A stretch of DNA of 64,000 nucleotides, taken from NCBI RefSeq assembly GCF_003627815.1, contig NZ_CP032698.1:7254001-7318000 (forward strand). The letters are read 5' to 3'. Positions 1 to 64,000 of this stretch are shown in pieces. Every line of letters starts with the position of its first letter. Positions within the stretch are counted from its first letter, which is position 1. The stretch comes from Streptomyces hundungensis (GTDB taxonomy: Bacteria > Actinomycetota > Actinomycetes > Streptomycetales > Streptomycetaceae). Made by a program: the position numbers and the translations under genes. The notes under the pieces were generated by a model that saw only the letters and a program-made list of their open reading frames with translations, was not told the DNA's origin and searched no databases.

Positions 1-62
1 CCCGCCATTGCTCACCCACCGGGTCTGGCGTCCCGGCCGCGCTCGCGCTTCACTCCTGGTCC

Positions 63-1670
63 ATGAGACGACGAAGGATCATGTCCATGCTCGGCGGCCT
101 GACCCTGGCCGCCGGTCTGGTGCTCGGCGCGGGCCCGGCCGCGGCCGCCGACACCCCGCCCGCCGAGTTCGGCACCGACTGGCACGACCCGCTGACCGCG
201 GCGCCCCCGGTGACGACCCCGCACACCACGTCCTGTCGGGTCACCCTCGCCGAGGCCCAGTTCCGCGACTTCACGCCCTACAAGGGGAGTTACACCCCGC
301 CCAAGGGCTGCGGCGACCGGTGGAGCAAGGTGGTGCTCCGCCTCGACGGCACGGTCAAGGGGCGCCAGTACGACCGGCTCGGCTATCTCCACGTGGGCGG
401 GACCGAGGTGCTGCGCACCTCCACGCCGGAGCCCTCCGTGGACGGCATCGCCTGGAACGTAGAGAAGGACGTCACGCGCTACAGCGCCACCTTCCGCTCC
501 GCCCAGCCCGTCGAGATGCTCATCGGCAACACCGTGAACGACACCTACACCGGGGTCATCGACGTCAAGGTCACCCTCACCTTCTACGCCGCCGAAGGGC
601 GCACCCAGCCCGCCGTGACCCCCGATACGGTGCTTCCCCTCGACACCCCGCGGGTGACCACGCCCCGCAACGCCGAGCGCGTCGTCGCCGAGGTGTACGC
701 GACCGGATCGGGCGGCGGCTGCGAGGAGTTCTGGTATCTGGCGGTCCCCGACCCCGCCCCGTACTCCTGCAAGGCGCCCGCCGGCCCCAACCGGGAGGTG
801 CAGGTCAGGGTCGACGGCCAACTCGCGGGCATCGCCGCGCCGTTCCCCACCGTATGGACGGGAGGCTGGTCCAACCCCTTCCTCTGGTACGTCCTGCCCG
901 CACCCCGCGCCTTCGACGTGAAGCCCGTCGAGTACGACCTGACGCCGTACGCGGCCCTGCTCAACGACGGCCGCCCGCACCAGGTCGAGGTGTCCGTGGC
1001 CGGGGTTCCCGCCGGGCAGGACGGCTGGTCCACGCCCACCAACCTCCTCATCTGGCAGGACAAGGCGAGCAAGGTCGTCACCGGCGCGCTGAGCCGCCAC
1101 GAGGAGTCGGCGCCGGTCAACTCGACCAGCTACAAACCGAGTTCGGCCGAGCTGCGGCTCGACGCCACCAGCGAGCACCGGCTCACCACGGCCGGATACC
1201 TCGACACCTCGCACGGCCGCGTCACCACGACGGTGGACCGCTCGGTGACGTCCGACTCGACGCACCGCTGGACCGAGGGCGAGAACGTCGATGCCCTGAA
1301 GGGGAGTTGGCGCGACGACCAGAGCGTCACGACATCCGGCCGGGGCCCCGCGCTGACCGTCCGCGACCACCGTACGTACACGATGGACGGCACGACCACC
1401 ATCGGCGCGGACAGCCGGCTGCGCACCGCCATCACCCTCGGGGACCGCGCGGACTCCGTGACCCTGCGCGGCGCGCGCCCCACCGCCTTCTCCCACCTCG
1501 ACGACACCTATCGCGGTGACGCCTCCTGGACCATGAACGTGCCGCGCGAGCAGCGGCACGCCACCGGCACCTCCGCCGAGCGCTACCGCTTGTACGGCTC
1601 GGACGGCTGCTACGACCGGAGCCTGAAGACGGCACAGGGCGCCCTGACCCAGGACGTCCGGCGCTGCTGA
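63..1670 (+). CDS. Secreted PNGase A family peptide N-glycanase
   Basis: 535 residues. A Sec-type signal peptide (RRRR n-region, hydrophobic stretch to about residue 25, A-rich cleavage region near AAAADT) is followed by a body that resembles the peptide-N4-(N-acetyl-beta-glucosaminyl)asparagine amidase A family. These enzymes release whole N-glycans from glycopeptides by cleaving the GlcNAc-Asn bond. Recognition rests on the overall pattern (YLHVGGTEVLRTSTPEP, WNVEKDVTRY, IGNTVNDTYTG), all typical of this family. I cannot point to catalytic residues. The ATG at 63 gives the best signal peptide; there is no clear ribosome site in the 62 bases before it, and ATGs at 81 and 87 are alternatives. 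It converges on the GH109 gene, so the two secreted enzymes may both act on glycoproteins. Confidence 0.82.
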   Translation: MRRRRIMSMLGGLTLAAGLVLGAGPAAAADTPPAEFGTDWHDPLTAAPPVTTPHTTSCRVTLAEAQFRDFTPYKGSYTPPKGCGDRWSKVVLRLDGTVKGRQYDRLGYLHVGGTEVLRTSTPEPSVDGIAWNVEKDVTRYSATFRSAQPVEMLIGNTVNDTYTGVIDVKVTLTFYAAEGRTQPAVTPDTVLPLDTPRVTTPRNAERVVAEVYATGSGGGCEEFWYLAVPDPAPYSCKAPAGPNREVQVRVDGQLAGIAAPFPTVWTGGWSNPFLWYVLPAPRAFDVKPVEYDLTPYAALLNDGRPHQVEVSVAGVPAGQDGWSTPTNLLIWQDKASKVVTGALSRHEESAPVNSTSYKPSSAELRLDATSEHRLTTAGYLDTSHGRVTTTVDRSVTSDSTHRWTEGENVDALKGSWRDDQSVTTSGRGPALTVRDHRTYTMDGTTTIGADSRLRTAITLGDRADSVTLRGARPTAFSHLDDTYRGDASWTMNVPREQRHATGTSAERYRLYGSDGCYDRSLKTAQGALTQDVRRC

Positions 1671-1684
1671 ACCACCGTCCGGCC

Positions 1685-1718
1685 CCGGCCCCGGCCCCCG
1701 CGCGGGGGCCGGGGCCGG
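1685..1718. terminator. Bidirectional hairpin between convergent genes
   Basis: Two perfectly complementary 17-bp arms made only of G and C (1685-1701 and 1702-1718) meet without a loop and lie between the stop codons of the convergent PNGase A and GH109 genes. There is no T-run, as is usual in actinomycetes. It probably terminates both transcripts. Confidence 0.7.
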
Positions 1719-1726
1719 ACGCGGTC

Positions 1727-3124
1727 TCAGGCCTCGGCGGGCTTTTCGGAGTCCATCCCCGGACGGGATTTGCGCCACTCGCCCCGGGTGAAGTCGGGGA
1801 TCTGCTGCGGCAGGCCCCGCTCCTTGATCGAGAGATGGCTGAGCGGGACCGGCGAGGTCCAGGTCGCCGCGTCGTAGACGTCGAAGTCGGGCACCAGGCC
1901 CAGCCGCATGCACTGCATCAGCCGGAACACCAGCATGTAGTCCATCCCGCCGTGCGCGCCGGGCGGGTTGGCGTGCTCCTTCCACAACCAGTGGTCCCAC
2001 TCGGCGTACTTCGAGAAGTCGCCCCACGTGTCGTCGCGGTGGTCTGCCTCCAGATAGATCCGTTCGGGATAGTCCTCGAAGAGGCCCTTGGTCCCGCCCA
2101 GGCTGTTGATCCGGCTGTAGGGGTGGGGCGTCGACACGTCGTGCTCCAGGCGGATCACCCGGCCCTTCGCGGTCGTCACCAGGCTGATCGTGCGATCGCT
2201 CCCGATGTACGTCTCCTTCCAGCTCGGGTCGCCCTCGGGCATGTGGGCGGCCCGGTACTGCGCCAGGCCGAGCGAGGGCGAGCCTACGCTGACGATGCTC
2301 ACCGCCCGGTCACCCCGGTTGAGGTCCATGTAGTTGGCGACGGGACCGAAGCCGTGGTTGGGGTAGAGGTCGCCGCGCAACCGGGTGTGCCAGAGCCTGC
2401 GCCAGGGGCCTTCGTAGGCGGCGGGGTCGAACATCATCGAGCGCAGGTCGTGGTTGTACGCGCCCGCCCCGTGCAGCAGATCCCCGAACTTGCCGGCATG
2501 CGCCATGCGCAGGACCCGCAGTTCGTTGCGCCCGTAGCAGCAGTTCTCCAACTGCATGCAGTGCCTGCGGGTCCGTTCGGAGAGGTCCACCAGCTCCCAC
2601 AGCTGGTCGAGCCCGAGTGCGAGGGGACACTCCACCCCGACGTGAACTCCGTTCAGGAGGGCCGACTTGGCGATCTCGAAGTGGGAGTCCCAGCCCGTCG
2701 CCACATGCGCGAAGTCGATGTCGCCGCGCTTGAGGAGCTCCTCGTAGTCGTGCTCGCCGTGGACGTAGACGGCGGGCGCCGGCTGCCCGGCGGCGGTGAC
2801 CTTGGCGGCGGCGCGCTCGGCCTTCGCCTTCACCGGATCGCACAGGGCCACCACCGTGACGCCCGGCACGGCCAGATACAGATCGATCATCGCGCCACCG
2901 CGGTTGCCGAGGCCGATCATCGCGACGCGCACGGTCGAACGCCGCTGGAACGGCACCCCGATCATGGTGCTGCCCTGCCGCCGCGGCCCGTCCTCCACCG
3001 GCTCCTGCGCCGCCTCGGCGGGGTGGCCGAACGCCCCGAGACCGAGCCCGGCACCGGCCGCGCCGGCGGTCCGCAGCACGGAGCGCCGGCTGACGTCGTG
3101 GTGTTCGGGACGTGCGTCGTTCAT
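1727..3124 (-). CDS. Tat-exported GH109 (Gfo/Idh/MocA) glycosidase
   Basis: 465 residues. The N-terminus has a twin-arginine motif (SRRSVLR, about residues 13-19) and an A/G-rich hydrophobic segment, so a folded cofactor-bearing enzyme is exported. A Rossmann fold follows with the dinucleotide motif GLGNRG (about residue 71) and ALCDP at the end of beta-2. The C-terminal half is the Gfo/Idh/MocA substrate domain. Length, Tat signal and the closing region ([22 protein letters not shown]-type end) match glycoside hydrolase family 109, which uses bound NAD+ in a redox-assisted cleavage; the characterised activity is alpha-N-acetylgalactosaminidase. Substrate here is inferred. The start is well set by AGGAGG seven bases before the ATG. 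Confidence 0.83.
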
Positions 3125-3310
3125 CGAGCCTCCTGGTGAGCTACAGGAATTCCATGGCCTGACGTCTGCGCGACTTTCGCCGAACCCGGGTTGCGACCGT
3201 GAAGGTGGGGCGAGGGTCGCGCCAGAGCGCCGCCGGTCTCTTGATACCGGCCGAGGAACGCCCGACGACGCTTCATCGGGAGGACGGCCGCTCGTGTCGG
3301 CCGCCGTGCG

Positions 3311-3793
3311 TCAGCAGCGGCTCTCCGGGGATCCGTCCAACAGGGCCGTCAACAGGCCGCCGAGCGCGTCGCGCTGATCGGTCGTCAGGGGAGCCAGGAT
3401 CTCCTCCGCGGCGCCCCGGCGTGCGCCGCGCAGTGCGCGCAAGGTGGCGCGGCCCGTGTCGGTGAGCTCGATCCGGATCACGCGGCGATTGGTCGGATCG
3501 GGCACCCGGCGCACGTCCCCGCTCTCCTCCAGGGCGTCGACCAGGCTGGTCACGGCGCGCGGCACGACTTCCAGGCGCGCGGCCAGATCGGCCATGCGAG
3601 GGGGCTCGGGCCAGTGGGCGACCGTGCGCAGCAGCCGGGACTGGGCGGGTGTGATGCCCACCGGCTCCAGGTGCTGCTTCTGGATCCGGTGCAGTCGGCG
3701 GGTCAGCCGCAGCAACTGCTCGGCGAGCAGGCCGTCGGCGTCGGGGGCCCGGGAAATGGGAGGCTGCATACGGGAACAATAACAGGACTCCAT
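3311..3793 (-). CDS. MarR-family transcriptional regulator
   Basis: 160 residues. The middle holds the MarR winged helix: LEPVGITPAQSRLLRTVAHWPEPPRMADLAARLEV-like recognition region, then the wing with DPTNRRVIRIELTDTGR, the standard DxRxxxxxLT signature. Helical dimerisation segments flank it. It is divergent from the multidrug ABC gene with start codons only 21 bases apart, and a palindrome between them (3796-3816) overlaps both starts. By family precedent it represses itself and the exporter and is released by a small molecule. The true start may be the internal Met at 3769 (MQPPIS), because nothing upstream of 3793 looks like a ribosome site unless the gene is leaderless. Confidence 0.85.
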   Translation of the reverse strand: MESCYCSRMQPPISRAPDADGLLAEQLLRLTRRLHRIQKQHLEPVGITPAQSRLLRTVAHWPEPPRMADLAARLEVVPRAVTSLVDALEESGDVRRVPDPTNRRVIRIELTDTGRATLRALRGARRGAAEEILAPLTTDQRDALGGLLTALLDGSPESRC

Positions 3794-3795
3794 TC

Positions 3796-3816
3796 ATTGT
3801 GAGTATAGGTAACAAT
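3796..3816. promoter_or_regulatory. Palindromic operator in the marR/ABC divergent region
   Basis: The 21-bp site has arms ATTGT (3796-3800) and ACAAT (3812-3816). A further AACAAT lies at 3775-3780 inside marR. Spacing and position between two start codons suit a MarR dimer. The A/T-rich sequence stands out in this GC-rich DNA. Confidence 0.6.
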
Positions 3817-5701
3817 GAGCTATGCTCTCGAAGTCGCCACCGCTCCCGCCCCGGCCGGGCGGGCGCCCTCACTCCTGTCGAAGGAGCCCATGCGCCCCGA
3901 ACCATCCACCTGGACGCCCCCGCCCCGCGGCACCGAGCCGCAGGAGCCGGCGCAGATCCGCCGCATCCTCGGCCTCTTCCGCCCCTACCGCGGCCGGCTC
4001 GCCGTGGTCGGCCTGCTCGTCGCCGCCTCCTCGCTCGTCTCGGTCGCCTCGCCGTTCCTGCTGCGCGAGATCCTCGACGTGGCCATTCCGCACAACCGCA
4101 CGGGCCTGCTGAGCCTGCTGGCCCTCGGCATGATCGCCACGGCGGTCGTCAACGGCGTCTTCGGCGTCCTCCAGACACTCATCAGCACCACCGTCGGCCA
4201 GCGCGTCATGCACGACCTGCGCACCGCCGTCTACGCCCAGCTCCAGCGGATGCCGCTGGCCTTCTTCACCCGGACCCGCACCGGTGAGGTGCAGTCCCGC
4301 ATCGCCAACGACATCGGCGGCATGCAGGCGACCGTCACCTCCACCGCGACCTCGCTGGTCTCCAACCTGACGGCGGTCGTCGCCTCCGTCGTCGCGATGC
4401 TCGCGCTCGACTGGCGCCTGACCTGCGTCTCGCTGCTTCTGCTGCCGGTCTTCGTATGGATCAGCCGCAGGGTCGGCCGCGAACGCAAGAAGATCACCAC
4501 CCAGCGCCAGAAGCAGATGGCCGCCATGGCCGCCGAAGTCACCGAATCGCTGTCCGTCAGCGGCATCCTGCTCGGCCGCACCATGGGCCGGGCCGACTCG
4601 CTGACCCGGAGCTTCGCCGCCGAGTCCGAGCGCCTCGTCGACCTCGAAGTCCGCTCCAACATGGCCGGCCGCTGGCGGATGTCCACCATCGGCATCGTCA
4701 TGGCCGCCATGCCCGCCGTCATCTACTGGGCGGCCGGGATAGCCCTCCAGACCGGTGGCCCCGCCGTCTCGATCGGCACCCTGGTCGCCTTCGTCACGCT
4801 CCAGCAGGGCCTGTTCCGCCCGGCAGTGAGCCTGCTGTCCACGGGCGTTCAGATGCAGACCTCGCTCGCCCTGTTCCAGCGGATCTTCGAATACCTCGAC
4901 CTGCCGGTGGACATCACCGAGCCCGACGAGCCGGTCCGCCTGCCGGTGGCGCGCGGCGCGGTCCGCTTCGAAAGCGTCGACTTCCGCTATGACGACAAGC
5001 AGGAGCGCCCCACCCTCTCCGGCATCGACCTGACGGTGCCCGCCGGGGGAAGCCTGGCCGTCGTCGGCCCCACCGGCTCCGGAAAGTCCACGCTCAGCTA
5101 TCTGGTGCCGCGTCTGTACGACGTGACCGGTGGCCGCGTCACCCTCGACGGCGTCGATGTCCGCGAGCTCGACTTCGACAGCCTGGCCCGGGCGATCGGC
5201 GTGGTCTCCCAGGAGACCTACCTCTTCCACGCCTCGGTCGCCGAGAACCTGCGCTTCGCCAAGCCGGACGCCACAGACGAGGAGTTGGAGGCGGCCGCCC
5301 GTGCCGCCCAGATCCACGACCACATCGCCTCGCTGCCCGACGGCTACGACACCCTGGTCGGCGAGCGCGGCTATCGCTTCTCCGGCGGTGAGAAGCAGCG
5401 TCTGGCCATCGCCCGGACGATCCTGCGCGACCCGGCGGTCCTCATCCTCGACGAGGCCACCAGTGCCCTGGACACCCGTACCGAACACGCGGTGCAGCAG
5501 GCCATCGACGCGCTCTCCGAGGGACGCACCACCATCACCATCGCCCACCGCCTGTCCACCGTGCGCGACGCGGACCAGATCGTCGTGCTCGACGGCGGTC
5601 TGATCGCCGAGCGCGGCACCCACGAGGAGCTGCTGGAGCGGGACGGGCGGTACGCCGCCCTGGTCCGCAGGGACGCGGAGCTCGCCCCCGCGCGCGGTTG
5701 A
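3815..5701 (+). CDS. ABC multidrug exporter, fused permease-ATPase half transporter
   Basis: 628 residues. Residues about 45-335 form six membrane helices of the ABC exporter type I fold; residues about 375-620 are the nucleotide-binding domain with Walker A GPTGSGKST (about 418), Q-loop VSQETYLF, signature SGGEKQR (about 523), Walker B VLILDEATSALD and the switch histidine in IAHRLST. One gene carries both halves, so it acts as a homodimer that exports amphipathic compounds or lipids. The ATG at 3815 would be leaderless or nearly so; the ATG at 3890 (MRPEPS), preceded by AAGGAG, is the alternative and loses 25 poorly conserved residues. Control by the divergent MarR is likely. Confidence 0.88.
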   Translation: MSYALEVATAPAPAGRAPSLLSKEPMRPEPSTWTPPPRGTEPQEPAQIRRILGLFRPYRGRLAVVGLLVAASSLVSVASPFLLREILDVAIPHNRTGLLSLLALGMIATAVVNGVFGVLQTLISTTVGQRVMHDLRTAVYAQLQRMPLAFFTRTRTGEVQSRIANDIGGMQATVTSTATSLVSNLTAVVASVVAMLALDWRLTCVSLLLLPVFVWISRRVGRERKKITTQRQKQMAAMAAEVTESLSVSGILLGRTMGRADSLTRSFAAESERLVDLEVRSNMAGRWRMSTIGIVMAAMPAVIYWAAGIALQTGGPAVSIGTLVAFVTLQQGLFRPAVSLLSTGVQMQTSLALFQRIFEYLDLPVDITEPDEPVRLPVARGAVRFESVDFRYDDKQERPTLSGIDLTVPAGGSLAVVGPTGSGKSTLSYLVPRLYDVTGGRVTLDGVDVRELDFDSLARAIGVVSQETYLFHASVAENLRFAKPDATDEELEAAARAAQIHDHIASLPDGYDTLVGERGYRFSGGEKQRLAIARTILRDPAVLILDEATSALDTRTEHAVQQAIDALSEGRTTITIAHRLSTVRDADQIVVLDGGLIAERGTHEELLERDGRYAALVRRDAELAPARG

Positions 5702-5776
5702 GCCTTCCGGCGCTCGCCGCCCCGGCGCATGGCTGCCAGAACCCGTCATATGTCTGATTCATCCCATATATGCGGG

Positions 5777-5782
5777 TAGCGT
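5777..5782 (+). promoter_or_regulatory. Minus-10 box of a leaderless promoter for mltG
   Basis: TAGCGT lies exactly six bases before the ATG at 5789, which puts transcription start on the A of the start codon. CTGATT 17 bases upstream is a weak minus-35. No ribosome site precedes the gene, which fits leaderless translation. Confidence 0.5.
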
Positions 5783-5788
5783 GCCGCC

Positions 5789-6625
5789 ATGAGCGAGACC
5801 GCGTACCGCCGAAGCCCCCGGCTCACCCGCCGTGGCCGACTGCTCCTGCTGCTGTTCGCGCTGCTCCTGTCGGCGGGTGTGGTGCTGGTGCTGGTCCTGC
5901 GCGAGACCGGCGCTCCGGTCAGAACCCTGCTCATCCCCGAGGGGTGGCGCGCCACGCAGGTGTACGCGGCCGTCGACAAGCGCCTGGACCTGCCGCCCGG
6001 CACGACCCGCCGAGCCGCTGCGACGGCGGACCTGAAGCTGCCGGCCGAGGCCAAGGGCAACCCGGAGGGCTATCTGTTCCCGGCGACGTATCCGATCACG
6101 GACGACACGACCCCGGGCGGCCTGCTCGCGTACATGGTCGAGACGGCCACCAAGCGCTTCGGGCAGGACCACATCGCCGATGGCGCCCGGCGTGCGGGTC
6201 TGACGGTCTATCAGCTGGTGACCATGGCCGGGATCGTGCAGGCGGAGGCCGACACCCCGGCCGACATGGGCAAGGTGGCGCGCGTCATCCGCAATCGGCT
6301 GGCCCACGGCATGCCGCTCCAGATGGACTCGACCCTGAACTACGCCCTGAACCGCTCGACGCTCGCCACCACCACGGGCGACACCAGGATCGACAGCCCG
6401 TACAACACCTATGAACGCAAGGGCCTGCCGCCCACCCCCATCGGCAACCCCGGCCAGGAGGCCGTCGACGCCGCCATCAACCCGCCTCCCGGCACCTGGC
6501 TGTACTTCGTGACGGTGGCCCCCGGCGACACGCGCTTCACGGACAACTATGCCCAACACCGGTTGAACGTCAGCGAGTTCAACGAGAACCGCAGGAGCCA
6601 CAAGGAGACGGACGGGGCAGGCTGA
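5789..6625 (+). CDS. mltG: Short endolytic murein transglycosylase (MltG/YceG family)
   Basis: 278 residues: a positively charged N-terminus, one membrane anchor (about 21-42), a short linker and a YceG catalytic domain. The catalytic glutamate is present in MAGIVQAEAD, and the downstream landmarks NRLAHGMPLQMDSTLNYAL, SPYNTY and GLPPTPIGNPG are all kept. MltG cleaves nascent glycan strands at the outer face of the membrane and so sets strand length. The usual actinomycete MltG is about twice this long, with a large N-terminal cytoplasmic extension, and lies beside aroE and ruvX. This copy is alone, so it is probably a paralogue. It ends convergent with the flavin monooxygenase gene. Confidence 0.85.
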   Translation: MSETAYRRSPRLTRRGRLLLLLFALLLSAGVVLVLVLRETGAPVRTLLIPEGWRATQVYAAVDKRLDLPPGTTRRAAATADLKLPAEAKGNPEGYLFPATYPITDDTTPGGLLAYMVETATKRFGQDHIADGARRAGLTVYQLVTMAGIVQAEADTPADMGKVARVIRNRLAHGMPLQMDSTLNYALNRSTLATTTGDTRIDSPYNTYERKGLPPTPIGNPGQEAVDAAINPPPGTWLYFVTVAPGDTRFTDNYAQHRLNVSEFNENRRSHKETDGAG

Positions 6626-6667
6626 ACGCGCCGCATCCCTCTCGGCCCCCGCTGAACCCGCCTCCGC

Positions 6668-7750
6668 TCACACCCCGACGGGTTCGCGGTCGAGCAGGCG
6701 CCGGATCTCCCGTACCGCCGCGCGCCCGGCCCGGTTCGCGCCGATCGTCGAGGCGGACGGGCCGTAGCCCACCAGGTGGACCCGCTCGTCCCTGGCCGCC
6801 CTCGTCCCTTCGAGACGGATGCCGCCGCCCGGCTCGCGCAGCCGCAGCGGGGCGAGATGGTCGATGGCGGGGCGGAAGCCGGTGGCCCACAGGATCACAT
6901 CGGCCTCGACGCTCCGCCCGTCGTCCCACACCACCCGGTGCTCGGTGATCCGGTCGAACATCGGCAGCCGGTCCAGGACGCCACGGGCCCGCGCCGCCCG
7001 GACGGCGTCGTTCAGCGGCAGCCCCGTCACCGAGACCACACTGGCCGGCGGCAGCCCGAGCCGCACCCGCTCCTCGACCAGGGCGACGGCTTCGCGCCCG
7101 GCCTCCTCGTCGAAGGGGCCCTCGCGGAAGACCGGCGGCCGACGCGTCACCCAGGTCGTCTCCGCGGCCACCTCGGCGATCTCCATCAGATGCTGGGTGC
7201 CCGAGGCCCCGCCGCCCACCACGACCACCCGCTGTCCGCGGAAGGCATCGGGGCCCGGGTAGTTCGCGGTGTGCAACTGCCGCCCCCGGAACGTCTCTTG
7301 ACCCGGATAGCGCGGCCAGAACGGCCGGTCCCACGTCCCGGTGGCGTTGATCAGCGCACGGGAGGCATAGTCGCCCTCCGAGGTCTCGACGAGCAGCCGC
7401 CCCGCCTCGCCCTCCCGTACGGCGCTCACCTCGACCGGCCGGTGCACCCGCAGGTCGAAGGCGTCCTCGTACCCGGCGAAGTACGCGCCGATGACCTCGG
7501 AGGAGGGACGGTCGACGGCCGCCCCCGTCAGCTCCATGCCCGGCAGCGCGTGCATCCCGTGCACCTTGCCGTAGGTGAGCGAGGGCCAGCGGAACTGCCA
7601 GGCGCCGCCCGGCCGCGGCGCGTGATCGAGCACCACGAAGTCCCGGCCGGGCTCCAGACCGGCTTTGTGCAGGTGGTACGCGCCGGACAGGCCTGCCTGC
7701 CCGGCGCCTATGACCACCACGTCCATGTCGCGCACCCCGGAATCGTTCAC
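6668..7750 (-). CDS. FAD/NADPH-dependent monooxygenase (flavoprotein, CzcO-like)
   Basis: 360 residues. The N-terminal FAD-binding motif is VVVIGAGQAGLSGAYHL (about 11-27). The second, NADPH-binding Rossmann motif is VVVVGGGASGTQH near residue 175. Between them the pattern WPSLTYGKVHGMHALPG and the ATG motif (LINATGTWD, ILWATGFRP) fit class B flavin monooxygenases or their reductase-like relatives. Such enzymes insert oxygen at carbon or sulfur. It is the last gene of the ssu operon, 45 bases after ssuD, so oxidation of an organosulfur compound is a fair guess, but the substrate cannot be read from the sequence. Confidence 0.8.
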   Translation of the reverse strand: MNDSGVRDMDVVVIGAGQAGLSGAYHLHKAGLEPGRDFVVLDHAPRPGGAWQFRWPSLTYGKVHGMHALPGMELTGAAVDRPSSEVIGAYFAGYEDAFDLRVHRPVEVSAVREGEAGRLLVETSEGDYASRALINATGTWDRPFWPRYPGQETFRGRQLHTANYPGPDAFRGQRVVVVGGGASGTQHLMEIAEVAAETTWVTRRPPVFREGPFDEEAGREAVALVEERVRLGLPPASVVSVTGLPLNDAVRAARARGVLDRLPMFDRITEHRVVWDDGRSVEADVILWATGFRPAIDHLAPLRLREPGGGIRLEGTRAARDERVHLVGYGPSASTIGANRAGRAAVREIRRLLDREPVGV

Positions 7751-7795
7751 GGTTCTACTAACCTCCGGGGGCGCGCGGATCTTCCCGGGAGCCGT

Positions 7796-9004
7796 TCAGC
7801 GGCCGCCGCCCACCAGGAGCGGGGCCCCGCCCGGCGCGGAAGCCGGACGCCCGTTGGCGGCGGGCACCCCGAGCAGCGGGGAGGCCGGAGCCGTCGCCAG
7901 CAGCCCGCGTGCCGCCAGCTCGGGCGTCACGCCTTCGCCGAACCAGTACGCCTCCTCCAGATGCGGATAGCCGGAGAGCACGAAGTGCTCGATGCCGAGC
8001 GCGTGGTACTCCTCGATCCGGTCGGCCACCTCCCCATGGCTGCCGACCAGTGCCGTGCCCGCCCCGCCCCGCACCAGACCCACCCCGGCCCACAGGTTGG
8101 GCGCGATCTCCAGCGCGTCCCGCGAGCCGCCGTGGAGGGCGAGCATCCGCTGCTGGCCCACCGACTCGCTTCTGCCGAGCGCCTGTTGGGCCGCGGCGAT
8201 CGTCTCGGCGTCGAGATCGTCGAGCAGCCGGTCGGCCGTCGCCCACGCCGCACGCGAGGAGTCCCGGGAGATGGTGTGCAGCCGGACGCCGAACCGCACC
8301 GTGCGCCCGCGCTCCTCCGCGAGCCCCCGGATCCAGTCGATCTTCTCCTTCACCAGGGCGGGCGGCTCTCCCCAGGTCAGATATACGTCGGCGTGATCGG
8401 CGGCCACCGGTCCGGCCGCCGCCGAGGAACCCCCGAAGAAGATCTGCGGCAACGGGTCCGGCGGCAGCGCGGTCAGACCGCCCTCCACCTGGTAGTGCTC
8501 GCCCTCGAAGTCGTACGGCCGGCCTCCCCAGACGCCGCGTACGACCGAGAGGAACTCCGAGGTACGGGCATAGCGCCGGTCGTGGTCGAGGTGGTCGCCG
8601 AAGCGGCGCTGCTCGGTGGAGTCGCCACCCGTCACCACGTTGAGCAGCAGCCGTCCGCGCGTGATGCGCTGATAGGTGGCCGCCATCTGCGCGGCGAGGA
8701 CGGGCGAGATCACCCCGGGCCGGAAGGCGACGAGGAACTTCAGCCGCTCGGTGTGCTGGGCGAGCGCGACCGTCGTGAGCCACGCGTCCTCGCACCACGT
8801 GCCCGTCGGCGTCAGCACCGCCTCAAACCCCAACTGCTCGGCCGCTTTGGCTATTTGGGTCAGATAGGCGATGTCGGGTGCGCGCACCCCGGTCACCGGG
8901 GAGATCCCCGAGCGCTTGATGCCGCCATCGGTGTAGGCGTGCCGGTCGACCAGGGTCCGGCCATCACCGCCGGTGGGCAGGAACCAGTGCAGATGAACGG
9001 TCAT
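7796..9004 (-). CDS. ssuD: FMNH2-dependent alkanesulfonate monooxygenase (LLM family)
   Basis: 402 residues with the TIM-barrel of the bacterial luciferase-like family. Recognisable blocks are HWFLPTGGDGR at the N-terminus, NVVTGGDSTEQRRFGD and the phosphate-binding loop region LPQIFFGGSSAAA. SsuD cleaves alkanesulfonates to aldehyde and sulfite using reduced FMN made by a partner reductase. Its start codon overlaps the ssuA stop by one base (TGATG), so translation is coupled. No flavin reductase is present in this operon; a candidate partner with the same kind of leader peptide lies at 51117-51626. Confidence 0.9.
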   Translation of the reverse strand: MTVHLHWFLPTGGDGRTLVDRHAYTDGGIKRSGISPVTGVRAPDIAYLTQIAKAAEQLGFEAVLTPTGTWCEDAWLTTVALAQHTERLKFLVAFRPGVISPVLAAQMAATYQRITRGRLLLNVVTGGDSTEQRRFGDHLDHDRRYARTSEFLSVVRGVWGGRPYDFEGEHYQVEGGLTALPPDPLPQIFFGGSSAAAGPVAADHADVYLTWGEPPALVKEKIDWIRGLAEERGRTVRFGVRLHTISRDSSRAAWATADRLLDDLDAETIAAAQQALGRSESVGQQRMLALHGGSRDALEIAPNLWAGVGLVRGGAGTALVGSHGEVADRIEEYHALGIEHFVLSGYPHLEEAYWFGEGVTPELAARGLLATAPASPLLGVPAANGRPASAPGGAPLLVGGGR

Positions 9005-10035
9005 CAGGAGGAGGCCTTTCCGTACGAGCGGGGCGTGGTGGTGGAGGCGGGCAGCGTGCCGTTGAAGCGGGTGTCGACGTAGTCCTTGAAGGAGAAGCGG
9101 TGCGGGATCAGCCGGAGATCGGCGAAGGTGTCGGCGATCCGCTGTTCGGAGGAGACCGCCGCGTCGTCAACGGCCACCGGGACCCGGGTGCCGTTGCTGC
9201 GCTTCACCGAGTCGAGCGCCACCGCGTAGGGCAGCCCCGTTTCCTTCGACCAGACCTTGGCCCAGGCCTCGGGGTGCTTGAACACCCACTCCTGGGCGCG
9301 GTTGAGGCGCTGGAGGTAGTCCCCGATGGCCCGCGCCTTCGCCGGGTCCTTCAGCGCGGCGGGCGAGGCGACCTGGAACCCGAGGCCGTTGACGGTCCCC
9401 TCGCCGGTCGCCAGTACCCGCCCCTTCCCCGAGCCGAGGACCTGCGCGGTGTACGGATCCCACACCGCCCAGGCGTCGACCTTGCCGCGGTTGAAGGCGG
9501 CCAGCGCGTCGGCGGGCTGGAGGAGCTTGAGCTGGACGTCCCCGATGCCGAGCCCGGCCTTCTTCAGCGTGGCGAGGAGCTGGTAGTGGGCGGAGCTTCC
9601 CTGCGCGACGGCGATCGACTTGCCCCGCAGGTCCGCGGGTTGCTTCAGCGGGGAGTCCGGGGCGACGAGGATCGCCTCTCCGGCGGACGAGCCATGACTG
9701 GCCGCCACGACCTTGATCTTGGAGCCCGCGCCGGCGGCGAACACCGGCGGGGTGTTGCCGACCGCGCCGATGTCGACGGCCCCGGCGTTGACCGCTTCCA
9801 GCAGCGGTGGCCCCGAGGTGAACGTGGACCACTTGATCCCGTAATCGAGGTGGTCGAGCTCGCCGGCCGCCTTCAGCAACGACTCGGAACCGCCTTTCTG
9901 GTCACCGGCGTTGAGCGTGAGGGCGTCGGCGCCCGAACCGGCGACGGACTTGGAGTCGGCCGCCGGACTGCCGCCGCAGGCTGCGAGCAGGAGAGCGAGC
10001 GGCAGGAACAGGGCGGGCAGGATGTGGCGTCGCAT
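9004..10035 (-). CDS. ssuA: Aliphatic sulfonate ABC transporter substrate-binding lipoprotein
   Basis: 343 residues. A lipoprotein signal ends in the lipobox LLAAC (cysteine near residue 20). The mature part is a periplasmic-binding-protein fold of the SsuA/TauA/NMT1 group: GSESLLKAAGELD, AVNAGAVDIGAVGNTPP and VDAWAVWDPYTAQVL are the family landmarks. It would capture sulfonates outside the membrane and pass them to SsuC. There are 75 bases between ssuB and this gene, with a weak purine-rich stretch (GAAAGAGCC) before the ATG. Confidence 0.9.
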   Translation of the reverse strand: MRRHILPALFLPLALLLAACGGSPAADSKSVAGSGADALTLNAGDQKGGSESLLKAAGELDHLDYGIKWSTFTSGPPLLEAVNAGAVDIGAVGNTPPVFAAGAGSKIKVVAASHGSSAGEAILVAPDSPLKQPADLRGKSIAVAQGSSAHYQLLATLKKAGLGIGDVQLKLLQPADALAAFNRGKVDAWAVWDPYTAQVLGSGKGRVLATGEGTVNGLGFQVASPAALKDPAKARAIGDYLQRLNRAQEWVFKHPEAWAKVWSKETGLPYAVALDSVKRSNGTRVPVAVDDAAVSSEQRIADTFADLRLIPHRFSFKDYVDTRFNGTLPASTTTPRSYGKASS

Positions 10036-10110
10036 GGGCGGAGGCTCTTTCTCGTGGTTCGGCGGTCCGCCATCGGCGGTTCGCGGGAGGGGGTTGTGGC
10101 GCGTCGTGGG

Positions 10111-10863
10111 TCAGCGGGAGGCGATGGAGGGTTGGTGTACGCCCAGTTCGGCGAGGAGTTCGGCGCGCAGCGCGGCGAATCCGGGGGCGCCGACCGTGCG
10201 GGGCCGGTCGAGGGCGACGGGGGTGTCATGGGCGATGGCGCCGTCCCGCATGACCAGGACCCGGTCGGCGAGCAGCAGCGCTTCGTCCACGTCGTGCGTC
10301 ACCAGCAGCACCGCGCAGCCGCGCCGCTGCCACAGCTCGGCGACGAGCTGCTGGGCCTTGATCCGGGTCAACGCGTCGAGCGCGCCGAACGGTTCGTCGA
10401 GCAGCAGCAGGTCGGGCTCGCGCACCAGCGCCCTGGCGAGCGAGGCACGCTGGGCCTCGCCGCCGGACAGCGTCCTGGGCCACGCCCCGGACCGGTGACT
10501 GAGCCCCACCTCCTCCAACGCGCTTTCCGCGACGGCCCGTTGGGGCTTGCCGGGAAGGCCGAGCAGGACGTTGCGCCACACCCGCTTCCAGGGCATGAGC
10601 CGGGGCGACTGGAAGGCGACGGCCCGTCGCTCGGGGACGAGCACGGTGCCCTCGATCTCGCGGTCGAGGCCGGCGAGCACGCGCAGCAGCGTCGACTTGC
10701 CGCAGCCGCTGCGCCCGAGCAGCGCGGTGAACTCGCCCGCCCGCAGGGTGAGATGGAGCCCGTCGATGACCGGGCGCCCGTCGAAGGCGCGGGTCAGATT
10801 TTCGACCCTTACGGCATCGGCGGAGGTCGCGGGGGTCACTGGCCGGTGAAGGTCGGTCGCCAT
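10111..10863 (-). CDS. ssuB: Sulfonate ABC transporter ATPase
   Basis: 250 residues. Walker A is GRSGCGKST (about 50-57), the Q-loop is AFQSPRLMPW, the signature is LSGGEAQR and Walker B is LLLLDEPFGALD, followed by the switch histidine in VTHDVDEAL. The sequence is of the SsuB/TauB/NrtC group. The ATG at 10863 was chosen because it begins the conserved N-terminus (MATDLHRPVT); it overlaps the end of ssuC by 28 bases, which implies translational coupling. A much longer reading frame runs upstream across ssuC in another frame and should be ignored. Confidence 0.9.
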   Translation of the reverse strand: MATDLHRPVTPATSADAVRVENLTRAFDGRPVIDGLHLTLRAGEFTALLGRSGCGKSTLLRVLAGLDREIEGTVLVPERRAVAFQSPRLMPWKRVWRNVLLGLPGKPQRAVAESALEEVGLSHRSGAWPRTLSGGEAQRASLARALVREPDLLLLDEPFGALDALTRIKAQQLVAELWQRRGCAVLLVTHDVDEALLLADRVLVMRDGAIAHDTPVALDRPRTVGAPGFAALRAELLAELGVHQPSIASR

Positions 10864-11720
10864 TGGAGCAGCAGCCTTTCGAGGGTGCGGACGACGGCGT
10901 CGGCCAAAAGGCCGAGGAAGGCGTAGACGACGAGGCAGACGACGATCACGTCCGTGCGGAAGAACTCGCGGGCCTGGTTCATGAGGAAGCCGATGCCGGC
11001 GTCCGCGTTGATGGACTCGCCGAACACCAGGGCCAGCCAGGCGGTGGCGAGGGAGTAGCGCAGCCCGGTCATCGCGCCGGGCAGCGCGCCCGGCAGCACC
11101 ACATGGCGCACGAGGCCCCAGCGGCCGAGCCCCAACGCCTGCCCCGCTTCCACGAGTTGGGCGTCGACACCCCGGATTCCGGCGTACACGTTCAGATAGA
11201 GGTGGAAGGCCACGCCGAGCGCGATGAGCGCCACCTTGGGGGCCTCGCCGATGCCGAGCCAGATGATGAACAGGGGGATCAGACCGACCCAGGGCACGGT
11301 GCGCAGCATCTGTACGGTGGCGTCGATCAGATCCTCGCCCAGCCGTGAGAGCCCGGAGGCGAGGGCCAGGACGATCCCGGCCGCGCCGCCGATGAGCAGG
11401 CCCACGGCCACCCGCTGGAGCGAGATGCCCATCGCCGACGGCAGCGTCCCGTCCCCGATGAGATCGGCCCCGGCGCGGGCGACCGTTCCGGGTGAGGCCA
11501 GGGTGTCGGGGCTCAACACCCCACTGGCGCTGAGGACTTGCCACAGGACGAGCAGGGTCACGGGGCCGACGGTGCGGCGCAGCCAGCGCGGCACCGAGCG
11601 CAGCCGGCTGCCGCGGGAGGCGAGGGGGACGACCTTTTCCAGGGCGGGGCCGGCGGGCGGGGTCGGGGCCGGGGCATGGGGAGGGGCGGATGTGTCCGGT
11701 GGGGCATGGTCGACGGTCAT
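10836..11720 (-). CDS. ssuC: Sulfonate ABC transporter permease
   Basis: 294 residues, with about six membrane helices after a proline-rich cytoplasmic N-terminus. The inner-membrane component motif is VALIALGVAFHLYLNVYAG, close to the EAA loop consensus of SsuC/TauC permeases (GLGRWGLVRHVVLPGALPG is the EAA region). This is the first structural gene of the ssuC-B-A-D operon. Almost 400 bases separate it from the leader peptide that probably controls it. Confidence 0.9.
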   Translation of the reverse strand: MTVDHAPPDTSAPPHAPAPTPPAGPALEKVVPLASRGSRLRSVPRWLRRTVGPVTLLVLWQVLSASGVLSPDTLASPGTVARAGADLIGDGTLPSAMGISLQRVAVGLLIGGAAGIVLALASGLSRLGEDLIDATVQMLRTVPWVGLIPLFIIWLGIGEAPKVALIALGVAFHLYLNVYAGIRGVDAQLVEAGQALGLGRWGLVRHVVLPGALPGAMTGLRYSLATAWLALVFGESINADAGIGFLMNQAREFFRTDVIVVCLVVYAFLGLLADAVVRTLERLLLQWRPTFTGQ

Positions 11721-12114
11721 GACGACTCCATGGGTCAGGGGCAGCGCGAAGCGCTGGGGGTGGGGCGGGCCCGGGGCGTGCTCGACCGTCGCCCCGGGTC
11801 GGTGCGCGCTCTCCGGACGAGGGGGGCGCGAGGCGTGACGGGGCGTGTGTCGGCGGGTGGTGGCGGCGCAGGGGACGGCCGGGCAGGGAACTGCCAGGCG
11901 TGGGGCGCCCCGGAAAGCCCTGAGCAGGCCTCTGGCGAAGCCTTTGAGCAGGCCGCTGGGAAAGCCTTGGGGGAGGCCTCAGGAAAACCTTCGGGACGCT
12001 CGCGCGACGCCGCGAAGGACGCGAGGCGTCAGACGCGACGAAGGCGGGATCGGTGACCGCGGTCGGCCGAATCGGCTGAGGGGAAGGGGTTCAGCCGTCG
12101 AACGGTTCGGGTCG
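11721..12114 (-). promoter_or_regulatory. Long untranslated leader of the ssu operon (possible attenuator)
   Basis: These 394 bases lie between the cysteine leader peptide and ssuC. I see no gene here. The stretch contains a 24-bp tandem repeat array (11917-11987) and many short GC-rich inverted repeats near 11770-11830 that could form alternative hairpins. By analogy with cysteine-responsive leader peptides in mycobacteria, ribosome stalling at the cysteine codons would alter folding here and let transcription continue into ssuC. The mechanism is inferred. Confidence 0.5.
11917..11987 (-). repeat. Three imperfect 23-24-bp tandem repeats
   Basis: Units at 11917-11939, 11940-11963 and 11964-11987 share the frame GCCyTkrGsaGGCCkCwGGsrAA. 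Each carries a self-complementary GGCC core. They sit in the transcribed, untranslated part of the ssu leader. Confidence 0.65.
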
Positions 12115-12198
12115 TCAGCAGCCGCGGCGACAGGCGGCGGACGCCACCCGCAGCAGGTCGATGTGACCGCGCGTGGTGAGCATGGCTGAACGTGACAT
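12115..12198 (-). CDS. Cysteine-ended leader peptide of the ssu operon
   Basis: 27 codons. It reads MSRSAMLTTRG, then HIDLLRVASAACRRGC and stop. The H-[IV]-D-L-x-R-[VM]-x-S-A-x-C pattern with cysteines at the very end is the hallmark of actinomycete putative leader peptides that precede sulfur-uptake and sulfur-oxidation genes. Starved of cysteine, ribosomes would stall at the two Cys codons. The ATG is exactly where the promoter at 12205-12234 would start transcription, so the peptide is probably translated from a leaderless mRNA. It is too short for routine gene calling. A second peptide of the same type lies at 50993-51073. Confidence 0.83.
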   Translation of the reverse strand: MSRSAMLTTRGHIDLLRVASAACRRGC

Positions 12199-12204
12199 GG
12201 CGTG

Positions 12205-12234
12205 AACGTAGCGACCCGTTCCGGACCGCGTCAA
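12205..12234 (-). promoter_or_regulatory. Leaderless promoter of the ssu operon
   Basis: On the minus strand, TTGACG (12229-12234) and TACGTT (12205-12210) are 18 bases apart and match minus-35 and minus-10 consensus well. Six bases (CACGCC) follow before the ATG at 12198, so +1 falls on the start codon of the leader peptide. Confidence 0.7.
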
Positions 12235-12332
12235 CGATGTCTCGCCCGTCGGACAGGCGATCTTGCCCCTTGGTCGCGTCCACCGGTGCGGCTGCCGGGC
12301 GTACCCCGACCGCGCGCGGGAAGATGGGAAGC

Positions 12333-12755
12333 ATGTCCGACGCCTTCACCACCCACGTCCTGAACATCACCACCGGCTCCAGCGAGACGGTCACCGATCT
12401 GACCGGGGACTGCGAGGAGTTCCTGCGGCGGCACGCGGCCGGCCGCGACGGCCTGCTCAACGTCTTCGTGCCGCACGCCACCGCCGGCGTCGCCGTCATG
12501 GAGACCGGCGCCGGCAGCGACGACGACCTGCTCGCCGCCCTGCACACCCTCCTGCCCGCCGACGACCGCTGGCAGCACCGCCACGGCAGCCCCGGCCACG
12601 GCCGCGACCACGTACTGCCGGCCCTGGTGCCGCCGCACGCCACGCTGCCCGTCGTCGGGGGACGGCTCGCGCTTGGGACCTGGCAGTCGGTGTGTCTGGT
12701 GGACACGAACAAGGACAATCCGAACCGCCAGGTACGGCTGAGTTTTCTCGGCTGA
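12333..12755 (+). CDS. YjbQ/UPF0047 family protein
   Basis: 140 residues, the usual size for this compact single-domain family. The conserved blocks are present: GLLNVFVPHATAGVAVMET (the HATAG-like core), HRHGSPGHGRDHVLPALV with metal-binding-type histidines, and LALGTWQSVCLVDTN (the GTWQ motif). Members are trimeric and were reported to have weak thiamine-phosphate synthase activity; the real role is not known. It is divergent from the ssu leader promoter. An in-frame ATG nine bases upstream is an alternative start. Confidence 0.88.
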   Translation: MSDAFTTHVLNITTGSSETVTDLTGDCEEFLRRHAAGRDGLLNVFVPHATAGVAVMETGAGSDDDLLAALHTLLPADDRWQHRHGSPGHGRDHVLPALVPPHATLPVVGGRLALGTWQSVCLVDTNKDNPNRQVRLSFLG

Positions 12756-12909
12756 GTACGGTGAAAGGAACTTTTCCCGTAGGGGAGTTGGGGGTGTGGC
12801 ATCATAGCCGCGTCGTTCTCCCGGAGTGGGGAAGCCGAATCCGGGGAACCAGTCGAATCGGCATTGCAACGGCCTGCTTCTCCAGCGTGGAAGGCGTGGA
12901 AGGCTAAGG

Positions 12910-13485
12910 ATGAAGGTGTCTGGCTCTGCGTTACCGTCGCCGGAGGACCGTCGGCTCAGGCGCCGTCTCAAAAAGGTCCGTCACACGTGTGAGGCGCTGC
13001 TCGCGGAGTGGGGCATGGAGCACGGCTGCGGCATCGATGAACTGCACCGCTACCTCAGCGCGCAGAACCGGCGGCCGATCCATCTGATTCCGATGCCGTT
13101 CCCGGAGCGCCATCTCTTCGGGCTGTGGCTGAAACTCGACGATTTCGACATCATCGCCTACGAGAAGGCCGCCTCCGCGTCACACAAAGAACACATCATC
13201 GCCCATGAGCTCTCCCATATCGCCTTCGCACACCGGGGCTCCGTGGAATTCGATCACACTGATACGAGTCAGTTGTTCACGAATGCCGAACCGGCGGCGG
13301 TGCGGAGCATGTTGATGCGTTCTCGCTACAGCGACGACGAGGAACAAGAAGCCGAGACGATGGCCTCGCTGATCCTGGCCCGCGCCACCAAGCGCTGGCT
13401 GGAACCCGCCTGGGGGGTTCCCGAGGAGGCCGCGGAGATCGTCGCCCGCATCGAGAACGGTGTCGGCCACCCGGACCCGTCATGA
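12910..13485 (+). CDS. ImmA/IrrE-type zinc metallopeptidase-like protein
   Basis: 191 residues. A basic helical N-terminus (about 12-35) precedes a small gluzincin domain with the zinc motif HELSH at about 99-103; a candidate third ligand is among the acidic residues of EEQEAETMASLIL downstream, as in ImmA/IrrE. Such proteases often cleave a partner XRE-type repressor. No XRE gene lies beside it, so the target is unknown. The ATG at 12910 follows AAGG and removes an upstream in-frame stretch with no conservation. Its last codons overlap the next gene by four bases (ATGA), so it is the first gene of a three-gene operon. Confidence 0.8.
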   Translation: MKVSGSALPSPEDRRLRRRLKKVRHTCEALLAEWGMEHGCGIDELHRYLSAQNRRPIHLIPMPFPERHLFGLWLKLDDFDIIAYEKAASASHKEHIIAHELSHIAFAHRGSVEFDHTDTSQLFTNAEPAAVRSMLMRSRYSDDEEQEAETMASLILARATKRWLEPAWGVPEEAAEIVARIENGVGHPDPS

Positions 13486-14696
13486 ACACGGTCAACGGAA
13501 TCCTCACCTGGGTCTGCGCGCTCGGCGGAATCGCCGCCTTCGGCTACCGGCTGCCGGACCTGCTGCGCAGACGACAGGACGTCGCCCTGTGGGCGCTGTG
13601 CGTCTACTTCCTCTGTTCCGGCATCAGCTTCCTCGTCGACCTGGACGCGCTGCGGGTGCACATCTCCGCCCTGTTCGGCCTGCCCAACATCACCTCGCTG
13701 ATCGTCCAGGTCGCCGTCGTCGTGCTCACCGCGGCCCAGCAGGTCGTCCTCGTGTACTGGTCGTCGCCGCCCGAGGAGGCCCGCCGCCGGGCGCGCCGCC
13801 GGGTGCTGTTCTTCGGCGCCGCCCTGTGCGTCCTGGTGGTGGCCTCCCTCGCCGTCAGCCCGGTCGCCAGCGCCAAAACGGCCACCTCCACCATCCTGCT
13901 CAGCATCCAGGACGGCCGATACGCCCTGTACATGTCGTTCTACCTCGTCATCTGCGGAGTGGGGCAGTTCGAGACGGTCCGGCTCTCGCTGCGCTTCACC
14001 AAGATGGCCAACCGGCAGTGGCTCAAGGTCGGCATGCGCACGGTGACCGTCGGCGCGAGCCTGATCCTGGTCTACTGCGTCACCCGCAGCATCCAGATCG
14101 CCGGCACCCGGCTGCACTACGACGCCTCGGCCCTCGACCCCATCCAGTGGTCGTGCGGCACCATCGGAGCCCTGCTCCAGATCACCGGCTGGACCATCCC
14201 GTCCTGGGGCATCCACCTCACCCGCGCCGCCGGCTGGCTGCGCAGCTACCGCTCCTATCTACGGCTGCGGCCCCTGTGGTGGGCGCTGTACGAGGCCTCG
14301 CCGGACATCGCGCTCGACCCGCCCCGCTCCTGGGCGCGCGACCTCGTCCCGCCGCGCGACCCCCACTACAGCCTCTACCGGCGGGTCATCGAGATACGCG
14401 ACGGCCAGTTGATGCTCCGCACCTCGCTCTCGCTCGCCGACTTCTCCCGCGTGGCCCGCTCGCTCGGCCTGCCCGAGGACCCGACCTCGCCCCTCGGCGA
14501 GGCCCTCCAGGTGCGGGCCGTCCTCAACCGACCGGCCGAGGAGCGGGACGAACTGGCCGACACCGCCGACATCCCGGCGAGGCCGCCGTACGACGACTTC
14601 CGCGACGAGGTGGAGTGGCTGACCCAGGTGGCGTCCTCGTTCACCGCGCTCACCCAGGGCCGTGCGATGCGCGCGCCCGACAGAATCCCGTCATGA
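13482..14696 (+). CDS. MAB_1171c-type multi-pass membrane protein
   Basis: 404 residues. The first about 240 residues contain roughly seven membrane helices (starting ILTWVCALGGIAAFGYRLPDLL). The C-terminal 160 residues are soluble, with LRPLWWALYEASPDIAL and YRRVIEIRDGQLMLR as landmarks. This matches the actinobacterial family annotated as MAB_1171c putative transporter, for which no function is proven. The family recurs next to ImmA-like proteases in Streptomyces, as here, overlapping the genes on both sides by four bases. A signalling receptor is as plausible as a transporter. Confidence 0.78.
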   Translation: MNTVNGILTWVCALGGIAAFGYRLPDLLRRRQDVALWALCVYFLCSGISFLVDLDALRVHISALFGLPNITSLIVQVAVVVLTAAQQVVLVYWSSPPEEARRRARRRVLFFGAALCVLVVASLAVSPVASAKTATSTILLSIQDGRYALYMSFYLVICGVGQFETVRLSLRFTKMANRQWLKVGMRTVTVGASLILVYCVTRSIQIAGTRLHYDASALDPIQWSCGTIGALLQITGWTIPSWGIHLTRAAGWLRSYRSYLRLRPLWWALYEASPDIALDPPRSWARDLVPPRDPHYSLYRRVIEIRDGQLMLRTSLSLADFSRVARSLGLPEDPTSPLGEALQVRAVLNRPAEERDELADTADIPARPPYDDFRDEVEWLTQVASSFTALTQGRAMRAPDRIPS

Positions 14697-15655
14697 CGCA
14701 GCCTCCCCACTCCGGCGCCGCGCCGTTCGACAAGGCCGCCCGCGAGACGCTGACCGCCGTGGCCCGCACGGCAGTTGGAGACCTGGTGGCGCTGGACGTG
14801 GCACAGGGGGCGAGGGCGGCCCTGCCCGCCGTGCGCCAACTGGTGCGGAGCATCCCCGCGCTGGGGGCCGAACCGGCCGCCCTGGGCGACGCGGACAGCG
14901 ACCTGCTCGCGGCGCTGGCCGAACTGTGCGAAGTGATCGGCTGGATCCTCTTCGACGCGGGACTGGACCAAGCCGCTCATCGCATGAACAGCCGGGCCCT
15001 GGACCTCGCCGGCCTCTGCGGCGACCGCGCCGTCGCCCGTCTGGTACTGCTCAACGACAGCATGCTGCACGCCCGCGCCGAACGGCCCCTGGCCGCCCTG
15101 GAGTCCGCCGCCCGGGTGGCCGGACCGCGCCCCCTGCCGACCCTGGTCGCCACCCTCGTCCTCGTCCGCCGGGCCCATGCCCTCGCCATGCTGGGCGCCT
15201 CCCGCACCGCCGAGCGCCTCATCTCCCGCGCCCGGAGCCGGTTCCTCGACGGGCCCTCGCCCCACGATCCGCCCTGGGCCTGGTGGATCGACCAGGCCGA
15301 ACTCACCGGCCACCACGGCTGGGTGCTGGCCAGGCTCGGCGCCCGGGACCGGGCGATCCCCCTGCTGCACGAGGCCGCCACCGCCCCCGGCCCCTCCTAC
15401 CGCGACCTGTTCACCGCGGAGTTGCTCGCAGCGCTGACCGGCGCCCGGGCCTGGCGCGAGGCCGAGGACCTCATCACGGAACTCGCCCCGCGCGCCGCCC
15501 GCATCGGCTCCGCGCGCACCACCCAGACCCTCACCAGGACCGCCACCCGGCTGCGCGGATGTGCGAAGGCGCCCGCGAACCTGCGGGACGCGGCGGTCCA
15601 CCTGCTGGAGTCCGTGCCCCCGCACCCCGGTGGCGAAGGCCGTCCCTCCCGTTAG
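14693..15655 (+). CDS. Helical (TPR-like) cytoplasmic protein of the ImmA/MAB_1171c operon
   Basis: 320 residues, almost wholly alpha-helical and rich in Ala, Leu and Arg. Repeating helix pairs (for example LDQAAHRMNSRALDLAGLCGD, then LAALESAARVAG and AIPLLHEAATAPG) suggest a tetratricopeptide-like solenoid. There is no DNA-binding domain that I can see, though helical regions like this are often found C-terminal to XRE domains in Streptomyces regulators. The ATG is inside the ATGA overlap with the previous stop. It is the last gene of the three-gene operon. Function unknown; a partner or sensor for the protease is possible. Confidence 0.7.
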   Translation: MTQPPHSGAAPFDKAARETLTAVARTAVGDLVALDVAQGARAALPAVRQLVRSIPALGAEPAALGDADSDLLAALAELCEVIGWILFDAGLDQAAHRMNSRALDLAGLCGDRAVARLVLLNDSMLHARAERPLAALESAARVAGPRPLPTLVATLVLVRRAHALAMLGASRTAERLISRARSRFLDGPSPHDPPWAWWIDQAELTGHHGWVLARLGARDRAIPLLHEAATAPGPSYRDLFTAELLAALTGARAWREAEDLITELAPRAARIGSARTTQTLTRTATRLRGCAKAPANLRDAAVHLLESVPPHPGGEGRPSR

Positions 15656-15713
15656 GGCCCGCCCAGGACCGGCAGGGCACCACCCCCATCAGAACCCGAC
15701 AGACAGGGATCAC

Positions 15714-16187
15714 ATGCTGCACATCAGGGTGTCCACGCCCGCGGCCGCCGCGCTCGTGGCGGTCGTCCTCCTCCTCACGACCGGCGGACAGGTGTCCGAG
15801 GTCGCCTACGGCAGAGCGGTCGCCCCGGCGACTCAGCCATCGGCCGCCACCACCGGCAGCGCCTATCTGGCGACGCACCTGTACTTCGGGACGGGCCGCC
15901 ACAACGGCCAACCACCCATAACCGACGAGCAGTTCATGAAGTTCGTCGCGGACGTGATCACCCCGCGCTTCCCCTCCGGGCTCACCATCCAGCAGGGCCG
16001 GGGCCAGTGGCGCGACAGGAGCGGCAGCATCAACCGGGAGATCTCCTACGAGCTGACGGTGCTCTATCCCACGCGCGAGGCCCGCGCCCACAACCGCGAC
16101 ATCGAGTACATCCGCGCCCTGTACTGCTCGATGTACGGCCTGGAGTCCGTCGGCCGGGCCGACGTCAACGCCCAGGCCGACTTCTGA
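15714..16187 (+). CDS. Exported DUF3574 protein
   Basis: 157 residues. Residues about 8-28 form a signal peptide or anchor (AAAALVAVVLLLTTGG). The conserved domain begins at THLYFGTGRHNG and continues with ITDEQFMKFVADVITPRFPSGLTIQQGRGQW, the DUF3574 pattern. The fold resembles a small ferredoxin-like alpha-beta domain. Function is not known. AGGGA lies six bases before the ATG. Although it is 58 bases after the helical protein gene, it has its own ribosome site and may be separately expressed. Confidence 0.77.
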   Translation: MLHIRVSTPAAAALVAVVLLLTTGGQVSEVAYGRAVAPATQPSAATTGSAYLATHLYFGTGRHNGQPPITDEQFMKFVADVITPRFPSGLTIQQGRGQWRDRSGSINREISYELTVLYPTREARAHNRDIEYIRALYCSMYGLESVGRADVNAQADF

Positions 16188-16221
16188 TCGGCCCGGCCCC
16201 GGCGGCCGGGCGCACGGGTGC

Positions 16222-16776
16222 TCACAGCGCGAGCCTGCGGACGACGAAGACCATCGCGCCGAGCAGCACCAGGACCGCCCCGGTGACCAGCGATTCCAGG
16301 TCGGTGGCCCCGGCGAGCGCGAACCGTCTCCCGCCGGCGCCCGCCGCGCTCTCCCGGGGCGCGATGGACGCGGCCACCGCGCCCGCCGCACGCTCCGCGC
16401 GTGCCGGGGGGTCGGCGCCGGCCGCCGGTGACGGGGAGGCCGAGGCGCAGTCCAGTACCCCGGCGACGTCCTGCCGGAAGCCGCCGGGGCCGAGGACGGT
16501 GAACCGGTAGCTCTGCCGGTCGGCGACCGGGACCAGGACGGTGCGTGATCCGCCGGGGTCCACGGCGGCCGCGACGCCCGCCAGCCGGAAGGTGAACGGC
16601 TCGTCGCCCCCGTTGGCGGCGGTGACGTCCACGCCGCCGCGGGCACAGTCGTCCACCGCGCTGACGGACGGCTGGGGCCCGCGGGCGGGCAGTGCGGCCG
16701 CGGTGCTCGCGACCGTACCGACGGTCGCGAGCACAACGGCCCAGCGGGCCGCCCTCCGCTTCGGTGCGTACCTCAC
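16222..16776 (-). CDS. Secreted protein with a C-terminal membrane anchor
   Basis: 184 residues starting at GTG, with GAAGGG seven bases upstream. The N-terminus is a signal peptide (RRAARWAVVLATVGTVASTAAAL). A beta-rich extracellular domain with two cysteines (VDDCARGG and GVLDCAS) follows, then a Ser/Pro/Ala-rich stalk and a final hydrophobic helix VTGAVLVLLGAMVFVV ended by RRLAL. That order copies sortase-anchored proteins, but the expected LAxTG is only LAGAT, so it probably stays in the membrane by the helix. No family recognised. Confidence 0.65.
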   Translation of the reverse strand: MRYAPKRRAARWAVVLATVGTVASTAAALPARGPQPSVSAVDDCARGGVDVTAANGGDEPFTFRLAGVAAAVDPGGSRTVLVPVADRQSYRFTVLGPGGFRQDVAGVLDCASASPSPAAGADPPARAERAAGAVAASIAPRESAAGAGGRRFALAGATDLESLVTGAVLVLLGAMVFVVRRLAL

Positions 16777-16900
16777 AAGGAGCCCTTCGGGCCGGGCGCG
16801 ACAGGGGGACGCCCTCCAGTACGCGACCGGGGCTCGCGATGTTCAACGCCCGCCGACATACGGCCCGTTGTAGCGGGGGCTCGCCCTTCTCGTGGGCGGG

Positions 16901-19747
16901 TCAGCGCAGTTGGCGGCGGACCAGTTCGTGCAGGCGGCCGTGGGGGTCGGCGAGGAGCTCGGCGGGCGGGCCCTGCTGGACGATGCGGCCCTCGGACATG
17001 ACGATCACCCGGTCCGCGTCCAGGACGGTGGAGAGGCGGTGGGCGATCACGAAACGGGTCGCCCTCAGGGCCCGGGTGCTCTCGATCACCGTGCGCTGGG
17101 TCTCGTTGTCCAGGGCGCTGGTCGCCTCGTCGAGGAAGAGGACGCGCGGTCGCCGCACCAGCGCCTGGGCGATCATCAGACGCTGGCGCTGACCCCCCGA
17201 GATCGCGCCGCCACCGGAGATCATCGTGTGCAGGCCCATCGGCATCCGCTTGATGTCCTCGGCGAGACCCGCCATCGCGACCGCCTCCCACACCTCCTCC
17301 TGGCTGTACGCCTCGGCCCCGCAGACGCAGTCCAGGATCGACCCCGTGACCGGCTGTGCGTTCTGGAGCACGACCCCGCACTGGCGGCGCACGGCCGCCC
17401 GGTCGAGGGCCGTCAGGTCCTGGCCGTCGTACAGGACGCTTCCCGAGACCGGGTCGTCGAAGCCGATGAGCAGCCTCAGCAGGGTCGATTTGCCGCAGCC
17501 GCTGGGCCCGACGACCGCCACGAACTCGCCGGGCGCCACCTTCAGGGACACGTTGTCCAGGACCAGCGGACCGTCGTCGCCGTAGCGGAACGACACACCC
17601 CGCGCCTCGATCTCCCCGGTGAGTTCACCGGGCTGCGGGCCGGCCCCGCGGACCTCGGGCGCCTCGTCGAGGACCGGCTTGATCTGCTCGAACATGGGCA
17701 GCACCGCCGCGGCCGAGACGAACGCGCCGGTCAGTTGGGTGACGGCGGTGAGCAGCATCGTCACGGCCGTGTTGAAGGTCAGGAAGGCGCTCGCCGACAG
17801 CGACCCGCGGGCCGGCCCGGCGAGCAGAACGAACATGAGGAGCGAACAGAGCGGCAGATAGACGGAGTTGAGGACCGTGGTCAGGTTCTTGATCCGGCCC
17901 GCCCGCTGCTGCAACTCCCGGCTGCGGGCGAACTCGCCCGCCCACGCCCCGTACGCGAAGCTCTCCGCCGCGGCCACCCGCAGCTTGGGCAGGCCGCGCA
18001 GGGTCTGGAACGCCTGGTTGTTCAGCTTGTTGCCCAGTTCGACCAGGCGGCGCTGCCAGCGCAGCTCTGCCATGCCGAGGGTCAGGAACACGGCGGCGAT
18101 GACGATCAACAGGGCCACCGTCACCAGCGCCAGGGGCACGCTGAAGCACAGCAGGAGGACGAGGTTCATCACGGCGACCGTGCCCGCCTGCACGACGACC
18201 GGTCCGATGCCCGTCAGGACCCGCCGGATCGCGCTCACGCCCATCGCCGCACTGGCCAGTTCACCGGTGGAGCGCTCGGCGAAGAACCGGGTCGGCAGCC
18301 TCAAAAGCCGGTCCCATACGGCGGGTTGAAGGGTGCTCTCGATGCGTCCTTCCATCCGCAGCACGGTGAGGTTCTGGAGCAGCGCGAACGCGGCGGACAC
18401 GATGCCGCTCACCACCACGGCCAGCGAGACCTGCACGATGAGGCTGCTCTGGGCGCGCGGAACGTACACGCCGAGGACCTGTCCGGTGGCGATCGGCACC
18501 AGCGCGCCCAGCGCCACCGTCACCAGGGCCGCGAGCAGCAGCCGGTGTATGTCGGCGCGGGTGCCGCGCAGGCTGAACCGGAGCAGCCCCCGCTTGCCCA
18601 GTGGCCGGTCGGGCAGCGGCCGGTAGAACATGACGGCGCGCCCCTCGAACTCCTCGGCGTTGTCGGCGTCGACACGGGTGCGGCGACCGGAGAGTGGATG
18701 CACCGCCTCGTACCCGCCGCGCCGCCACAGCAGGGCGACGGGGGTGCCGCTCACCCGCCGCCCGACCAGCGGCCCCGCGTCCTCGCGCCACCAGCGCCCG
18801 GCCAGCCGAACGGGCCGCGTCCGGATGCGGGAGGCCACCGCGACCCGCTCCACCGGATCGACGCGGTCGCCGATCGCCCCGCCGAGCGCCCGGTCGGCGA
18901 GGGTGATCCCGGCCGCGTCCGCGACCAGCCGACAGGCCGCGTACGTCGCGTCGTCGGTGGGGCCCGGGGTGCGCGCGGGCGCCTTGCGGGTGCGGCCGAT
19001 GGAGGTGAGCAGCGCCCGGTCGGCCTCCTCGCGGACGGCCTCACCCGCTCTGATCCCGGCCGCCGTACGGTTTTCATGGGCCCGCTCCACGCGTTCGATC
19101 CAGCGGTCGAGGGCCGAGAGCAGCCGGTACTGCTGGTTGACCATGCCCTGCCACAGCGCCCCGTCGACGAGCAGGTCGCCGGCGGCCTCGGCGCTGAACG
19201 CCGCGCCGTACTGCACACTGCCCGGCGACACCGGAAGCCACAGGATGTCGTCGTCCGCCACCGACTCGTCGAGTGCGGTCCGGCCGTCCAACGGGGCCTC
19301 GAACAGGACCCTTTGGCCGCGCCCGATGCCCAGCGAGAAGGCGTGCTCCAGCAGGCTGAGGGTCGCGTCCCCGGCGTCGTACCGGCTCGGGTGCGCGGCT
19401 GCGTACCCGTCATACGGTTCGCGGTACAGCTCGCGCAGGGGAATGCGGCGCAGTACGCACTCCCGCAGGGGCCGCCCGACCAGCGTGTGCCGTGGGCCCT
19501 CGACGGGGCCGAGCAGCAGGGTGCCCGGCTCCAGCCGGCCCAGGAAGTGCCAGTGCCCCTGCTCCGCCGCGTCCACCGCGAACAGATCCAGGGCTCCGCC
19601 CACCACGAGCCACAGCACCTGGGGCCCCTCCAGGGAGAAGCCGCCGGAACCGGTGCGGTCGACGGGCTGCCCGAGTCCGCCGAGCGCGCCGACGACGGCG
19701 TCCCGCCCCGAGGCGTCCTGGGCGGCCGCAGCGTGTACGAACGTCAC
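16901..19747 (-). CDS. NHLM-type peptide exporter ABC permease/ATPase (second subunit)
   Basis: 948 residues. The first about 380 residues have no peptidase; they form the cyclic-nucleotide-binding-like and linker region typical of the NHLM second ABC subunit. About 390-680 carry the six-helix membrane domain and about 700-945 the ATPase, with Walker A GPSGCGKST, signature ISGGQRQR and Walker B RVLFLDEATSALD. It pairs with the C39-containing subunit encoded directly upstream to give a heterodimeric exporter for double-glycine leader peptides. The GTG start follows the C39 gene's TGA without a gap. It is the last gene of the export operon. Confidence 0.85.
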   Translation of the reverse strand: MTFVHAAAAQDASGRDAVVGALGGLGQPVDRTGSGGFSLEGPQVLWLVVGGALDLFAVDAAEQGHWHFLGRLEPGTLLLGPVEGPRHTLVGRPLRECVLRRIPLRELYREPYDGYAAAHPSRYDAGDATLSLLEHAFSLGIGRGQRVLFEAPLDGRTALDESVADDDILWLPVSPGSVQYGAAFSAEAAGDLLVDGALWQGMVNQQYRLLSALDRWIERVERAHENRTAAGIRAGEAVREEADRALLTSIGRTRKAPARTPGPTDDATYAACRLVADAAGITLADRALGGAIGDRVDPVERVAVASRIRTRPVRLAGRWWREDAGPLVGRRVSGTPVALLWRRGGYEAVHPLSGRRTRVDADNAEEFEGRAVMFYRPLPDRPLGKRGLLRFSLRGTRADIHRLLLAALVTVALGALVPIATGQVLGVYVPRAQSSLIVQVSLAVVVSGIVSAAFALLQNLTVLRMEGRIESTLQPAVWDRLLRLPTRFFAERSTGELASAAMGVSAIRRVLTGIGPVVVQAGTVAVMNLVLLLCFSVPLALVTVALLIVIAAVFLTLGMAELRWQRRLVELGNKLNNQAFQTLRGLPKLRVAAAESFAYGAWAGEFARSRELQQRAGRIKNLTTVLNSVYLPLCSLLMFVLLAGPARGSLSASAFLTFNTAVTMLLTAVTQLTGAFVSAAAVLPMFEQIKPVLDEAPEVRGAGPQPGELTGEIEARGVSFRYGDDGPLVLDNVSLKVAPGEFVAVVGPSGCGKSTLLRLLIGFDDPVSGSVLYDGQDLTALDRAAVRRQCGVVLQNAQPVTGSILDCVCGAEAYSQEEVWEAVAMAGLAEDIKRMPMGLHTMISGGGAISGGQRQRLMIAQALVRRPRVLFLDEATSALDNETQRTVIESTRALRATRFVIAHRLSTVLDADRVIVMSEGRIVQQGPPAELLADPHGRLHELVRRQLR

Positions 19748-22036
19748 TCAGTGCTCCCCGACCAGCTCGGCGTAGGCCCCCCGGGCGGCCAGGAGCTCCT
19801 CGTGGCGGCCGCGCTCCACGACGGTCCCGTGGTCGAGGACCACGATCTCGTCGCTGTCGCGGACGGTGCTCAGCCGGTGGGCGATGACGACGCACGCGCA
19901 GCCGCGACGGCGCAGATTGTCGATGATGAGGTGCTCGGTCTCGGCGTCCAGGGCGCTGGTGACCTCGTCAAGCACCAGGATGCTGGGCCGGCGCACCAGC
20001 GCCCGGGCGATCTCCAGACGCTGGCGCTGACCGCCGGAGAAGTTGCGCCCGTCCTGCTCGACCCGGCCGTGGATGCCGCCCGGCCGGCGCGCGACGACCT
20101 CGTACAGGGCCGCGTCCTTGAGGGCGGCCACCACCGCGTCGTCCGGGATCGAGGGGTCCCACAGCGCGACGTTGTCCCGCACCGTGCCCTCGAAGAGGAA
20201 GACGTCCTGGTCGACGAAGGACACGGACGCGGCGAGGGCGCCGCGCGGGATGTCCTCCAGGCGCTGCCCGTCGATGCGGATGGTGCCCTCCCAGGGCGCG
20301 TACAGACCCGAGATGAGCCGGGACACCGTCGACTTGCCGCTCCCCGAACCGCCCACCAGAGCCACCTGTTGGCCCGGCCCGACCGTGAGCGAGAACCCCG
20401 ACAGGAGCGGCTTGTCGAGCGGGCTGTAGCCGAAGGTGATGTCGTCGAGGCTCACATGGCCCTTGAGGCGTCGGGTGCTCGCGGGCGGCTCGGGGCGGCT
20501 GTGCAGGGCGTCCACGGGGAAGTTCTCGACGTCCTTGAGGCGGGCCACATCGGCCGCGAAGTCCTGGATCCGGCCCGCGACGCCGTTCAGCCGGGTCACC
20601 GGGGCCGTGAAGCGGGTCACCAGGGCCTGGAAGGCGACGAGCAGACCGATGGAGATGTGCCCCTCCACCGCTCGCAGCCCGCCGATCCACAGGATGAGCG
20701 CGCTGTTGAGGGTGGCGAGCGCGGGGGCGACCACACCGAGCCAGGCACTGGGCACCCCGAGCCGCTGCTGCTCCTCCAGCGTGGTGGCGTGCTGCCCCGC
20801 CCAGCGGCGGAAGTACCCGTTCTCACCGCCGGTGGCCTTCAGGGTCTCGATCAACTGGAGCCCCGTGTACGCGGTGTTGGTGAGCCGTGCGCTGTCGGCG
20901 CGCAACTTCTGCGTACGGGTCGCCCGCAGCCGGACCACGATCCGCATCGCCACCACGTCCAGCAGGGCGATGCCCACCCCGATGACGGTGAGCTGGGGAT
21001 CGTAGCTCCACAGCAGGGCGGCGTAGAGCAGCACGACGACACCGTCCACGGCCGCCGCCGTCAGGTCGCGGGCCAGCGTCTCGGCCACCGCGTCGTTGGA
21101 CTGGAGCCGCTGGACGAGGTCGGCGGGGCTGCGCTGCGCGAAGAACGTCACCGGCAGCCGGAGCAGATGCCGGAAGAAGCGGGCGCTGCTCAGCGTGGAG
21201 GAGATGACGCGACCGCGCAGCAGGTTCGCCTGTTGGAGCCAGGTCAACACGACGGTGAGCGCCACCATGGTGCCCATCGCCGCGAACAGCACGCCCAGCA
21301 ACGAGGTTTGATGACCCATCAGGAACAGGTCGATGTAGGTGCGGCTCAGTGCGGGCAGCGCGGCGCCGACGGCGACGAGCAGCAGGCTCGCGAGCAGCGA
21401 GGCCAGCATCGTGCCCGTGGTGCCGCGCAGTCGTGCGGGCAGCGCGGCCAGCACACCGGGCTTGCGGCCGCCGGGCCGGAAGTCGGGGCCGGGTTCCAGG
21501 ACCAGGACGACGCCCGTGAAGCTGGTGTCGAAGTCCTCCGACGTTACGAACCGGCGCCCCTTGTCCGGGTCGTTGATGTGTACGCCCCGCCGGCCGAGGC
21601 GGCGCCCCATGCCGTCGTACACCACGTAGTGGTTGAACTCCCAGAACAGGATGGCGGGCGCCTGGACCTCGGCGAGCGCGGCCGGTTCCATCTGCATGCC
21701 CTTGGCCGTGAGCCCGTAACTGCGCGCCGCCTTCAGGACGTTGCTCGCTCGTGAGCCGTCCCGCGAGACGCCGCACGCGATGCGCAGCTCCTCCAGCGGG
21801 ACATGGCGGCCGTGGTGGGCGAGGACCATGGCGAGGCAGGCGGCGCCGCACTCCAGGGCCTCCATCTGGAGGATGGTGGGGCTGTGCACGGCCTTGGCCC
21901 GCCGGGTCCTCGGCGTCCGGCGGGCCCGTGACGCCCGGCGCCTGCCGCCGGTCGGCTCGGCCGGTCGGCGGCGGCCGTGGCCGGGGGGCGGGAGCTGGGA
22001 GGTGGAGGTGCGCGGTGCGGTCACGGGAGCAGCCAA
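19748..22036 (-). CDS. NHLM-type exporter with C39 peptidase, permease and ATPase
   Basis: 762 residues. After a basic N-terminus of about 45 residues comes the C39 cysteine peptidase: catalytic Cys in LECGAACLAMVL, His in FNHYVVYDG and Asp in HINDPDKGRR. Six membrane helices follow, and then the ATPase with Walker A GGSGSGKST, signature FSGGQRQR and LVLDEVTSALD. This protein cuts the leader after Gly-Gly and exports the core peptide. Its start overlaps the adaptor gene by 16 bases. The only double-glycine substrate visible nearby is the peptide at 22920-23165. Confidence 0.9.
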   Translation of the reverse strand: MAAPVTAPRTSTSQLPPPGHGRRRPAEPTGGRRRASRARRTPRTRRAKAVHSPTILQMEALECGAACLAMVLAHHGRHVPLEELRIACGVSRDGSRASNVLKAARSYGLTAKGMQMEPAALAEVQAPAILFWEFNHYVVYDGMGRRLGRRGVHINDPDKGRRFVTSEDFDTSFTGVVLVLEPGPDFRPGGRKPGVLAALPARLRGTTGTMLASLLASLLLVAVGAALPALSRTYIDLFLMGHQTSLLGVLFAAMGTMVALTVVLTWLQQANLLRGRVISSTLSSARFFRHLLRLPVTFFAQRSPADLVQRLQSNDAVAETLARDLTAAAVDGVVVLLYAALLWSYDPQLTVIGVGIALLDVVAMRIVVRLRATRTQKLRADSARLTNTAYTGLQLIETLKATGGENGYFRRWAGQHATTLEEQQRLGVPSAWLGVVAPALATLNSALILWIGGLRAVEGHISIGLLVAFQALVTRFTAPVTRLNGVAGRIQDFAADVARLKDVENFPVDALHSRPEPPASTRRLKGHVSLDDITFGYSPLDKPLLSGFSLTVGPGQQVALVGGSGSGKSTVSRLISGLYAPWEGTIRIDGQRLEDIPRGALAASVSFVDQDVFLFEGTVRDNVALWDPSIPDDAVVAALKDAALYEVVARRPGGIHGRVEQDGRNFSGGQRQRLEIARALVRRPSILVLDEVTSALDAETEHLIIDNLRRRGCACVVIAHRLSTVRDSDEIVVLDHGTVVERGRHEELLAARGAYAELVGEH

Positions 22037-22827
22037 TCGAGGGGGCGCCGGTCGGCCAGGTGGACGGTGCCGGTGGCCGGGGTCATGGAGTCGACCGCGT
22101 AGGGCGGGCCTTGTCCCGACGACCAGCGGTAGCCGGACTTCGTGGCCTGCGTGCGGTCGAGGCGCACCAGCACCGCCACCGGCATGCCGTCCCGCGAGAA
22201 CTGTTCGGCGAGCTGGTTGTCGCCGAGGAACGCGGCGATCTGGCGAGGCGTCTGCACCGTCCGGCCGACCGCGGCCACCGTGCCGCGCAGCACCCCGTAC
22301 CGCTCGGCCGGCACGGTCTGCACGGCGAGGTCGACGGGCGCGCCCACGGGGACACCGGCGGCGCTGTCGCCCGGCACGTACAACATCACCACCAGGGGGT
22401 CGTCGGGGCCGCCCGTGCGCTCCACGCTCGCCACGCCCGCGCCGGTGGCGATGACCGAGCCGATGGTGGCGGAGAGACTGGTGAGACGGCCGGCGGCGAT
22501 CGCGCGCACGATCCGGTCGCCCTGGGGGGTGCGCACCTTGAGGAGCGGCGCGTTGGCCGCCAGGGTCGCGCCCTCCTGGGCGAACACCCCGGTGACCTGT
22601 CCCTCGACGGGACTCTGGAGGACGTAACTGCCCTGTGCGTGCGTGAGGATGCCGGGTGCGTCGATCGTGGAGGAAAGGGAGCCCGTCACGGCCCAGAAAG
22701 AAGCGGCGGCCATGACCAGAACGGTGACGAGAAGGACGAGTCGTCCCTGCGGGCGCGCGAAACGCACGGGCAGGTCGAGTTCTTCCGGCGACTGGAGTTT
22801 GGAAAGGGCCTGCTGACGAAACTGCAC
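22021..22827 (-). CDS. NHLM secretion system HlyD-like adaptor
   Basis: 268 residues. One N-terminal membrane helix (VLLVTVLVMAAASFWAVTG, about 30-48) is followed by a lipoyl-like half-motif (SPVEGQVTGVFAQEGATL) and a beta-barrel region. The long coiled coil of Gram-negative HlyD is missing, as is normal for NHLM adaptors in Gram-positives. It should link the two ABC proteins to the substrate at the outer face. The GTG start is preceded by GAAAGAG. A strong hairpin separates it from the precursor gene upstream. Confidence 0.8.
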   Translation of the reverse strand: MQFRQQALSKLQSPEELDLPVRFARPQGRLVLLVTVLVMAAASFWAVTGSLSSTIDAPGILTHAQGSYVLQSPVEGQVTGVFAQEGATLAANAPLLKVRTPQGDRIVRAIAAGRLTSLSATIGSVIATGAGVASVERTGGPDDPLVVMLYVPGDSAAGVPVGAPVDLAVQTVPAERYGVLRGTVAAVGRTVQTPRQIAAFLGDNQLAEQFSRDGMPVAVLVRLDRTQATKSGYRWSSGQGPPYAVDSMTPATGTVHLADRRPLDWLLP

Positions 22828-22879
22828 GGAACTCTTTCCCTATCCGCGAAACATTCGCAAACCGTTGGCCATCGGCAAT

Positions 22880-22909
22880 GAGCCCCGGAACCGAGTGGTT
22901 CCGGGGCTC
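22880..22909 (-). terminator. Perfect hairpin between the peptide gene and its exporter genes
   Basis: Arms of 13 bp (22880-22892 and 22897-22909) match perfectly around the 4-base loop GAGT. It begins eleven bases after the peptide gene's stop codon. Partial termination here would give far more peptide mRNA than exporter mRNA. Confidence 0.75.
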
Positions 22910-22919
22910 GCGCGCGATC

Positions 22920-23165
22920 TCAGAGACCGGCGACGAGACCGGTGGCCAGGCCCGTGACGGCGCCCGTGTTCACACCGGTGACCGAGCCGACCAGGCCGGT
23001 GACCGAGTTGACGATGCCCGAGACCGGCAGGACGGAGTCGGCGGTGCCGGTCACGTTGCCGAGCACGGTGCCCACGAGGCCGCCGGACACGTTGTCCAGG
23101 TCGGCGTCGGAGATCTCGAGGGTCTCGACCTGGGGAGCGTTGTTCATGGGAGTACTGCCTTTCAT
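22920..23165 (-). CDS. Double-glycine leader peptide, cysteine-free glycine-rich core (bacteriocin-like)
   Basis: 81 residues. The leader of 29 residues contains LEISDADLDNVSGG, the classic C39 recognition pattern (hydrophobic residues at -4, -7, -12 and a GG cut site). The predicted 52-residue core has no Cys, Lys or Arg and is built of VTG-type units: NVTGT, SVTGL, SVTGV, AVTGL and a final ATGLVAGL. With no cysteine it cannot form lanthionines or sactionine links, and no modification enzyme lies nearby, so an unmodified hydrophobic peptide with GxxxG-like packing is likely. The ATG at 23165 has AGGAAA seven bases upstream; the ATG at 23147 is possible. Confidence 0.8.
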   Translation of the reverse strand: MKGSTPMNNAPQVETLEISDADLDNVSGGLVGTVLGNVTGTADSVLPVSGIVNSVTGLVGSVTGVNTGAVTGLATGLVAGL

Positions 23166-23590
23166 GGGGACATTTCCTATCGGGAACACCTTGCCGGTGC
23201 TCCCGCAGTGGGCAGGATCAAAACACGCCGACGGCATTCACAGCCAATCGCCGCCGGGTGTCGTGGGCATTCCCCACCGCTTGAATTGCCGTCCCGTGCA
23301 GGCGCGTTCATAAGTTGGGGGCAGTTTCTTCACGAGCTTCACGAGTTGCATTCCTGAGGGTCCGTCAGCGCATTACTCAAGTGGGACACTCCCGCACCAA
23401 TGCCCCTCGGGCCGCCCTCGTGCCCGGGCGCGTTCATGGTCGCGGTGACGGGTCCGCGCACACGGTGTGCAGATTCTCGGAAGGAACCCTTCCGCTTGTC
23501 TCGGGGGCACGGAGCGGGCCCGGGCCGGACGCGAACCGGACCCGGACCCGGCGGGGAGCCCAGGCCCGCGCCCGGTGCGGATGACACGCG
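23166..23590. other. 425-bp intergenic region upstream of the peptide gene
   Basis: No gene is seen here. It must hold the peptide promoter on the minus strand. Two perfect head-to-tail 9-bp copies of CTTCACGAG lie at 23328-23336 and 23337-23345, a possible activator site. GC-rich inverted repeats near 23511-23575 follow the chitinase stop codon and may end that transcript. Confidence 0.5.
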
Positions 23591-24643
23591 TCAACGGCCT
23601 TGTAGCGCCCTGACGTTGTTGCCGAACGTCCAGTTCTTCGAGCCGTCCCAGTTGAGGGACCAGGTCATCAGGCCCTTGAGGGCGCCGCCATAGGCGTTCC
23701 ACGCCTGGGACACCTGATTGGTGGTCATATAGCCGCCCCCCGCGCCCGGCTGGGCCGGGAGCCCGGGGACCTGCTTGTCGTAAGGGACCTTGATCGTGGC
23801 GCCCTGGACGACGAGCCCCTTGTTGAGACAGGTGGTCTGCGCGGTGAATCCGGCGACGGTGCCGGCCTCGTAGGAGTCGCCGGAGCAGCCGTACATGCTG
23901 CCGTTGTAGTACTGCATGTTGAGCCACCACAGACGGCCGTTGTCCGCGTACTTCTTCACGATCGGCAGGTACGCGCCCCAGATCGAGCCGTACGTGACGC
24001 TGCCGCCGGTGACATAGGCGGTCTCGGGCGCCATCGTCAGACCGAAGGTGGACGGCATCCTGGCGAGCACGCCGTCGATGATGCGGATCAGATTGGCCTG
24101 GGAGGTCGAGAGGGTGGTGAGGGAGCCGCTGCCCACCAAGCCCGTCTCGATGTCGATGTCGATGCCGTCGAAGTTGTACCGCTGGAGGATCGGCACGATC
24201 GACGCCACGAAGCGGTCGGCCACCGCGCTCGAACTGAGGTCGATGCCGGCGGCGGCCCCGCCGATCGACAGGAGCAGGGTCTGGCCCGACGCCTTGGCCT
24301 GGCACATCTCGGCTGGGGTCGGCACCTTCACCGTCGAATCCATCCCCTCCTCCCACAGGGCCGTGCCGTCCGAACGGATCACGGGGAAGGCCGCGTTGAG
24401 GACGTTGTAGCCGTGGGCGCCGATGCGGGAATCGGTGATCGGGATCCAACCGAGCGGCGGATGCACGCCGTTGGACGCCCCGTCCCAGTTCTCCCAGTAC
24501 CCCTGGAGCACCTTGCCCGAGGGTCTCGACTTCACCGCGCAGGTGTCGGCCCCGGGCGCGCTCGGCGCCGCGCTCACCGGGACCTGCGTCGCGAGCGCGA
24601 GCACGAGCCCGGCTCCCAGCAGACGTAACGTACGACCGATCAT
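23591..24643 (-). CDS. Secreted GH18 chitinase
   Basis: 350 residues. A signal peptide ends near APSAPGAD. The GH18 barrel carries the catalytic motif FDGIDIDIETG (DxxDxDxE, glutamate as proton donor) and the SxGG motif LLLSIGG. MQYYN and the final tryptophan of MTWSLNWD mark substrate-binding strands. No chitin-binding or fibronectin domain is attached, so this is a single-domain enzyme resembling Streptomyces ChiC/ChiD-type catalytic domains. TAGGAG precedes the ATG by six bases. A 12-bp chi box about 105 bases upstream predicts chitin induction and glucose repression. Confidence 0.92.
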   Translation of the reverse strand: MIGRTLRLLGAGLVLALATQVPVSAAPSAPGADTCAVKSRPSGKVLQGYWENWDGASNGVHPPLGWIPITDSRIGAHGYNVLNAAFPVIRSDGTALWEEGMDSTVKVPTPAEMCQAKASGQTLLLSIGGAAAGIDLSSSAVADRFVASIVPILQRYNFDGIDIDIETGLVGSGSLTTLSTSQANLIRIIDGVLARMPSTFGLTMAPETAYVTGGSVTYGSIWGAYLPIVKKYADNGRLWWLNMQYYNGSMYGCSGDSYEAGTVAGFTAQTTCLNKGLVVQGATIKVPYDKQVPGLPAQPGAGGGYMTTNQVSQAWNAYGGALKGLMTWSLNWDGSKNWTFGNNVRALQGR

Positions 24644-24747
24644 GCTGTGCTCCTAGCCTCCGGGAGCGCCCATGGCGGGGCACGGCCGCTCCTGGACCGT
24701 GGGGGGACCTGAGGAGGTGCGAGGGGGTGGCGCCCCACACCGTAGAT

Positions 24748-24759
24748 TGGTCCAGACCT
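24748..24759 (-). promoter_or_regulatory. Chi box / DasR-like operator of the chitinase gene
   Basis: TGGTCCAGACCT is the 12-base element known from Streptomyces chitinase promoters, where it usually occurs as a direct repeat, and it also resembles half of the GntR-family DasR site. I see one good copy and a poor second match near 24692. Confidence 0.7.
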
Positions 24760-24865
24760 TCCGTCAATCGGGTCGACGGGTCGGTCCTCGGCCTGACGGG
24801 TCTTCAGGAGCCGTGCGTGGAAAGGGAATTGGGCGTGGGACGGCCGTGGCCGTCCCCGGTGTCGC

Positions 24866-25342
24866 CTACTTCGCGGAGGCCCGCCCCACCGACTCCACCA
24901 GCGGAAGCAGCCGGTGCGCGACGCGTTCGCGCAACGCCACCTCGGTCCGGGTGCGGACCACGCCCGGAAGCTGGATGAGCCGCTGGATGACGTCTTCGAG
25001 GTGCTCGTTGTCGCGCGCGGCGACCCGGGTCAGCAGATCACCCCCGCCGGTGATCGAGAACGCCTCGATGATCTCGGGCACCGCCGCCAGCGCGTCGCCG
25101 ACCTCGTTCAGATGCCCCTGGGTCACCTCGATGTGCACGAAGGCGAGCACCGGGTGGCCGAGGGCCGCGGGGGAGAGCACCGGACCGGTGCCGGTGATCA
25201 CGCCGTCCCGCTCCATGCGGTCGAGCCGGGCCTGGAGCGTGCCGCGCGCGATGCCGAGGATGCGCGCGTACTCGCGGACGCTGGTGCGTGGCTGCTCGAT
25301 GAGCAGGCGCAGGATCTCGGTGTCGAGCGAGTCCACCGTCAC
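24866..25342 (-). CDS. Lrp/AsnC-family transcriptional regulator
   Basis: 158 residues. The N-terminal helix-turn-helix is DTEILRLLIEQPRTSVREYARILGIARGTLQARLDRME-like (about 5-45). The RAM ligand-binding domain follows, with VLAFVHIEVTQG and the glycine pair of SITGGGDLLTRVAARD. Such regulators sense amino acids and form octamers. GTG at 25342 is preceded by GAAGGAG; the GTG at 25336 is equally possible. It is divergent from the DinB-like gene, so the roughly 80 bases between them may hold its site. Confidence 0.87.
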   Translation of the reverse strand: MTVDSLDTEILRLLIEQPRTSVREYARILGIARGTLQARLDRMERDGVITGTGPVLSPAALGHPVLAFVHIEVTQGHLNEVGDALAAVPEIIEAFSITGGGDLLTRVAARDNEHLEDVIQRLIQLPGVVRTRTEVALRERVAHRLLPLVESVGRASAK

Positions 25343-25426
25343 GTTCCGTTGGCTCCTTCTGATCCCGCCGATACGGAGTCGACAGTACCAATGGCGTCGC
25401 GAAGATCGATGAGTGAGGATGGCCGG

Positions 25427-25939
25427 ATGAAAACCGGAGAGTTTGTGGCGGACGCGTTCGGGCGCGTCCAGGAGCTCGTGCACGCCGCCGTCAAGGGCCT
25501 GTCGGCCGAGGAACTCGCCTTCCGGCCGGACGACGAGGCCAACTCGATCGCCTGGCTGATCTGGCATCTGACGCGCGTTCAGGACGACCACATCGCCGAC
25601 GCCGCGGGCGGGGACCAGGTGTGGACCGCCCAGGGCTGGGCCGAACGGTTCGGCCTGTCGCTCGCTGACGAGGAGACCGGCTACGGGCACACGACCGAGC
25701 AGGTGGCCGCGGTGCGGGACGTGTCCGCCGAGCAGCTGCGCGACTACTACGACGCCGTCCACGAGCAGACCCTGTCGTTCGTGCGGGGTCTCGACGAGGT
25801 GGCGCTCGACCGGGTCGTCGACGAGCGCTGGACCCCGCACGTCACCCTGGGCGTCCGTCTGACCAGCATCATCGCGGACGATCTTCAGCACGCCGGCCAG
25901 GCCGCGTATGTACGGGGCCTGCTGAAGCGCCGCCGTTAG
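25427..25939 (+). CDS. DinB-superfamily (DUF664) protein
   Basis: 170 residues forming a four-helix bundle of the DinB/YfiT type. The pattern NSIAWLIWHLTRVQDDHIAD with histidines, and the later DDLQHAGQAAYVRGLL, supply a likely metal site. In actinomycetes such proteins include mycothiol-dependent transferases, but the substrate of this one is unknown. GAGG lies eight bases before the chosen ATG; an ATG at 25409 would add six residues. Confidence 0.82.
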   Translation: MKTGEFVADAFGRVQELVHAAVKGLSAEELAFRPDDEANSIAWLIWHLTRVQDDHIADAAGGDQVWTAQGWAERFGLSLADEETGYGHTTEQVAAVRDVSAEQLRDYYDAVHEQTLSFVRGLDEVALDRVVDERWTPHVTLGVRLTSIIADDLQHAGQAAYVRGLLKRRR

Positions 25940-26135
25940 ACGGAAGGGGCGGCGCCGCGGCCGACACTGGGCCGATGGGGGCGCCCTGGACATGAGAAGA
26001 CCGACACAACTGAACCATTGGCACAGTCGCACGAGGTGGAGTTGAGCCATTGGGCGCAAGGATGGTGTCATAGGGGAGTCGATGGCGCTGTGGTCTCCGC
26101 AGCGCCTTTCTCATGTCCGGAGGAGAAAGAGAGCG

Positions 26136-27662
26136 GTGTCAGTGGTGAAGAGGGTGTTCGTGGCCCCCGACCCGGGACGGCTGCGGCTGCGCGCCGCGAT
26201 GCGAGCCGTGCTGGGGATCGGGCTCGCGGTCGTGGCGTGCGGCGCGGTCGGTCACTCGCTCGTGGCGGCCATCACCGGCGGTCTCGCCGCCCTGCTGGCC
26301 CTCTTCACCGTGACGGACCCCAGCGTGCGGAGCCAGGCGGTGACCACGGCCCTGCTGCCGGTGGTCGGCCTGCCGGTGTTCGCCCTCGCGGCCGTGCTCC
26401 ACGGCCACCCGTGGGCGCGCGACCTGGCCTTCCTCGCCATCGTCGGAGGGGGTGTTTTCGCGCGCCGCTGGGGACCGCGCGGCCATGCGCTCGGCGTGTT
26501 CGCCTTCATGGCGTTCTTCGTCGCGCAGTTCCTGCACATGGTGCCGAGCCAGCTGCCCGAGCTGTACGTGGCCGTGCTGCTGTCCCTGGCGATGGCCGCG
26601 GCGGTGCGCTTCGGCGCCTGGTGCTACGAGCGCCGCCACTCGGCGCCCGTCGTCATGACGGCGCCCGCACCGGGCCGGGGCCTCTACCGGGCGACCACGC
26701 GCCAGGCCGTGCAGGCCGTGGTCGGAGCGGGCTTCGCGCTGGCCGTCGGCCAGCTTCTGTCACCGGACCGCTGGTACTGGGCGGTGGGCGCGACCTGGTG
26801 GATCTTCGTGAACACGACGTCGCGGGGCGAGACCCTGGTGCGCGGCTTCCGCCGGGTGCTCGGCACCGTCATCGGCGTCGGCATCGGCCTGGCGGTGGCC
26901 GTGCCGCTGCACGGGGCACCTGTGCCGACCGCCGTGCTGATCGCGCTCTGCGTCTTCGGCATCTTCTACACGGCGGCCGTCTCCTACACCTGGATGATGC
27001 TCGCGGTCACCGTCATGGCGAGCCTGCTCTACGGGCTCCTCGGCGTGCTCAACACCGACCTGCTCGCGCTGCGCTTCTTCGAGACGGGTGTCGGCATGAC
27101 GGGATCCGTTCTCGCCGTGCTGCTCGTCCTGCCGATCACCACCCACGCCACGACGGACGCCTGGGTGCGGCACGCGCTGCACAGCGTCCGGGCCTCCGCC
27201 GCGACGGCGGCGGCCCGTCTCGCCGGCGCGGACGCCGACCCGCTGCCGCACATCGCCGAGCTGGAGTTCACCCTGAACAAGGTCCGGCTCTCGCTGGCGC
27301 CGCTGGTGCATCCGCTCAATCCGCTGCGGGCGCGCAAGGCCCGGGCCCGCCAGGTCCTGGCGTACCTCGACGACTGCGCCCGGCAGGCGCACCAGCTGGC
27401 GGCCATCGCCGCCGACGCCGAGGCCTCCCACGACCAGCGGCTGACCGCCGCGTGCGAGCGCGTGGAAGCCGCCGTCGCGGTCCTGGTCTCCTCCCCGTCG
27501 ACGGCCGACTCGGCGGCCCGTGCGGTGGCACCGGAACACAAGGACGCCACCGCCGCCGCGGAGCACCCGGCCCTCGCCCATCTGCACGCCCTGGAGCGCG
27601 CGTTGGTGGGCCTGGGCCGGCCGCTCCAGGCCGCCCCCGGATCGCCGCTCGCCGACGCCTGA
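26136..27662 (+). CDS. FUSC-family membrane protein (aromatic acid exporter-like)
   Basis: 508 residues from GTG at 26136, chosen for GGAGGAG about 11 bases upstream; an ATG at 26082 is in frame. Two sets of membrane helices (about 20-165 and 195-345) are characteristic of the fusaric acid resistance/YccS fold, and the second includes WYWAVGATWWIFVNTTSRGETLVRGFRRVLGT-like FUSC core sequence. The last 150 residues are a soluble helical domain. FUSC proteins are thought to export aromatic or weak acids; substrate here is unknown. Confidence 0.8.
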   Translation: MSVVKRVFVAPDPGRLRLRAAMRAVLGIGLAVVACGAVGHSLVAAITGGLAALLALFTVTDPSVRSQAVTTALLPVVGLPVFALAAVLHGHPWARDLAFLAIVGGGVFARRWGPRGHALGVFAFMAFFVAQFLHMVPSQLPELYVAVLLSLAMAAAVRFGAWCYERRHSAPVVMTAPAPGRGLYRATTRQAVQAVVGAGFALAVGQLLSPDRWYWAVGATWWIFVNTTSRGETLVRGFRRVLGTVIGVGIGLAVAVPLHGAPVPTAVLIALCVFGIFYTAAVSYTWMMLAVTVMASLLYGLLGVLNTDLLALRFFETGVGMTGSVLAVLLVLPITTHATTDAWVRHALHSVRASAATAAARLAGADADPLPHIAELEFTLNKVRLSLAPLVHPLNPLRARKARARQVLAYLDDCARQAHQLAAIAADAEASHDQRLTAACERVEAAVAVLVSSPSTADSAARAVAPEHKDATAAAEHPALAHLHALERALVGLGRPLQAAPGSPLADA

Positions 27663-27850
27663 CCGTCGCCGCCCCCCAGCCATCCGGACCCCAACTCCCC
27701 TCACCGCACCGCCACTTGGGGCCCCGGCGCGCCCGCCCGGATCCAGCGGCCGAGGGGGGCCCTGACACCCCCTGCTACGGTCGCCGCAGCACAGCTGTGT
27801 GCGGGCGGGTTCCGGGTCGCGGGGCCGGCATCGGCGAGAGGGGTGGCACG

Positions 27851-28894
27851 GTGGGCACGGACAGGGCCGGGCGGGCGTTCATCGGGTCGTTCACCACGGC
27901 GGGCGGGCGCGGGGTGACCGCGGTCGCCGTCGACGAGGAGACCGGGGCCCTGACCCCGCTCGGCTCGTCGGACCATGTCGCGAACCCCTCGTTCCTGGTC
28001 GCCTCGCCCGACGGAGCCGTCCTGTACGCCGTGGGGGAGAACGCCCACGGCACCGCCGCCGCCTTCGACATCAGGGACGACCTGCCCCGCCCGCTCGGCG
28101 AGCCCGTGCCGGTGGGGGGATCCGGCCCCACCCATCTCGACCTCGCCGCCGGGCACCTCCTCACCGCCAACTACGACTCCGGCAGCGTCACCGCGCTGCC
28201 CGTACTGCCCGGCGGCGGGCTCGGGCCCGCCGCGTCCGTCCTGGTCCACCAGGGCTCGGGGCCCGACCCCGACCGCCAGCGCGAACCGCACGCCCACCAG
28301 GTGCTCACGGACCCCAGCGGCCGCTGGATCGTCAGCGTCGACCTCGGCACCGACTCCGTACGCGTCTGCGCGCTCACCGAGGAGACCGGCGCCCTGAGTC
28401 TGCGCTCCGAGGCCGCGCTCCGGCCCGGCAGCGGCCCCCGCCACCTCGTCTTCCACCCCTCGGGCCGGCACGCCTACGTCCTCAACGAGCTGGCGCCGAC
28501 GCTCACCGTGTGCCGCTGGGACGCGGCGGCAGGCATCCTCGAACCCCTCCATGAGGTGCCGGTCGTCGAGGACGCGGCGAGCGGCGAGATCTACCCCTCA
28601 GAGGTCGTCGTCGGCCACGACGGACGCTTTCTGTGGGCGGCCAACCGCGGACACGACTCGATCGCGGTCCTCGCGCTCGACCCGACGGGCGAGAAGGCCG
28701 CACTCGTCACCACCGTGGACTGCGGCGGCCACTGGCCGCGCGACCTCACCCTGGACCCCACGGGACGCCGTCTGTACGCGTCCAACGAGCGCTCCGGCGA
28801 CGTGACCTGGTTCGACATCGACGCGGCGACCGGCGTGCCCACCCGCGTGGGCTCCCTCCAGGCGCCCGCGGCCTCCTGCGTGGTCTTCGTCTGA
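27851..28894 (+). CDS. Lactonase-family seven-bladed beta-propeller (6-phosphogluconolactonase-like)
   Basis: 347 residues from GTG with GAGAGGGG upstream. Repeats of about 45-50 residues with closing patterns such as SPDGAVLYAVGE, HPSGRHAYVLNE and DPTGRRLYASNE define a beta-propeller of the YbhE/Pgl lactonase group. Landmarks HAHQV and GPRHL match the family's central channel residues. A role in hydrolysing a sugar lactone is possible, but many members are of unknown substrate. No signal peptide is seen. Confidence 0.82.
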   Translation: MGTDRAGRAFIGSFTTAGGRGVTAVAVDEETGALTPLGSSDHVANPSFLVASPDGAVLYAVGENAHGTAAAFDIRDDLPRPLGEPVPVGGSGPTHLDLAAGHLLTANYDSGSVTALPVLPGGGLGPAASVLVHQGSGPDPDRQREPHAHQVLTDPSGRWIVSVDLGTDSVRVCALTEETGALSLRSEAALRPGSGPRHLVFHPSGRHAYVLNELAPTLTVCRWDAAAGILEPLHEVPVVEDAASGEIYPSEVVVGHDGRFLWAANRGHDSIAVLALDPTGEKAALVTTVDCGGHWPRDLTLDPTGRRLYASNERSGDVTWFDIDAATGVPTRVGSLQAPAASCVVFV

Positions 28895-28913
28895 CCGCGG
28901 TCGGCGACGCGAC

Positions 28914-28944
28914 GGGGCCCGCACCGGTCATCGGTGCGGGCCCC
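28914..28944. terminator. Bidirectional terminator hairpin
   Basis: Perfect 13-bp arms (28914-28926 and 28932-28944) around the loop GTCAT, between the convergent lactonase and CbiX-like genes. Confidence 0.75.
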
Positions 28945-28967
28945 GCCTCTTCACGTCGTACGAGCGG

Positions 28968-29897
28968 TCAGTGCGCCGGCGATCCCTGCGGCTGCGGGGT
29001 GATCCCCAGCGCGGCCGCGTACTTCGACAGGACCAGCTTGCCGATCGCCGGGTAGGCACCCAGCGCCTCGGCGACCGAGCACTCGGCTTCCTTGGCGGCG
29101 GCGTCGAGCAGCCCGTCGGTCACCTCCGGGCCGATCAGATACGGGGCGACGGCGAGCTGCGCCGAACCCGAGCCGCGCAGCTGTGCGGCCATCGCCGCGA
29201 TCGCGCCCTCCTGGTCGAGCGCGGCGGCCATCACCGGCACGGCGAGACGCGCGGCGAGCAGCATGCCGGTGATCCCGGCGGCCTGCACGGCCTCCTCGCC
29301 GCCCACCGTCGCCAGGATGATGCCGTCGGCGGCGGTCGCCACCGTGAAGAGGCGGGCGCGGTCGGCGCGGGCCAAACCTGCCTCGGAGAGCCGCACGTGC
29401 AGGCCCTCCGCGAGCAGCGGGTGCGGGCCGAGCACATCGGTCAGCTCCGCGGCGGCACGGCTGTCCATGACGGCCTGCCGTATCCGGCGGATCAGGGCGC
29501 TGTCGGGACCCGCGAGCAGCGGGACCACCACGGCGGCCGGGCCCTGCGGGTCGGCGGCCTCGCGGCCCGCCGCGCGCGCCTGCTCGACGCGCGCGACGCG
29601 CTCGGCGGCGGTGTGGGCGAGCACGGCTTCGAGCGTGGGGTACTCGGCGGCCTCGGCCTCGGTGCTGTCCAGGTATCCGATGCGGGCGTGCAGGCCGGGC
29701 AGCTCGGAACGCGCGATGCTGATGACCTCCTCGGCCAGGCTGCGCACAGCCGGGCCGGGAGCGCCGGGAACGGCGAGAACGAGCGCGGGCGCGCCCTCCG
29801 GAGCAACCACCGGCTCCGGGCGGCGGTGCCGGCCGGACTGACGGGGCCGCGGCATTCGTACGGGCAGGCCGGATGCCGGCCCAGTGGGGGTGCTCAT
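28968..29897 (-). CDS. CbiX/sirohydrochlorin chelatase-like protein lacking the active-site histidines
   Basis: 309 residues. Two chelatase-like halves are recognisable: ALVLAVPGAPGPAVRSLAEEV and PAAVVVPLLAGPDSALIRRI in the first, and a second set ending in QLAVAPYLIGPEVTDGLL. Active CbiX/SirB proteins have a histidine in an HGSR motif after the first strand and another at PxxLxxGxH. Here these positions read PGAPG and AGPDS, so both metal-binding histidines appear lost. It may be a structural relative rather than a chelatase. The chosen ATG lacks a clear ribosome site; in-frame starts further upstream exist. Confidence 0.72.
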   Translation of the reverse strand: MSTPTGPASGLPVRMPRPRQSGRHRRPEPVVAPEGAPALVLAVPGAPGPAVRSLAEEVISIARSELPGLHARIGYLDSTEAEAAEYPTLEAVLAHTAAERVARVEQARAAGREAADPQGPAAVVVPLLAGPDSALIRRIRQAVMDSRAAAELTDVLGPHPLLAEGLHVRLSEAGLARADRARLFTVATAADGIILATVGGEEAVQAAGITGMLLAARLAVPVMAAALDQEGAIAAMAAQLRGSGSAQLAVAPYLIGPEVTDGLLDAAAKEAECSVAEALGAYPAIGKLVLSKYAAALGITPQPQGSPAH

Positions 29898-30018
29898 GGC
29901 GTCGCATGCTACTGGTTTTGCGTGGGCGGCTGTTCGGGGAGGGGACAGCTGCGCGGTATCTGCCCCGATATTCCCGGAGAGTGGCATAAAGATCAACTGT
30001 CCTGGTCTGTCTTGGCCC

Positions 30019-31005
30019 TCAGTCGGTCACGATCCACAACATGCGCTCATCCCGCGGCAGCCCCAGCTCCCCCTGCGCGAGCCCCGCCGCGATGGCCAGG
30101 GAACCCGCCAGCGGATCCCCGGCCGCCTCGACCGTGCGGGCGTACGGCAGTTGACGGTGGAGCTCCTCCCGCAGCGGTACGAGCAGGGGCTCGCCGAGCT
30201 TCAACAGGCCGCCGGTGAAGGCGATTTGCAGCTCCTCGTCGGCGCCGGCCGGCGGGCAGACCGCGGCGGCGGTGGCGACGATGTGCCGGGCCGCGTCCCG
30301 CAGAATGCCGGCGGCCACCGGGTCGCCCTCGGCGCAGGCCGCGACCTCGGGCGCGAACGAGGCCAGCACGGCGGCCCGGTCGTCGCGCGGATACAGCTTC
30401 CCCGGCAGCTCACCCGGGGCGCCGAAGACCGCCTTCAGGCGGGCGAGCAGCGCCGCCGAACCGTCCGGGCGGCCGTCGTGGCGGCGCAGGGCCGCGTCGA
30501 GGCCGGCCCGGCCGATCCAGGCGCCGCCCCCGCAGTCGCCGAGCAGATGCCCCCAGCCGTCGGCCCGCCGCCAGCCGGCCAGATCCGTGCCGAGCGCGAT
30601 CATTCCGGTCCCGGCCGCGACCACCACCCCGGCCCGCCGGCCGAGCGCGCCCGCGTAGGCGGTGACCGCGTCGGCGGCCAGCGCGAGCGTGCGCACGCCC
30701 AGCGAACGCGCCAGGGCGCCCGGGAGTTCGGCCCGCAGCCCGTCCCCGAGCGTGGCCATCCCGGCCGCCCCGACCGCGACGGCCGCGATCCGTCGCGCTC
30801 CCGTGCGTACGCTCAACTCCTCCACGGCGGGCAGCAGTTGCTCCACCAGATGCGCGGCGTCGATCCCGGCGGGGCCGGTGCGTACCGGCTCCTTCGAGGT
30901 GACGACCTCGGCCGGGAAGGCCGCATCGGCCCGGCGCAGCGCGAACCGGACGCCGGAGCCTCCCGAGTCGACCCCGAGCACCCAGGGCGCGTCCCGGCCC
31001 GTCAC
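30019..31005 (-). CDS. BadF/BcrA-type N-acetylglucosamine kinase-like ATPase
   Basis: 328 residues of the ASKHA (actin-like) fold. Phosphate 1 is LGVDSGGSG (about 10-18), phosphate 2 is [13 protein letters not shown], and the adenosine motif is near [13 protein letters not shown]. The [16 protein letters not shown] stretch is typical of eukaryote-like GlcNAc kinases. It would phosphorylate an amino sugar taken from chitin or cell wall turnover. GTG at 31005 overlaps the ung stop by four bases (GTGA), so it is translated with uracil-DNA glycosylase. That pairing has no obvious metabolic sense. Confidence 0.8.
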
Positions 31006-31688
31006 GGCAGTCGCCAGTCGACCGGCTGGGCGCCCTGGCGTTGAAGAAGTTCGTTCGTACGGCTGAAGGGACGCGAGCCGAAGAAGCCGCGGTCGGCGGA
31101 CATCGGGGAAGGATGCGCGGACTCGATCGCCGGCAGGTCGCCGAGCAGGGGACGCAGATTGCGGGCGTCCCTGCCCCACAGCACCGAGACGAGCGGGGTG
31201 CGGCGCGCGACCAGCGCCCGGATCGCCTGTTCGGTGACCTCTTCCCAGCCCTTGCCGCGGTGGGCGGCGGGCTTGCGGGGCGCCGTCGTGAGCGCCCTGT
31301 TGAGCAGCAGCACCCCTTGTCGCGTCCAGGGCGTGAGGTCGCCGTTGGACGGCCTCGGCAGCTCCAGGTCGGAGCCCAGCTCACGGAAGATGTTCTCCAG
31401 GCTGCCGGGCAGCGGCCGCACCTCGGGCGCCACCGAGAACGACAGGCCCACCGCGTGCCCCGGCGTCGGATACGGGTCCTGGCCGACGATCAGCACCCGC
31501 ACCTCGTGGAAGGGCTGTTGGAAGGCCCGCAGCACATGTGCTCCGGAGGGCAGATAGGTGCGTCCTGCCGCGATCTCCTCCCGGAGGAAGTCGCCCATCG
31601 CGGCGATCCTTCCGGCCACGGGTTCCAGTGCGTCCGCCCAGCCGGGCTCGACGATCTCTTTCAACGGTCGTGCTGCCACGGCCGTCAC
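31002..31688 (-). CDS. ung: Uracil-DNA glycosylase, family 1
   Basis: 228 residues with all family-1 motifs: [17 protein letters not shown] (about 69-85, catalytic Asp 71), LLLNRALTT, and [18 protein letters not shown] with the catalytic histidine and the DNA-intercalating loop. It removes uracil from DNA to start base excision repair. The start is a GTG (MTAVAARPL); there is no good ribosome site in the preceding bases, and leaderless expression is possible. Confidence 0.95.
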
Positions 31689-31739
31689 TCTATCGGCGCA
31701 CCACCCACCGCATGTGCGCCCCGGTCAACCGCACCCCGG

Positions 31740-32828
31740 TCAACCGATCACCGCCGCCCGCGCACAGAGCACGTCGGGCAGGTGCGAGGCGAGCAGCCGC
31801 CAGCTGTCGCCGTCGTCGGCGCTCGCGTACACCTCGCCGTTGCGGTTGCCGAAGTAGACGCCCGCGGGATCGGCGTCGTCGGTGCACAGCGCGTCGCGCA
31901 ACACCGTGCCGTAGTGGGCCTCTTGGGGCAGACCCGCCGAGAGGGGTTCCCAGTTCTTGCCCGCGTCCTCGGTGCGAAAGACACGGCACTTGTTGTCGGC
32001 CGGCACCCGGTCGGAGTCGGCGGTGATCGGGAAGACATAGGCGGTGCCGCCCCGGCGGGGGTGGGTGGCGGTGGCGAAGCCGAACGTGGAGGGGAGGCCC
32101 GCGCCGATGTCCGTCCACTGCTCGCCGGCGTTGTCGCTGCGGTAGACGCCCCAGTGGTTCTGGAGATAGAGCCGGTCCGGGTCGGTGGGGTCCTGGGCGA
32201 CCTTGTGGACGCACTGGCCGAACTCCGGGTTGGGGTCCGGCAGGAAGACCGCGGCGACCCCCTTGTTGGCGGGTGCCCAGCTCGCCCCGCCGTCCTGGGT
32301 GCGGAACACCCCCGCCGTGGAGACGGCGACCGTCAGGGCGCGGGCGTCCCGCGGGTCGGTGACGATGGTGTGCAGCCCCTCGCCCCCGCCACCGGGCACC
32401 CAGCGCGAACGCGTCGGGTGCTCCCACAGGGGCCGTACGAGTTCGAAGCTCTCGCCGCCGTCCTGCGAGCGGAACAGGGCGGCAGGTTCGGTGCCCGCGT
32501 ACACGACGCCCGGGGCCTCGGGCCCCGCCGGGCGCAACTGCCACACCCGTTCCAGGGAGGTGCCGGTGAACTCGGGGAACTTCACCGCCGGTTGCTTCGG
32601 CTCGACCCAGCTGCGGCCCAGGTCGTCGGAGTGGAAGACGGACGGCCCCCAGTGCGCGCTGTCGCCACCCACCAGCAGCCGGGGGGCGGGGGAGTGCCGG
32701 GTGTCGATGGCGACGGAGTACACCGCCTGGGCGTTGAAGTGCGGTCCTTCGAACTCCCAGGACCCGCCCCGCCTTCGGCCCAGAAACAGTCCCTTGCGTG
32801 TACCCACGGTGAGCAGTACCTCGGTCAT
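31740..32828 (-). CDS. Asp-box beta-propeller (sialidase/VPS10-like) protein
   Basis: 362 residues. At least six Asp-box repeats are visible: SDDLGRSW, SQDGGESF, TQDGGASW, SDNAGEQW, TEDAGKNW and SADDGDSW. These form blades of a propeller like that of sialidases and photosystem assembly factors. No signal peptide and no sialidase Arg/Tyr active site is evident, so an enzymatic role is not supported. The ATG has GGAGGG six bases before it. It stands alone between ung and a TetR gene. Confidence 0.8.
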   Translation of the reverse strand: MTEVLLTVGTRKGLFLGRRRGGSWEFEGPHFNAQAVYSVAIDTRHSPAPRLLVGGDSAHWGPSVFHSDDLGRSWVEPKQPAVKFPEFTGTSLERVWQLRPAGPEAPGVVYAGTEPAALFRSQDGGESFELVRPLWEHPTRSRWVPGGGGEGLHTIVTDPRDARALTVAVSTAGVFRTQDGGASWAPANKGVAAVFLPDPNPEFGQCVHKVAQDPTDPDRLYLQNHWGVYRSDNAGEQWTDIGAGLPSTFGFATATHPRRGGTAYVFPITADSDRVPADNKCRVFRTEDAGKNWEPLSAGLPQEAHYGTVLRDALCTDDADPAGVYFGNRNGEVYASADDGDSWRLLASHLPDVLCARAAVIG

Positions 32829-32918
32829 GCCGGTCCCTCCAAAACGCCGTTGTTCCGGATAGGGGCCAGTGTGCACCCAGCCACTGACAATGGCTTCCAG
32901 GCTTGAGGAATGGGCAGG

Positions 32919-33539
32919 TCAGAGCGGTTTTGTCACGGGCTTCGTCACGGCTTCGAGCAGATGGGGCAGAAAGCGTTCGGTGAGCGCCGCGGGTTGCAGC
33001 GCCTCGGGCTCGACATAACTCTGGCCGAGCGCGCCTTCACGCAGTGCGACCACGACCCGCACCAGATCGGTCAGCTCCCCGCGCGGCTCCAGGCCGGCCC
33101 GCGCCAGCAGGGCGCCGAGCAGGGCCGCCGCCTCCTCGCGCAGCCGGGCGTCGTGGTCGGCGAGCCGGGCGGCCGCCCCCGGGTTGCGGATCGCGTACAG
33201 GGTGAACTCGGTGGTCACCAGGAACCAGGTGCGCTCGTCGGGCTCGATGTGCGCGAGCAGCGCCGCGATCCGCTCCGGCGACAGGTCGCGGTCCTCGGTC
33301 CGCGCGGCGAGCTGGGCGATCCGCTCCAGTTCGCGGGCGGCGTGCGCGTCGAAGAGCGCGAAGAACAGCTCCTCCTTGGAGGAGAAGTTGGAGTAGAAGG
33401 CGCCGCGCGTATAGCCCGCGCGCCGGCAGATGTCCTCGATCCGGGCCGCCCCGAACCCGGACTCCGCGAACACCTCCAGCGCGGCGTCGAGCAACCGGGC
33501 CAGCGTCCTCGGCCGCCGCTTCGTCGTTCCCTTGGGCAC
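32919..33539 (-). CDS. TetR-family regulator of the class II aldolase gene
   Basis: 206 residues from GTG, with GGAG six bases upstream. The N-terminal DNA-binding domain is LLDAALEVFAESGFGAARIEDICRRAGYTRGAFYSNFSSKEELFFALF-like (about 14-60), a textbook TetR helix-turn-helix (GYTRGAFYSNF). The helical ligand domain is not assignable. A perfect palindrome (33596-33619) lies 57 bases upstream, between it and the divergent aldolase gene, so autorepression and control of the aldolase are likely. Confidence 0.88.
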   Translation of the reverse strand: MPKGTTKRRPRTLARLLDAALEVFAESGFGAARIEDICRRAGYTRGAFYSNFSSKEELFFALFDAHAARELERIAQLAARTEDRDLSPERIAALLAHIEPDERTWFLVTTEFTLYAIRNPGAAARLADHDARLREEAAALLGALLARAGLEPRGELTDLVRVVVALREGALGQSYVEPEALQPAALTERFLPHLLEAVTKPVTKPL

Positions 33540-33595
33540 TGCTCGCTCCCGGACCCTTGACAGCGCGTGTGCGCTCGGAAAGCATCCAAGCGCGT

Positions 33596-33619
33596 ATCGG
33601 ATACGTGAATGTATCCGAT
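33596..33619. promoter_or_regulatory. TetR operator
   Basis: Two 9-bp arms, ATCGGATAC and GTATCCGAT, match perfectly around the 6-base spacer GTGAAT. The site is in the divergent tetR/aldolase promoter region and is more A/T-rich than its surroundings. Confidence 0.75.
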
Positions 33620-33678
33620 GGTGGCGCGCCCGGGGGCCCTCCCGGGCGAGTCCGGCAAACCCTTCAGGAGGAACGCTC

Positions 33679-34503
33679 ATGACCGACTTCGTCACGGCTC
33701 CGGCCCCCGCCGAGGTGGTGGCGGGCGCGGCGGGACCGCTGCCCGAGGGGGTGACCGTGCCGATGCCGCCCACCTTCGAGGACGTGGCGCAGGAGCGCCG
33801 CTACCGCAAGGAGCAACTTGCCGCGGGCTTCCGGCTGTTCGGGCGCTTCGGCTTCTCGGAGGGCGTGGCCGGACACATCACCGTCCGGGACCCGGAGCAC
33901 CCCGACCGGTTCTGGGTGAACCCGTTCGGCATGAGCTTCACCCGGATCAAGGCGTCCGACCTGATCCTGGTCGACCACGAGGGCAACCTGTTGCACGGCG
34001 CCCGCCCGGTGAACCGCGCCGCGTTCCTGATCCACGGCGCCGTCCACCGGGCGCGCCCGGACGCGGTGGCCGCCGCCCACGCGCACTCCCTGCACGGCAA
34101 GGCGTTCTCGTCCCTGGGCGTCCCCCTCGACCCGATCACCCAGGACGCCTGCGCCTTCTTCGAGGACCACGGCCTCTACAGCGACTACCGGGGTGTGGTC
34201 AGCGACGCGGAGGAAGGCAAGCGGATCGCGGCGGCGCTCGGCGCGTACAAGGCGGTGATCCTCCAGAACCACGGGCTGCTGACCGTCGGCCACTCGGTCG
34301 CCGAGGCGGTGTGGTGGTTCATCACCATGGAGCGCTCCTGCCAGGCCCAGCTCCTGGCGATGGCCGCCGGCACCCCGCGCCACATCGACCGCGAGACGGC
34401 GCTGCACACCCGGGGTCAGCTCGGCGGCCACTTCGCGGGCTGGTTCCAGGCCCAGCCGCTCTACGAGATGATCGCCGACAGCGACCCGGATCATGTCAAC
34501 TAG
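33679..34503 (+). CDS. Class II aldolase/adducin-family protein
   Basis: 274 residues. The metal-binding set of class II aldolases is present: AAHAHSLHG (two His), a third His in LQNHGLLTVG, plus the acidic residue of FEDHG. GHITVRDPEHPDRFWVNPFG and DLILVDHEGNLLHG are family blocks. Members are zinc enzymes that cleave or epimerise sugar phosphates, but this longer bacterial subgroup, related to adducin heads, is uncharacterised. AGGAGG lies seven bases before the ATG. Divergent from tetR. It has no sugar kinase next to it to suggest a substrate. Confidence 0.85.
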   Translation: MTDFVTAPAPAEVVAGAAGPLPEGVTVPMPPTFEDVAQERRYRKEQLAAGFRLFGRFGFSEGVAGHITVRDPEHPDRFWVNPFGMSFTRIKASDLILVDHEGNLLHGARPVNRAAFLIHGAVHRARPDAVAAAHAHSLHGKAFSSLGVPLDPITQDACAFFEDHGLYSDYRGVVSDAEEGKRIAAALGAYKAVILQNHGLLTVGHSVAEAVWWFITMERSCQAQLLAMAAGTPRHIDRETALHTRGQLGGHFAGWFQAQPLYEMIADSDPDHVN

Positions 34504-34515
34504 CAGGCCCTGGAA

Positions 34516-34549
34516 GGAAGTTCGGGACCTCGCGCGGTCCCGAACTTCC
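34516..34549. terminator. Bidirectional terminator hairpin
   Basis: Perfect 14-bp arms (34516-34529 and 34536-34549) around the loop TCGCGC, 12 bases after the aldolase stop and 14 before the end of the convergent oxidoreductase gene. Confidence 0.8.
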
Positions 34550-34563
34550 GGGCGGACTCTTGC

Positions 34564-35655
34564 TCAGACCGAGCGGTGGTACTGGTCCGGCACCCGCACC
34601 TCGGCGCCGAGTTCACGGGCGGCCTGACGGGCCCAGGAGGGGTTGCGCAGGAGTTCGCGGCCCAGCAGGATCGCGTCCGCCTCGCCGTTGGCGAGGATCT
34701 TCTCCGCCTGCTCGGGCTCGGTGATCAGGCCGACGGCGGAGACCGCGAGCGGGCTCTCCCGGTGGACGCGCTCGGCGAACGGCACCTGGTAGCCGGGCCC
34801 GACCGGGATGCGGACGCCCGAGGCGTTGCCGCCGCTCGACACGTCGAGCAGGTCGACGCCGTGCTCCTTGAGCAGCCCTGCGAGGCGTACCGTCTCGTCG
34901 GGCGTCCAGCCGCCCTCGTCCAGCCAGTCGGTGGCCGAGACGCGGAAGAGGAGCGGCAGCTCCTCGGGCCACACCGCCCTTATGGCGTCGGTGACTTCGA
35001 GCGCGAAGCGGGTGCGGTTCTCGAACGAGCCGCCGTACCGGTCGGTGCGCCGGTTGGAGTGCGGGGAGAGGAACTGGCCGATCAGATAGCCGTGCGCGCC
35101 GTGGATCTCGACGACCTTGAAACCGGCGTCCAGGGCCCGGCGGGCCGCGGCCGCGAACTCGCCGACCACGGACTGGATCTGATCAACCGTCAGTTCGGTG
35201 GGGACGGTGTGGCGCTCGTCCCACGCCACCGGGCTCGGCCCCAGCGGCTGCCAGCCCTCCTCGCTGTCCGGCGCCAGCGGGGCGCCACCGTGCCAGGGCC
35301 GGTCCGTGGAGGCCTTGCGGCCGGCGTGTGCGAGCTGGATGCCGGGGACCGTGCCCTGGCTCTCCAGGAACGTGGTGATCCGGCGCAGCGCCGCGACCTG
35401 GGTGTCGTTCCAGATGCCCAGGTCCGCGGGGGAGATGCGGCCCTCGGGGCTGACGGCGGTGGCCTCCACCAGGATCAGACCCGTGCCACCGGTGGCGCGG
35501 GCGGCGTAGTGGGCGAAGTGCCAGTCGTTGGCCACGCCCGCGTTCGGCCCGAAGACCTCGGCCGAGTACTGGCACATCGGAGCCATCCAGACCCGGTTGG
35601 GGACGGTCAGGGACCGCAGGGTGAAGGGTTCGAAGAGGGCACTCGCAGCAGCCAC
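34564..35655 (-). CDS. Old yellow enzyme, NADH:flavin oxidoreductase (YqjM class)
   Basis: 363 residues from GTG, with GGAG six bases upstream. FMN and substrate motifs include NRVWMAPMCQYSA (with the YqjM-type active-site Cys), IQLAHAGRKAS, the substrate-binding pair EIHGAHGYLIGQFLSP and DRYGGSFENRTRF, and the phosphate site near LLGRELLRNP. These enzymes reduce activated C=C bonds of quinones, enones and nitro compounds with NADPH. It is divergent from an arsR-type gene with which it shares a promoter and probable operator. Confidence 0.9.
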   Translation of the reverse strand: MAAASALFEPFTLRSLTVPNRVWMAPMCQYSAEVFGPNAGVANDWHFAHYAARATGGTGLILVEATAVSPEGRISPADLGIWNDTQVAALRRITTFLESQGTVPGIQLAHAGRKASTDRPWHGGAPLAPDSEEGWQPLGPSPVAWDERHTVPTELTVDQIQSVVGEFAAAARRALDAGFKVVEIHGAHGYLIGQFLSPHSNRRTDRYGGSFENRTRFALEVTDAIRAVWPEELPLLFRVSATDWLDEGGWTPDETVRLAGLLKEHGVDLLDVSSGGNASGVRIPVGPGYQVPFAERVHRESPLAVSAVGLITEPEQAEKILANGEADAILLGRELLRNPSWARQAARELGAEVRVPDQYHRSV

Positions 35656-35712
35656 GGCATACTCCAGTCGAAACGGCCCGAGGCACCGGTGCGGTGCCGG
35701 GATCGCTTCGTA

Positions 35713-35764
35713 CGATAACTCTCGTAGTACGGGGGATGTCAAACTACGACGGTCCTCGTACAAT
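35713..35764. promoter_or_regulatory. Divergent promoters and operator between the OYE and arsR genes
   Basis: Minus strand: consensus minus-35 TTGACA at 35737-35742 with a minus-10 near 35713-35720. Plus strand: minus-10 TACAAT at 35759-35764, six bases before the arsR GTG, so arsR is leaderless. The inverted repeat TCGTAGT (35722-35728) and ACTACGA (35743-35749) brackets the TTGACA box, where a bound repressor would block it. Confidence 0.65.
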
Positions 35765-35770
35765 GAACGC

Positions 35771-36124
35771 GTGACCACCGTGACGAACACCCGTGAACTC
35801 GCCCACCCGGAGCGCGACGAGATCCGCCTGGAGGGCATCCTGCACGCGCTGTCCGACCCGATGCGGATGCGGGTCGTGCGGGCGCTCGCCACCACCGAGG
35901 GCGAGCTCTCCTGCTCCTACTTCGTGCTGCCCGTCACCAAGTCGACGACCACCCACCACTTCCGCGTCCTGCGCGAGAGCGGTGTGATCCGGCAGGTCTA
36001 CCGGGGCACCGCCAAGATGAACGGCCTGCGCCGAGACGACCTCGACGCCCTCTTCCCCGGACTCCTCGACAGCGTGCTGGACGCCGCGGGCAGGCAGGCC
36101 GGGCGCCTCGGTGACGGCGTCTGA
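35771..36124 (+). CDS. ArsR/SmtB-family repressor
   Basis: 117 residues from a leaderless GTG. The winged helix runs from LEGILHALSDPMRMRVVRALA through the recognition helix region VTKSTTTHHFRVLRESGVIRQVYRG. No metal-binding cysteine pair (the only Cys is in LSCSY), so it is more likely to sense an organic or redox signal than a metal. Its position and the inverted repeat suggest that it represses the divergent old yellow enzyme gene and itself. Confidence 0.87.
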   Translation: MTTVTNTRELAHPERDEIRLEGILHALSDPMRMRVVRALATTEGELSCSYFVLPVTKSTTTHHFRVLRESGVIRQVYRGTAKMNGLRRDDLDALFPGLLDSVLDAAGRQAGRLGDGV

Positions 36125-36136
36125 CGGCGGTATGCC

Positions 36137-37483
36137 TCAGCCCGCGTCGCCCGAGGCCGCGAGGAGCCCGTCCCAGTCGGGGATCTTCACCGAGCGGCGC
36201 CCCAGCGAGTGACCGAGCTCGGCCTCCGCCCGTTCGATCGCCAGCCAGCCCCGCCAGGTCACCGGGCGCAGCCCCAACTCCCGCAGCGCGTCCAGGGGTT
36301 CGGCCGCGACCGTGCGGTCGGCCAGCTGCGACGCGTCCGCGAGGAGCGAGCTCACCGTCTCCTTGGCGCAGGGCCGGTTGGTGCCGATGACGCCCGTGGG
36401 GCCGCGCTTGATCCAGCCCGCCACGTACTCGCCCGGCGACGCGGCCCCCGCGCGCAGGACCCGGCCCGCCGCGTGCGGCACGGTCCCGGTCGCGGGATCG
36501 AAGGGGAGACCCATCGGCGGCACCCCGAGATAGCCGACGGCGCGCAGCACCAGGTGCGCCTCGATGTCCTCGTACGTCCCCGTGCCGATGACCCCGCCGC
36601 TGCCGTCCGGCGTCGTCCGTTCGAAACGGACCGCTCCCACCCTGCCGTCCCGCTCCAGGATCTCCACGGGCCGCAGATAGAACCGCAGGTGCAGCGCCCG
36701 CGCGCCGGGCCGCGCCGCGCGACCCACCCAGCCGCGCATCACCTCCACGTTGCGCCGCACCGGGCCCGGCAGCGCGGCCGGATCGACGAAGTCCGGGTCC
36801 CGGGCCAGTTCGTCGACGCGCACCGTGACGTCCGCCCCCGGCAGGCCGCCCAGCTCGCGCAGCTCCTTGGTGGTGAAGCGGGCCTGGGAGGGGCCGCGCC
36901 GGGCCGCCATGTGTACCTCGCGCACCCGGCTGACGGCGAGCGCGCCGAGCGCGGACTGCGGCACGTCGGTGGAGCGCAGCTCGTCCGCGCCGCGCGCCAG
37001 CATGCGCGCCACGTCCACCGCCACATTGCCCGCGCCGATCACCACGGCCGAACGGGCGCCCAGCACGAAGCCGCCCGGGTCGCTGTCGGGATGCGCGCTG
37101 TACCAGGAGACGAACTCGGTCGCGGAGAAACTGCCCGGGAGCTCCTCGCCGGGAATCCCCAGGTGCCGGTCGGACTTGGCGCCGACGCAGTACACCACCG
37201 CGTGATAGAGCCGCAGCAACAGCTCCGGCGAGACGCCGCCCGGACCGACCTCGACATGTCCGAGGAAACGGACCCGGTCGTCCTCCAGCACCGTACGGAG
37301 GTTGTTCTGGAGCGACTTGATCTTCTCGTGGTCCGGGGCGACGCCGTAGCGGACCAGGCCGTACGGGCACGGCAGCCGGTCCAGGACGTCCACCCGGACC
37401 TCCGTCACCGCGCTCTGCTCCACCAGGCTCTGGGCGGTGTAGACACCGCTGGGCCCGGATCCGACGACGGCGATGCGCAGCAT
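36137..37483 (-). CDS. fprA: Ferredoxin/adrenodoxin-type NADP reductase
   Basis: 448 residues. FAD-binding GSGPSGVYTA is at about 8-17, and the NADPH Rossmann motif is VVIGAGNVAVDVARML near 150. The adrenodoxin-reductase landmarks PYGLVRYGVAPDH and GWIKRGPTGVIGTN are kept. It moves electrons between NADPH and a ferredoxin, for example one serving a cytochrome P450. The ATG at 37483 begins at the family's normal N-terminus. No ferredoxin or P450 gene is in the neighbourhood. Confidence 0.9.
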   Translation of the reverse strand: MLRIAVVGSGPSGVYTAQSLVEQSAVTEVRVDVLDRLPCPYGLVRYGVAPDHEKIKSLQNNLRTVLEDDRVRFLGHVEVGPGGVSPELLLRLYHAVVYCVGAKSDRHLGIPGEELPGSFSATEFVSWYSAHPDSDPGGFVLGARSAVVIGAGNVAVDVARMLARGADELRSTDVPQSALGALAVSRVREVHMAARRGPSQARFTTKELRELGGLPGADVTVRVDELARDPDFVDPAALPGPVRRNVEVMRGWVGRAARPGARALHLRFYLRPVEILERDGRVGAVRFERTTPDGSGGVIGTGTYEDIEAHLVLRAVGYLGVPPMGLPFDPATGTVPHAAGRVLRAGAASPGEYVAGWIKRGPTGVIGTNRPCAKETVSSLLADASQLADRTVAAEPLDALRELGLRPVTWRGWLAIERAEAELGHSLGRRSVKIPDWDGLLAASGDAG

Positions 37484-37622
37484 GGCGGGTGCTCCTCGGG
37501 GAGAGAGAACCGCGGAAACCGCAGGGCCTTCAGGATGGCACCGCCGTGCGCACGGCGGATAGACCTGCGCCGCCGGTCAGGGGACGGGCCCGGCGCCCAC
37601 CGGCCGGGGAGGGGCGCGGAGG

Positions 37623-38225
37623 TCAGGGGACCGGCACCGGCGGGTCGCCCAGCTCCCAGTCCAGGCCGTACCGCTGGAACAGCTCGGCCCGCAGCTTCAC
37701 CGCGTCCATCGGGGCGCCCGGCAGCAGCGCGGCGAAGACCGCCCCCATCAGGTTGGCCCGCAGCAGCGGGTACTCGGTGTCCACGTCCCGGGCGCCGTAC
37801 CGCTCGACGGTGTCCCGCAGCAGGGCCGCGAGGCGCTGCTGCTCCGGGCACCGCACGAAGCCCTGGGCTTGCAGGATCCCCGCCATGTGGGCCCGCATGA
37901 GGACCGGCTGCTCATGGGTGAGCCCGAGGATCGCGTCGATCGCCCGGGCCAGCCGTTCGCGCCCGTCGGACGTCCGGGGCTCGCGCTCCAGGCCCGCCTC
38001 CAGGGTCAGGTGCATCAGCCGGTGCACCGCGGACTGGAGCAGTTGGCGTTTGCCCGGGAAGTAGTACGACACCAGGCCGCGGGCCGAACCGGCGCGGTCC
38101 GCGATGTCCCCGAGGGTCGTCGCCTCGTAGCCGCGTTCCGCCACCAGCTCCACCGTGGCTTGCAGCAGCCGCTCGCGAGAACGTCTGCGCAGTTCTTCAT
38201 TGACCGATGCGCTGCGCGGGGACAT
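37623..38225 (-). CDS. TetR-family transcriptional regulator
   Basis: 200 residues. The helix-turn-helix is RLLQATVELVAERGYEATTLGDIADRAGSARGLVSYYFPGKRQLL-like (about 18-62), with the TetR core SARGLVSYYFPGK. The C-terminal domain is unassigned. AGGAG lies seven bases before the ATG. A short palindrome (38246-38258) about 20 bases upstream is its likely own operator. Its target beyond itself is not clear: the next gene downstream is fprA, 139 bases away on the same strand. Confidence 0.86.
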   Translation of the reverse strand: MSPRSASVNEELRRRSRERLLQATVELVAERGYEATTLGDIADRAGSARGLVSYYFPGKRQLLQSAVHRLMHLTLEAGLEREPRTSDGRERLARAIDAILGLTHEQPVLMRAHMAGILQAQGFVRCPEQQRLAALLRDTVERYGARDVDTEYPLLRANLMGAVFAALLPGAPMDAVKLRAELFQRYGLDWELGDPPVPVP

Positions 38226-38245
38226 GCTGTAACTCCTGCGTTGAC

Positions 38246-38258
38246 TGGCTCTGAGCCA
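38246..38258. promoter_or_regulatory. Candidate TetR operator
   Basis: TGGCTCTGAGCCA: 6-bp perfect arms around a single T, followed by A/T-rich AATATACT (a possible minus-10 for either strand). It sits just upstream of the tetR start. Confidence 0.5.
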
Positions 38259-38386
38259 ATATACTCAGGCTGTCGCGGGGCGGTACCCCTTCGCCGGGGA
38301 CCGACCTGCGCGTGGGCTGCTCGTTCGGGGTGACGCGGGGGATCACCCCGGACGGGTGGCCCCTTTCTTCCGCCCTTCTTCCGGCC

Positions 38387-39091
38387 TCAGCGGCCGTCCT
38401 CGGCCAGCGCGAGGACCGGGAGCAGTGCGTCCGGGCGCTCGTCCGCCGGCAGATGGTCCACGAAGTGCACCGCACAGCCGAGGGCCGCCGCGCCGCCGTC
38501 CGCCCGCCGGTCGTCGCCCACCATCACCACCTCGGCCGGCTCCAGGCCGATCGCCTCGCACGCCGCCCGGAACAACCGCTCGTCGGGCTTCTGCACCCCG
38601 TGCTCGAAGGACAGCAGATACGCGTCGACGAAGTCGTCCAGGCCGTGCGCACGGAAGACCGGCCGCAGGTCCCAGCCGATGTTGCTGACCACGCCGACCT
38701 TGACGCCGCGCTCCCGCAGCGCGGCGAGCACCGGCTTGGTGTCCGGGTAGGGACGCCACGCCTCCGGGGTCATGTGGCGGTCGTAGAGCAGGTCGTACAG
38801 GCGCGGATCGGGCAGCTCCACCTCGCCGGCCAGACCCGTGTACGTCCGGCGATGCAACTCGCAGTCCTTGTCGCGCACGCCCCACAGCTCGGTGAGCCGC
38901 TCGGGCATCCGCAGCGGGTTGGCGCCGCCGGGCAGGGCGCCGAACTCCTCCAACTCCCGTGCGCAGCGGGCGAATTCAGCCGCGGGCAGCGTGATGCCGC
39001 ACTCGTCGAGCGCGGCGGAAAGCCAGTCGCTCACCGGCTCGACGCGAAAGAGGGTGCCGGAGAAGTCGAAGAGAACGCCCTTGATCGTCAT
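38387..39091 (-). CDS. HAD-superfamily hydrolase with an altered DxD motif
   Basis: 234 residues. Motif I reads FDFSGTL: the nucleophile Asp is there, but the second Asp of DxD, the usual general acid, is Ser. Motif II is VVSNIGWD, the motif III lysine is in HGVQKPDERLF and motif IV is GDDRRAD. A helical cap (about 16-95) marks subclass I. The Ser is found in some actinobacterial HAD proteins and makes normal phosphatase activity uncertain. Its role is unknown. It ends about 19 bases from the PAP2 gene on the same strand. Confidence 0.82.
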   Translation of the reverse strand: MTIKGVLFDFSGTLFRVEPVSDWLSAALDECGITLPAAEFARCARELEEFGALPGGANPLRMPERLTELWGVRDKDCELHRRTYTGLAGEVELPDPRLYDLLYDRHMTPEAWRPYPDTKPVLAALRERGVKVGVVSNIGWDLRPVFRAHGLDDFVDAYLLSFEHGVQKPDERLFRAACEAIGLEPAEVVMVGDDRRADGGAAALGCAVHFVDHLPADERPDALLPVLALAEDGR

Positions 39092-39110
39092 GTTCGCGAT
39101 CCTCGCCTGT

Positions 39111-39782
39111 TCACGGAGCCCGGTTCAAGACCCAGCGGCGGTGGGCCGCCGCGCTCAGCGTGACGATCGCCACCCCCAGCAGCCAGCCGCCCAACACGTC
39201 GGAGAACCAGTGCACGCCCAGGAAGAGCCGGGTGAACCCCACGCCGAGCGCGGAGACCACCCCGACCGCGAGGACGGTCCCGCGCACCGCGCGCCCCGCC
39301 CCGTGCAGCGAGAGCAGCCACACGATCAGCCCGAAGGCGACCGTCGCGGTGAGGGCGTGGCCGGAGGGGAAGGCGGCGAAACCGGCGGAGTCCACCGGGT
39401 CGGGCCAGCGCGGCCGGTCCCGGCCCACGGCCGCCTTCATCCCCTGCTGCACGGCCGTGCCGAGGGCGCTGGTCGCCGCGACCCACAGCGCGAGCAGCCG
39501 CTCGCCGCGCCGCAGCAGCACGGCGACGACCACCGCGAGCAGGGCCCGCATCGCCCAGGGATCCCACACCCAGTCGCTCAGGATCCGCAGGGCGTGGGTG
39601 AGACCGAGGTCGGCGACGGCCCGGCGGTGCAGCCCCTGCGCGATCGCCCGGTCCAACGACGTCAACGGGCTCCACCCCGCCACCACCAGAGCGAGCAGCA
39701 CCGCGGCGAGCGCGAGACAGAGGAGTCCGGCGCGCAGGGGCGCGGCCGGGCGGGAGCGGGCCTCGGGGGCGGTGAGCAGCAT
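39111..39782 (-). CDS. PAP2-family membrane phosphatase
   Basis: 223 residues with about six membrane helices. The three catalytic motifs are complete: KAAVGRDRP, FPSGH and TRLFLGVHWFSD. These are lipid phosphatases acting at the outer face of the membrane, for example on undecaprenyl pyrophosphate or phosphatidylglycerol phosphate; the substrate is not predictable. The next gene downstream is the HAD hydrolase, 19 bases away, which suggests co-transcription. A MITE sits 33 bases upstream of the start and could affect its promoter. Confidence 0.9.
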   Translation of the reverse strand: MLLTAPEARSRPAAPLRAGLLCLALAAVLLALVVAGWSPLTSLDRAIAQGLHRRAVADLGLTHALRILSDWVWDPWAMRALLAVVVAVLLRRGERLLALWVAATSALGTAVQQGMKAAVGRDRPRWPDPVDSAGFAAFPSGHALTATVAFGLIVWLLSLHGAGRAVRGTVLAVGVVSALGVGFTRLFLGVHWFSDVLGGWLLGVAIVTLSAAAHRRWVLNRAP

Positions 39783-39815
39783 GGGGATGATCCAAGCCGA
39801 TCCGGCCGGGCGCGG

Positions 39816-40008
39816 CTAGGGCCTGTCCGGCGGATCTGGTCGTCGTCGGGGTGCCTTGGCCTTGTGGTGCTGGTGAGCGGGGGGCTGGTGCGTCTAGCTG
39901 CAAGGCGGAGGAGGGCGGCGACGCGGAGCGTCGGCAACCGACGACAACGCCGCAGATGGGCGTGGCAGCCCCCCGCGTCCCAGACAAGATCCGCCGGACA
40001 GGCCCTAG
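39816..40008. mobile_element. 193-bp MITE with perfect 22-bp terminal inverted repeats
   Basis: The ends (39816-39837 and 39987-40008) are perfect inverted repeats, each beginning CTAG then GGGCCTGTCCGGCGGAT. The outer CTAG on both sides fits insertion at a TA within CTAG, as IS630/Tc1-type transposases do, with the TA duplicated. The inside has no open frame of note. I know this end sequence as widespread in Streptomyces. Another copy of one end is at 42200-42223. Confidence 0.8.
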
Positions 40009-40940
40009 CCCAGCGCGTGCAGCCCGGGCACGAAGGCGACGACCAGCGGCACGGCGGGAACGAGCGCGGCGTACGCGGTCAGCCGCAGCCGGCGGCTCGC
40101 GGACAGCCGGGGGGCCGCGGACAGCAACCGGTGGACCCGCTGCGGGAGTTGACCGTCCGGCGCGGGACAGGGCCCGAACACCCCGCGGTGCTCGTTGAGT
40201 TCGACCAGGGCGAGCGCGATGGTGAGGCGGCCGAAGCGACGCGACGCCACGTCGTCGGCGGCCAACTCCACCAGGCGGTGCATCTCGTCGCGGAACGCGG
40301 CGAACACCGGCACCTGGGGGAACCCGCGGGCGAGCGCCCCCGCGCAGTGCAGCAGCCAGTCGTGGCGGGCCCGGGCGTGCCCGACCTCGTGGGCGAGCAC
40401 CGCATCGAGTTGATGGCCCTTCAGACGCTGAAGTGCCGCTGTGGTGATGACCAGTTGGGGCGTCTGGCCGGGCAGCCACCAGGCGTCGGGCCGCGCCGCC
40501 TCCAGGACCACCAGACGCTCGCCCGAGGGCTCCTCGCCGGGCAGCAGCGGCGAGCGCAGGCGCAGCTCCGCGCGGCGCCGACGACGCCTGGCCCAGCTGT
40601 CCCGGATCTCCCGGGTGAGCATCGCCCCGGTCCAGGCGCCACCGAGGAAGAGCACCACCGCGAGCGCCGCCGACCACGGGCCGTACGGGCCCAGCGCATA
40701 CGCCTCGACCACCGCCCGGGGCGCGGGCGCGAAGACCTGGCCGCGCACGGTCCGCCAGGCCGACGCGGCACTGAGGACCATCGCGAGCCCGAAGCAGAGC
40801 AGCACCGCCGCCACCGCGCACTGCCACACCCACAGCGCCACCACCGGCTCGCGCTCGACCCAGTCGGCGCGGGCGAGCAGCCGCGGCGCGGCGACGGCGG
40901 ACACCAGGCCGAGCACCAGCAACGCGAGGGAGACCGTCAT
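40005..40940 (-). CDS. M56-family (BlaR1-like) membrane metallopeptidase
   Basis: 311 residues with membrane helices at both ends and in the middle, and the zinc motif HEVGHARARHDW, followed by the candidate third ligand in MHRLVELAADDVASRR. Streptomyces M56 proteins without a penicillin-sensor domain usually follow a BlaI-type repressor and may cleave it; no blaI is adjacent here. The TAG stop codon (40005-40007) is formed by the CTAG at the edge of the MITE, so the insertion either landed on the stop codon or replaced the original C-terminus. Confidence 0.85.
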   Translation of the reverse strand: MTVSLALLVLGLVSAVAAPRLLARADWVEREPVVALWVWQCAVAAVLLCFGLAMVLSAASAWRTVRGQVFAPAPRAVVEAYALGPYGPWSAALAVVLFLGGAWTGAMLTREIRDSWARRRRRRAELRLRSPLLPGEEPSGERLVVLEAARPDAWWLPGQTPQLVITTAALQRLKGHQLDAVLAHEVGHARARHDWLLHCAGALARGFPQVPVFAAFRDEMHRLVELAADDVASRRFGRLTIALALVELNEHRGVFGPCPAPDGQLPQRVHRLLSAAPRLSASRRLRLTAYAALVPAVPLVVAFVPGLHALG

Positions 40941-41038
40941 GGTCTCAGCCTATGAGCGGGGCCGCCGTCATAGGTATGTCCGCGACCACCAAGTGACGTA
41001 TGCCACGATCGGCCCGGGCGTCGGGCCCGCCGGGGGGC

Positions 41039-41605
41039 TCAGACCGTCACCAGCATGGCCAGCATGGCGATCCCCATCGACAGGCGGCAGGCCAGCGCCA
41101 GTTCGGGCCGCGCGCCCCAGGTGAGGGTCGCGCCCGGCGCTCCCGCGGCCGCGCCGGGCAGCAGCCGGGCGCCCGTCGACAGGACGTACCCCGCGAAGTA
41201 CACGAGCAACACCCCGGTCAGGAGCGGGACACCGCCCGCGGCGTGCCCCGCGTGCCCGGCCTGTGCACCGGCCCCACCGGCCGGCGGTGTCATCGCCAGC
41301 GCCATGTAGACCATCGCCAGGGAACCCACCACATGGTGCAGATGGTGCGCGCCGCCCCACGCGAGCCACAGGGCGCGCAGCGCGGCGCCGCCGAAGACCA
41401 CCGCGTACCCCGTCAGCATCCACGGCGGTGGCGCCAGGAAGGCGGCGGGCACGGCCATCGCGGCCATCCCGAACCCCATCACCGCCTCGCCGCCCGCCGC
41501 CCGCCGGGCTCGCGCGGAGCCGCTGCGCATGCGCAGCAGACAGTACGAGCCCGTCGCCGCGCACAGCGCGACGAGCAGCCAGCCGGGCAGCACCGGACCG
41601 TGCAC
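41039..41605 (-). CDS. DUF5134 integral membrane protein
   Basis: 188 residues from GTG with GGGGAGG six bases upstream. About five membrane helices; a His-rich patch (GGAHHLHHVVGS, and QAGHAGHAAGG) near the membrane centre might bind metal. The arrangement matches the actinobacterial DUF5134 family of unknown function. It lies upstream of the M56 peptidase on the same strand with 98 bases between, so the two could be one transcript. Confidence 0.75.
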   Translation of the reverse strand: MHGPVLPGWLLVALCAATGSYCLLRMRSGSARARRAAGGEAVMGFGMAAMAVPAAFLAPPPWMLTGYAVVFGGAALRALWLAWGGAHHLHHVVGSLAMVYMALAMTPPAGGAGAQAGHAGHAAGGVPLLTGVLLVYFAGYVLSTGARLLPGAAAGAPGATLTWGARPELALACRLSMGIAMLAMLVTV

Positions 41606-41801
41606 GGCGTACCTCCCCGCTCGATGTGACGCCCTGCCGACGAGTCGATGCCCGTCGACGGGGCCGCATACGCGGGCGCAGGGACACACAAGGGGAGCGC
41701 GCGGGGGATCTTCGCCGGTCAGGAGCCGGTCAGGAGCGGGTGCGGAGCCCGGTGGCGGGGCGGTCCGGCGGGACGGGGTGCCGCCGGACGCCGTCCGGTC
41801 T

Positions 41802-42188
41802 TCAGGGGCGGTAGCGCAGCGGGTGGTCGGCGGGGACCTCCACGACGGCGATCCGCACCCCGTCGGGGTCCTCGATCCACATCTCGATGAGCCCCCACGG
41901 CTCGCGCACCGGTGGCCGCGCGATCACCACCCCGCGCGCCACGAGCTCCTCGTGCGTCGCGGTCACATCGGCGACCTGGAGCCACAGCTGGAGTCCCGGA
42001 GCGGGCGGCTGCTCGGCGCGGCCGGACACCTCCAGGAAGCCGCCGCCGAGGAAGTACACCGTGCCGCGTTCGGGCCCCGTGCCGAACTCGCGGTAGACGG
42101 GCAGCCCCAGACGCTCGCCGTAGAAGGCCCGCGAACGCTCGGGGTCGGTGGGGCGCAGAAGGGTCCGACTGCTCAGTACATGCACCAT
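41802..42188 (-). CDS. VOC-superfamily (glyoxalase-like) protein
   Basis: 128 residues with two beta-alpha-beta-beta-beta units: LLRPTDPERSRAFYGERLGLPV and the closing DPDGVRIAVVEV. Metal ligands of the vicinal-oxygen-chelate fold are plausible at the start (HVLSSR) and end (VVEV), but the reaction is not predictable. It is divergent from the GNAT gene, and the solo MITE end lies 11 bases upstream of its ATG. Confidence 0.83.
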   Translation of the reverse strand: MVHVLSSRTLLRPTDPERSRAFYGERLGLPVYREFGTGPERGTVYFLGGGFLEVSGRAEQPPAPGLQLWLQVADVTATHEELVARGVVIARPPVREPWGLIEMWIEDPDGVRIAVVEVPADHPLRYRP

Positions 42189-42199
42189 GACAGGGGACC

Positions 42200-42223
42200 C
42201 TAGGGCCTGTCCGGCGGATCTGG
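42200..42223. repeat. Solo end of the same MITE family
   Basis: 24 bases identical to the left end of the element at 39816, again starting with CTAG. No matching right end follows within the next several hundred bases, so it is a decayed or truncated remnant. Confidence 0.75.
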
Positions 42224-42282
42224 CCGCCGGGTTAGGCTCGGGTGGCCGCCCCAGCGCAATCGATCAGCAGGGAGACCGCACG

Positions 42283-42831
42283 ATGGACACCGCCCGCCGC
42301 GCCGACGCGGAGCTGACCTACCGGGACGCCACGGAAGCCGACATCGAGGCGCTGGTCCCGCTCATCGAGTCGGCCTACCGCGGCGACTCCAGCCGGGCCG
42401 GATGGACCACCGAGGCCGACATCCTCGAAGGTCAGCGCACCGACCCCGAGGGCGTGCGCGCGGTCATCACGGCACCCGCCAGCAAGCTCCTCACCGTGTG
42501 GCTCGACGACGCGCTCGTGGCGTGCTGCCAGCTCGAACACCGCGGTGAGGCCGCCTACTTCGGCATGTTCGCGGTGTCTCCCGCGCTTCAGGGCGCGGGC
42601 CTCGGCAAGCGGATCATCGCCGAGGCCGAGCGCGTCGCGCGGGTCGAGTGGCGGGTGCGCGAGATGCACATGACCGTGATCTCGGTGCGCGAGGAGCTGA
42701 TCGCCTTCTACGAGCGGCGCGGCTACCGCCGTACGGGAAAGCTGACGCCCTTCCCGTACGGCGACGAGCGCTTCGGGCTGCCGCAGCGCGACGACCTCGC
42801 GTTCGAGCTGCTGGTCAAGGAACTGGCCTGA
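42283..42831 (+). CDS. GNAT-family N-acetyltransferase
   Basis: 182 residues. The acetyl-CoA pyrophosphate loop is VSPALQGAGLGKRII (Q-x-x-G-x-G, about residues 104-118) and the C-terminal signature is FYERRGYRRTGKL. GGGAG lies eight bases before the ATG at 42283. An in-frame extension upstream covers the MITE remnant and is not coding. Substrate unknown. Confidence 0.88.
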   Translation: MDTARRADAELTYRDATEADIEALVPLIESAYRGDSSRAGWTTEADILEGQRTDPEGVRAVITAPASKLLTVWLDDALVACCQLEHRGEAAYFGMFAVSPALQGAGLGKRIIAEAERVARVEWRVREMHMTVISVREELIAFYERRGYRRTGKLTPFPYGDERFGLPQRDDLAFELLVKELA

Positions 42832-42885
42832 GCCGAGGCGCGGGCCGGCCCAGGACTCGACCGGGCCGGGAGCCGGGCGCGACGC

Positions 42886-43569
42886 TCACGCCGTGAAGCG
42901 GCCGGTGCGACGGATCTCCGGGTGGTCGGTCGTCGCGCCGTCCAGTTGCAGGGCGCGGACGAGACGCAGATGGTCCTGGGTGTTGACGGTCCAGCCGATC
43001 ACCTTGAGCCCTGCGGCATGGGCCCGTTCGACCGTCTCCAGGGTGATCCGTTCGAGGCTCAGGACCAGGCTCCCGGCGCCGACGGCGCGCGCCCGGTCCA
43101 GGAGGTCGGGGCCCCAGTCGTCGTCGACGAGCCCGGTGCGCAGGCCCGGTACCAGCGCGGCGATCTCGGCGAGCGCCGCGTCGTGGAACGAGAGGACCTC
43201 CACCCGGCCCACCAGGTCCCGCCGCAGGATCACCTCGGCGAGCGCGCGGCCAGCGGCGGGGTCCTTGATCTCTGCCTGGATCGGGGTCTTCACCGCGTCG
43301 AGCACTTCCTCGAACACGGGGACGCGCTCGCCCTGCCCGGCGTCCAGCTCCCGCAGCTCGGCCAGGGTCAGCTCCCCGATGGGGCCCGTGCCGTCCGTGG
43401 TGCGGTCGACCTCGGCGTCGTGCATGACGACGAGGGCGCCGTCCTTGCTGAGGTGCAGATCGAGTTCGATGACGTCCATGCCCGCGCGTTCCGCGCGGAT
43501 GAAGGAACGCAGGGTGTTCTCCGGTTCGACACCCATGACCCCGCGATGACCGATGGTGAGGAACGTCAA
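42886..43569 (-). CDS. Glycerophosphodiester phosphodiesterase
   Basis: 227 residues from a TTG start, the only start that gives the normal N-terminus, with GAGG six bases upstream. Active-site motifs are GHRGVMGVEPENTL, the metal ligands IELDLHLSKDG and the second catalytic histidine in VVMHDAEVDRTTDGTG. It hydrolyses glycerophosphodiesters to glycerol 3-phosphate and an alcohol. No signal peptide, so it is cytoplasmic. Confidence 0.9.
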   Translation of the reverse strand: MTFLTIGHRGVMGVEPENTLRSFIRAERAGMDVIELDLHLSKDGALVVMHDAEVDRTTDGTGPIGELTLAELRELDAGQGERVPVFEEVLDAVKTPIQAEIKDPAAGRALAEVILRRDLVGRVEVLSFHDAALAEIAALVPGLRTGLVDDDWGPDLLDRARAVGAGSLVLSLERITLETVERAHAAGLKVIGWTVNTQDHLRLVRALQLDGATTDHPEIRRTGRFTA

Positions 43570-43640
43570 GACAGGCCTCGCTTCCGTCGACGGCGGTATG
43601 CGCGCGCGATGCGGTCCCGTGCCCGCGCGGCAGCCGCAGC

Positions 43641-43766
43641 CTAACGGCCCGCCACCGCAACGGACCCCGGCACGCGGGGCGCATCGGAGTCGTCCGCGCG
43701 GGTTGACGCGATCCCGAGGACGAGACCGGTGATCAGGGCTGCGACAAGGACGGCGCGGGTACTCAC
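43641..43766 (-). CDS. Small hydrophobic protein, unknown
   Basis: 41 residues from GTG with GGAG eight bases upstream. One membrane segment (VLVAALITGLVLGIAS) and a short polar tail (RADDSDAPRV). I do not recognise it; coding potential rests on the ribosome site and amino acid pattern only. Confidence 0.4.
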   Translation of the reverse strand: MSTRAVLVAALITGLVLGIASTRADDSDAPRVPGSVAVAGR

Positions 43767-43897
43767 GGGCGCGGCTCCGGGGTGCGGTCGGCGGTCTGGG
43801 GGAGTCCGTCCTACCTGTGCGCACCCCGCGCGGGCCAACCCGCGTCACTCGCCCGTGGGCGATTCCTTTCGCCCTTGACGCGCCCGCCGGCCGGACC

Positions 43898-44533
43898 TCA
43901 TCCGGGACCGGGCCATCCGTCGTGGCTGACCGGAATCGCACCCCGGGGCGGCGCCAGACGGTCCAGGTCGGCGAGCATCGCCCTCGCGAGCTCCAGCTCG
44001 GCCAGCTCCCGCAGCTCGCTCCAGCGCAGCGCGATCCTTGGATGCGCCCACTCCGCGTGGTCCTCGGCGCGGGCCAGCGCGGCCCGCACCTGCCGCAACT
44101 CGGCCTCGGTGCGCGCCAGATGCTCCTCGACCAGCGCGCGCAGCCGCTCCGGCGCCGCCAGGTGCCCGAGCCAGATCCGCAGCACCAGGGGGTGCTTGAG
44201 CACCGGGGGGCCCACGTCCTGCGTCGAGTCGGCCCAGGCGGCGAGCGCGGCGCGGCCCGCCTCGGTGATCGCGTACCGCCGCTTGGTGCGCGGCTCCTCC
44301 GGTCCCGAGCGGCGCGAGGTGGCGTACCCGAGCGTCTCCAGGCGGCGCAGCTCGGCGTAGATCTGGCTGATCGCGGGTGACCAGTAGAAGAAGCGCAGCG
44401 AGGCGTCGGCCCACTTCTTGAGCTCGTAGCCGGTCCGTTCGCCGGGGAACGAGAGCAGCCCGAGGACCGCCCAGGCCGTCGGCGGCAGCGGCCGTGGGGG
44501 TTCTTGCTCGCTGGGGATCTGACGACTGGGCAT
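43898..44533 (-). CDS. PadR-family transcriptional regulator
   Basis: 211 residues. The winged helix is WAVLGLLSFPGERTGYELKKWADASLRFFYWSPAISQIYAELRRLE-like (about 20-65), followed by the wing SRRSGPEEPRTKRRYAITEAGRAAL. The long C-terminal helices belong to the Vir/PadR-s2 type dimerisation region. It is divergent from the DUF6421 operon across 288 bases, and so is a candidate regulator of it. The ribosome site is weak (CGCCCT), and the start could be leaderless. Confidence 0.87.
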   Translation of the reverse strand: MPSRQIPSEQEPPRPLPPTAWAVLGLLSFPGERTGYELKKWADASLRFFYWSPAISQIYAELRRLETLGYATSRRSGPEEPRTKRRYAITEAGRAALAAWADSTQDVGPPVLKHPLVLRIWLGHLAAPERLRALVEEHLARTEAELRQVRAALARAEDHAEWAHPRIALRWSELRELAELELARAMLADLDRLAPPRGAIPVSHDGWPGPG

Positions 44534-44821
44534 AGGGCGAATTGAAGTGAGCGCGGCACCTGGAAACAACCCCCGAAGGGCCCGTGAGATGCTCCGTGAT
44601 CTTCGTCGTGGCGTTGGCGGATCGCACCGGACGGCCGCCTTCCGGTAGTGACCCCGCTCACCATCTTCGCCGTAGCCATTAGCCGTGCCATTGCGCTGGC
44701 ACAGGAAGATGAGCGGCGCAACGCAAACATCACAGGATAATTTGTTGAGCTTCCTCTTGAGGGAAAGAACCGAACACGGATACGGTGTCTTGACGCTAGG
44801 TTCTCCTGTGGAGGAAGTGAC

Positions 44822-46222
44822 ATGACGGAAATTCTTGTGCAGGACCCGGCCGTGGGGGGCGCAAGTGCCGACCGGCGGGTGGTCGACCACCCCGCGTGGA
44901 CCGCGCTCAAGAATGCCGTCGAGGAGATCCGGCCCTGGCAGTCCAAGGACGGCTCGATCGACTTCGACGCCGAGGGCGCCCCGCCCCGCGCCGTCGTCGA
45001 GGCCACCCTCGACCAGGTGATCGCCGCTGTCGAGCAGCTCTCCCCGCTGCTGCCGCACGACGCGGCCTACCACCGCGCCATCGTCGGCGACCTGCGCAAG
45101 TGGGCGGACAGTGCCTTCGACGTGCCGGACTTCCTGGACTCGTTGATGAGCTTCCACCCGGCCGCCGACCGCGCCGACGGGCTCCAGCGCCTGGTGCTCT
45201 TCCCCATGTACACGCAGAACGGCAACCCCGACCGCAACCTCGAAGCGGTCGTGCTGCGCATGGTCTGGCCCGAGTGGCTCGCCGAGCTGGAGGCGACCCG
45301 CTACGACAACCCGCTGTTCTGCGGCATCACCTTCGAGGACTTCACCTCGGGCTACGACACCCACTCGGCGGTGCTGTTCCCCGAGACCATCGCCGTGCGC
45401 GAAGCCCCCGAGCGCTTCACCTGGGGCGGCATCTTCTGCGACCGCGAGGCGGCCCGGTTCCGTGCCGTCACCGAGGCGTCCGTGGACATCCTGGGTCTCC
45501 AACTCCCCGATGACATCCGGGAGATGGTGGCCGACCAGGAGCGCTGCGAGAAGGCGTTCGTGCTCTGGGACATGGTCCACGACCGCACCCACAGCCACGG
45601 CGACCTGCCGTTCGACCCCTTCATGATCAAGCAGCGCCAGCCGTTCTGGATGTACGGCCTCGAAGAGCTGCGCTGCGACCTCACCGCCTTCAAGGAGGCC
45701 GTGAAGCTGGAGGCCGAGGGCAACCAGCACGGCCGCGACGTCCAGTACGCCGTGCTCTTCGACCGGATGTTCCGCTTCCCGGTCTCCGGCGACCGCGTCC
45801 GCAACTACGACGGGCTCGGCGGCCAGCTCCTCTTCGCCTACCTGCACAAGCACGACGTCGTGCGCTGGACCGACAACAAGCTGCACATCGACTGGGACCG
45901 CGCCCCGCAGGTCACCAACCAGCTGTGCGCCGAGATCGAGAAGCTCTACCGCGACGGCATCGACCGGCCGAAGCTGGTCCACTGGTTCGCCGCGTACGAC
46001 CTGGTCTCCACCTACCTCGCCCCGCACCCGGGATCGCGCTGGGCCAAGGGTCCCGACGCCCTGGACCTGACGCAGCCGCCCCGCAAGCTCGTCGACGACG
46101 TGCTTCCGGACGAGTTTCCGCTCAGCATGTTCTATGAGGCGCTCTCCAAGAAGCTGAAGAACGTGATCGCCTCCACCAAGGGGATCACCGCCGCTTCCGC
46201 TCCGGCCGGGGCCGCCGCGTGA
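44822..46222 (+). CDS. DUF6421-family protein
   Basis: 466 residues, mostly helical, hydrophilic, no signal peptide. HDRTHSHGDLPFDPF looks like a histidine-rich metal site near residue 255, and WGGIFCDREAARFR and LRCDLTAFKEA are other well-formed blocks. This matches an uncharacterised actinobacterial family. TGGAGGAAG lies five bases before the ATG. It is the first gene of a tightly coupled operon: its stop overlaps the next start by four bases. A possible promoter is TTGAGG with TACGGT 18 bases further. Confidence 0.8.
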   Translation: MTEILVQDPAVGGASADRRVVDHPAWTALKNAVEEIRPWQSKDGSIDFDAEGAPPRAVVEATLDQVIAAVEQLSPLLPHDAAYHRAIVGDLRKWADSAFDVPDFLDSLMSFHPAADRADGLQRLVLFPMYTQNGNPDRNLEAVVLRMVWPEWLAELEATRYDNPLFCGITFEDFTSGYDTHSAVLFPETIAVREAPERFTWGGIFCDREAARFRAVTEASVDILGLQLPDDIREMVADQERCEKAFVLWDMVHDRTHSHGDLPFDPFMIKQRQPFWMYGLEELRCDLTAFKEAVKLEAEGNQHGRDVQYAVLFDRMFRFPVSGDRVRNYDGLGGQLLFAYLHKHDVVRWTDNKLHIDWDRAPQVTNQLCAEIEKLYRDGIDRPKLVHWFAAYDLVSTYLAPHPGSRWAKGPDALDLTQPPRKLVDDVLPDEFPLSMFYEALSKKLKNVIASTKGITAASAPAGAAA

Positions 46223-47004
46223 GCTCTCGTACGGACGGTTCGGAAGGGGCGAGGAAGATGAACAACGGACCTCTCAACGGGGCAGTCGTCGCCGTCGCGG
46301 GAGCGGCGGGACCCGCCGGGCGGGCCGCGCTGCTGCGGCTCGCCGAAGCGGGCGCCGTCGTCGTCGGCGCCGACGCGGACCCGGAACGCCTGGCCGAGGC
46401 CGTGGACGCGGCGCGGTACGCCCACGGCGGGGCCACCGTCACCGGCGACACCGTGGACCTGCTCGACCTCCAGGCCACCCGCGACTGGGCCGAGCGCACC
46501 CAGAAGGAGTTCGGGCGCATCGACGGCCTGGTCCACCTCGTCGGCGGCTGGCGCGGCAGCGCCTCCTTCCCGGAGACGGATCTGGCCGACTGGGACCTCC
46601 TGGAGAAGCTGCTGATCAAGACCGTGCAGCACACCTCGCTCGCCTTCCACGACGGGCTGCTGCGCAGTGACCGGGGCCGCTTCGTCCTGGTCAGCCAGTC
46701 CGGTGCGCACAAGCCCACCGCGAACAACGCCGCCTACAACGCCGGCAAGGCCGCCGCCGAGGCGTGGACGCTGGCGCTCGGGGACGCCTTCCGCAAGGCG
46801 GGGGGCGAGGACGGTCCGCAGGCCGCTGCTGCGATCCTGGTGATCAAGGCATTGGTGCACGACGCGATGCGCGCCGAGCGACCCAATGCGAAGTTCGCGG
46901 GCTTCACCGATGTCACGGAGCTGGCCGACGCCATCGCCGGAGTGTGGGACAAGCCCGCCCAGGAAGTGAACGGACAGCGCCTGTGGCTGACCCCCAAGCC
47001 GTGA
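46219..47004 (+). CDS. SDR-family oxidoreductase
   Basis: 261 residues from the GTG in the GTGA overlap. The cofactor loop is AVAGAAGPAGRAAL (about 25-38; the classic TGxxxGxG is altered to AGAAGPAG). The catalytic serine is in FVLVSQSGAHKP and the YxxxK motif is AYNAGKAAAEAW. It lies between DUF6421 and threonine aldolase with overlaps at both ends. An in-frame ATG at 46258 is possible. The altered glycine loop leaves cofactor preference open. Confidence 0.85.
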   Translation: MSSRTDGSEGARKMNNGPLNGAVVAVAGAAGPAGRAALLRLAEAGAVVVGADADPERLAEAVDAARYAHGGATVTGDTVDLLDLQATRDWAERTQKEFGRIDGLVHLVGGWRGSASFPETDLADWDLLEKLLIKTVQHTSLAFHDGLLRSDRGRFVLVSQSGAHKPTANNAAYNAGKAAAEAWTLALGDAFRKAGGEDGPQAAAAILVIKALVHDAMRAERPNAKFAGFTDVTELADAIAGVWDKPAQEVNGQRLWLTPKP

Positions 47005-48062
47005 GGACGGACGCGCGAGCCCACCACGACCCGGCGGTGCGCGGCTTCGCCAGCGACAACTACGCCGGCGCGCACCCCGAAGTCCTCGCCGCCCTCGCCC
47101 TCGCCAACGGCGGTCATCAGATCGCCTACGGCGAGGACGACTACACCGAGCACCTTCAGCGCGTCATGCACAGCCACTTCGGCGCGGGCGCCCAGGCCTA
47201 CCCGGTCTTCAACGGGACGGGCGCCAACGTCACGGCGCTCCAGGCGCTGACCGACCGCTGGGGTGCCGTGGTGTGCGCCGACACCGCCCACATCAACGTG
47301 GACGAGGGCGGAGCGCCCGAGCGCATGGCCGGCCTGAAGCTGCTCACGGTGACGACGCCCGACGGCAAGCTGACGCCGGAGCTCATCGACCGGCAGGCCT
47401 GGGGCTGGGAGGACGAGCACCGCGCGATGCCGCAGGTCGTCTCGATCACCCAGAACACCGAGCTGGGCACGGTCTACACGCCCGACGAGATCAAGGCCAT
47501 CTGCGACCACGCCCATGAGCGCGGAATGAAGGTCCACCTCGACGGCGCGCGGATATCCAACGCGGCCGCCTCGCTGAACGTGCCGATGCGTACGTTCACC
47601 AACACGGTCGGCGTGGACGTCCTGTCGTTCGGCGGCACCAAGAACGGGATGCTGTTCGGCGAGGCGATCGTCGTGCTCAACCCGGACGCGGTCCACCAGA
47701 TGAAGCACATCCGCAAGATGTCGATGCAGCTCGCCTCCAAGATGCGCTTCGTATCGGTGCAGTTGGAGGCCCTGCTCGCCAAGGACCTGTGGCTGCGCAA
47801 CGCCCGCCACGCCAACGCCATGGCCCAGCGCCTGGCCGAGGGGGTGCGCCAGGTCGACGGCGTGGAGATCCTGCACGCGGTGCAGGCCAACGCGGTGTTC
47901 GCCCGGCTCCCGCACGACGTCAGTGAGCGGCTCCAGAAGCGCTACCGGTTCTATTTCTGGGACGAGAAGGCCGGCGACGTCCGGTGGATGTGCTCCTTCG
48001 ACACCACCGAGGACGACGTGGACGGCTTCCTGCTGGCGCTGAAGGAAGAAATGGCGCGCTAG
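47001..48062 (+). CDS. Low-specificity L-threonine aldolase/beta-eliminating lyase
   Basis: 353 residues from the GTG in the GTGA overlap. A fold-type I PLP enzyme: FASDNYAGAHPEVLAAL at the N-terminus, PVFNGTGANVTAL for cofactor binding, HLDGARISNAAASL with the PLP-interacting Asp, and DVLSFGGTKNGML with the Schiff-base lysine. It would cleave threonine or another beta-hydroxy amino acid to glycine and an aldehyde. Its coupling with DUF6421 and an SDR hints at a pathway in which that aldehyde or a related ketone is reduced or oxidised. Confidence 0.9.
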   Translation: MRTDARAHHDPAVRGFASDNYAGAHPEVLAALALANGGHQIAYGEDDYTEHLQRVMHSHFGAGAQAYPVFNGTGANVTALQALTDRWGAVVCADTAHINVDEGGAPERMAGLKLLTVTTPDGKLTPELIDRQAWGWEDEHRAMPQVVSITQNTELGTVYTPDEIKAICDHAHERGMKVHLDGARISNAAASLNVPMRTFTNTVGVDVLSFGGTKNGMLFGEAIVVLNPDAVHQMKHIRKMSMQLASKMRFVSVQLEALLAKDLWLRNARHANAMAQRLAEGVRQVDGVEILHAVQANAVFARLPHDVSERLQKRYRFYFWDEKAGDVRWMCSFDTTEDDVDGFLLALKEEMAR

Positions 48063-48107
48063 CCGATCGCTCTCGCCTGAATACTTATGCGGTCGACCGT
48101 AAAGGCA

Positions 48108-48137
48108 TTGACTTGCGGTCGGCCGCGTTCGTACGCT
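48108..48137 (+). promoter_or_regulatory. Promoter of the transglutaminase-like gene
   Basis: TTGACT (48108-48113) and TACGCT (48132-48137) with 18 bases between. Transcription would start about 48144, two bases before the ATG, so the mRNA is almost leaderless. Confidence 0.55.
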
Positions 48138-48145
48138 CGCATGCC

Positions 48146-48745
48146 ATGCAGCTCATTCAGCGCAACCCCCAACTCTCCGCCTATCTGGTGGCGGACGATG
48201 TCGTCGATCATCGGCACCCGCTGGTGCGCGAGACGGCCGCCCGGCTCGCCGCCGGAACCCACGACGCATACACATACGCCGAGGCTGCCTACACCTTCGT
48301 ACGGGACGAGATCACGCACTCCCAGGACTCGGGCGACCTGGCGGTGACCTGGCGGGCCTCCGACGTCCTGGCCCGGGGCACCGGCATCTGCTGCGCCAAG
48401 TCCCATGCGCTGGCCGCCCTGCTGCGGGCCGAGGGGATCCCGGCCGCGTTCTGCTACCAGCGGCTCGCCGACGACGACGGCTCCCGCCCCTTCGTGCACG
48501 GCCTCGTGGCGCTCCGGCTGCCCGGGTCGGACCTCTGGGCGCGCGTCGACGCGCGGGGCAACAAGCCCGGGGTGGACGCCCGGTTCTCGCTCGACGAGGA
48601 GCGGCTCGCGTGGCGGGCGCGGCCCGAGTTCAGTGAAGTGGACTACCCGGTGCTTTACGATGTACCTCATGAGGCGGTCCTGCGGGCCCTGAAAACCGCA
48701 CCCGACCGGCCGTCGCTGTGGCCGATCTACCCGACCGAACTGTGA
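48146..48745 (+). CDS. Transglutaminase-like cysteine peptidase fold protein
   Basis: 199 residues. The core contains catalytic Cys in GTGICCAKSHALAALLRAEGIPA-type sequence, His in FVHGLVALRL and Asp in WARVDARGN, the order of the transglutaminase-like triad. These proteins hydrolyse or transfer amide bonds; many bacterial ones are of unknown substrate. ATG at 48146 is 13 bases before the end of a strong promoter. It is followed 13 bases later by the B3/B4 gene, so the two are co-expressed. Confidence 0.85.
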   Translation: MQLIQRNPQLSAYLVADDVVDHRHPLVRETAARLAAGTHDAYTYAEAAYTFVRDEITHSQDSGDLAVTWRASDVLARGTGICCAKSHALAALLRAEGIPAAFCYQRLADDDGSRPFVHGLVALRLPGSDLWARVDARGNKPGVDARFSLDEERLAWRARPEFSEVDYPVLYDVPHEAVLRALKTAPDRPSLWPIYPTEL

Positions 48746-48758
48746 GGCACCACCGACC

Positions 48759-49463
48759 ATGACGCTCGCACTCACCGTGTCCGACGACGTCCGGGCCCTC
48801 GCGCCGGGCTTCACCCATGTCGTCGTCGAGGCGTCCGGACTCGTCAACGCGCCCAGCGACGCGGCGAGTTCGGCCCTGCTCGACGACGCCGCGCGACGCC
48901 TCGCCGGGCGGCTGGCGGGCCGGGCCCCGCACGAGGACCCGCACCTCGCCGCCTGGCGCGCGACGTACACCGCCTTCGGCTCCAAGCCGAACCGCACCCG
49001 CAACTCGGCGGAAGCGCTCGCCAGGCGGGCCCTCGCCGACGGCGGGCTGCCGCGGGTCAACCGGCTCGTGGACGTCTACAACGCGATCAGCGTCGCCCAC
49101 CTGGTGCCGGTCGGCGGCGAGGACGCCGACCGCATTCAAGGCGCGATGCGCCTGGTGCGGGCCGCCGGCCAGGAGCCGTTCCACACCGTCGCGGGCGGCG
49201 AGGCGGTCATCGAGCACCCGGACGCGGGCGAAGTGGTGTGGTGCGACGACGAGGGCGTCACCTGCCGCCGCTGGAACTGGCGTCAGGGAGTGCGCACCAG
49301 GCTCACCGAGGAGTCGGTGGAGGCACTCTTCCTTCTGGAAGGCATGGCCCCGCACTGCGACCTGGCCGCCGCCGGGGCCGAACTGGCCGAGCAATTGGAG
49401 AAGTTCAGCCCCGGGGCGCGGATCACGGTCCGCGCCCCGGTCGCCGCCTGCGGACAGGCGTGA
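48759..49463 (+). CDS. B3/B4 tRNA-binding domain protein
   Basis: 234 residues. The B3/B4 domain of phenylalanyl-tRNA synthetase beta chain occurs here free: RATYTAFGSKPNRTRNSAEALARRALA and PRVNRLVDVYNAISVAHLVPVGGED are its signature parts. Free B3/B4 proteins may edit mischarged tRNA or free amino acids, and in this context (downstream of threonine aldolase and a transglutaminase-like protein) an amino-acid quality role is an inference. It ends four bases from the convergent plsC-like gene. Confidence 0.85.
   Translation: MTLALTVSDDVRALAPGFTHVVVEASGLVNAPSDAASSALLDDAARRLAGRLAGRAPHEDPHLAAWRATYTAFGSKPNRTRNSAEALARRALADGGLPRVNRLVDVYNAISVAHLVPVGGEDADRIQGAMRLVRAAGQEPFHTVAGGEAVIEHPDAGEVVWCDDEGVTCRRWNWRQGVRTRLTEESVEALFLLEGMAPHCDLAAAGAELAEQLEKFSPGARITVRAPVAACGQA
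49411..49440. terminator. Hairpin within the last codons of the B3/B4 gene
   Basis: Perfect 12-bp arms (49411-49422 and 49429-49440) around TCACGG. With only four bases between the convergent genes, the terminator is embedded in coding sequence. Confidence 0.6.
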
Positions 49464-49467
49464 CGAT

Positions 49468-50199
49468 TCAGCCCGCTGCCTCGGCCGCCTTCACCTGCTC
49501 CGGCGTCGGCGCCGTGCCGCCCAGGTGCGCCGGCACCCACCAGGTGTCGCTCGCGTCCTTGGGGCGGACCGGATAGGCGCGCTGAGCGGCCTCCAGCAGT
49601 TCCTGGCAGGCTTCGCGCAGCCGCCGGGTGATGGCGCCTGCGTACTGGTCGGAAGGCGCCTCCAGGGGCTCACCCACGCGGATGGTGACCGGGATGTGGC
49701 TGCGCTTGAAGTTGCGCGGGCGCCCCTTGGTCCACACCCGCTGCGTGCCCCACAGCGCCATCGGGATCAGCGGCACCCCGGCCTCCTGGGCCAGGCGCGC
49801 GGCGCCCGACTTAAAGCTCTTGAGCGTGAACGACTGGGAGATCGTCGCCTCCGGGAACACCCCGATCACCTCGCCCGAGCGCAGCGAGGCGAGCGCGTGC
49901 TGGTAGGCGTCCTCGCCCTGCTTGCGGTCGACCGGGATGTGCTTCATGCCGCGCATCAGCGGGCCGGAGATCTTGTGCCGGAACACCGACTCCTTGGCCA
50001 TGAAGCGCACGAGCCGCTTCTGCGGCAGCGCCGCGAGCCCGGTGAAGATGAAGTCGAGATAGCTGATGTGATTGCTGACGAGCACCGCCCCGCCGGTGCG
50101 CGGGATGTTCTCCGAACCCTGGGTGTCGATCTTCAGGTCGAGCGCCTTGAACATCGCGAGTGCGGCGCCGATGACCGGCCGATAGACGAGTTCTGCCAT
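49468..50199 (-). CDS. 1-acyl-sn-glycerol-3-phosphate acyltransferase (PlsC-like)
   Basis: 243 residues. Acyltransferase motif I is NHISYLD (NHxxxxD), motif II is around PQKRLVRFMAKESVF, motif III is FPEATIS, where the usual FPEG glycine is Ala, and motif IV is VPLIPMAL. It is predicted to acylate lysophosphatidic acid or a related lysolipid at the membrane surface. No membrane helix is certain. The C-terminal extension (PVRPKDASDTWWVPAHLGG) is typical of Streptomyces members. Confidence 0.88.
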   Translation of the reverse strand: MAELVYRPVIGAALAMFKALDLKIDTQGSENIPRTGGAVLVSNHISYLDFIFTGLAALPQKRLVRFMAKESVFRHKISGPLMRGMKHIPVDRKQGEDAYQHALASLRSGEVIGVFPEATISQSFTLKSFKSGAARLAQEAGVPLIPMALWGTQRVWTKGRPRNFKRSHIPVTIRVGEPLEAPSDQYAGAITRRLREACQELLEAAQRAYPVRPKDASDTWWVPAHLGGTAPTPEQVKAAEAAG

Positions 50200-50471
50200 C
50201 TGAGGGGAGACCCTTCGTGTGCCCGGGGAGGGTGCTCCCGGAGAAATAAGTTACGCGCCCGTAGGTTTTGGGCTTTGGGCAGATGGTGCCCGATACGAGC
50301 CGAACTGGCCAGTCCCCCCGTAGTGCGCGAGCGAGATTCTCATCACGTCTTCGCAGGTCACGGCCTGGGGAGGAATCATTGCGGGCCCATACGTGCTGCA
50401 ACCGTACGACAGTGCGGGTAGTGGCCGTGTGAAGACGAGATACGGCCGGGGCGGTGGAGGGGGGAGACGTC

Positions 50472-50897
50472 TTGAGTGACGACGACGAAGGGCGCGAGTT
50501 CGGCGAGGCCGAACCGGGAACGGGGCGCGGGCTCGGCGAGGCCGAACTCGGAGGAGGGCGCAGGCCTGGCGAGGCCGAGCCCGGAACAGGGCGCAGGCTC
50601 GGCGAGGCCGAGCTCGGGACGGCGCTCGGGCGGCGGGCCACCCTGGTGCAGTTCTCCAGCGCCTTCTGCCAGCCCTGCCGGGCGACCCGGCGCACGCTCG
50701 CGGAGGTCGCCGCCATGGTGGACGGCGTGGCCCATGTGGAGATCGACGCCGAGGAGCGCCTCGCGCTCGTACGGGAGCTGCGCATCGAGCGCACCCCGAC
50801 GGTCCTCGTCCTCGACGCCGGGGGCGCCGTCGTGCGCCGAGCGGAGGGACAGCCCCGCAGGGCGGACGTCATCGCCGCGCTCGGGCAGGCGGTGTGA
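50472..50897 (+). CDS. Thioredoxin-like protein with an 11-residue N-terminal repeat
   Basis: 141 residues from TTG, with GGGGGGAG five bases upstream; a GTG at 50454 would add six residues. Residues about 11-54 are four copies of an 11-residue repeat, GEAEPGTGRGL-like. A thioredoxin fold follows with the redox motif FCQPC in place of the usual WCGPC, and the cis-proline in RTPTVLVLD. The charged Gly/Glu repeat is likely disordered. The CQPC site suggests a thiol-disulfide role in the cytoplasm. Confidence 0.82.
   Translation: MSDDDEGREFGEAEPGTGRGLGEAELGGGRRPGEAEPGTGRRLGEAELGTALGRRATLVQFSSAFCQPCRATRRTLAEVAAMVDGVAHVEIDAEERLALVRELRIERTPTVLVLDAGGAVVRRAEGQPRRADVIAALGQAV
50502..50633 (+). repeat. 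Four 33-bp coding tandem repeats
   Basis: In-frame repeats encode GEAE[PL]G[TG]GR[GR][LP]; the fourth degenerates into the thioredoxin domain. Such arrays change copy number easily. Confidence 0.85.
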
Positions 50898-50956
50898 TGG
50901 TTCCCGCTGTCCCAGGGCGACGCACCGTGAGGGATCTCCCACATCCCGGAAGGCAC

Positions 50957-50986
50957 TTGACTGGGGCGGCGCGGGATCGACAGTCT
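50957..50986 (+). promoter_or_regulatory. Leaderless promoter of the flavin reductase leader
   Basis: TTGACT (50957-50962), then 18 bases, then CAGTCT (50981-50986), then six bases to GTG. The geometry is the same as at the ssu leader promoter; the minus-10 is weaker. Confidence 0.5.
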
Positions 50987-50992
50987 GACGAT

Positions 50993-51073
50993 GTGCCGAC
51001 AAACCTCCTTCTCCATGGACGCGCCCCAGTGGACCTCGCCCGCACGGCGAGCGCGCGCTGTCCGGGCTGCTGA
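50993..51073 (+). CDS. Cysteine-ended leader peptide before the flavin reductase
   Basis: 26 codons starting at GTG. It reads MPTNLLLHGRAP and then VDLARTASARCPGC and stop. It shares the [HP]-V-D-L-x-R-x-x-S-A-x-C core and terminal cysteine codons with the ssu leader at 12115-12198. The frame differs from that of the reductase, and the stop is 43 bases before the reductase start. Cysteine starvation should stall ribosomes at the final Cys codons and change expression of the next gene. Confidence 0.78.
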   Translation: MPTNLLLHGRAPVDLARTASARCPGC

Positions 51074-51116
51074 GAACCCGCAGCCCTTGTCGCACCTCTT
51101 GAAGAAGGACACTGTC

Positions 51117-51626
51117 GTGACGGCTTCACCCGAACTCGGTACCGCACAGGCCGCCTCTCCCGAACTGCTCAAGTCGGTCTTCCGCCGGCACGCCGCCGGC
51201 GTCGCCGTGATCACCGCCCAACAGGGCGGCCGGCCCGTCGGCTTCACCGCCACCTCCCTCAACTCCGTCGCCGCCGAGCCCCCGTTGGTCTCCTTCGGCA
51301 TCGGTACCGGCTCCTCCAGTTGGCCCGTGGTGGCCGAGGCCGACCACATCGGCGTGCACATACTCGGCGAGCACCAGCAGGACCTGGCGGCCACCTTCGC
51401 CCGCAGCGGCGCCGACCGCTTCGGGCCCCCCACCGACTGGAGCACCGGACCCGAGGGCGTGCCCGTCATCGACGGCGTCCTCGCGTGGCTGGTCTGCAAG
51501 GTGGTGGCCCGCATCCCAGCCGGTGACCACCGCATCGTGCTCGGCCAGGCGATCGCCGGCGACCTCACCGGCGCCGGCCGCCCCCTCCTCTATCACCAGG
51601 GCCGCTTCAACGCGCTGCGCGACTGA
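51117..51626 (+). CDS. Flavin reductase (NAD(P)H:FMN, split-barrel family)
   Basis: 169 residues from GTG with AAGGAC upstream. The split beta-barrel flavin reductase fold is seen in VFRRHAAGVAVITA, GFTATSLNSVAAEPPLVSFGI and HILGEHQQDLAATFA. It makes reduced FMN for two-component monooxygenases. Because a cysteine leader peptide precedes it, the natural partner is the FMNH2-dependent SsuD encoded at 7796-9004, whose operon lacks a reductase. This partnership is inferred from the shared leader. Confidence 0.87.
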   Translation: MTASPELGTAQAASPELLKSVFRRHAAGVAVITAQQGGRPVGFTATSLNSVAAEPPLVSFGIGTGSSSWPVVAEADHIGVHILGEHQQDLAATFARSGADRFGPPTDWSTGPEGVPVIDGVLAWLVCKVVARIPAGDHRIVLGQAIAGDLTGAGRPLLYHQGRFNALRD

Positions 51627-51705
51627 GAGTTCCCCCACCGGACGATTACTCACCGTTGCCAAGGTCACAGTTCAAAGCGCTTGCTTACTGGGAACAAGCT
51701 GGGTG

Positions 51706-51717
51706 TACTGGCGAGTA
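51706..51717. promoter_or_regulatory. Palindrome upstream of etfB
   Basis: TACTGGCGAGTA has 4-bp arms around GGCG and overlaps the A/T-rich TAATAT that could be a minus-10. It resembles sites of TetR-type fatty acid degradation regulators in actinobacteria; that assignment is a guess. Confidence 0.45.
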
Positions 51718-51825
51718 ATATTTCGTTCGGAGCGCCGGTCGCCCCGACCGGAAACCGCCCCATCAGGCGCCTATGCTGCGTGCAACAAGGCAGCCCAGAA
51801 ATGACGATGCAGTAGGAGAGCCGGC

Positions 51826-52611
51826 GTGAGCTTGAGGATCGTTGTCTGTGTGAAGTACGTGCCCGACGCCACCGGCGACCGGCACTTCGCCGATGACCTG
51901 ACCGTCGACCGCGACGACGTCGACGGCCTCCTTTCGGAGCTCGACGAGTACGCGGTCGAGCAGGCACTCCAGATCGCCGACGAGGCGGACGACGCGGAGA
52001 TCACCGTGCTGACCGTCGGCCCCGAGGACGCCAAGGACGCGCTGCGCAAGGCGCTGTCGATGGGCGCCGACAAGGCGGTGCACGTCGAGGACGACGACCT
52101 GCACGGCACCGACGTCATCGGCACCTCGCTCGTCCTCGCGAAGGCCATCGAGAAGACCGGCTACGACCTGGTCATCTGCGGCATGGCGTCCACCGACGGC
52201 ACCATGGGTGTCCTGCCCGCGCTGCTCGCGGAGCGCCTCGGCGTCCCGCAGGTCACGCTGCTCTCCGAGGTCTCGGTCGAGGACGGCACCGTCAAGGGCC
52301 GCCGTGACGGCGATGCCGCGTCCGAGCAGCTGGAGGCCTCGCTTCCGGCCGTCGTCTCGGTGACGGACCAGTCGGGCGAGGCCCGCTACCCGTCCTTCAA
52401 GGGCATCATGGCCGCCAAGAAGAAGCCGGTGGAGTCCCTGGACCTGGGCGACCTGGACCTGGAGGCCGACGAGGTCGGTCTCGAAGGCTCCTGGACCGCG
52501 GTCGACTCCGCGGCCGCGCGTCCGGCCCGTACGGCCGGCACGATCGTCAAGGACGAGGGCGAGGGCGGCAAGCAGCTCGCCGAGTTCCTCGCGAGCCAGA
52601 AGTTCATCTAA
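51826..52611 (+). CDS. etfB: Electron transfer flavoprotein subunit beta
   Basis: 261 residues from GTG. The FixA/EtfB domain begins VVCVKYVPDATGDRHFADD and includes LRKALSMGADKAVHVEDDD and ICGMASTDGTMGVLPALLAERLG. With EtfA it forms the FAD- and AMP-containing heterodimer that takes electrons from acyl-CoA dehydrogenases in fatty acid and amino acid breakdown. etfA follows after 101 bases. Confidence 0.96.
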   Translation: MSLRIVVCVKYVPDATGDRHFADDLTVDRDDVDGLLSELDEYAVEQALQIADEADDAEITVLTVGPEDAKDALRKALSMGADKAVHVEDDDLHGTDVIGTSLVLAKAIEKTGYDLVICGMASTDGTMGVLPALLAERLGVPQVTLLSEVSVEDGTVKGRRDGDAASEQLEASLPAVVSVTDQSGEARYPSFKGIMAAKKKPVESLDLGDLDLEADEVGLEGSWTAVDSAAARPARTAGTIVKDEGEGGKQLAEFLASQKFI

Positions 52612-52712
52612 GCCCACCCGGCCCGGGCACCTTCCGGGCCGCGTCCGCTTAGGGCTCGCCGAGCCCCTCAACCGCCCGCCTTTTCTTCGCACGTGCAGGA
52701 GATTGAAGTCCC

Positions 52713-53675
52713 ATGGCTGAAGTTCTGGTCTACGTCGACCACGTGGACGGTGCCGTCCGCAAGCCCACCCTCGAACTGCTGACGCTGGCCCGCCGCATCG
52801 GTGACCCCGTCGCCGTCGCGCTCGGCGCGGGTGCCGAGAACACCGCGGCCGCGCTCGCCGAGCACGGCGCGGTCAAGGTCCTCACCGCCGACGCCCCCGA
52901 GTTCGCCGACTACCTCGTCGTGCCGAAGGTCGACGCGCTCCAGGCCGCGTACGAGGCCGTATCGCCCGTGGCCGTGCTCGTCCCGTCCTCCGCCGAGGCC
53001 AAGGAGATCGCGGCCCGCCTCGCGCTCCGCATCGGTGCCGGCGTCATCACCGACGCGGTCGACCTCGAAGCCGGCGACGAGGGCCCGGTGGCCACGCAGT
53101 CCGCGTTCGCCGCCTCCTTCACCACCAAGTCCCGCGTCTCCAAGGGCACCCCGGTCATCACGGTCAAGCCGAACTCGGCCGCCGTCGAGGCCGCCCCCGC
53201 CGCGGGCGCCGTCGAGGCCCTGTCCGTCACCTTCTCGGCCCTGGCCACCGGCACCAAGGTCACCTCGCGCACCCCGCGCGAGTCGACCGGCCGCCCCGAG
53301 CTGACCGAGGCCGCGATCGTGGTCTCCGGCGGCCGCGGCGTCAACGGCGCCGAGAACTTCGCGGTCATCGAGGCCCTCGCCGACTCGCTCGGCGCGGCCG
53401 TCGGCGCCTCGCGCGCCGCGGTGGACGCGGGCTGGTACCCGCACTCCAACCAGGTCGGCCAGACCGGCAAGTCGGTCTCGCCGCAGCTCTACATCGCCAA
53501 CGGCATCTCCGGCGCCATCCAGCACCGGGCCGGCATGCAGACCTCGAAGACCATCGTGGCCGTCAACAAGGACGCCGAGGCCCCGATCTTCGACCTGGTC
53601 GACTACGGCGTGGTCGGCGACCTGTTCCAGGTCGTGCCGCAGCTGACCGAAGAGGTCCAGTCCCGCAAGGGCTGA
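52713..53675 (+). CDS. etfA: Electron transfer flavoprotein subunit alpha
   Basis: 320 residues. The C-terminal FAD domain has the signature [28 protein letters not shown] and ends with [29 protein letters not shown]-type sequence ([16 protein letters not shown]) and [11 protein letters not shown] begin the FAD-binding half. It pairs with EtfB from the gene before it. The 3-prime end is followed by a strong hairpin. Confidence 0.96.
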
Positions 53676-53694
53676 CCTGCGAGTTCTTTCCGGT

Positions 53695-53733
53695 CCCGGG
53701 GCCGCGTGGTGATCCTCACCGCGCGGCCCCGGG
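53695..53733 (+). terminator. Terminator after etfBA
   Basis: Perfect 12-bp arms (53695-53706 and 53722-53733); the loop contains a further short inverted repeat, GGTGA and TCACC, extending the stem. Confidence 0.8.
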
Positions 53734-53759
53734 CCGTTTCGGAGACCCCCCGGTAAGCA

Positions 53760-53821
53760 TTGACGCGAGGGAGTGGGCCGATTAACTTCGCTATACGGAT
53801 TGTTGATTCCGTGAAGCGGAA
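53760..53821 (+). promoter_or_regulatory. Promoter and downstream operator of the DUF6986 gene
   Basis: TTGACG (53760-53765) and TAACTT (53783-53788) are 17 bases apart. The inverted repeat TTCCG (53807-53811) and CGGAA (53817-53821) lies just after the predicted start of transcription, where a repressor would act as a block. Confidence 0.6.
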
Positions 53822-53848
53822 AAGTTTCGACCGTGTGGAGGATGCAGG

Positions 53849-55147
53849 ATGGGTCAGCAGGAGCAGGTGGCGACGAGCCTCGCCGGCGTCGTCAGCGAGG
53901 AGATCAGTGCCTCGCTCGTCGCCGTGGACGAGGAGCTCGCCCGCCGTTACCCGGGCGACCCCGGCACCCGCCAGCCCGTCCACACCGTCTACGTACCCGG
54001 CGACGCCTTCGACGCGGACACCATCCGCACCTGGGGTGACCAGGCGCTGGCCGCGCTCGACGAGCACGCCCCCGACGCCGCCTCCTTCGCCAAGGTGCTG
54101 GGCATCTCCGACGAGCTCGCCGCCCCGGTGTACGACCGGGTGCGCGCCAAGCTGACCCGCGAGCCCATCGAGGACCTGCGCGTCGACTTCGAGGACGGCT
54201 ACGGGCCGCGCCCCGACGCCGAGGAGGACGCCGACGCCGCCCGCGCCGCCCGCCTCATCGCCGAAGCCTTCCAAAGCGGCACCGCGGCCCCGTACATGGG
54301 CATTCGTATGAAATGCATGGAAGCCGCCGTCCGCGACCGCGGCATCCGCACCACCGACGTATTCCTCACCACCCTCATGCGCCACGGCGGCCTGCCCGAC
54401 GGCCTCGTGCTCACGCTCCCGAAGGTGACCTACCCCGAGCAGGTCACCGCCTTCGTGCGGCTGCTCAGCGCCTTCGAGAAGGCCCACGACCTGCCCGAGG
54501 GCCGGCTCGGATTCGAGATCCAGATCGAGACCAGCCAGTCCATCCTGGCCGCCGACGGCACCGCCGCCGTGGCCAAGATGATCGACGCCGCCCAGGGCCG
54601 CGCCACCGGCCTGCACTACGGCACCTTCGACTACAGCGCCTGCGTCGGCGTCTCCGCCGCCTACCAGGCCAGCGACCACCCCGCCGCCGACCACGCCAAG
54701 GCCGTCATGCAGGTCGCCGCCGCGGGCACCGGCGTACGCGTCTCGGACGGCTCGACCAACGTGCTGCCCATCGGCTCCACCGAGCACGTCCACGAGGCCT
54801 GGCGCCTGCACTACGGCCTCACCCGCCGCGCCCTGGCCCGCGCCTACTACCAGGGCTGGGACATGCACCCGGGCCACATGCCGACCCGTTACGCCGCGGT
54901 GTACGCCTTCTACCGCGAGGGCCTCGAGCAGGCCGCCGGACGCCTCGCCGCGTACGTCGCCAAGACCGGCGGCGACGTCATGGACGAGCCCGCCACCGCC
55001 AAGGCGCTCAGCGGCTACCTGCTGCGCGGCCTGGACTGCGGCGCCCTCGACAACGCCGAGGTGGCCCGGCTGACCGGCCTGACCCGCGCCGACCTCGACG
55101 CGTTCTCCTCGCCCCGCCGCGGCAGCCTCACCGTCACGGCCCCGTAG
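53849..55147 (+). CDS. DUF6986 aldolase-like protein (HpcH/HpaI-citrate lyase fold)
   Basis: 432 residues. The TIM-barrel family resembles the HpcH/HpaI and citrate lyase beta groups: metal-binding motifs LRVDFEDGYG and LGFEIQIETSQSI supply the acidic ligands, and HYGTFDYSACVGV completes the barrel. It is known as DUF6986 in actinobacteria and is often found near glyoxylate and purine degradation genes; no such genes are here, so the assignment to that pathway is uncertain. GTGGAGGATGCAGG precedes the ATG. Confidence 0.82.
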   Translation: MGQQEQVATSLAGVVSEEISASLVAVDEELARRYPGDPGTRQPVHTVYVPGDAFDADTIRTWGDQALAALDEHAPDAASFAKVLGISDELAAPVYDRVRAKLTREPIEDLRVDFEDGYGPRPDAEEDADAARAARLIAEAFQSGTAAPYMGIRMKCMEAAVRDRGIRTTDVFLTTLMRHGGLPDGLVLTLPKVTYPEQVTAFVRLLSAFEKAHDLPEGRLGFEIQIETSQSILAADGTAAVAKMIDAAQGRATGLHYGTFDYSACVGVSAAYQASDHPAADHAKAVMQVAAAGTGVRVSDGSTNVLPIGSTEHVHEAWRLHYGLTRRALARAYYQGWDMHPGHMPTRYAAVYAFYREGLEQAAGRLAAYVAKTGGDVMDEPATAKALSGYLLRGLDCGALDNAEVARLTGLTRADLDAFSSPRRGSLTVTAP

Positions 55148-55236
55148 CGGAACCGGAACCGGACGCCCCCGAGCCCGCCCACCCCTGCCCCGTACTCTGT
55201 ACGCGACCACAATCGCCACACAGGGACGGGGCAGCG

Positions 55237-56970
55237 GTGTCTACGGGGGAGAGCCAACTACTGGCGGGCCGGTACCGGATCGTCTCGCGGCTCGGCCGCG
55301 GCGGCATGGGCGTCGTATGGCGTGCCCATGATGAGGTGCTCGGCCGCGAGGTCGCCGTCAAGGAACTGCGCGCCTACACCGACGCCTCCGCGCCCGAACT
55401 CGGCGACCTTCGGCTGCGGATGCAGCGCGAGGCGCGCGCCGCGGCGCGGGTCCGCCACCCCTCGGTCATCGCCGTGCACGACGTCACCGAGCACGAAGGC
55501 CGGCCCGTCATCGTCATGGAGCTCGTCGACGGCCCCTCCCTCGACGACGTCCTCACCGAGCGCGGCGTCCTGGAACCGGCCGAGGCCGCCGCCATCGGCG
55601 CCAAGGTCCTCCAGGCGCTGGCCGCCGCCCACCGGGTGGGTGTCCTGCACCGCGATGTGAAGCCCGGCAACGTCCTGCTCGACGCCTCGGGCCGGGTGGT
55701 CCTCACCGACTTCGGCATCGCCGCCATGGACGACCCCGGCGACGGTTCGCGGACCCATCTCACCCGCAGCGGTGAACTGGTCGGCTCCCTCGACTACTTG
55801 GCGCCCGAGCGGGCCCAGGGCCAGGACCCCGGCCCCGCCTCCGACATCTGGGCGCTCGGCGCCACCCTGTACGCGGCCGTCGAAGGCGCGGCCCCCTTCC
55901 GCCGGACCTCCACCTGGTCCACGCTGAACGCCATCGTGGTCGACCCCCTGCCCGAGGCCCGCCGCGCGGGTCCGCTCGGGCCCGTCCTGCTGCGCCTGAT
56001 GGACAAGGACCCGGCCCGCCGCCCCGACGCGGAGACCGCGGCGCGCCTGCTCGAAGAGGTCGCCGGCGGGCACGGCGCCGCCCCATCGGGACCCACCGCC
56101 GTCCAGACCGTCCCGACCGCCGTGCCGCCGCGCAGCTCGACCGTGCGCGATGTCCTGCCCCACCGCCCCGACGGCTTCGGCCCCGCGATGCCGGCCGGGA
56201 CCCCCGGTGGCGAGCCGCACCTCGCGCCCCAGGCCCCGCAAGCCTTCGGCCCGGTGATCACGCACGTGCCCGAGGCGCGACCGAGCGACGGGCGGGGCCG
56301 TGGCAGGGTGCTGGTGGCGGCCGGAGTCGCCGCCGTCGTCCTCGCGGGGGCCGGGGTCGGCTATGCGCTGCTCGACCGCGAGGACACCTCCGGCGGAGGG
56401 CAACAGGCGGTGGGCGCGGCGCGGAGCGCGGCCCCCGGCGCCTCGGACGATCCGGGCGACGCCGCCCGGCTCGGCGGCACGGCCGATGCTCCCTCGGGAT
56501 CCCCGAAGGCGTCACCGTCGGGCTCGCCGTCGGGCGCCGGCGCGAAGCCGTCCGCATCGGGAAGTCCCGCCAAGGGGGACGACGCGAAGGGTGCGGCCGG
56601 CAGGACGCCGGACGCGAAGAAGAACACCCCGAGCGCTTCCGGCCCGGGCGGTCCCGGCGGCGCGGGAGGCGGCGCCGCGCCGCCGGCGGGGAGCTGTCAG
56701 CCGATCGCCGGAGGCAAGGTCAACTGCCAGGTGTGGCGCAGCGCGAAGTCCATCCGGCAGGACGGGACCGCGGCGGGCGTGCTCAATGCGGGCACCAACT
56801 ACTTCTACTGCCAGACGAATCTGGGCCGTCGCGAGACGTATGGCAAGTGGACCAACACGTGGTGGGCCAGGACCGATGACGACAGTGGCAACACGAATGT
56901 CTATGTGAGCGTGGTTTACGTGAAGGGCGGCGCCAATGACGAGCCGGTCCCAGGCCTGAAACCCTGCTGA
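55237..56970 (+). CDS. Transmembrane serine/threonine protein kinase
   Basis: 577 residues from GTG. The kinase domain (about 13-275) has glycine loop LGRGGMGVV, Lys42 in VAVKEL, HRDVKPGN (catalytic Asp 140), DFG (158-160) and APE (189-191). A Pro-rich linker leads to one membrane helix (about 356-378). Outside is a long Ser/Pro/Gly stalk and a compact terminal domain of about 90 residues with four cysteines and many aromatic residues (NYFYCQTNL, NTWWARTDDDSGNTNVYVSVVYV). There are no PASTA repeats. The domain looks like a small SH3-like or lectin-like sensor; its ligand is unknown. Confidence 0.9.
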   Translation: MSTGESQLLAGRYRIVSRLGRGGMGVVWRAHDEVLGREVAVKELRAYTDASAPELGDLRLRMQREARAAARVRHPSVIAVHDVTEHEGRPVIVMELVDGPSLDDVLTERGVLEPAEAAAIGAKVLQALAAAHRVGVLHRDVKPGNVLLDASGRVVLTDFGIAAMDDPGDGSRTHLTRSGELVGSLDYLAPERAQGQDPGPASDIWALGATLYAAVEGAAPFRRTSTWSTLNAIVVDPLPEARRAGPLGPVLLRLMDKDPARRPDAETAARLLEEVAGGHGAAPSGPTAVQTVPTAVPPRSSTVRDVLPHRPDGFGPAMPAGTPGGEPHLAPQAPQAFGPVITHVPEARPSDGRGRGRVLVAAGVAAVVLAGAGVGYALLDREDTSGGGQQAVGAARSAAPGASDDPGDAARLGGTADAPSGSPKASPSGSPSGAGAKPSASGSPAKGDDAKGAAGRTPDAKKNTPSASGPGGPGGAGGGAAPPAGSCQPIAGGKVNCQVWRSAKSIRQDGTAAGVLNAGTNYFYCQTNLGRRETYGKWTNTWWARTDDDSGNTNVYVSVVYVKGGANDEPVPGLKPC

Positions 56971-57525
56971 CGCCACGCCGGGGGTCGGCCGGCTCCGACC
57001 CCCTGGGGCTCCGCCCCAGACCCCGTTCGCGCCTTAAGGGCGCTCGTCCTCAATCGCCGGACAGGCTGAAGGTGCCCCCGCACCGAGCAGCTAAGGCGCG
57101 CAGGCGCGAGAAGCAACCACGGCCCCCAGACCGAAGGCTTCTAGGGGCGCGCCCCCCAACCCCGCCAGGGGCGCGAGGAACTGCGCGAGTAGCGAGCACG
57201 GTCCGCGGACGAAGGCGGGTTGAGGGCGCGTGGCCACATGCCACCCCGGCAACCCCAGCCCCGCCAGGGGCGCGGGGAACTGCGCGACCAGCCACGTACG
57301 GCCTGCGGACGAAGGCGGGTCGAGGAGCGCGGGGAACCACGCAGGCCGGGCAACCCCCAACCCCGCCAGGGGCGCGAGGAACTGCGCGAGTAGCGAGCAC
57401 GGCCTGCGGGTCGAAGGGGGTTGGGGCGCAGGAATCGCGCGATCAGCCGCCCGCGGCGGGAGGGCGAAGGGGGGAGGCGGTCAGGGTCGGGCCCCCAGGG
57501 CCGAGTCGTCGCGCCCGGCGGCGGC
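56971..57525. repeat. 555-bp non-coding repeat region
   Basis: No gene is credible here. Hairpins follow the kinase stop: GGTCGG and CCGACC (56983-57000), CTGGGGC with GCCCCAG (57003-57019) and GCGCC with GGCGC (57029-57043). Three copies of a roughly 65-bp unit beginning CCCCGCCAGGGGCGCG start at 57160, 57259 and 57361 (about 100 bases apart), with a decayed fourth near 57420. The unit is a common Streptomyces interspersed repeat. Confidence 0.75.
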
Positions 57526-58641
57526 CTAGCCGTGGGTGGGCGGTGGCGGGAGTTCGCCGGAGCCACGCTGAACCAGGACCGTCGGCAGCTCGACCCGCGC
57601 CGGCACCCCCCCAACCCCGTCGAGCCGCCGGAACAGCAGTTCCGCCGCCGTCCGCCCCAACGTCGCCGCGTCCTGCGAGATGACCGTGATGCCGAGCAGG
57701 TCGGCGAGTTCGATGTCGTCGAAGCCGACCAGCGCCACCGGATGCGGGCGCCCCGCGAGGACCCGTACCGCCGTCACCGTCACCCGGTTGTTGCCCGCGA
57801 AGAGCGCCGTGACCGCATCGGGCCCGGCCAGCATCGATTCGGCCGCCCCGCGCACCCGCTCCGGGGAGGTCGAGCCGAGCGACACCCAGGAGTCGTCGAC
57901 GGACAGCCCCGCTTCCGCCATCGCCGCGTGATAGCCGCGCAGCCGCTCCGTCGCGGTGTGGATCCGCGGCTGGTCGCCGATGAACCCGATCCGGCGGTGG
58001 CCGTGCGCGATGAGGTGGGCCACGCCCGCCCGCGCGCCGCCGAAGCTGTCGGACAGGACCACGTCGGCCTCGATCTGCCCGGCCGGCCGGTCCACGAACA
58101 CCGTGGCCACGCCCGCCTTTATCTCCGGTTCGAGGTAGCGGTGGTCGGACCCGGCAGGGATCACGATCAGCCCGTCGACCCGGCGGGCACAGAACGCCAG
58201 CACCAACTCCTGCTCCCGATCGGTGTCTTCGGCGCTCGACCCGTTGATCAGGAGCGCCCCGTGCTCGCGGGCCACTTCCTCCACGGCACGGCTGAGCGGC
58301 CCGTAGAACGGGTCGGCGAGGTCTTCGAGGACAAGCCCGATCGAGGCGGTACGCCCCTTGCGTAGCACCCGCGCGCTGTCGTTGCGGCGAAAGCCCAGCG
58401 CCTCGATGGCCTCCTGCACGCGCCGCTCGGTGTCCGGCGTGACGCCCGGCTCGCCGTTGACCACCCGCGACACCGTCTTGAGGCCGACACCGGCACGCGC
58501 GGCGACATCCTTCATCGTCGGACGGTTGCCGTAGCGGTGCTCGGGGTGGCGGGCGTTCTCGGCCACGGTGCGCTGTCCTGTCGTCGTCGGGAGCCGTCCG
58601 GCGGGGTTCGGTGCCATAACGGTGTGTGTGGCGTCGAGCAT
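57526..58641 (-). CDS. LacI-family regulator of the sugar locus
   Basis: 371 residues. The helix-turn-helix is TMKDVAARAGVGLKTVSRVVNG (starting about residue 42), followed by the hinge ARVLRKGRTASIGLV and the two-lobed sugar-binding domain with VFVDRPAG and HGHRRIGFIGD. An extra 40 residues at the N-terminus come from the ATG at 58641; the Met at 58617 is possible. A perfect palindrome lies nine bases upstream. It is divergent from the ROK kinase gene and probably controls it and the importer; its inducer is a sugar. Confidence 0.9.
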   Translation of the reverse strand: MLDATHTVMAPNPAGRLPTTTGQRTVAENARHPEHRYGNRPTMKDVAARAGVGLKTVSRVVNGEPGVTPDTERRVQEAIEALGFRRNDSARVLRKGRTASIGLVLEDLADPFYGPLSRAVEEVAREHGALLINGSSAEDTDREQELVLAFCARRVDGLIVIPAGSDHRYLEPEIKAGVATVFVDRPAGQIEADVVLSDSFGGARAGVAHLIAHGHRRIGFIGDQPRIHTATERLRGYHAAMAEAGLSVDDSWVSLGSTSPERVRGAAESMLAGPDAVTALFAGNNRVTVTAVRVLAGRPHPVALVGFDDIELADLLGITVISQDAATLGRTAAELLFRRLDGVGGVPARVELPTVLVQRGSGELPPPPTHG

Positions 58642-58649
58642 AGGCCCTG

Positions 58650-58661
58650 GACAACGTTGTC
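58650..58661. promoter_or_regulatory. LacI-family operator
   Basis: GACAACGTTGTC, a perfect 12-bp palindrome with the central CG typical of LacI-family sites. It overlaps the likely minus-35 (TTGTCA) of the ROK gene. Confidence 0.78.
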
Positions 58662-58724
58662 ACATCCGGGGAGACTCTCATCTTGACCTGCTGTTACCCG
58701 TCCTCACCAGGAGATCCGACCTCG

Positions 58725-59681
58725 ATGCACACCGACCTCGTGGCCGCGCTCGACATCGGCGGCACCAAGATCGCCGGAGCCCTGGTGGACGCCGATGGAC
58801 GGCTGCTCCTGCGGGCGCAGCGGCCGACTCCCGCCCACGAGGACGGCGACACGGTGATGCGCGCGGCCGAGTCGGTGCTGGCCGAGCTGACCGGATCCCC
58901 CCTGTGGGAGCGTACGGTCGCCGTCGGCATCGGCAGCGCGGGACCGGTCGACGCCTCGACGGGCACGGTCAGCCCCGTCAACATCCCCGGCTGGCGCGAC
59001 TTCCCGCTGGTCGACCGGGTGCGTGCGGTCACCGGCGGACTCGACGTCACGCTCGTCGGCGACGGCGTCGCGATGACGGCGGCCGAGCACTGGCTCGGCG
59101 CCGCCCGCGGTCATGACAACGCCCTGTGCATGGTGGTGTCGACCGGCGTCGGCGGCGGACTCGTCCTCGGCGGCGCGCTCCACCCCGGCCCCACCGGAAA
59201 CGCCGGCCACCTCGGCCACATCAGCGTCGACCTCGACGGGGATGCCTGCCCCTGCGGAGCCCGCGGCTGCGTCGAGCGCATCGCCAGCGGCCCCAACATC
59301 GCCCGGCGCGCCCTGGACAACGGCTGGCGCCCCGGCCCGGACGGCGACACCTCGGCCGCCGCCGTGGCCTCGGCCGCACGCTCCGGCGACCCGGTGGCCA
59401 CCGCCTCCTTCGAACGCGCGGCCCGGGCGCTGGCCGCCGGCATCGCGGCGACCGCGACGCTCGTCGAGATCGACATCGCCGTCGTCGGCGGGGGAGTGGC
59501 CGGCGCCGGCGACGTACTGTTCACCCCCCTGCGCCGAGCCCTGCGCGACTACGCCACGCTCTCCTTCGTCCAGCGCCTCACCGTCGCGCCCGCCCTGATG
59601 GGCACGGACGCGGGCCTGGTGGGCGCGGCGGCGGCCGCGTCGGCGCGTAGGGCGGGGGAGGCGGCGGCGCTGCTGAAGTGA
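58725..59681 (+). CDS. ROK-family sugar kinase
   Basis: 318 residues. The ATP loop is ALDIGGTKIAGAL (about 7-19), the catalytic Asp is in TLVGDGVAMTAAEHWLGA, and the zinc motif CPCGARGCVE is complete. No N-terminal helix-turn-helix is present, so it is a kinase and not a repressor. It would phosphorylate the imported hexose or amino sugar. AGGAG is 11 bases before the ATG; a TTG start at 58683 in frame exists. Divergent from the LacI gene. Confidence 0.9.
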   Translation: MHTDLVAALDIGGTKIAGALVDADGRLLLRAQRPTPAHEDGDTVMRAAESVLAELTGSPLWERTVAVGIGSAGPVDASTGTVSPVNIPGWRDFPLVDRVRAVTGGLDVTLVGDGVAMTAAEHWLGAARGHDNALCMVVSTGVGGGLVLGGALHPGPTGNAGHLGHISVDLDGDACPCGARGCVERIASGPNIARRALDNGWRPGPDGDTSAAAVASAARSGDPVATASFERAARALAAGIAATATLVEIDIAVVGGGVAGAGDVLFTPLRRALRDYATLSFVQRLTVAPALMGTDAGLVGAAAAASARRAGEAAALLK

Positions 59682-59988
59682 CGGGCCCGCCGCCGACCGC
59701 CCATCAGCGCTCCGACGACTGACCCGCGTCTCCAACGCCCTCGCTCTGCCAAGGAAGTGACGCTTCGTCACCCTTCTCCGTGCGCACGCAAGGCGGAGCC
59801 CGCCGCGCGCGCCCAGCCACCCCTCCACGCCTGCGAGCGTTTTCGGTAGGCCTTGTTGGACTCTGTTGGGTGAGAAGCGATAACGGTTGCTCGGCTTTGC
59901 GTCAAAACCCTTGACGACGCCCTGACTTGGGGGTGAGATCCAAGCCTCGCGTTTGGTTGTGTTGGGTTGCACCCCGAAGGAGGGGGAC
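59682..59988 (+). other. 307-bp upstream region of the sugar importer operon
   Basis: No gene seen. A short hairpin (59757-59771, GTGACG and CGTCAC) lies after the ROK gene. A possible promoter is TTGGAC (59856-59861) with GATAAC (59879-59884) 17 bases later. The LacI palindrome is not repeated here. Two GTC-GAC half sites flank AAAACCCTT near 59905. Confidence 0.4.
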
Positions 59989-61341
59989 ATGGCGCAGTCA
60001 TCGTTCAACGGTTCTGTGGCGCCCGGTGGCGTGGCAGGACATCGGATGTCTCGGCGAAATCTTCTGCGGGGTGCGGCGATCGGCGCCGGGGCGGTCGCGC
60101 TGCCCTCGCTGCTCGCGGCGTGTGACAGCGGTCCCGGAAGTGACCCCAAGACGATCCGGCTGGGCTCGAATTCGTCGGACGCCGTCCCCAAGAAGGCGTT
60201 CGCCGACGCGTTCGCGGCGTATCAGAAACAGTCCAAGGAAGGCCGCTCGATCAAGGTCAACACCGTTGACCACAACACCTTCCAGGAGAACATCAACCGC
60301 TATCTCCAGGGCAAGCCGGACGACGTCTTCATGTGGTTCGCGGGCTACCGCATGCAGTTCTTCGCGCAGAAGGGACTGCTCTACGACATCAGCGACCTCT
60401 GGCAGGGCTTCCAGGGCTTCTCCGACGCGCTCAAAGCGCAGTCGACCGGCGCGGACGGCAAGCAGTACTTCGTGCCGTACTACTACTACCCGTGGGCCGT
60501 CTTCCACCGCGCGAGCCTCTTCCAGGAACACGGCTACACCGCGCCGAAGACCTTCGACCAGTACGTCGACCTCGCCAAGCAGATGCGCAAGGACAAGCTC
60601 GATCCCATCGCGTTCTGCGACAAGGACGGCTGGCCCGCCATGGGCACCTTCGACTATCTCAACATGCGCAGTAACGGATACGAGTTCCACAAGAGCCTGA
60701 TGGCCGGGAAGGAGGCGTGGACCGACAAGCGGGTCAAGAACGTCTTCGACAGCTGGCGCCGCATCCTTCCGTACTGCCAGCAGGGCGCCAACGGGCGTAC
60801 CTGGCAGGAAGCCGCGCGGAGCCTCCAGAAGAAGCAGTCGGGCATGGCGGTGTTCGGACTGCCGCACGTGGGCCAGCAGTTCCCCGCGGCCGACCAGGGC
60901 GACATCGCGTTCTTCCCGTTCCCAGAGATGGATCCGCAGTACGGACAGGACGCCGTCGAGGCGCCCATCGACGGCTTCCTCCTCGCCAAGAACGCCATGG
61001 AGCTGAAGAACAAGCAGTCCATGGAGAGCGCGAAGGACCTGCTCAAGTGGCTCGCCACGCCGCAGGCGGAGGACGTCTACCTGGCCGGTGACCCGAACAA
61101 CATCGCGGTCAACTCCGGTGCGGACATCTCCAAGTACAGCCCGTTGCAGAAGAAGGCGGTCGAGCTGGTCTCCGGGGCCAAGCAGATCTCGCAGTTCCTG
61201 GACCGCGACACCCGCCCCGACTTCGCGTCCACGGTGATGATCCCGGCCATCCAGAAGTTCATCGGCAACCCGAACGACGTGGACGGACTCGTCAACGACA
61301 TCGAGCGGCAGAAGAAGAGCATCTTCGCGTCCGAGGGCTGA
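59989..61341 (+). CDS. Sugar ABC importer substrate-binding lipoprotein (Tat signal)
   Basis: 450 residues. The signal has twin arginine (SRRNLLRG) and the lipobox LLAAC, so the protein is exported folded and then lipidated. The family-1 extracellular solute-binding fold follows, with RSIKVNTVDHNTFQENINRYLQGKPDDVFMW typical of CUT1 disaccharide binders. GAAGGAGG lies six bases before the ATG. Its operon carries two permeases and no ATPase, as in Streptomyces systems that share MsiK. Confidence 0.9.
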   Translation: MAQSSFNGSVAPGGVAGHRMSRRNLLRGAAIGAGAVALPSLLAACDSGPGSDPKTIRLGSNSSDAVPKKAFADAFAAYQKQSKEGRSIKVNTVDHNTFQENINRYLQGKPDDVFMWFAGYRMQFFAQKGLLYDISDLWQGFQGFSDALKAQSTGADGKQYFVPYYYYPWAVFHRASLFQEHGYTAPKTFDQYVDLAKQMRKDKLDPIAFCDKDGWPAMGTFDYLNMRSNGYEFHKSLMAGKEAWTDKRVKNVFDSWRRILPYCQQGANGRTWQEAARSLQKKQSGMAVFGLPHVGQQFPAADQGDIAFFPFPEMDPQYGQDAVEAPIDGFLLAKNAMELKNKQSMESAKDLLKWLATPQAEDVYLAGDPNNIAVNSGADISKYSPLQKKAVELVSGAKQISQFLDRDTRPDFASTVMIPAIQKFIGNPNDVDGLVNDIERQKKSIFASEG

Positions 61342-61401
61342 CGGCCCCCCGCGCTGTCGCTTCAACTGCCCACCGCCCGCCCTTACTTGGAGTACTTCGC
61401 C

Positions 61402-62316
61402 GTGGCGCTCATCACCGCGCGGCGCGGAGGACGACGAGGTCCCCGGCGGTTCACCGCCCGCGATCTCGTCGTCCTCGGCGTGCTGCTAGGCCTGCCCGTC
61501 CTGCTCGACCTCGCCATCGTGTGGGGCCCGACCCTCGCCTCCGTCGTCCTGTCGTTCACCAGCTGGGACGGCATCGGCGACGTGAAGTGGGTGGGCACGC
61601 GGAACTACACCGACCTCTTCACCGGCTATCCGCCGTTCTGGCCGGCGGTCCGGCACAACCTGATGTGGCTGGGCGTACTCGGCCTGGTGGCAACGCCGTT
61701 CGGGCTGCTGCTCGCCGTCCTCATCGACCGGGGCGTACGGTTCAGCCGTTTCTACCAGTCGACGCTGTACATGCCGGTCGTACTCTCGCTCGCCGTCGTC
61801 GGGTTCATCGCCCAACTGGTCTTCTCGCGCGACCAGGGAGCGCTCAACGCGGTGCTCGGCAACCGGAGCGATCCGACCGACTGGCTCGGCGATCCGGACG
61901 TGAACATCTGGATGATCCTGCTGGCCGCGGCCTGGCGGCACACCGGCTACGTGATGATCCTCTACCTCGCGGGACTCAAGGCGGTGGACCCCACCTTGAA
62001 GGAGGCCGCGGCCATCGACGGCGCGAGCGAGCGCCAGACCTTCTTCCGGGTCGTCCTGCCCACCCTGCGCCCGGTCAACGTCATCGTCGGCGTCATCACG
62101 GTCATCGAGTCGCTGCGCGCCTTCGACATCGTGTACGCCGTCAACCACGGGCGCAACGGCCTCGAAGTGCTCTCGGTGCTCGTCACCGACAACATCATCG
62201 GCGAGGCCAGCCGCATCGGCTTCGGCTCGGCGATCGCCGTGGTGCTGCTGACCGTCTCCCTCGGGTTCGTCATCACGTACCTGGTCCAGGAGATCCGAGG
62301 GGAGAAGAACCGATGA
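61402..62316 (+). CDS. Sugar ABC importer permease, MalF type
   Basis: 304 residues from GTG, with GGAG nine bases upstream; a TTG at 61387 is in frame. Six membrane helices. The EAA loop is EAAAIDGASERQTFFRVVLPTLRP (consensus EAAxxDGAxxxQxFxxItlP). It forms a heterodimer with the next gene's product. The stop overlaps the next ATG by four bases. Confidence 0.9.
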   Translation: MALITARRGGRRGPRRFTARDLVVLGVLLGLPVLLDLAIVWGPTLASVVLSFTSWDGIGDVKWVGTRNYTDLFTGYPPFWPAVRHNLMWLGVLGLVATPFGLLLAVLIDRGVRFSRFYQSTLYMPVVLSLAVVGFIAQLVFSRDQGALNAVLGNRSDPTDWLGDPDVNIWMILLAAAWRHTGYVMILYLAGLKAVDPTLKEAAAIDGASERQTFFRVVLPTLRPVNVIVGVITVIESLRAFDIVYAVNHGRNGLEVLSVLVTDNIIGEASRIGFGSAIAVVLLTVSLGFVITYLVQEIRGEKNR

Positions 62317-63236
62317 CCACCCACACCGCACCCGCCCCCACGGCCGCCGCCCCGACCACGACCCCCGCCGCCCGCGGACGCCGGGTGCGCCCGGGGCGCC
62401 TCGGCGTGCACGCCTTCCTCATGGCGGTCTCGCTGGCCTTCCTCGCGCCGCTGCTGCTCGCCGTCTACGCCTCCCTGCGCCCGTACGACGAGACGTCCCG
62501 CGACGGCTACTTCTCCCTGCCGAAGCACCTCTCCCTCGACTACTACAAGCAGGCGTTCACCGATGCGGGTATGACGAAGTACTTCGTCAACACCCTGATC
62601 ATCGCGGTGCCGGGCGTGGTGATCGTGCTGTTCCTCGCGGCCTTCGTCGCCTTCGCGGTCTCGCGGCTTCGACTGCGCGGCGGAATGCTCCTGTTGATGC
62701 TGTTCACGGCGGGCAACCTGCTGCCCCAGCAGGTCATCGTGACCCCGCTGTACGTGGTCTTCAACCGCATCCCGCTGCCGTACTGGATGTCCGACTCGAT
62801 GACGATGTTCGACTCGTACTGGGCGGTCATCGCCGTGCAGGTGGGCTTCCAGATCGGGTTCTGCGTCTTCGTGCTCGCCAATTTCATGCGCACCCTGCCG
62901 CAGGAGATCCTGGAGGCGGCGATCGTCGACGGCGCCGGCGTGTGGACGCAGTACTGGCGCATCACCCTGCCGTTGTGCCGCCCCGCGCTCGCCGCGCTGG
63001 CGACCCTCCAGTTCACCTGGATGTACAACGACTTCCTGTGGGCCCTGGTCTTCATGTCCGACGGCGACAAACTCCCCATCACCTCGGCCCTGAACAACCT
63101 GCGCGGCCAGTTCTTCACCGACTACAACCTGCTGGCGGCCGGCTCGGTGATCGTCGCCCTTCCGACGCTGATCGTCTTCCTGCTGCTGCAACGGCACTTC
63201 ATCGCGGGGCTCACGCTGGGGTCGAGCAAAGGGTGA
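62313..63236 (+). CDS. Sugar ABC importer permease, MalG type
   Basis: 307 residues after the ATGA overlap. An alanine/proline-rich cytoplasmic tail precedes six membrane helices; the EAA loop is LEAAIVDGAGVWTQYWRITLPLCRP. No ATP-binding subunit follows: 231 bases of untranslated sequence lie before the next gene. A shared ATPase (MsiK-like) elsewhere in the genome is expected. Confidence 0.9.
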   Translation: MTTHTAPAPTAAAPTTTPAARGRRVRPGRLGVHAFLMAVSLAFLAPLLLAVYASLRPYDETSRDGYFSLPKHLSLDYYKQAFTDAGMTKYFVNTLIIAVPGVVIVLFLAAFVAFAVSRLRLRGGMLLLMLFTAGNLLPQQVIVTPLYVVFNRIPLPYWMSDSMTMFDSYWAVIAVQVGFQIGFCVFVLANFMRTLPQEILEAAIVDGAGVWTQYWRITLPLCRPALAALATLQFTWMYNDFLWALVFMSDGDKLPITSALNNLRGQFFTDYNLLAAGSVIVALPTLIVFLLLQRHFIAGLTLGSSKG

Positions 63237-63467
63237 ACCCGCTCGTGGGGCCGGGACGCTCCGGTCCGGCTCGTCCGTGCGACGAGCCGGACGCGGCCCG
63301 CGGACCAGCGGGTGTCGACGCCGCCTCCACCACGAACCGACCCGTTCTCCAGGCACCCGCCCCATGGTCTGCGGCCTCAAGCAGACGTCGTCCGCTCCGC
63401 CCGGCCGTACGGCTCGCACAGGGTGCGTACCGGCGCGGGTGGTCGCGGCCCGGCCCCGGAGATCGCC

Positions 63468-63797
63468 ATGACCGTCGAACTGCACGTCGCCACCGCCCTG
63501 TTGCTCGACCTCGACCCGGCACGCAACCCGCTGCCGGGTCGTGAGGTCGCCCGTCGGCCGAGCCCCGTGGACCCCATGGTCACCATCGTGGAGCTGGAGA
63601 CGACGGACGCCCCCGAGGGCGCCGCGCTCGTGGATCCCATCTTCCGGCGCGCCGGATTCCACGACATCCGCATCACCGAGATCCGCTGGTACGACCGGGA
63701 CGGCTACTTCATCGCGCCCGGTCGGGCGGCCCCGACGGCCGAGGCCGGTGCGCGGCCCGCCGCATCGACTCCGCGCTCCCTCCCGCTCGCGGCCTAG
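63468..63797 (+). CDS. Hypothetical protein, 109 residues
   Basis: A small protein with VTIVELETTDAPEGAALVDPIFRRAGFHDIRITEIRWYDRD-like order of alternating beta strands and helix, followed by a low-complexity Ala/Pro/Arg tail. GGAG lies six bases before the ATG. I do not recognise a family. It lies 72 bases before the RNA ligase gene on the same strand, so they may be co-expressed. Confidence 0.55.
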   Translation: MTVELHVATALLLDLDPARNPLPGREVARRPSPVDPMVTIVELETTDAPEGAALVDPIFRRAGFHDIRITEIRWYDRDGYFIAPGRAAPTAEAGARPAASTPRSLPLAA

Positions 63798-63869
63798 ATC
63801 GAAAATGCCTGGCCACGGGGGAGCCGACCGGTCAAGCTGCTGATGACAGCCCACCTTTCTGGAGCAGCA

Positions 63870-64000
63870 GTGATCGACCTCGACCGCATCGTTTCGCCCG
63901 CCGGCCTCGCCACCGCCCTGGACGCGGGGTACGTCGTCCGCAAGGCCCACCCCGAACTGCCGCTGTCCATCTACTCGTACACCAGGGCGTGCCAGTACGC
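63870..64000 (+). CDS. Probable T4 Rnl1-type RNA ligase, N-terminus only (cut by window end)
   Basis: 43 codons from GTG, preceded by GGAG at a spacing of five bases. The visible part includes GYVVRKAHPELPLSIYSY and ends in RACQYA, which resembles the start of actinobacterial T4 RnlA-type RNA ligases (xHPELPLxIxxYT, then xCQY). The nucleotidyl lysine motif should lie a few residues past the window end. The assignment is from pattern alone. Confidence 0.55.
   Translation, partial: MIDLDRIVSPAGLATALDAGYVVRKAHPELPLSIYSYTRACQY

Follow-up and report, generated by a model that had tools for sequence, protein, structure and literature searches.

We describe a four-gene unit in a 64,000-nucleotide stretch of the Streptomyces hundungensis genome (hereafter, the window), which we propose, at a probability of roughly one half, to be an export operon for an unmodified, cysteine-free core peptide that forms a helix and acts on the hyphal envelope as a surface-active agent, with related satellite precursors exported in trans. 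The proposal builds on features read from the sequence of the window and its relatives: the four genes themselves; the catalytic triad of a C39 peptidase; a double-glycine leader; the conservation of the unit; a promoter-like block in front of it; and a helical period in the core accompanied by depletion of hydrophobic i+2 pairs.

The precursor and its exporter

The unit comprises, in order and all on the minus strand of the window, genes for a precursor, an HlyD-family adaptor, a C39 peptidase ABC protein and a second NHLM-type ABC protein. The precursor gene (22920-23147) encodes 75 residues, namely a 23-residue leader ending in EISDADLDNVSGG (23079-23147) and a 52-residue core following the Gly-Gly (22923-23078), and closes with a stop codon (22920-22922). 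The best start is the ATG at 23147; the end at 23165 given in an earlier note on this DNA corresponds to an in-frame upstream ATG, the codons of which run into the probable ribosome-binding site, GAAAGG at 23158-23163. All 40 aligned sequences, the window included, have Met at the downstream start and end their leader in GG, and a purine-rich element like GAAAGG recurs in the relatives about 16–20 bases before the start. The precursor matched neither the NHLP nor the N11P model, an NCBIfam scan to E 1 returning three other weak families only; against Pfam, the only matches to E 1 were weak ones to Gly-zipper and Romo1, with none to the chaplin domain, and a PDB profile search with the precursors gave none to E 1.

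The adaptor (22021-22827; 268 aa, GTG start) matches PF13437 with 37.3 bits and scores 152.6 bits against TIGR03794, just below the cut-off of 156.2, the model spanning 421 positions. The next protein, NHLM ABC1 (19748-22036; 762 aa), combines peptidase, permease and ATPase and lies above the cut-off of TIGR03796 (1004.4 against 853.3 bits), with a Peptidase_C39 (PF03412) match of 122.1 bits; its catalytic triad, C63, H136 and D156, is intact, and the same residues are found in 41/41 loci. ABC2 (16901-19747; 948 aa), a permease-ATPase without a peptidase, is above the cut-off of TIGR03797 (866.1 against 709.4 bits) and keeps the Walker Lys and Glu in all 41 loci. Every component that the earlier note had assigned, from the double-glycine precursor to the second NHLM ABC protein, was thus found, the exporter parts with profile matches. 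PADLOC returned no match for the precursor or HlyD and three for ABC1, all in its ATPase region.

The four-gene order and strand are identical in 41/41 loci (the window and 40 chosen from precursor matches), a count conditional on a close, clade A precursor relative by which these loci were picked; the conserved order is more than chance. Between the precursor and hlyD stands a hairpin with a perfect 13-bp stem and a 4-nt loop (GAGCCCCGGAACC; 22880-22909, minus strand). The fold of this gap has a z of -3.98, none of 200 shuffles being equally stable, and a perfect stem of at least 9 bp occurs there in 32 of the 41 loci; the hairpin probably terminates transcription in part or marks a processing site. 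The core evolves fast, with a dN/dS of 0.79 as against 0.18–0.34 in the exporter genes (591 of 780 pairs, L070 left out).

Distribution, control block and satellites

The earlier note had proposed a search for homologous precursors beside NHLM exporters. These are found in the 41 loci, and precursor and exporter occur together widely across the genus: 247 of 392 Streptomyces genomes have both precursor and exporter, 39 the exporter only, one the precursor only and 105 neither (sets cross-tabulated by hand from genome lists), giving a Fisher p of 6e-61 with relatedness ignored. Of the 39 exporter-only genomes, 34 proved to have a diverged precursor by profile search (E<=1e-3). Among 30 clade B loci fetched, 29 have an HlyD-like gene no more than 1.5 kb from the diverged precursor, the one miss being the exporter-less genome G317. 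Beyond Streptomyces, 52 exporter genomes were tested (from 53 with ABC2 over the cut-off, G426 omitted), of which 42 have a precursor at E<=0.01 and the other 10 gave no precursor match, as did all 15 genomes tested without the exporter; here again, 29 of 30 loci have an HlyD-like gene within 1.5 kb of the precursor.

Upstream of the precursor is a block of fixed spacing (23183-23344, minus strand) that we predict to be regulatory. It consists of two GTGAAG direct repeats (23337-23342 and 23328-23333), a predicted direct-repeat operator; the elements TGCAC (23296-23300) and GATTGG (23244-23249); and a predicted extended -10, TTTTGATCC (23215-23223). The block precedes the precursor in 41/41 loci and was seen at 0/356 random places; it is present in 14 of 28 clade B loci, the other 14 not scoring, and is found in 8/29 primary loci of other genera (29 of 30 examined). 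Further, many genomes encode orphan precursors elsewhere, here called satellites, that share the leader of the main one. The block accompanies 5 of 22 of these (22 of 25 satellite loci examined), made up of 5/11 in Streptomyces and 0/11 outside it; the window's own genome has no satellite at E<=0.01.

Alternative identities for the block were rejected. As a small coding gene, its TGC-TTT-GAT frame is open in many loci, but by eye stops at or just after GATTGG/GATTAG in the window and in four further loci (L036, L050, L054 and L057); moreover, the TTT is invariant in 41/41 loci, which is odd for a coding sequence given the codon usage of GC-rich Streptomyces. As a structured RNA, it yields no consensus pair (30 of 41 sequences), and Rfam gave no match to E 1 in window positions 22800-23600. 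As a wide regulon motif in its own genome, it has one perfect match, and 8 sites with at most 3 mismatches as against 6 for a reversed control; the two-mismatch site at 7798669 has no precursor in the 700 bases downstream.

The core peptide and competing readings of the product

Inspection of the window core upheld the description of 52 residues without Cys, Lys or Arg; it has a single Asp and, unmodified, a calculated monoisotopic mass of 4733.61 Da. Cys occurs in 0/40, 0/21, 0/57 and 0/110 unique cores of four overlapping sets (counts that took in 23/30 clade B loci and 71/80 named loci, the pattern missing the rest), and the 28 of 30 clade B precursors displayed, all from among the 34 genomes with a diverged precursor, are Cys-free by eye. 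The cores are rich in Thr and Ser. Their net charge runs from -1 to -4, being -2 or -3 in most clade A cores, with 4/21 clade B cores at 0; Arg is common in clade B (10/21 unique cores).

The core had also been described as built from VTG units. Four VTG triplets are indeed present, but a tandem repeat is ruled out, the regularity being one of helical spacing: Gly pairs are enriched at 4, 7-8 and 11 residues, a helical period. Across clade A the periodicity peaks at 100-110 degrees, which is helical rather than beta; hydrophobic i+2 pairs are depleted (0.8 against 5.8 in shuffled cores); and GxxxG motifs number 4.8 per core against 1.7 in shuffled ones. The family z-scores for periodicity are inflated by relatedness, and the window core by itself gives a modest helical signal, matched by 133 of 5000 shuffles; the AlphaFold2 model of the peptide reaches a pLDDT of only 55.7.

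Among the recurring neighbors of the 41 loci no LanM or other modification gene was recognized, in keeping with the earlier note, which had reported no LanM, radical SAM or YcaO at the locus. The eight recurring flanking families tested include a phosphatase, a protease, an MFS transporter, a SpoIIE-type phosphatase and a LuxR-type regulator, with three lacking a Pfam match; no flanking family (ORFs of at least 70 aa) occurs in more than 19/41 loci, and 12 of the loci have a Ppx/GppA-type gene downstream. A neighboring chitinase was rejected as a component of the system; close relatives adjoin the precursor only in the window and 2 of the 40 other loci. Separately, loci L045 and L046 have a 27%-identical chitinase 2-3 kb upstream of the precursor.

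At E<=1e-5, LanC-like proteins are missing from 9, YcaO from 12 and SPASM from 22 of the 41 precursor genomes, and one genome with an intact unit (G107) is without all three. Since no enzyme was recognized among the recurring neighbors, the counted cores have no Cys and none of these three enzyme families is common to all 41 genomes, the product is most simply taken as unmodified. To that extent the unmodified peptide suggested earlier is supported. It is not new, a peptide of this kind being already in print, and lack of Arg and neutrality do not mark the wider family, which includes Arg-containing and acidic cores. The contrary view, that the product is a modified RiPP on which an enzyme encoded elsewhere (LanM-like, YcaO or radical SAM) or an extracellular glycosyltransferase acts at Ser/Thr, can draw on the NCBI name 'type A2 lantipeptide' of many relatives (among the best 120 of 190 homologues), on the four LANC-like and three YcaO matches that the window's own genome has elsewhere, and on the Thr/Ser-rich cores. 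However, the counted cores offer no Cys for lanthionine rings, and with the distribution of the three enzyme families above, and no modification gene recognized among recurring neighbors, we regard it as improbable.

The other readings concern what an unmodified core would do. As a class II-type bacteriocin, its helical, GxxxG-rich core would insert in competitor membranes, alone or with satellites as partner peptides; the double-glycine leader with a C39 exporter and the GxxxG excess fit this, fast core evolution would too, and the cluster is called a bacteriocin cluster in the accessible text of PMC5733086 and PMC6414726. Against it, no immunity-like gene was recognized near the unit, though a smaller or distant one could escape. 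The cores are, moreover, acidic or neutral, whereas a cationic core is typical of unmodified class II bacteriocins, and the near-ubiquity of the unit in Streptomyces would be unusual for a bacteriocin; we hold this to be the main rival, but an unlikely one. A secreted signal sensed by the producer's own hyphae would accord with C39 ABC export, related to the ComA competence pheromone transporter, and with a dedicated, conserved control block, but becomes very improbable in our view when the recurring neighbors of the 41 loci show no recognizable receptor-like gene and the core diverges fast while keeping its composition and period, which is odd for receptor recognition. Of the surface, signaling and killing roles raised in the earlier note, we favor the first.

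Relation to known systems and biological implications

The closest solved C39 domain to that of ABC1 is 6mpz_A (143.8 bits). The LahT/PCAT structures 6mpz and 4ry2 share the C39 Cys with ABC1, and 6mpz the His and Asp too, while 4ry2 matches it over nearly its full length; unlike the window, these are single transporters with no second ABC protein or HlyD, and LahT serves lanthipeptides. Class II (type A2) lanthipeptides likewise have a GG leader and C39 transporter, but here the counted cores have no Cys, and no LanM was recognized among recurring neighbors. The NHLM exporters, as presented in the accessible part of Haft 2010 (PMC2887384), belong to the families TIGR03794, TIGR03796 and TIGR03797, of which the window matches the last two over the cut-off and the first just under it; their NHLP/Nif11 precursors have nitrile-hydratase- or Nif11-related leaders, often with modification enzymes, in contrast to the short leader here. 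Cyanobacterial C39/HlyD clusters share the precursor, HlyD, C39-ABC and second ABC, with LanM named for only some in the available sections of PMC3140520, but in several groups the clusters average about three or more diverse precursors each, as against one highly conserved Cys-free family.

The nearest precedent is SCO0753-0756 of S. coelicolor, for which the available text of a 2019 study (PMC6629963) describes a Cys-free hydrophobic peptide encoded beside a type I secretion operon and conserved in many Streptomyces. As in the window, the peptide gene comes before genes for HlyD and two ABC proteins. In S. coelicolor an exopolyphosphatase gene (SCO0757) follows, comparable to the Ppx/GppA-type gene recurring among the 41 loci; gene order and description fit the same kind of peptide-exporter pair. 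The basic observation is thus partly in print. That text covers regulation and suggested function; the survey counts, the conserved order with no modification or immunity gene recognized, the enzyme-absence test, the block, the satellites and the helical periodicity are new here. The study reports that SCO0753 tops the overexpressed genes when a dispersed-growth strain carrying an activating kinase allele is compared with a null for kinase and regulator; in the null, SCO0753 is nearly silent. The regulator is of the OmpR type. The authors suggested a hyphal-surface effect; the dispersed phenotype accompanies the kinase allele and may or may not depend on SCO0753, and deletion of the kinase-regulator pair leaves sedimentation wild-type (PMC6629963). 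In addition, sco0756 is reported as up in a ppm1 mutant (PMC5882110, accessible part). No report of a purified peptide of the family was found in the searched literature, subscription papers lying mostly outside the search.

Briefly, we envisage the following mechanism for the favored surface role. The C39 domain is predicted to cut the 23-residue leader after Gly-Gly, and the NHLM-type ABC pair with HlyD would export the 52-residue core, probably left unmodified. On the hyphal envelope this core would likely form a helix and act as a surface-active peptide. An OmpR-type regulator such as SCO5283 may target the block, and the same exporter would also secrete the satellite precursors in trans, so that the regulon would yield several related peptides and not a single one.

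Streptomyces are known for small hydrophobic surface-active products, SapB, the chaplins and the rodlins, of which SapB is a lanthipeptide and the other two use Sec signals. A bolder and rather doubtful extension is that streptomycetes use one NHLM exporter for a dispersed, co-regulated set of one widespread and several scattered unmodified peptides with a shared leader and block, whose glycine-zipper helices would coat the hyphae as a new class of morphogen beside these three. RiPP-like clusters, present in 200 of 213 Streptomyces species, are among the commonest types in the accessible text of PMC10327506, and we suspect that some of them represent this operon. The fixed promoter block offers a handle on the regulator and the satellite peptide set. 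Should the product prove to be an unmodified peptide of the surface, the widespread 'lantipeptide' label would be mistaken, and a co-regulated component of the hyphal surface, so far hidden, would become testable in strains that are readily available.

A four-gene export unit of fixed order

The precursor gene (22920-23147, minus strand) opens a unit that continues on the same strand with hlyD (22021-22827; its score falls slightly under the NHLM family cut-off), the C39-peptidase ABC gene ABC1 (19748-22036) and a second ABC gene, ABC2 (16901-19747), each over the cut-off of its own NHLM family. All four components named in the earlier note, i.e., a double-glycine peptide, an HlyD adaptor, a C39 ABC protein and a second NHLM ABC protein, were thus recovered. 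The window covers bases 7254001-7318000 of its host genome, a single contig of 8.39 Mb, and named relatives of the precursor place the window in Streptomyces. Double-glycine leaders typically bear hydrophobic residues at -12, -7 and -4; the precursor leader, MNNAPQVETLEISDADLDNVSGG, agrees with this consensus. The nearest solved domain to the window's C39 domain is 6mpz (143.8 bits).

A search for homologous precursors beside NHLM exporters, as the earlier note had proposed, returned the unit with identical order and strand in 41/41 loci (the window plus 40 loci from 40 genomes, picked for a close precursor relative), with Cys63, His136 and Asp156 of the C39 domain kept in every one. No further flanking gene family (ORFs of 70 aa or more) exceeds 19/41 loci. 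Eight recurring neighbors were tested against Pfam: five matched (a Ppx/GppA phosphatase, an alpha-lytic-type protease, an MFS transporter, a SpoIIE-type phosphatase and a LuxR-type regulator), and the three without any match may be spurious reading frames. None of the eight resembles a modification or immunity gene. The gap between precursor and hlyD contains a perfect stem of at least 9 bp in 32/41 loci; in each of the six loci folded, at most one of 200 shuffles of the gap equals it in stability (z -2.9 to -4.7). Such a hairpin could allow more precursor than exporter to be produced.

Several neighbors are of more restricted occurrence. The alpha-lytic-type serine protease gene (L072:11278-12684 and relatives, the Pfam match coming from locus L072) lies divergent from the precursor, about 2 kb upstream, in 18/41 loci, and its product could act outside the cell to trim the peptide or break it down. 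In the window, a GH18-type chitinase gene (23591-24643, minus) immediately precedes the precursor and reads in the same direction, with a close relative at this place in just 2/40 other loci. The next gene past ABC2 on its strand (16222-16776, minus), also present in locus L034, encodes a small protein that matches the phospholipase C C-terminal domain (PF05506) and is hydrophobic at its C-terminus. A weakly M78-like (IrrE-type) peptidase gene (12826-13485, plus) overlaps one for a putative transporter of the MAB_1171c family (DUF6545; 13482-14696, plus); both recur in the relative locus L035 and are possibly a regulatory pair.

Distribution of precursors and exporters

A search over 5.8 billion proteins yielded 190 precursor relatives; among the best 120, every named organism is a Streptomyces and the labels are 'type A2 lantipeptide' (or lanthipeptide) or 'hypothetical protein'. 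Seven relatives (P0016, P0023, P0033, P0091, P0093, P0108, P0109) begin their leader with ...HELHPQVET rather than MNSTPQVET, apparently by a one-base change in a C run where the leader starts, through either sequencing error or slippage. Across 392 Streptomyces genomes, the single precursor sequence found matches in 248 and the second ABC model in 286: both occur in 247, the exporter only in 39, the precursor only in 1 and neither in 105 (Fisher p 6e-61, counting genomes as independent and ignoring kinship). A profile (E<=1e-3) detected diverged precursors (clade B, as against the window-like clade A) in 34/39 exporter-only genomes, its best match in 13 tested genomes lacking both being only E 0.0126; therefore, 281/286 exporter genomes have a precursor. 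An HlyD-like gene lies within 1.5 kb of the clade B precursor in 29/30 fetched loci, the sole exception being the exporter-less genome G317, whose orphan precursor has no exporter gene in the surrounding 19 kb. In other genera of the family, the genomes tested have a precursor (E<=0.01) in 42/52 cases where the exporter passes its cut-off and in 0/15 without one; HlyD adjoins the precursor in 29/30 fetched loci.

Profile searches also uncovered additional precursors at a distance from the exporter, in Streptomyces and other genera alike, which share the leader of the primary precursors and have Gly-rich cores. The orphans L214-L227 and L246-L257 are dispersed over Streptomycetaceae genomes, and L224 has a His-rich core. 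Within the fetched stretches, an HlyD-like gene occurs at 0/25 of these satellites and an ABC1-like match at two of the 25. In the genome of the window itself, no satellite reaches E<=0.01.

A conserved block upstream of the precursor

Ahead of the precursor gene, GTGAAG comes exactly 111 bases before TTTGATCC in 39/41 loci, and in the remaining two the distance differs by a single base; TGCAC at -78 and a GATTGG-like site at -27 are each present in 36/41. Information reaches 0.5-1.5 bits per base over -120 to +20, 0.4-0.5 at the edges and 0.1-0.3 beyond, and the spacing between block and start codon ranges over 72-172. The top upstream 12-mer (<=2 mismatches) occurs in 41/41 loci versus at most 10 in one shuffled set. 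A structured RNA received no support from the tests done. By one scoring rule the block is present at 41/41 Streptomyces primary loci, 14/28 clade B loci, 8/29 primary loci of other genera, 5/22 satellites (Streptomyces 5/11; other genera 0/11) and 0/356 random places; a full match occurs only once in the window's own genome. Its presence at some satellites points to a Streptomyces regulon, whose scattered products would share one exporter.

If the block is taken as a promoter, its TG-C-TTTGAT would serve as an extended -10, TTGG would lie near -35, and the direct repeat of GTGAAG would be an operator. PMC6629963 reports that SCO0753, the likely S. coelicolor counterpart by gene order and description, is 6.3 log2 and the exporter genes beside it some 4.3 log2 higher in an activated-kinase SCO5282 mutant than in the kinase-regulator null, where all are nearly silent; the kinase works through the OmpR-type SCO5283. 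The block is a natural candidate site for this control.

Nature and role of the peptide

In clade A cores, Val makes up about 21% of residues, Gly 20%, Thr 15%, and Leu and Ala 12% each. The hydrophobicity peak of these cores at 100-110 degrees per residue, excess of Gly pairs at i+4 (4.8 versus 1.75 in shuffles) and deficit of hydrophobic i+2 pairs (0.8 versus 5.8) mark the pattern as helical rather than beta, with family periodicity z-scores inflated by relatedness. Clade B cores show a weaker helical trend together with a second, lower peak at 145 degrees. Taken by itself, the window core has a moment that 133/5000 shuffles reach; AlphaFold2 draws helices for the peptide, though only at pLDDT 55.7. 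With dN/dS (Nei-Gojobori, 591/780 pairs) at 0.79 for the core, 0.30 for the leader and 0.18-0.34 for the exporter genes, the core sequence changes fast, while composition and spacing hold.

Is this core modified? Cys is absent from the unique cores of four overlapping sets (40, 21, 57 and 110), and the orphan cores read are Cys-free except that L257 and the G317 orphan have one Cys each. At E<=1e-5, LanC-like proteins are missing from 9/41 genomes, YcaO from 12/41 and SPASM from 22/41; one genome (G107) lacks all three with its unit intact. The earlier note had named an enzyme acting from elsewhere as a refutation: none of the three families is universal in the 41 genomes, but the window's own genome, with no SPASM match, has three YcaO and four LANC-like matches outside the window, the nearest about 1.46 Mb away. 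The LANC-like ones lie near 317162, 782240, 1047612 and 2149818 of its contig, where the open frames measure about 970-1110 aa, and a brief search for their substrates turned up none. With the enzyme search covering these three families, a modified RiPP, ranked third, seems improbable to us.

We instead favor an envelope peptide, at a probability of roughly one half, because of its ubiquity, its acidic or neutral character, the lack of a recognized immunity gene and published expression. SCO0753 heads the overexpressed genes of a strain with dispersed growth (PMC6629963) and is up in an aor1 deletion (PMC5733086), and sco0756 is up in a ppm1 mutant (PMC5882110). Against this, PMC6629963 does not demonstrate SCO0753 as the cause of dispersal, and the kinase-regulator double deletion sedimented as wild type. 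An unmodified bacteriocin comes next, at perhaps half that weight; PMC6414726 lists SCO0756, slightly lowered, just as 'bacteriocin biosynthesis'. A signal ranks last, marginally below modification. The peptide-exporter pair, the absence of Cys and wide conservation are already published for S. coelicolor (PMC6629963); the family survey, promoter block, satellites and enzyme-absence test were not found in the literature searched, most subscription papers being outside its scope. On the envelope reading, an unmodified, helix-forming peptide would be exported and would act at the hyphal envelope.
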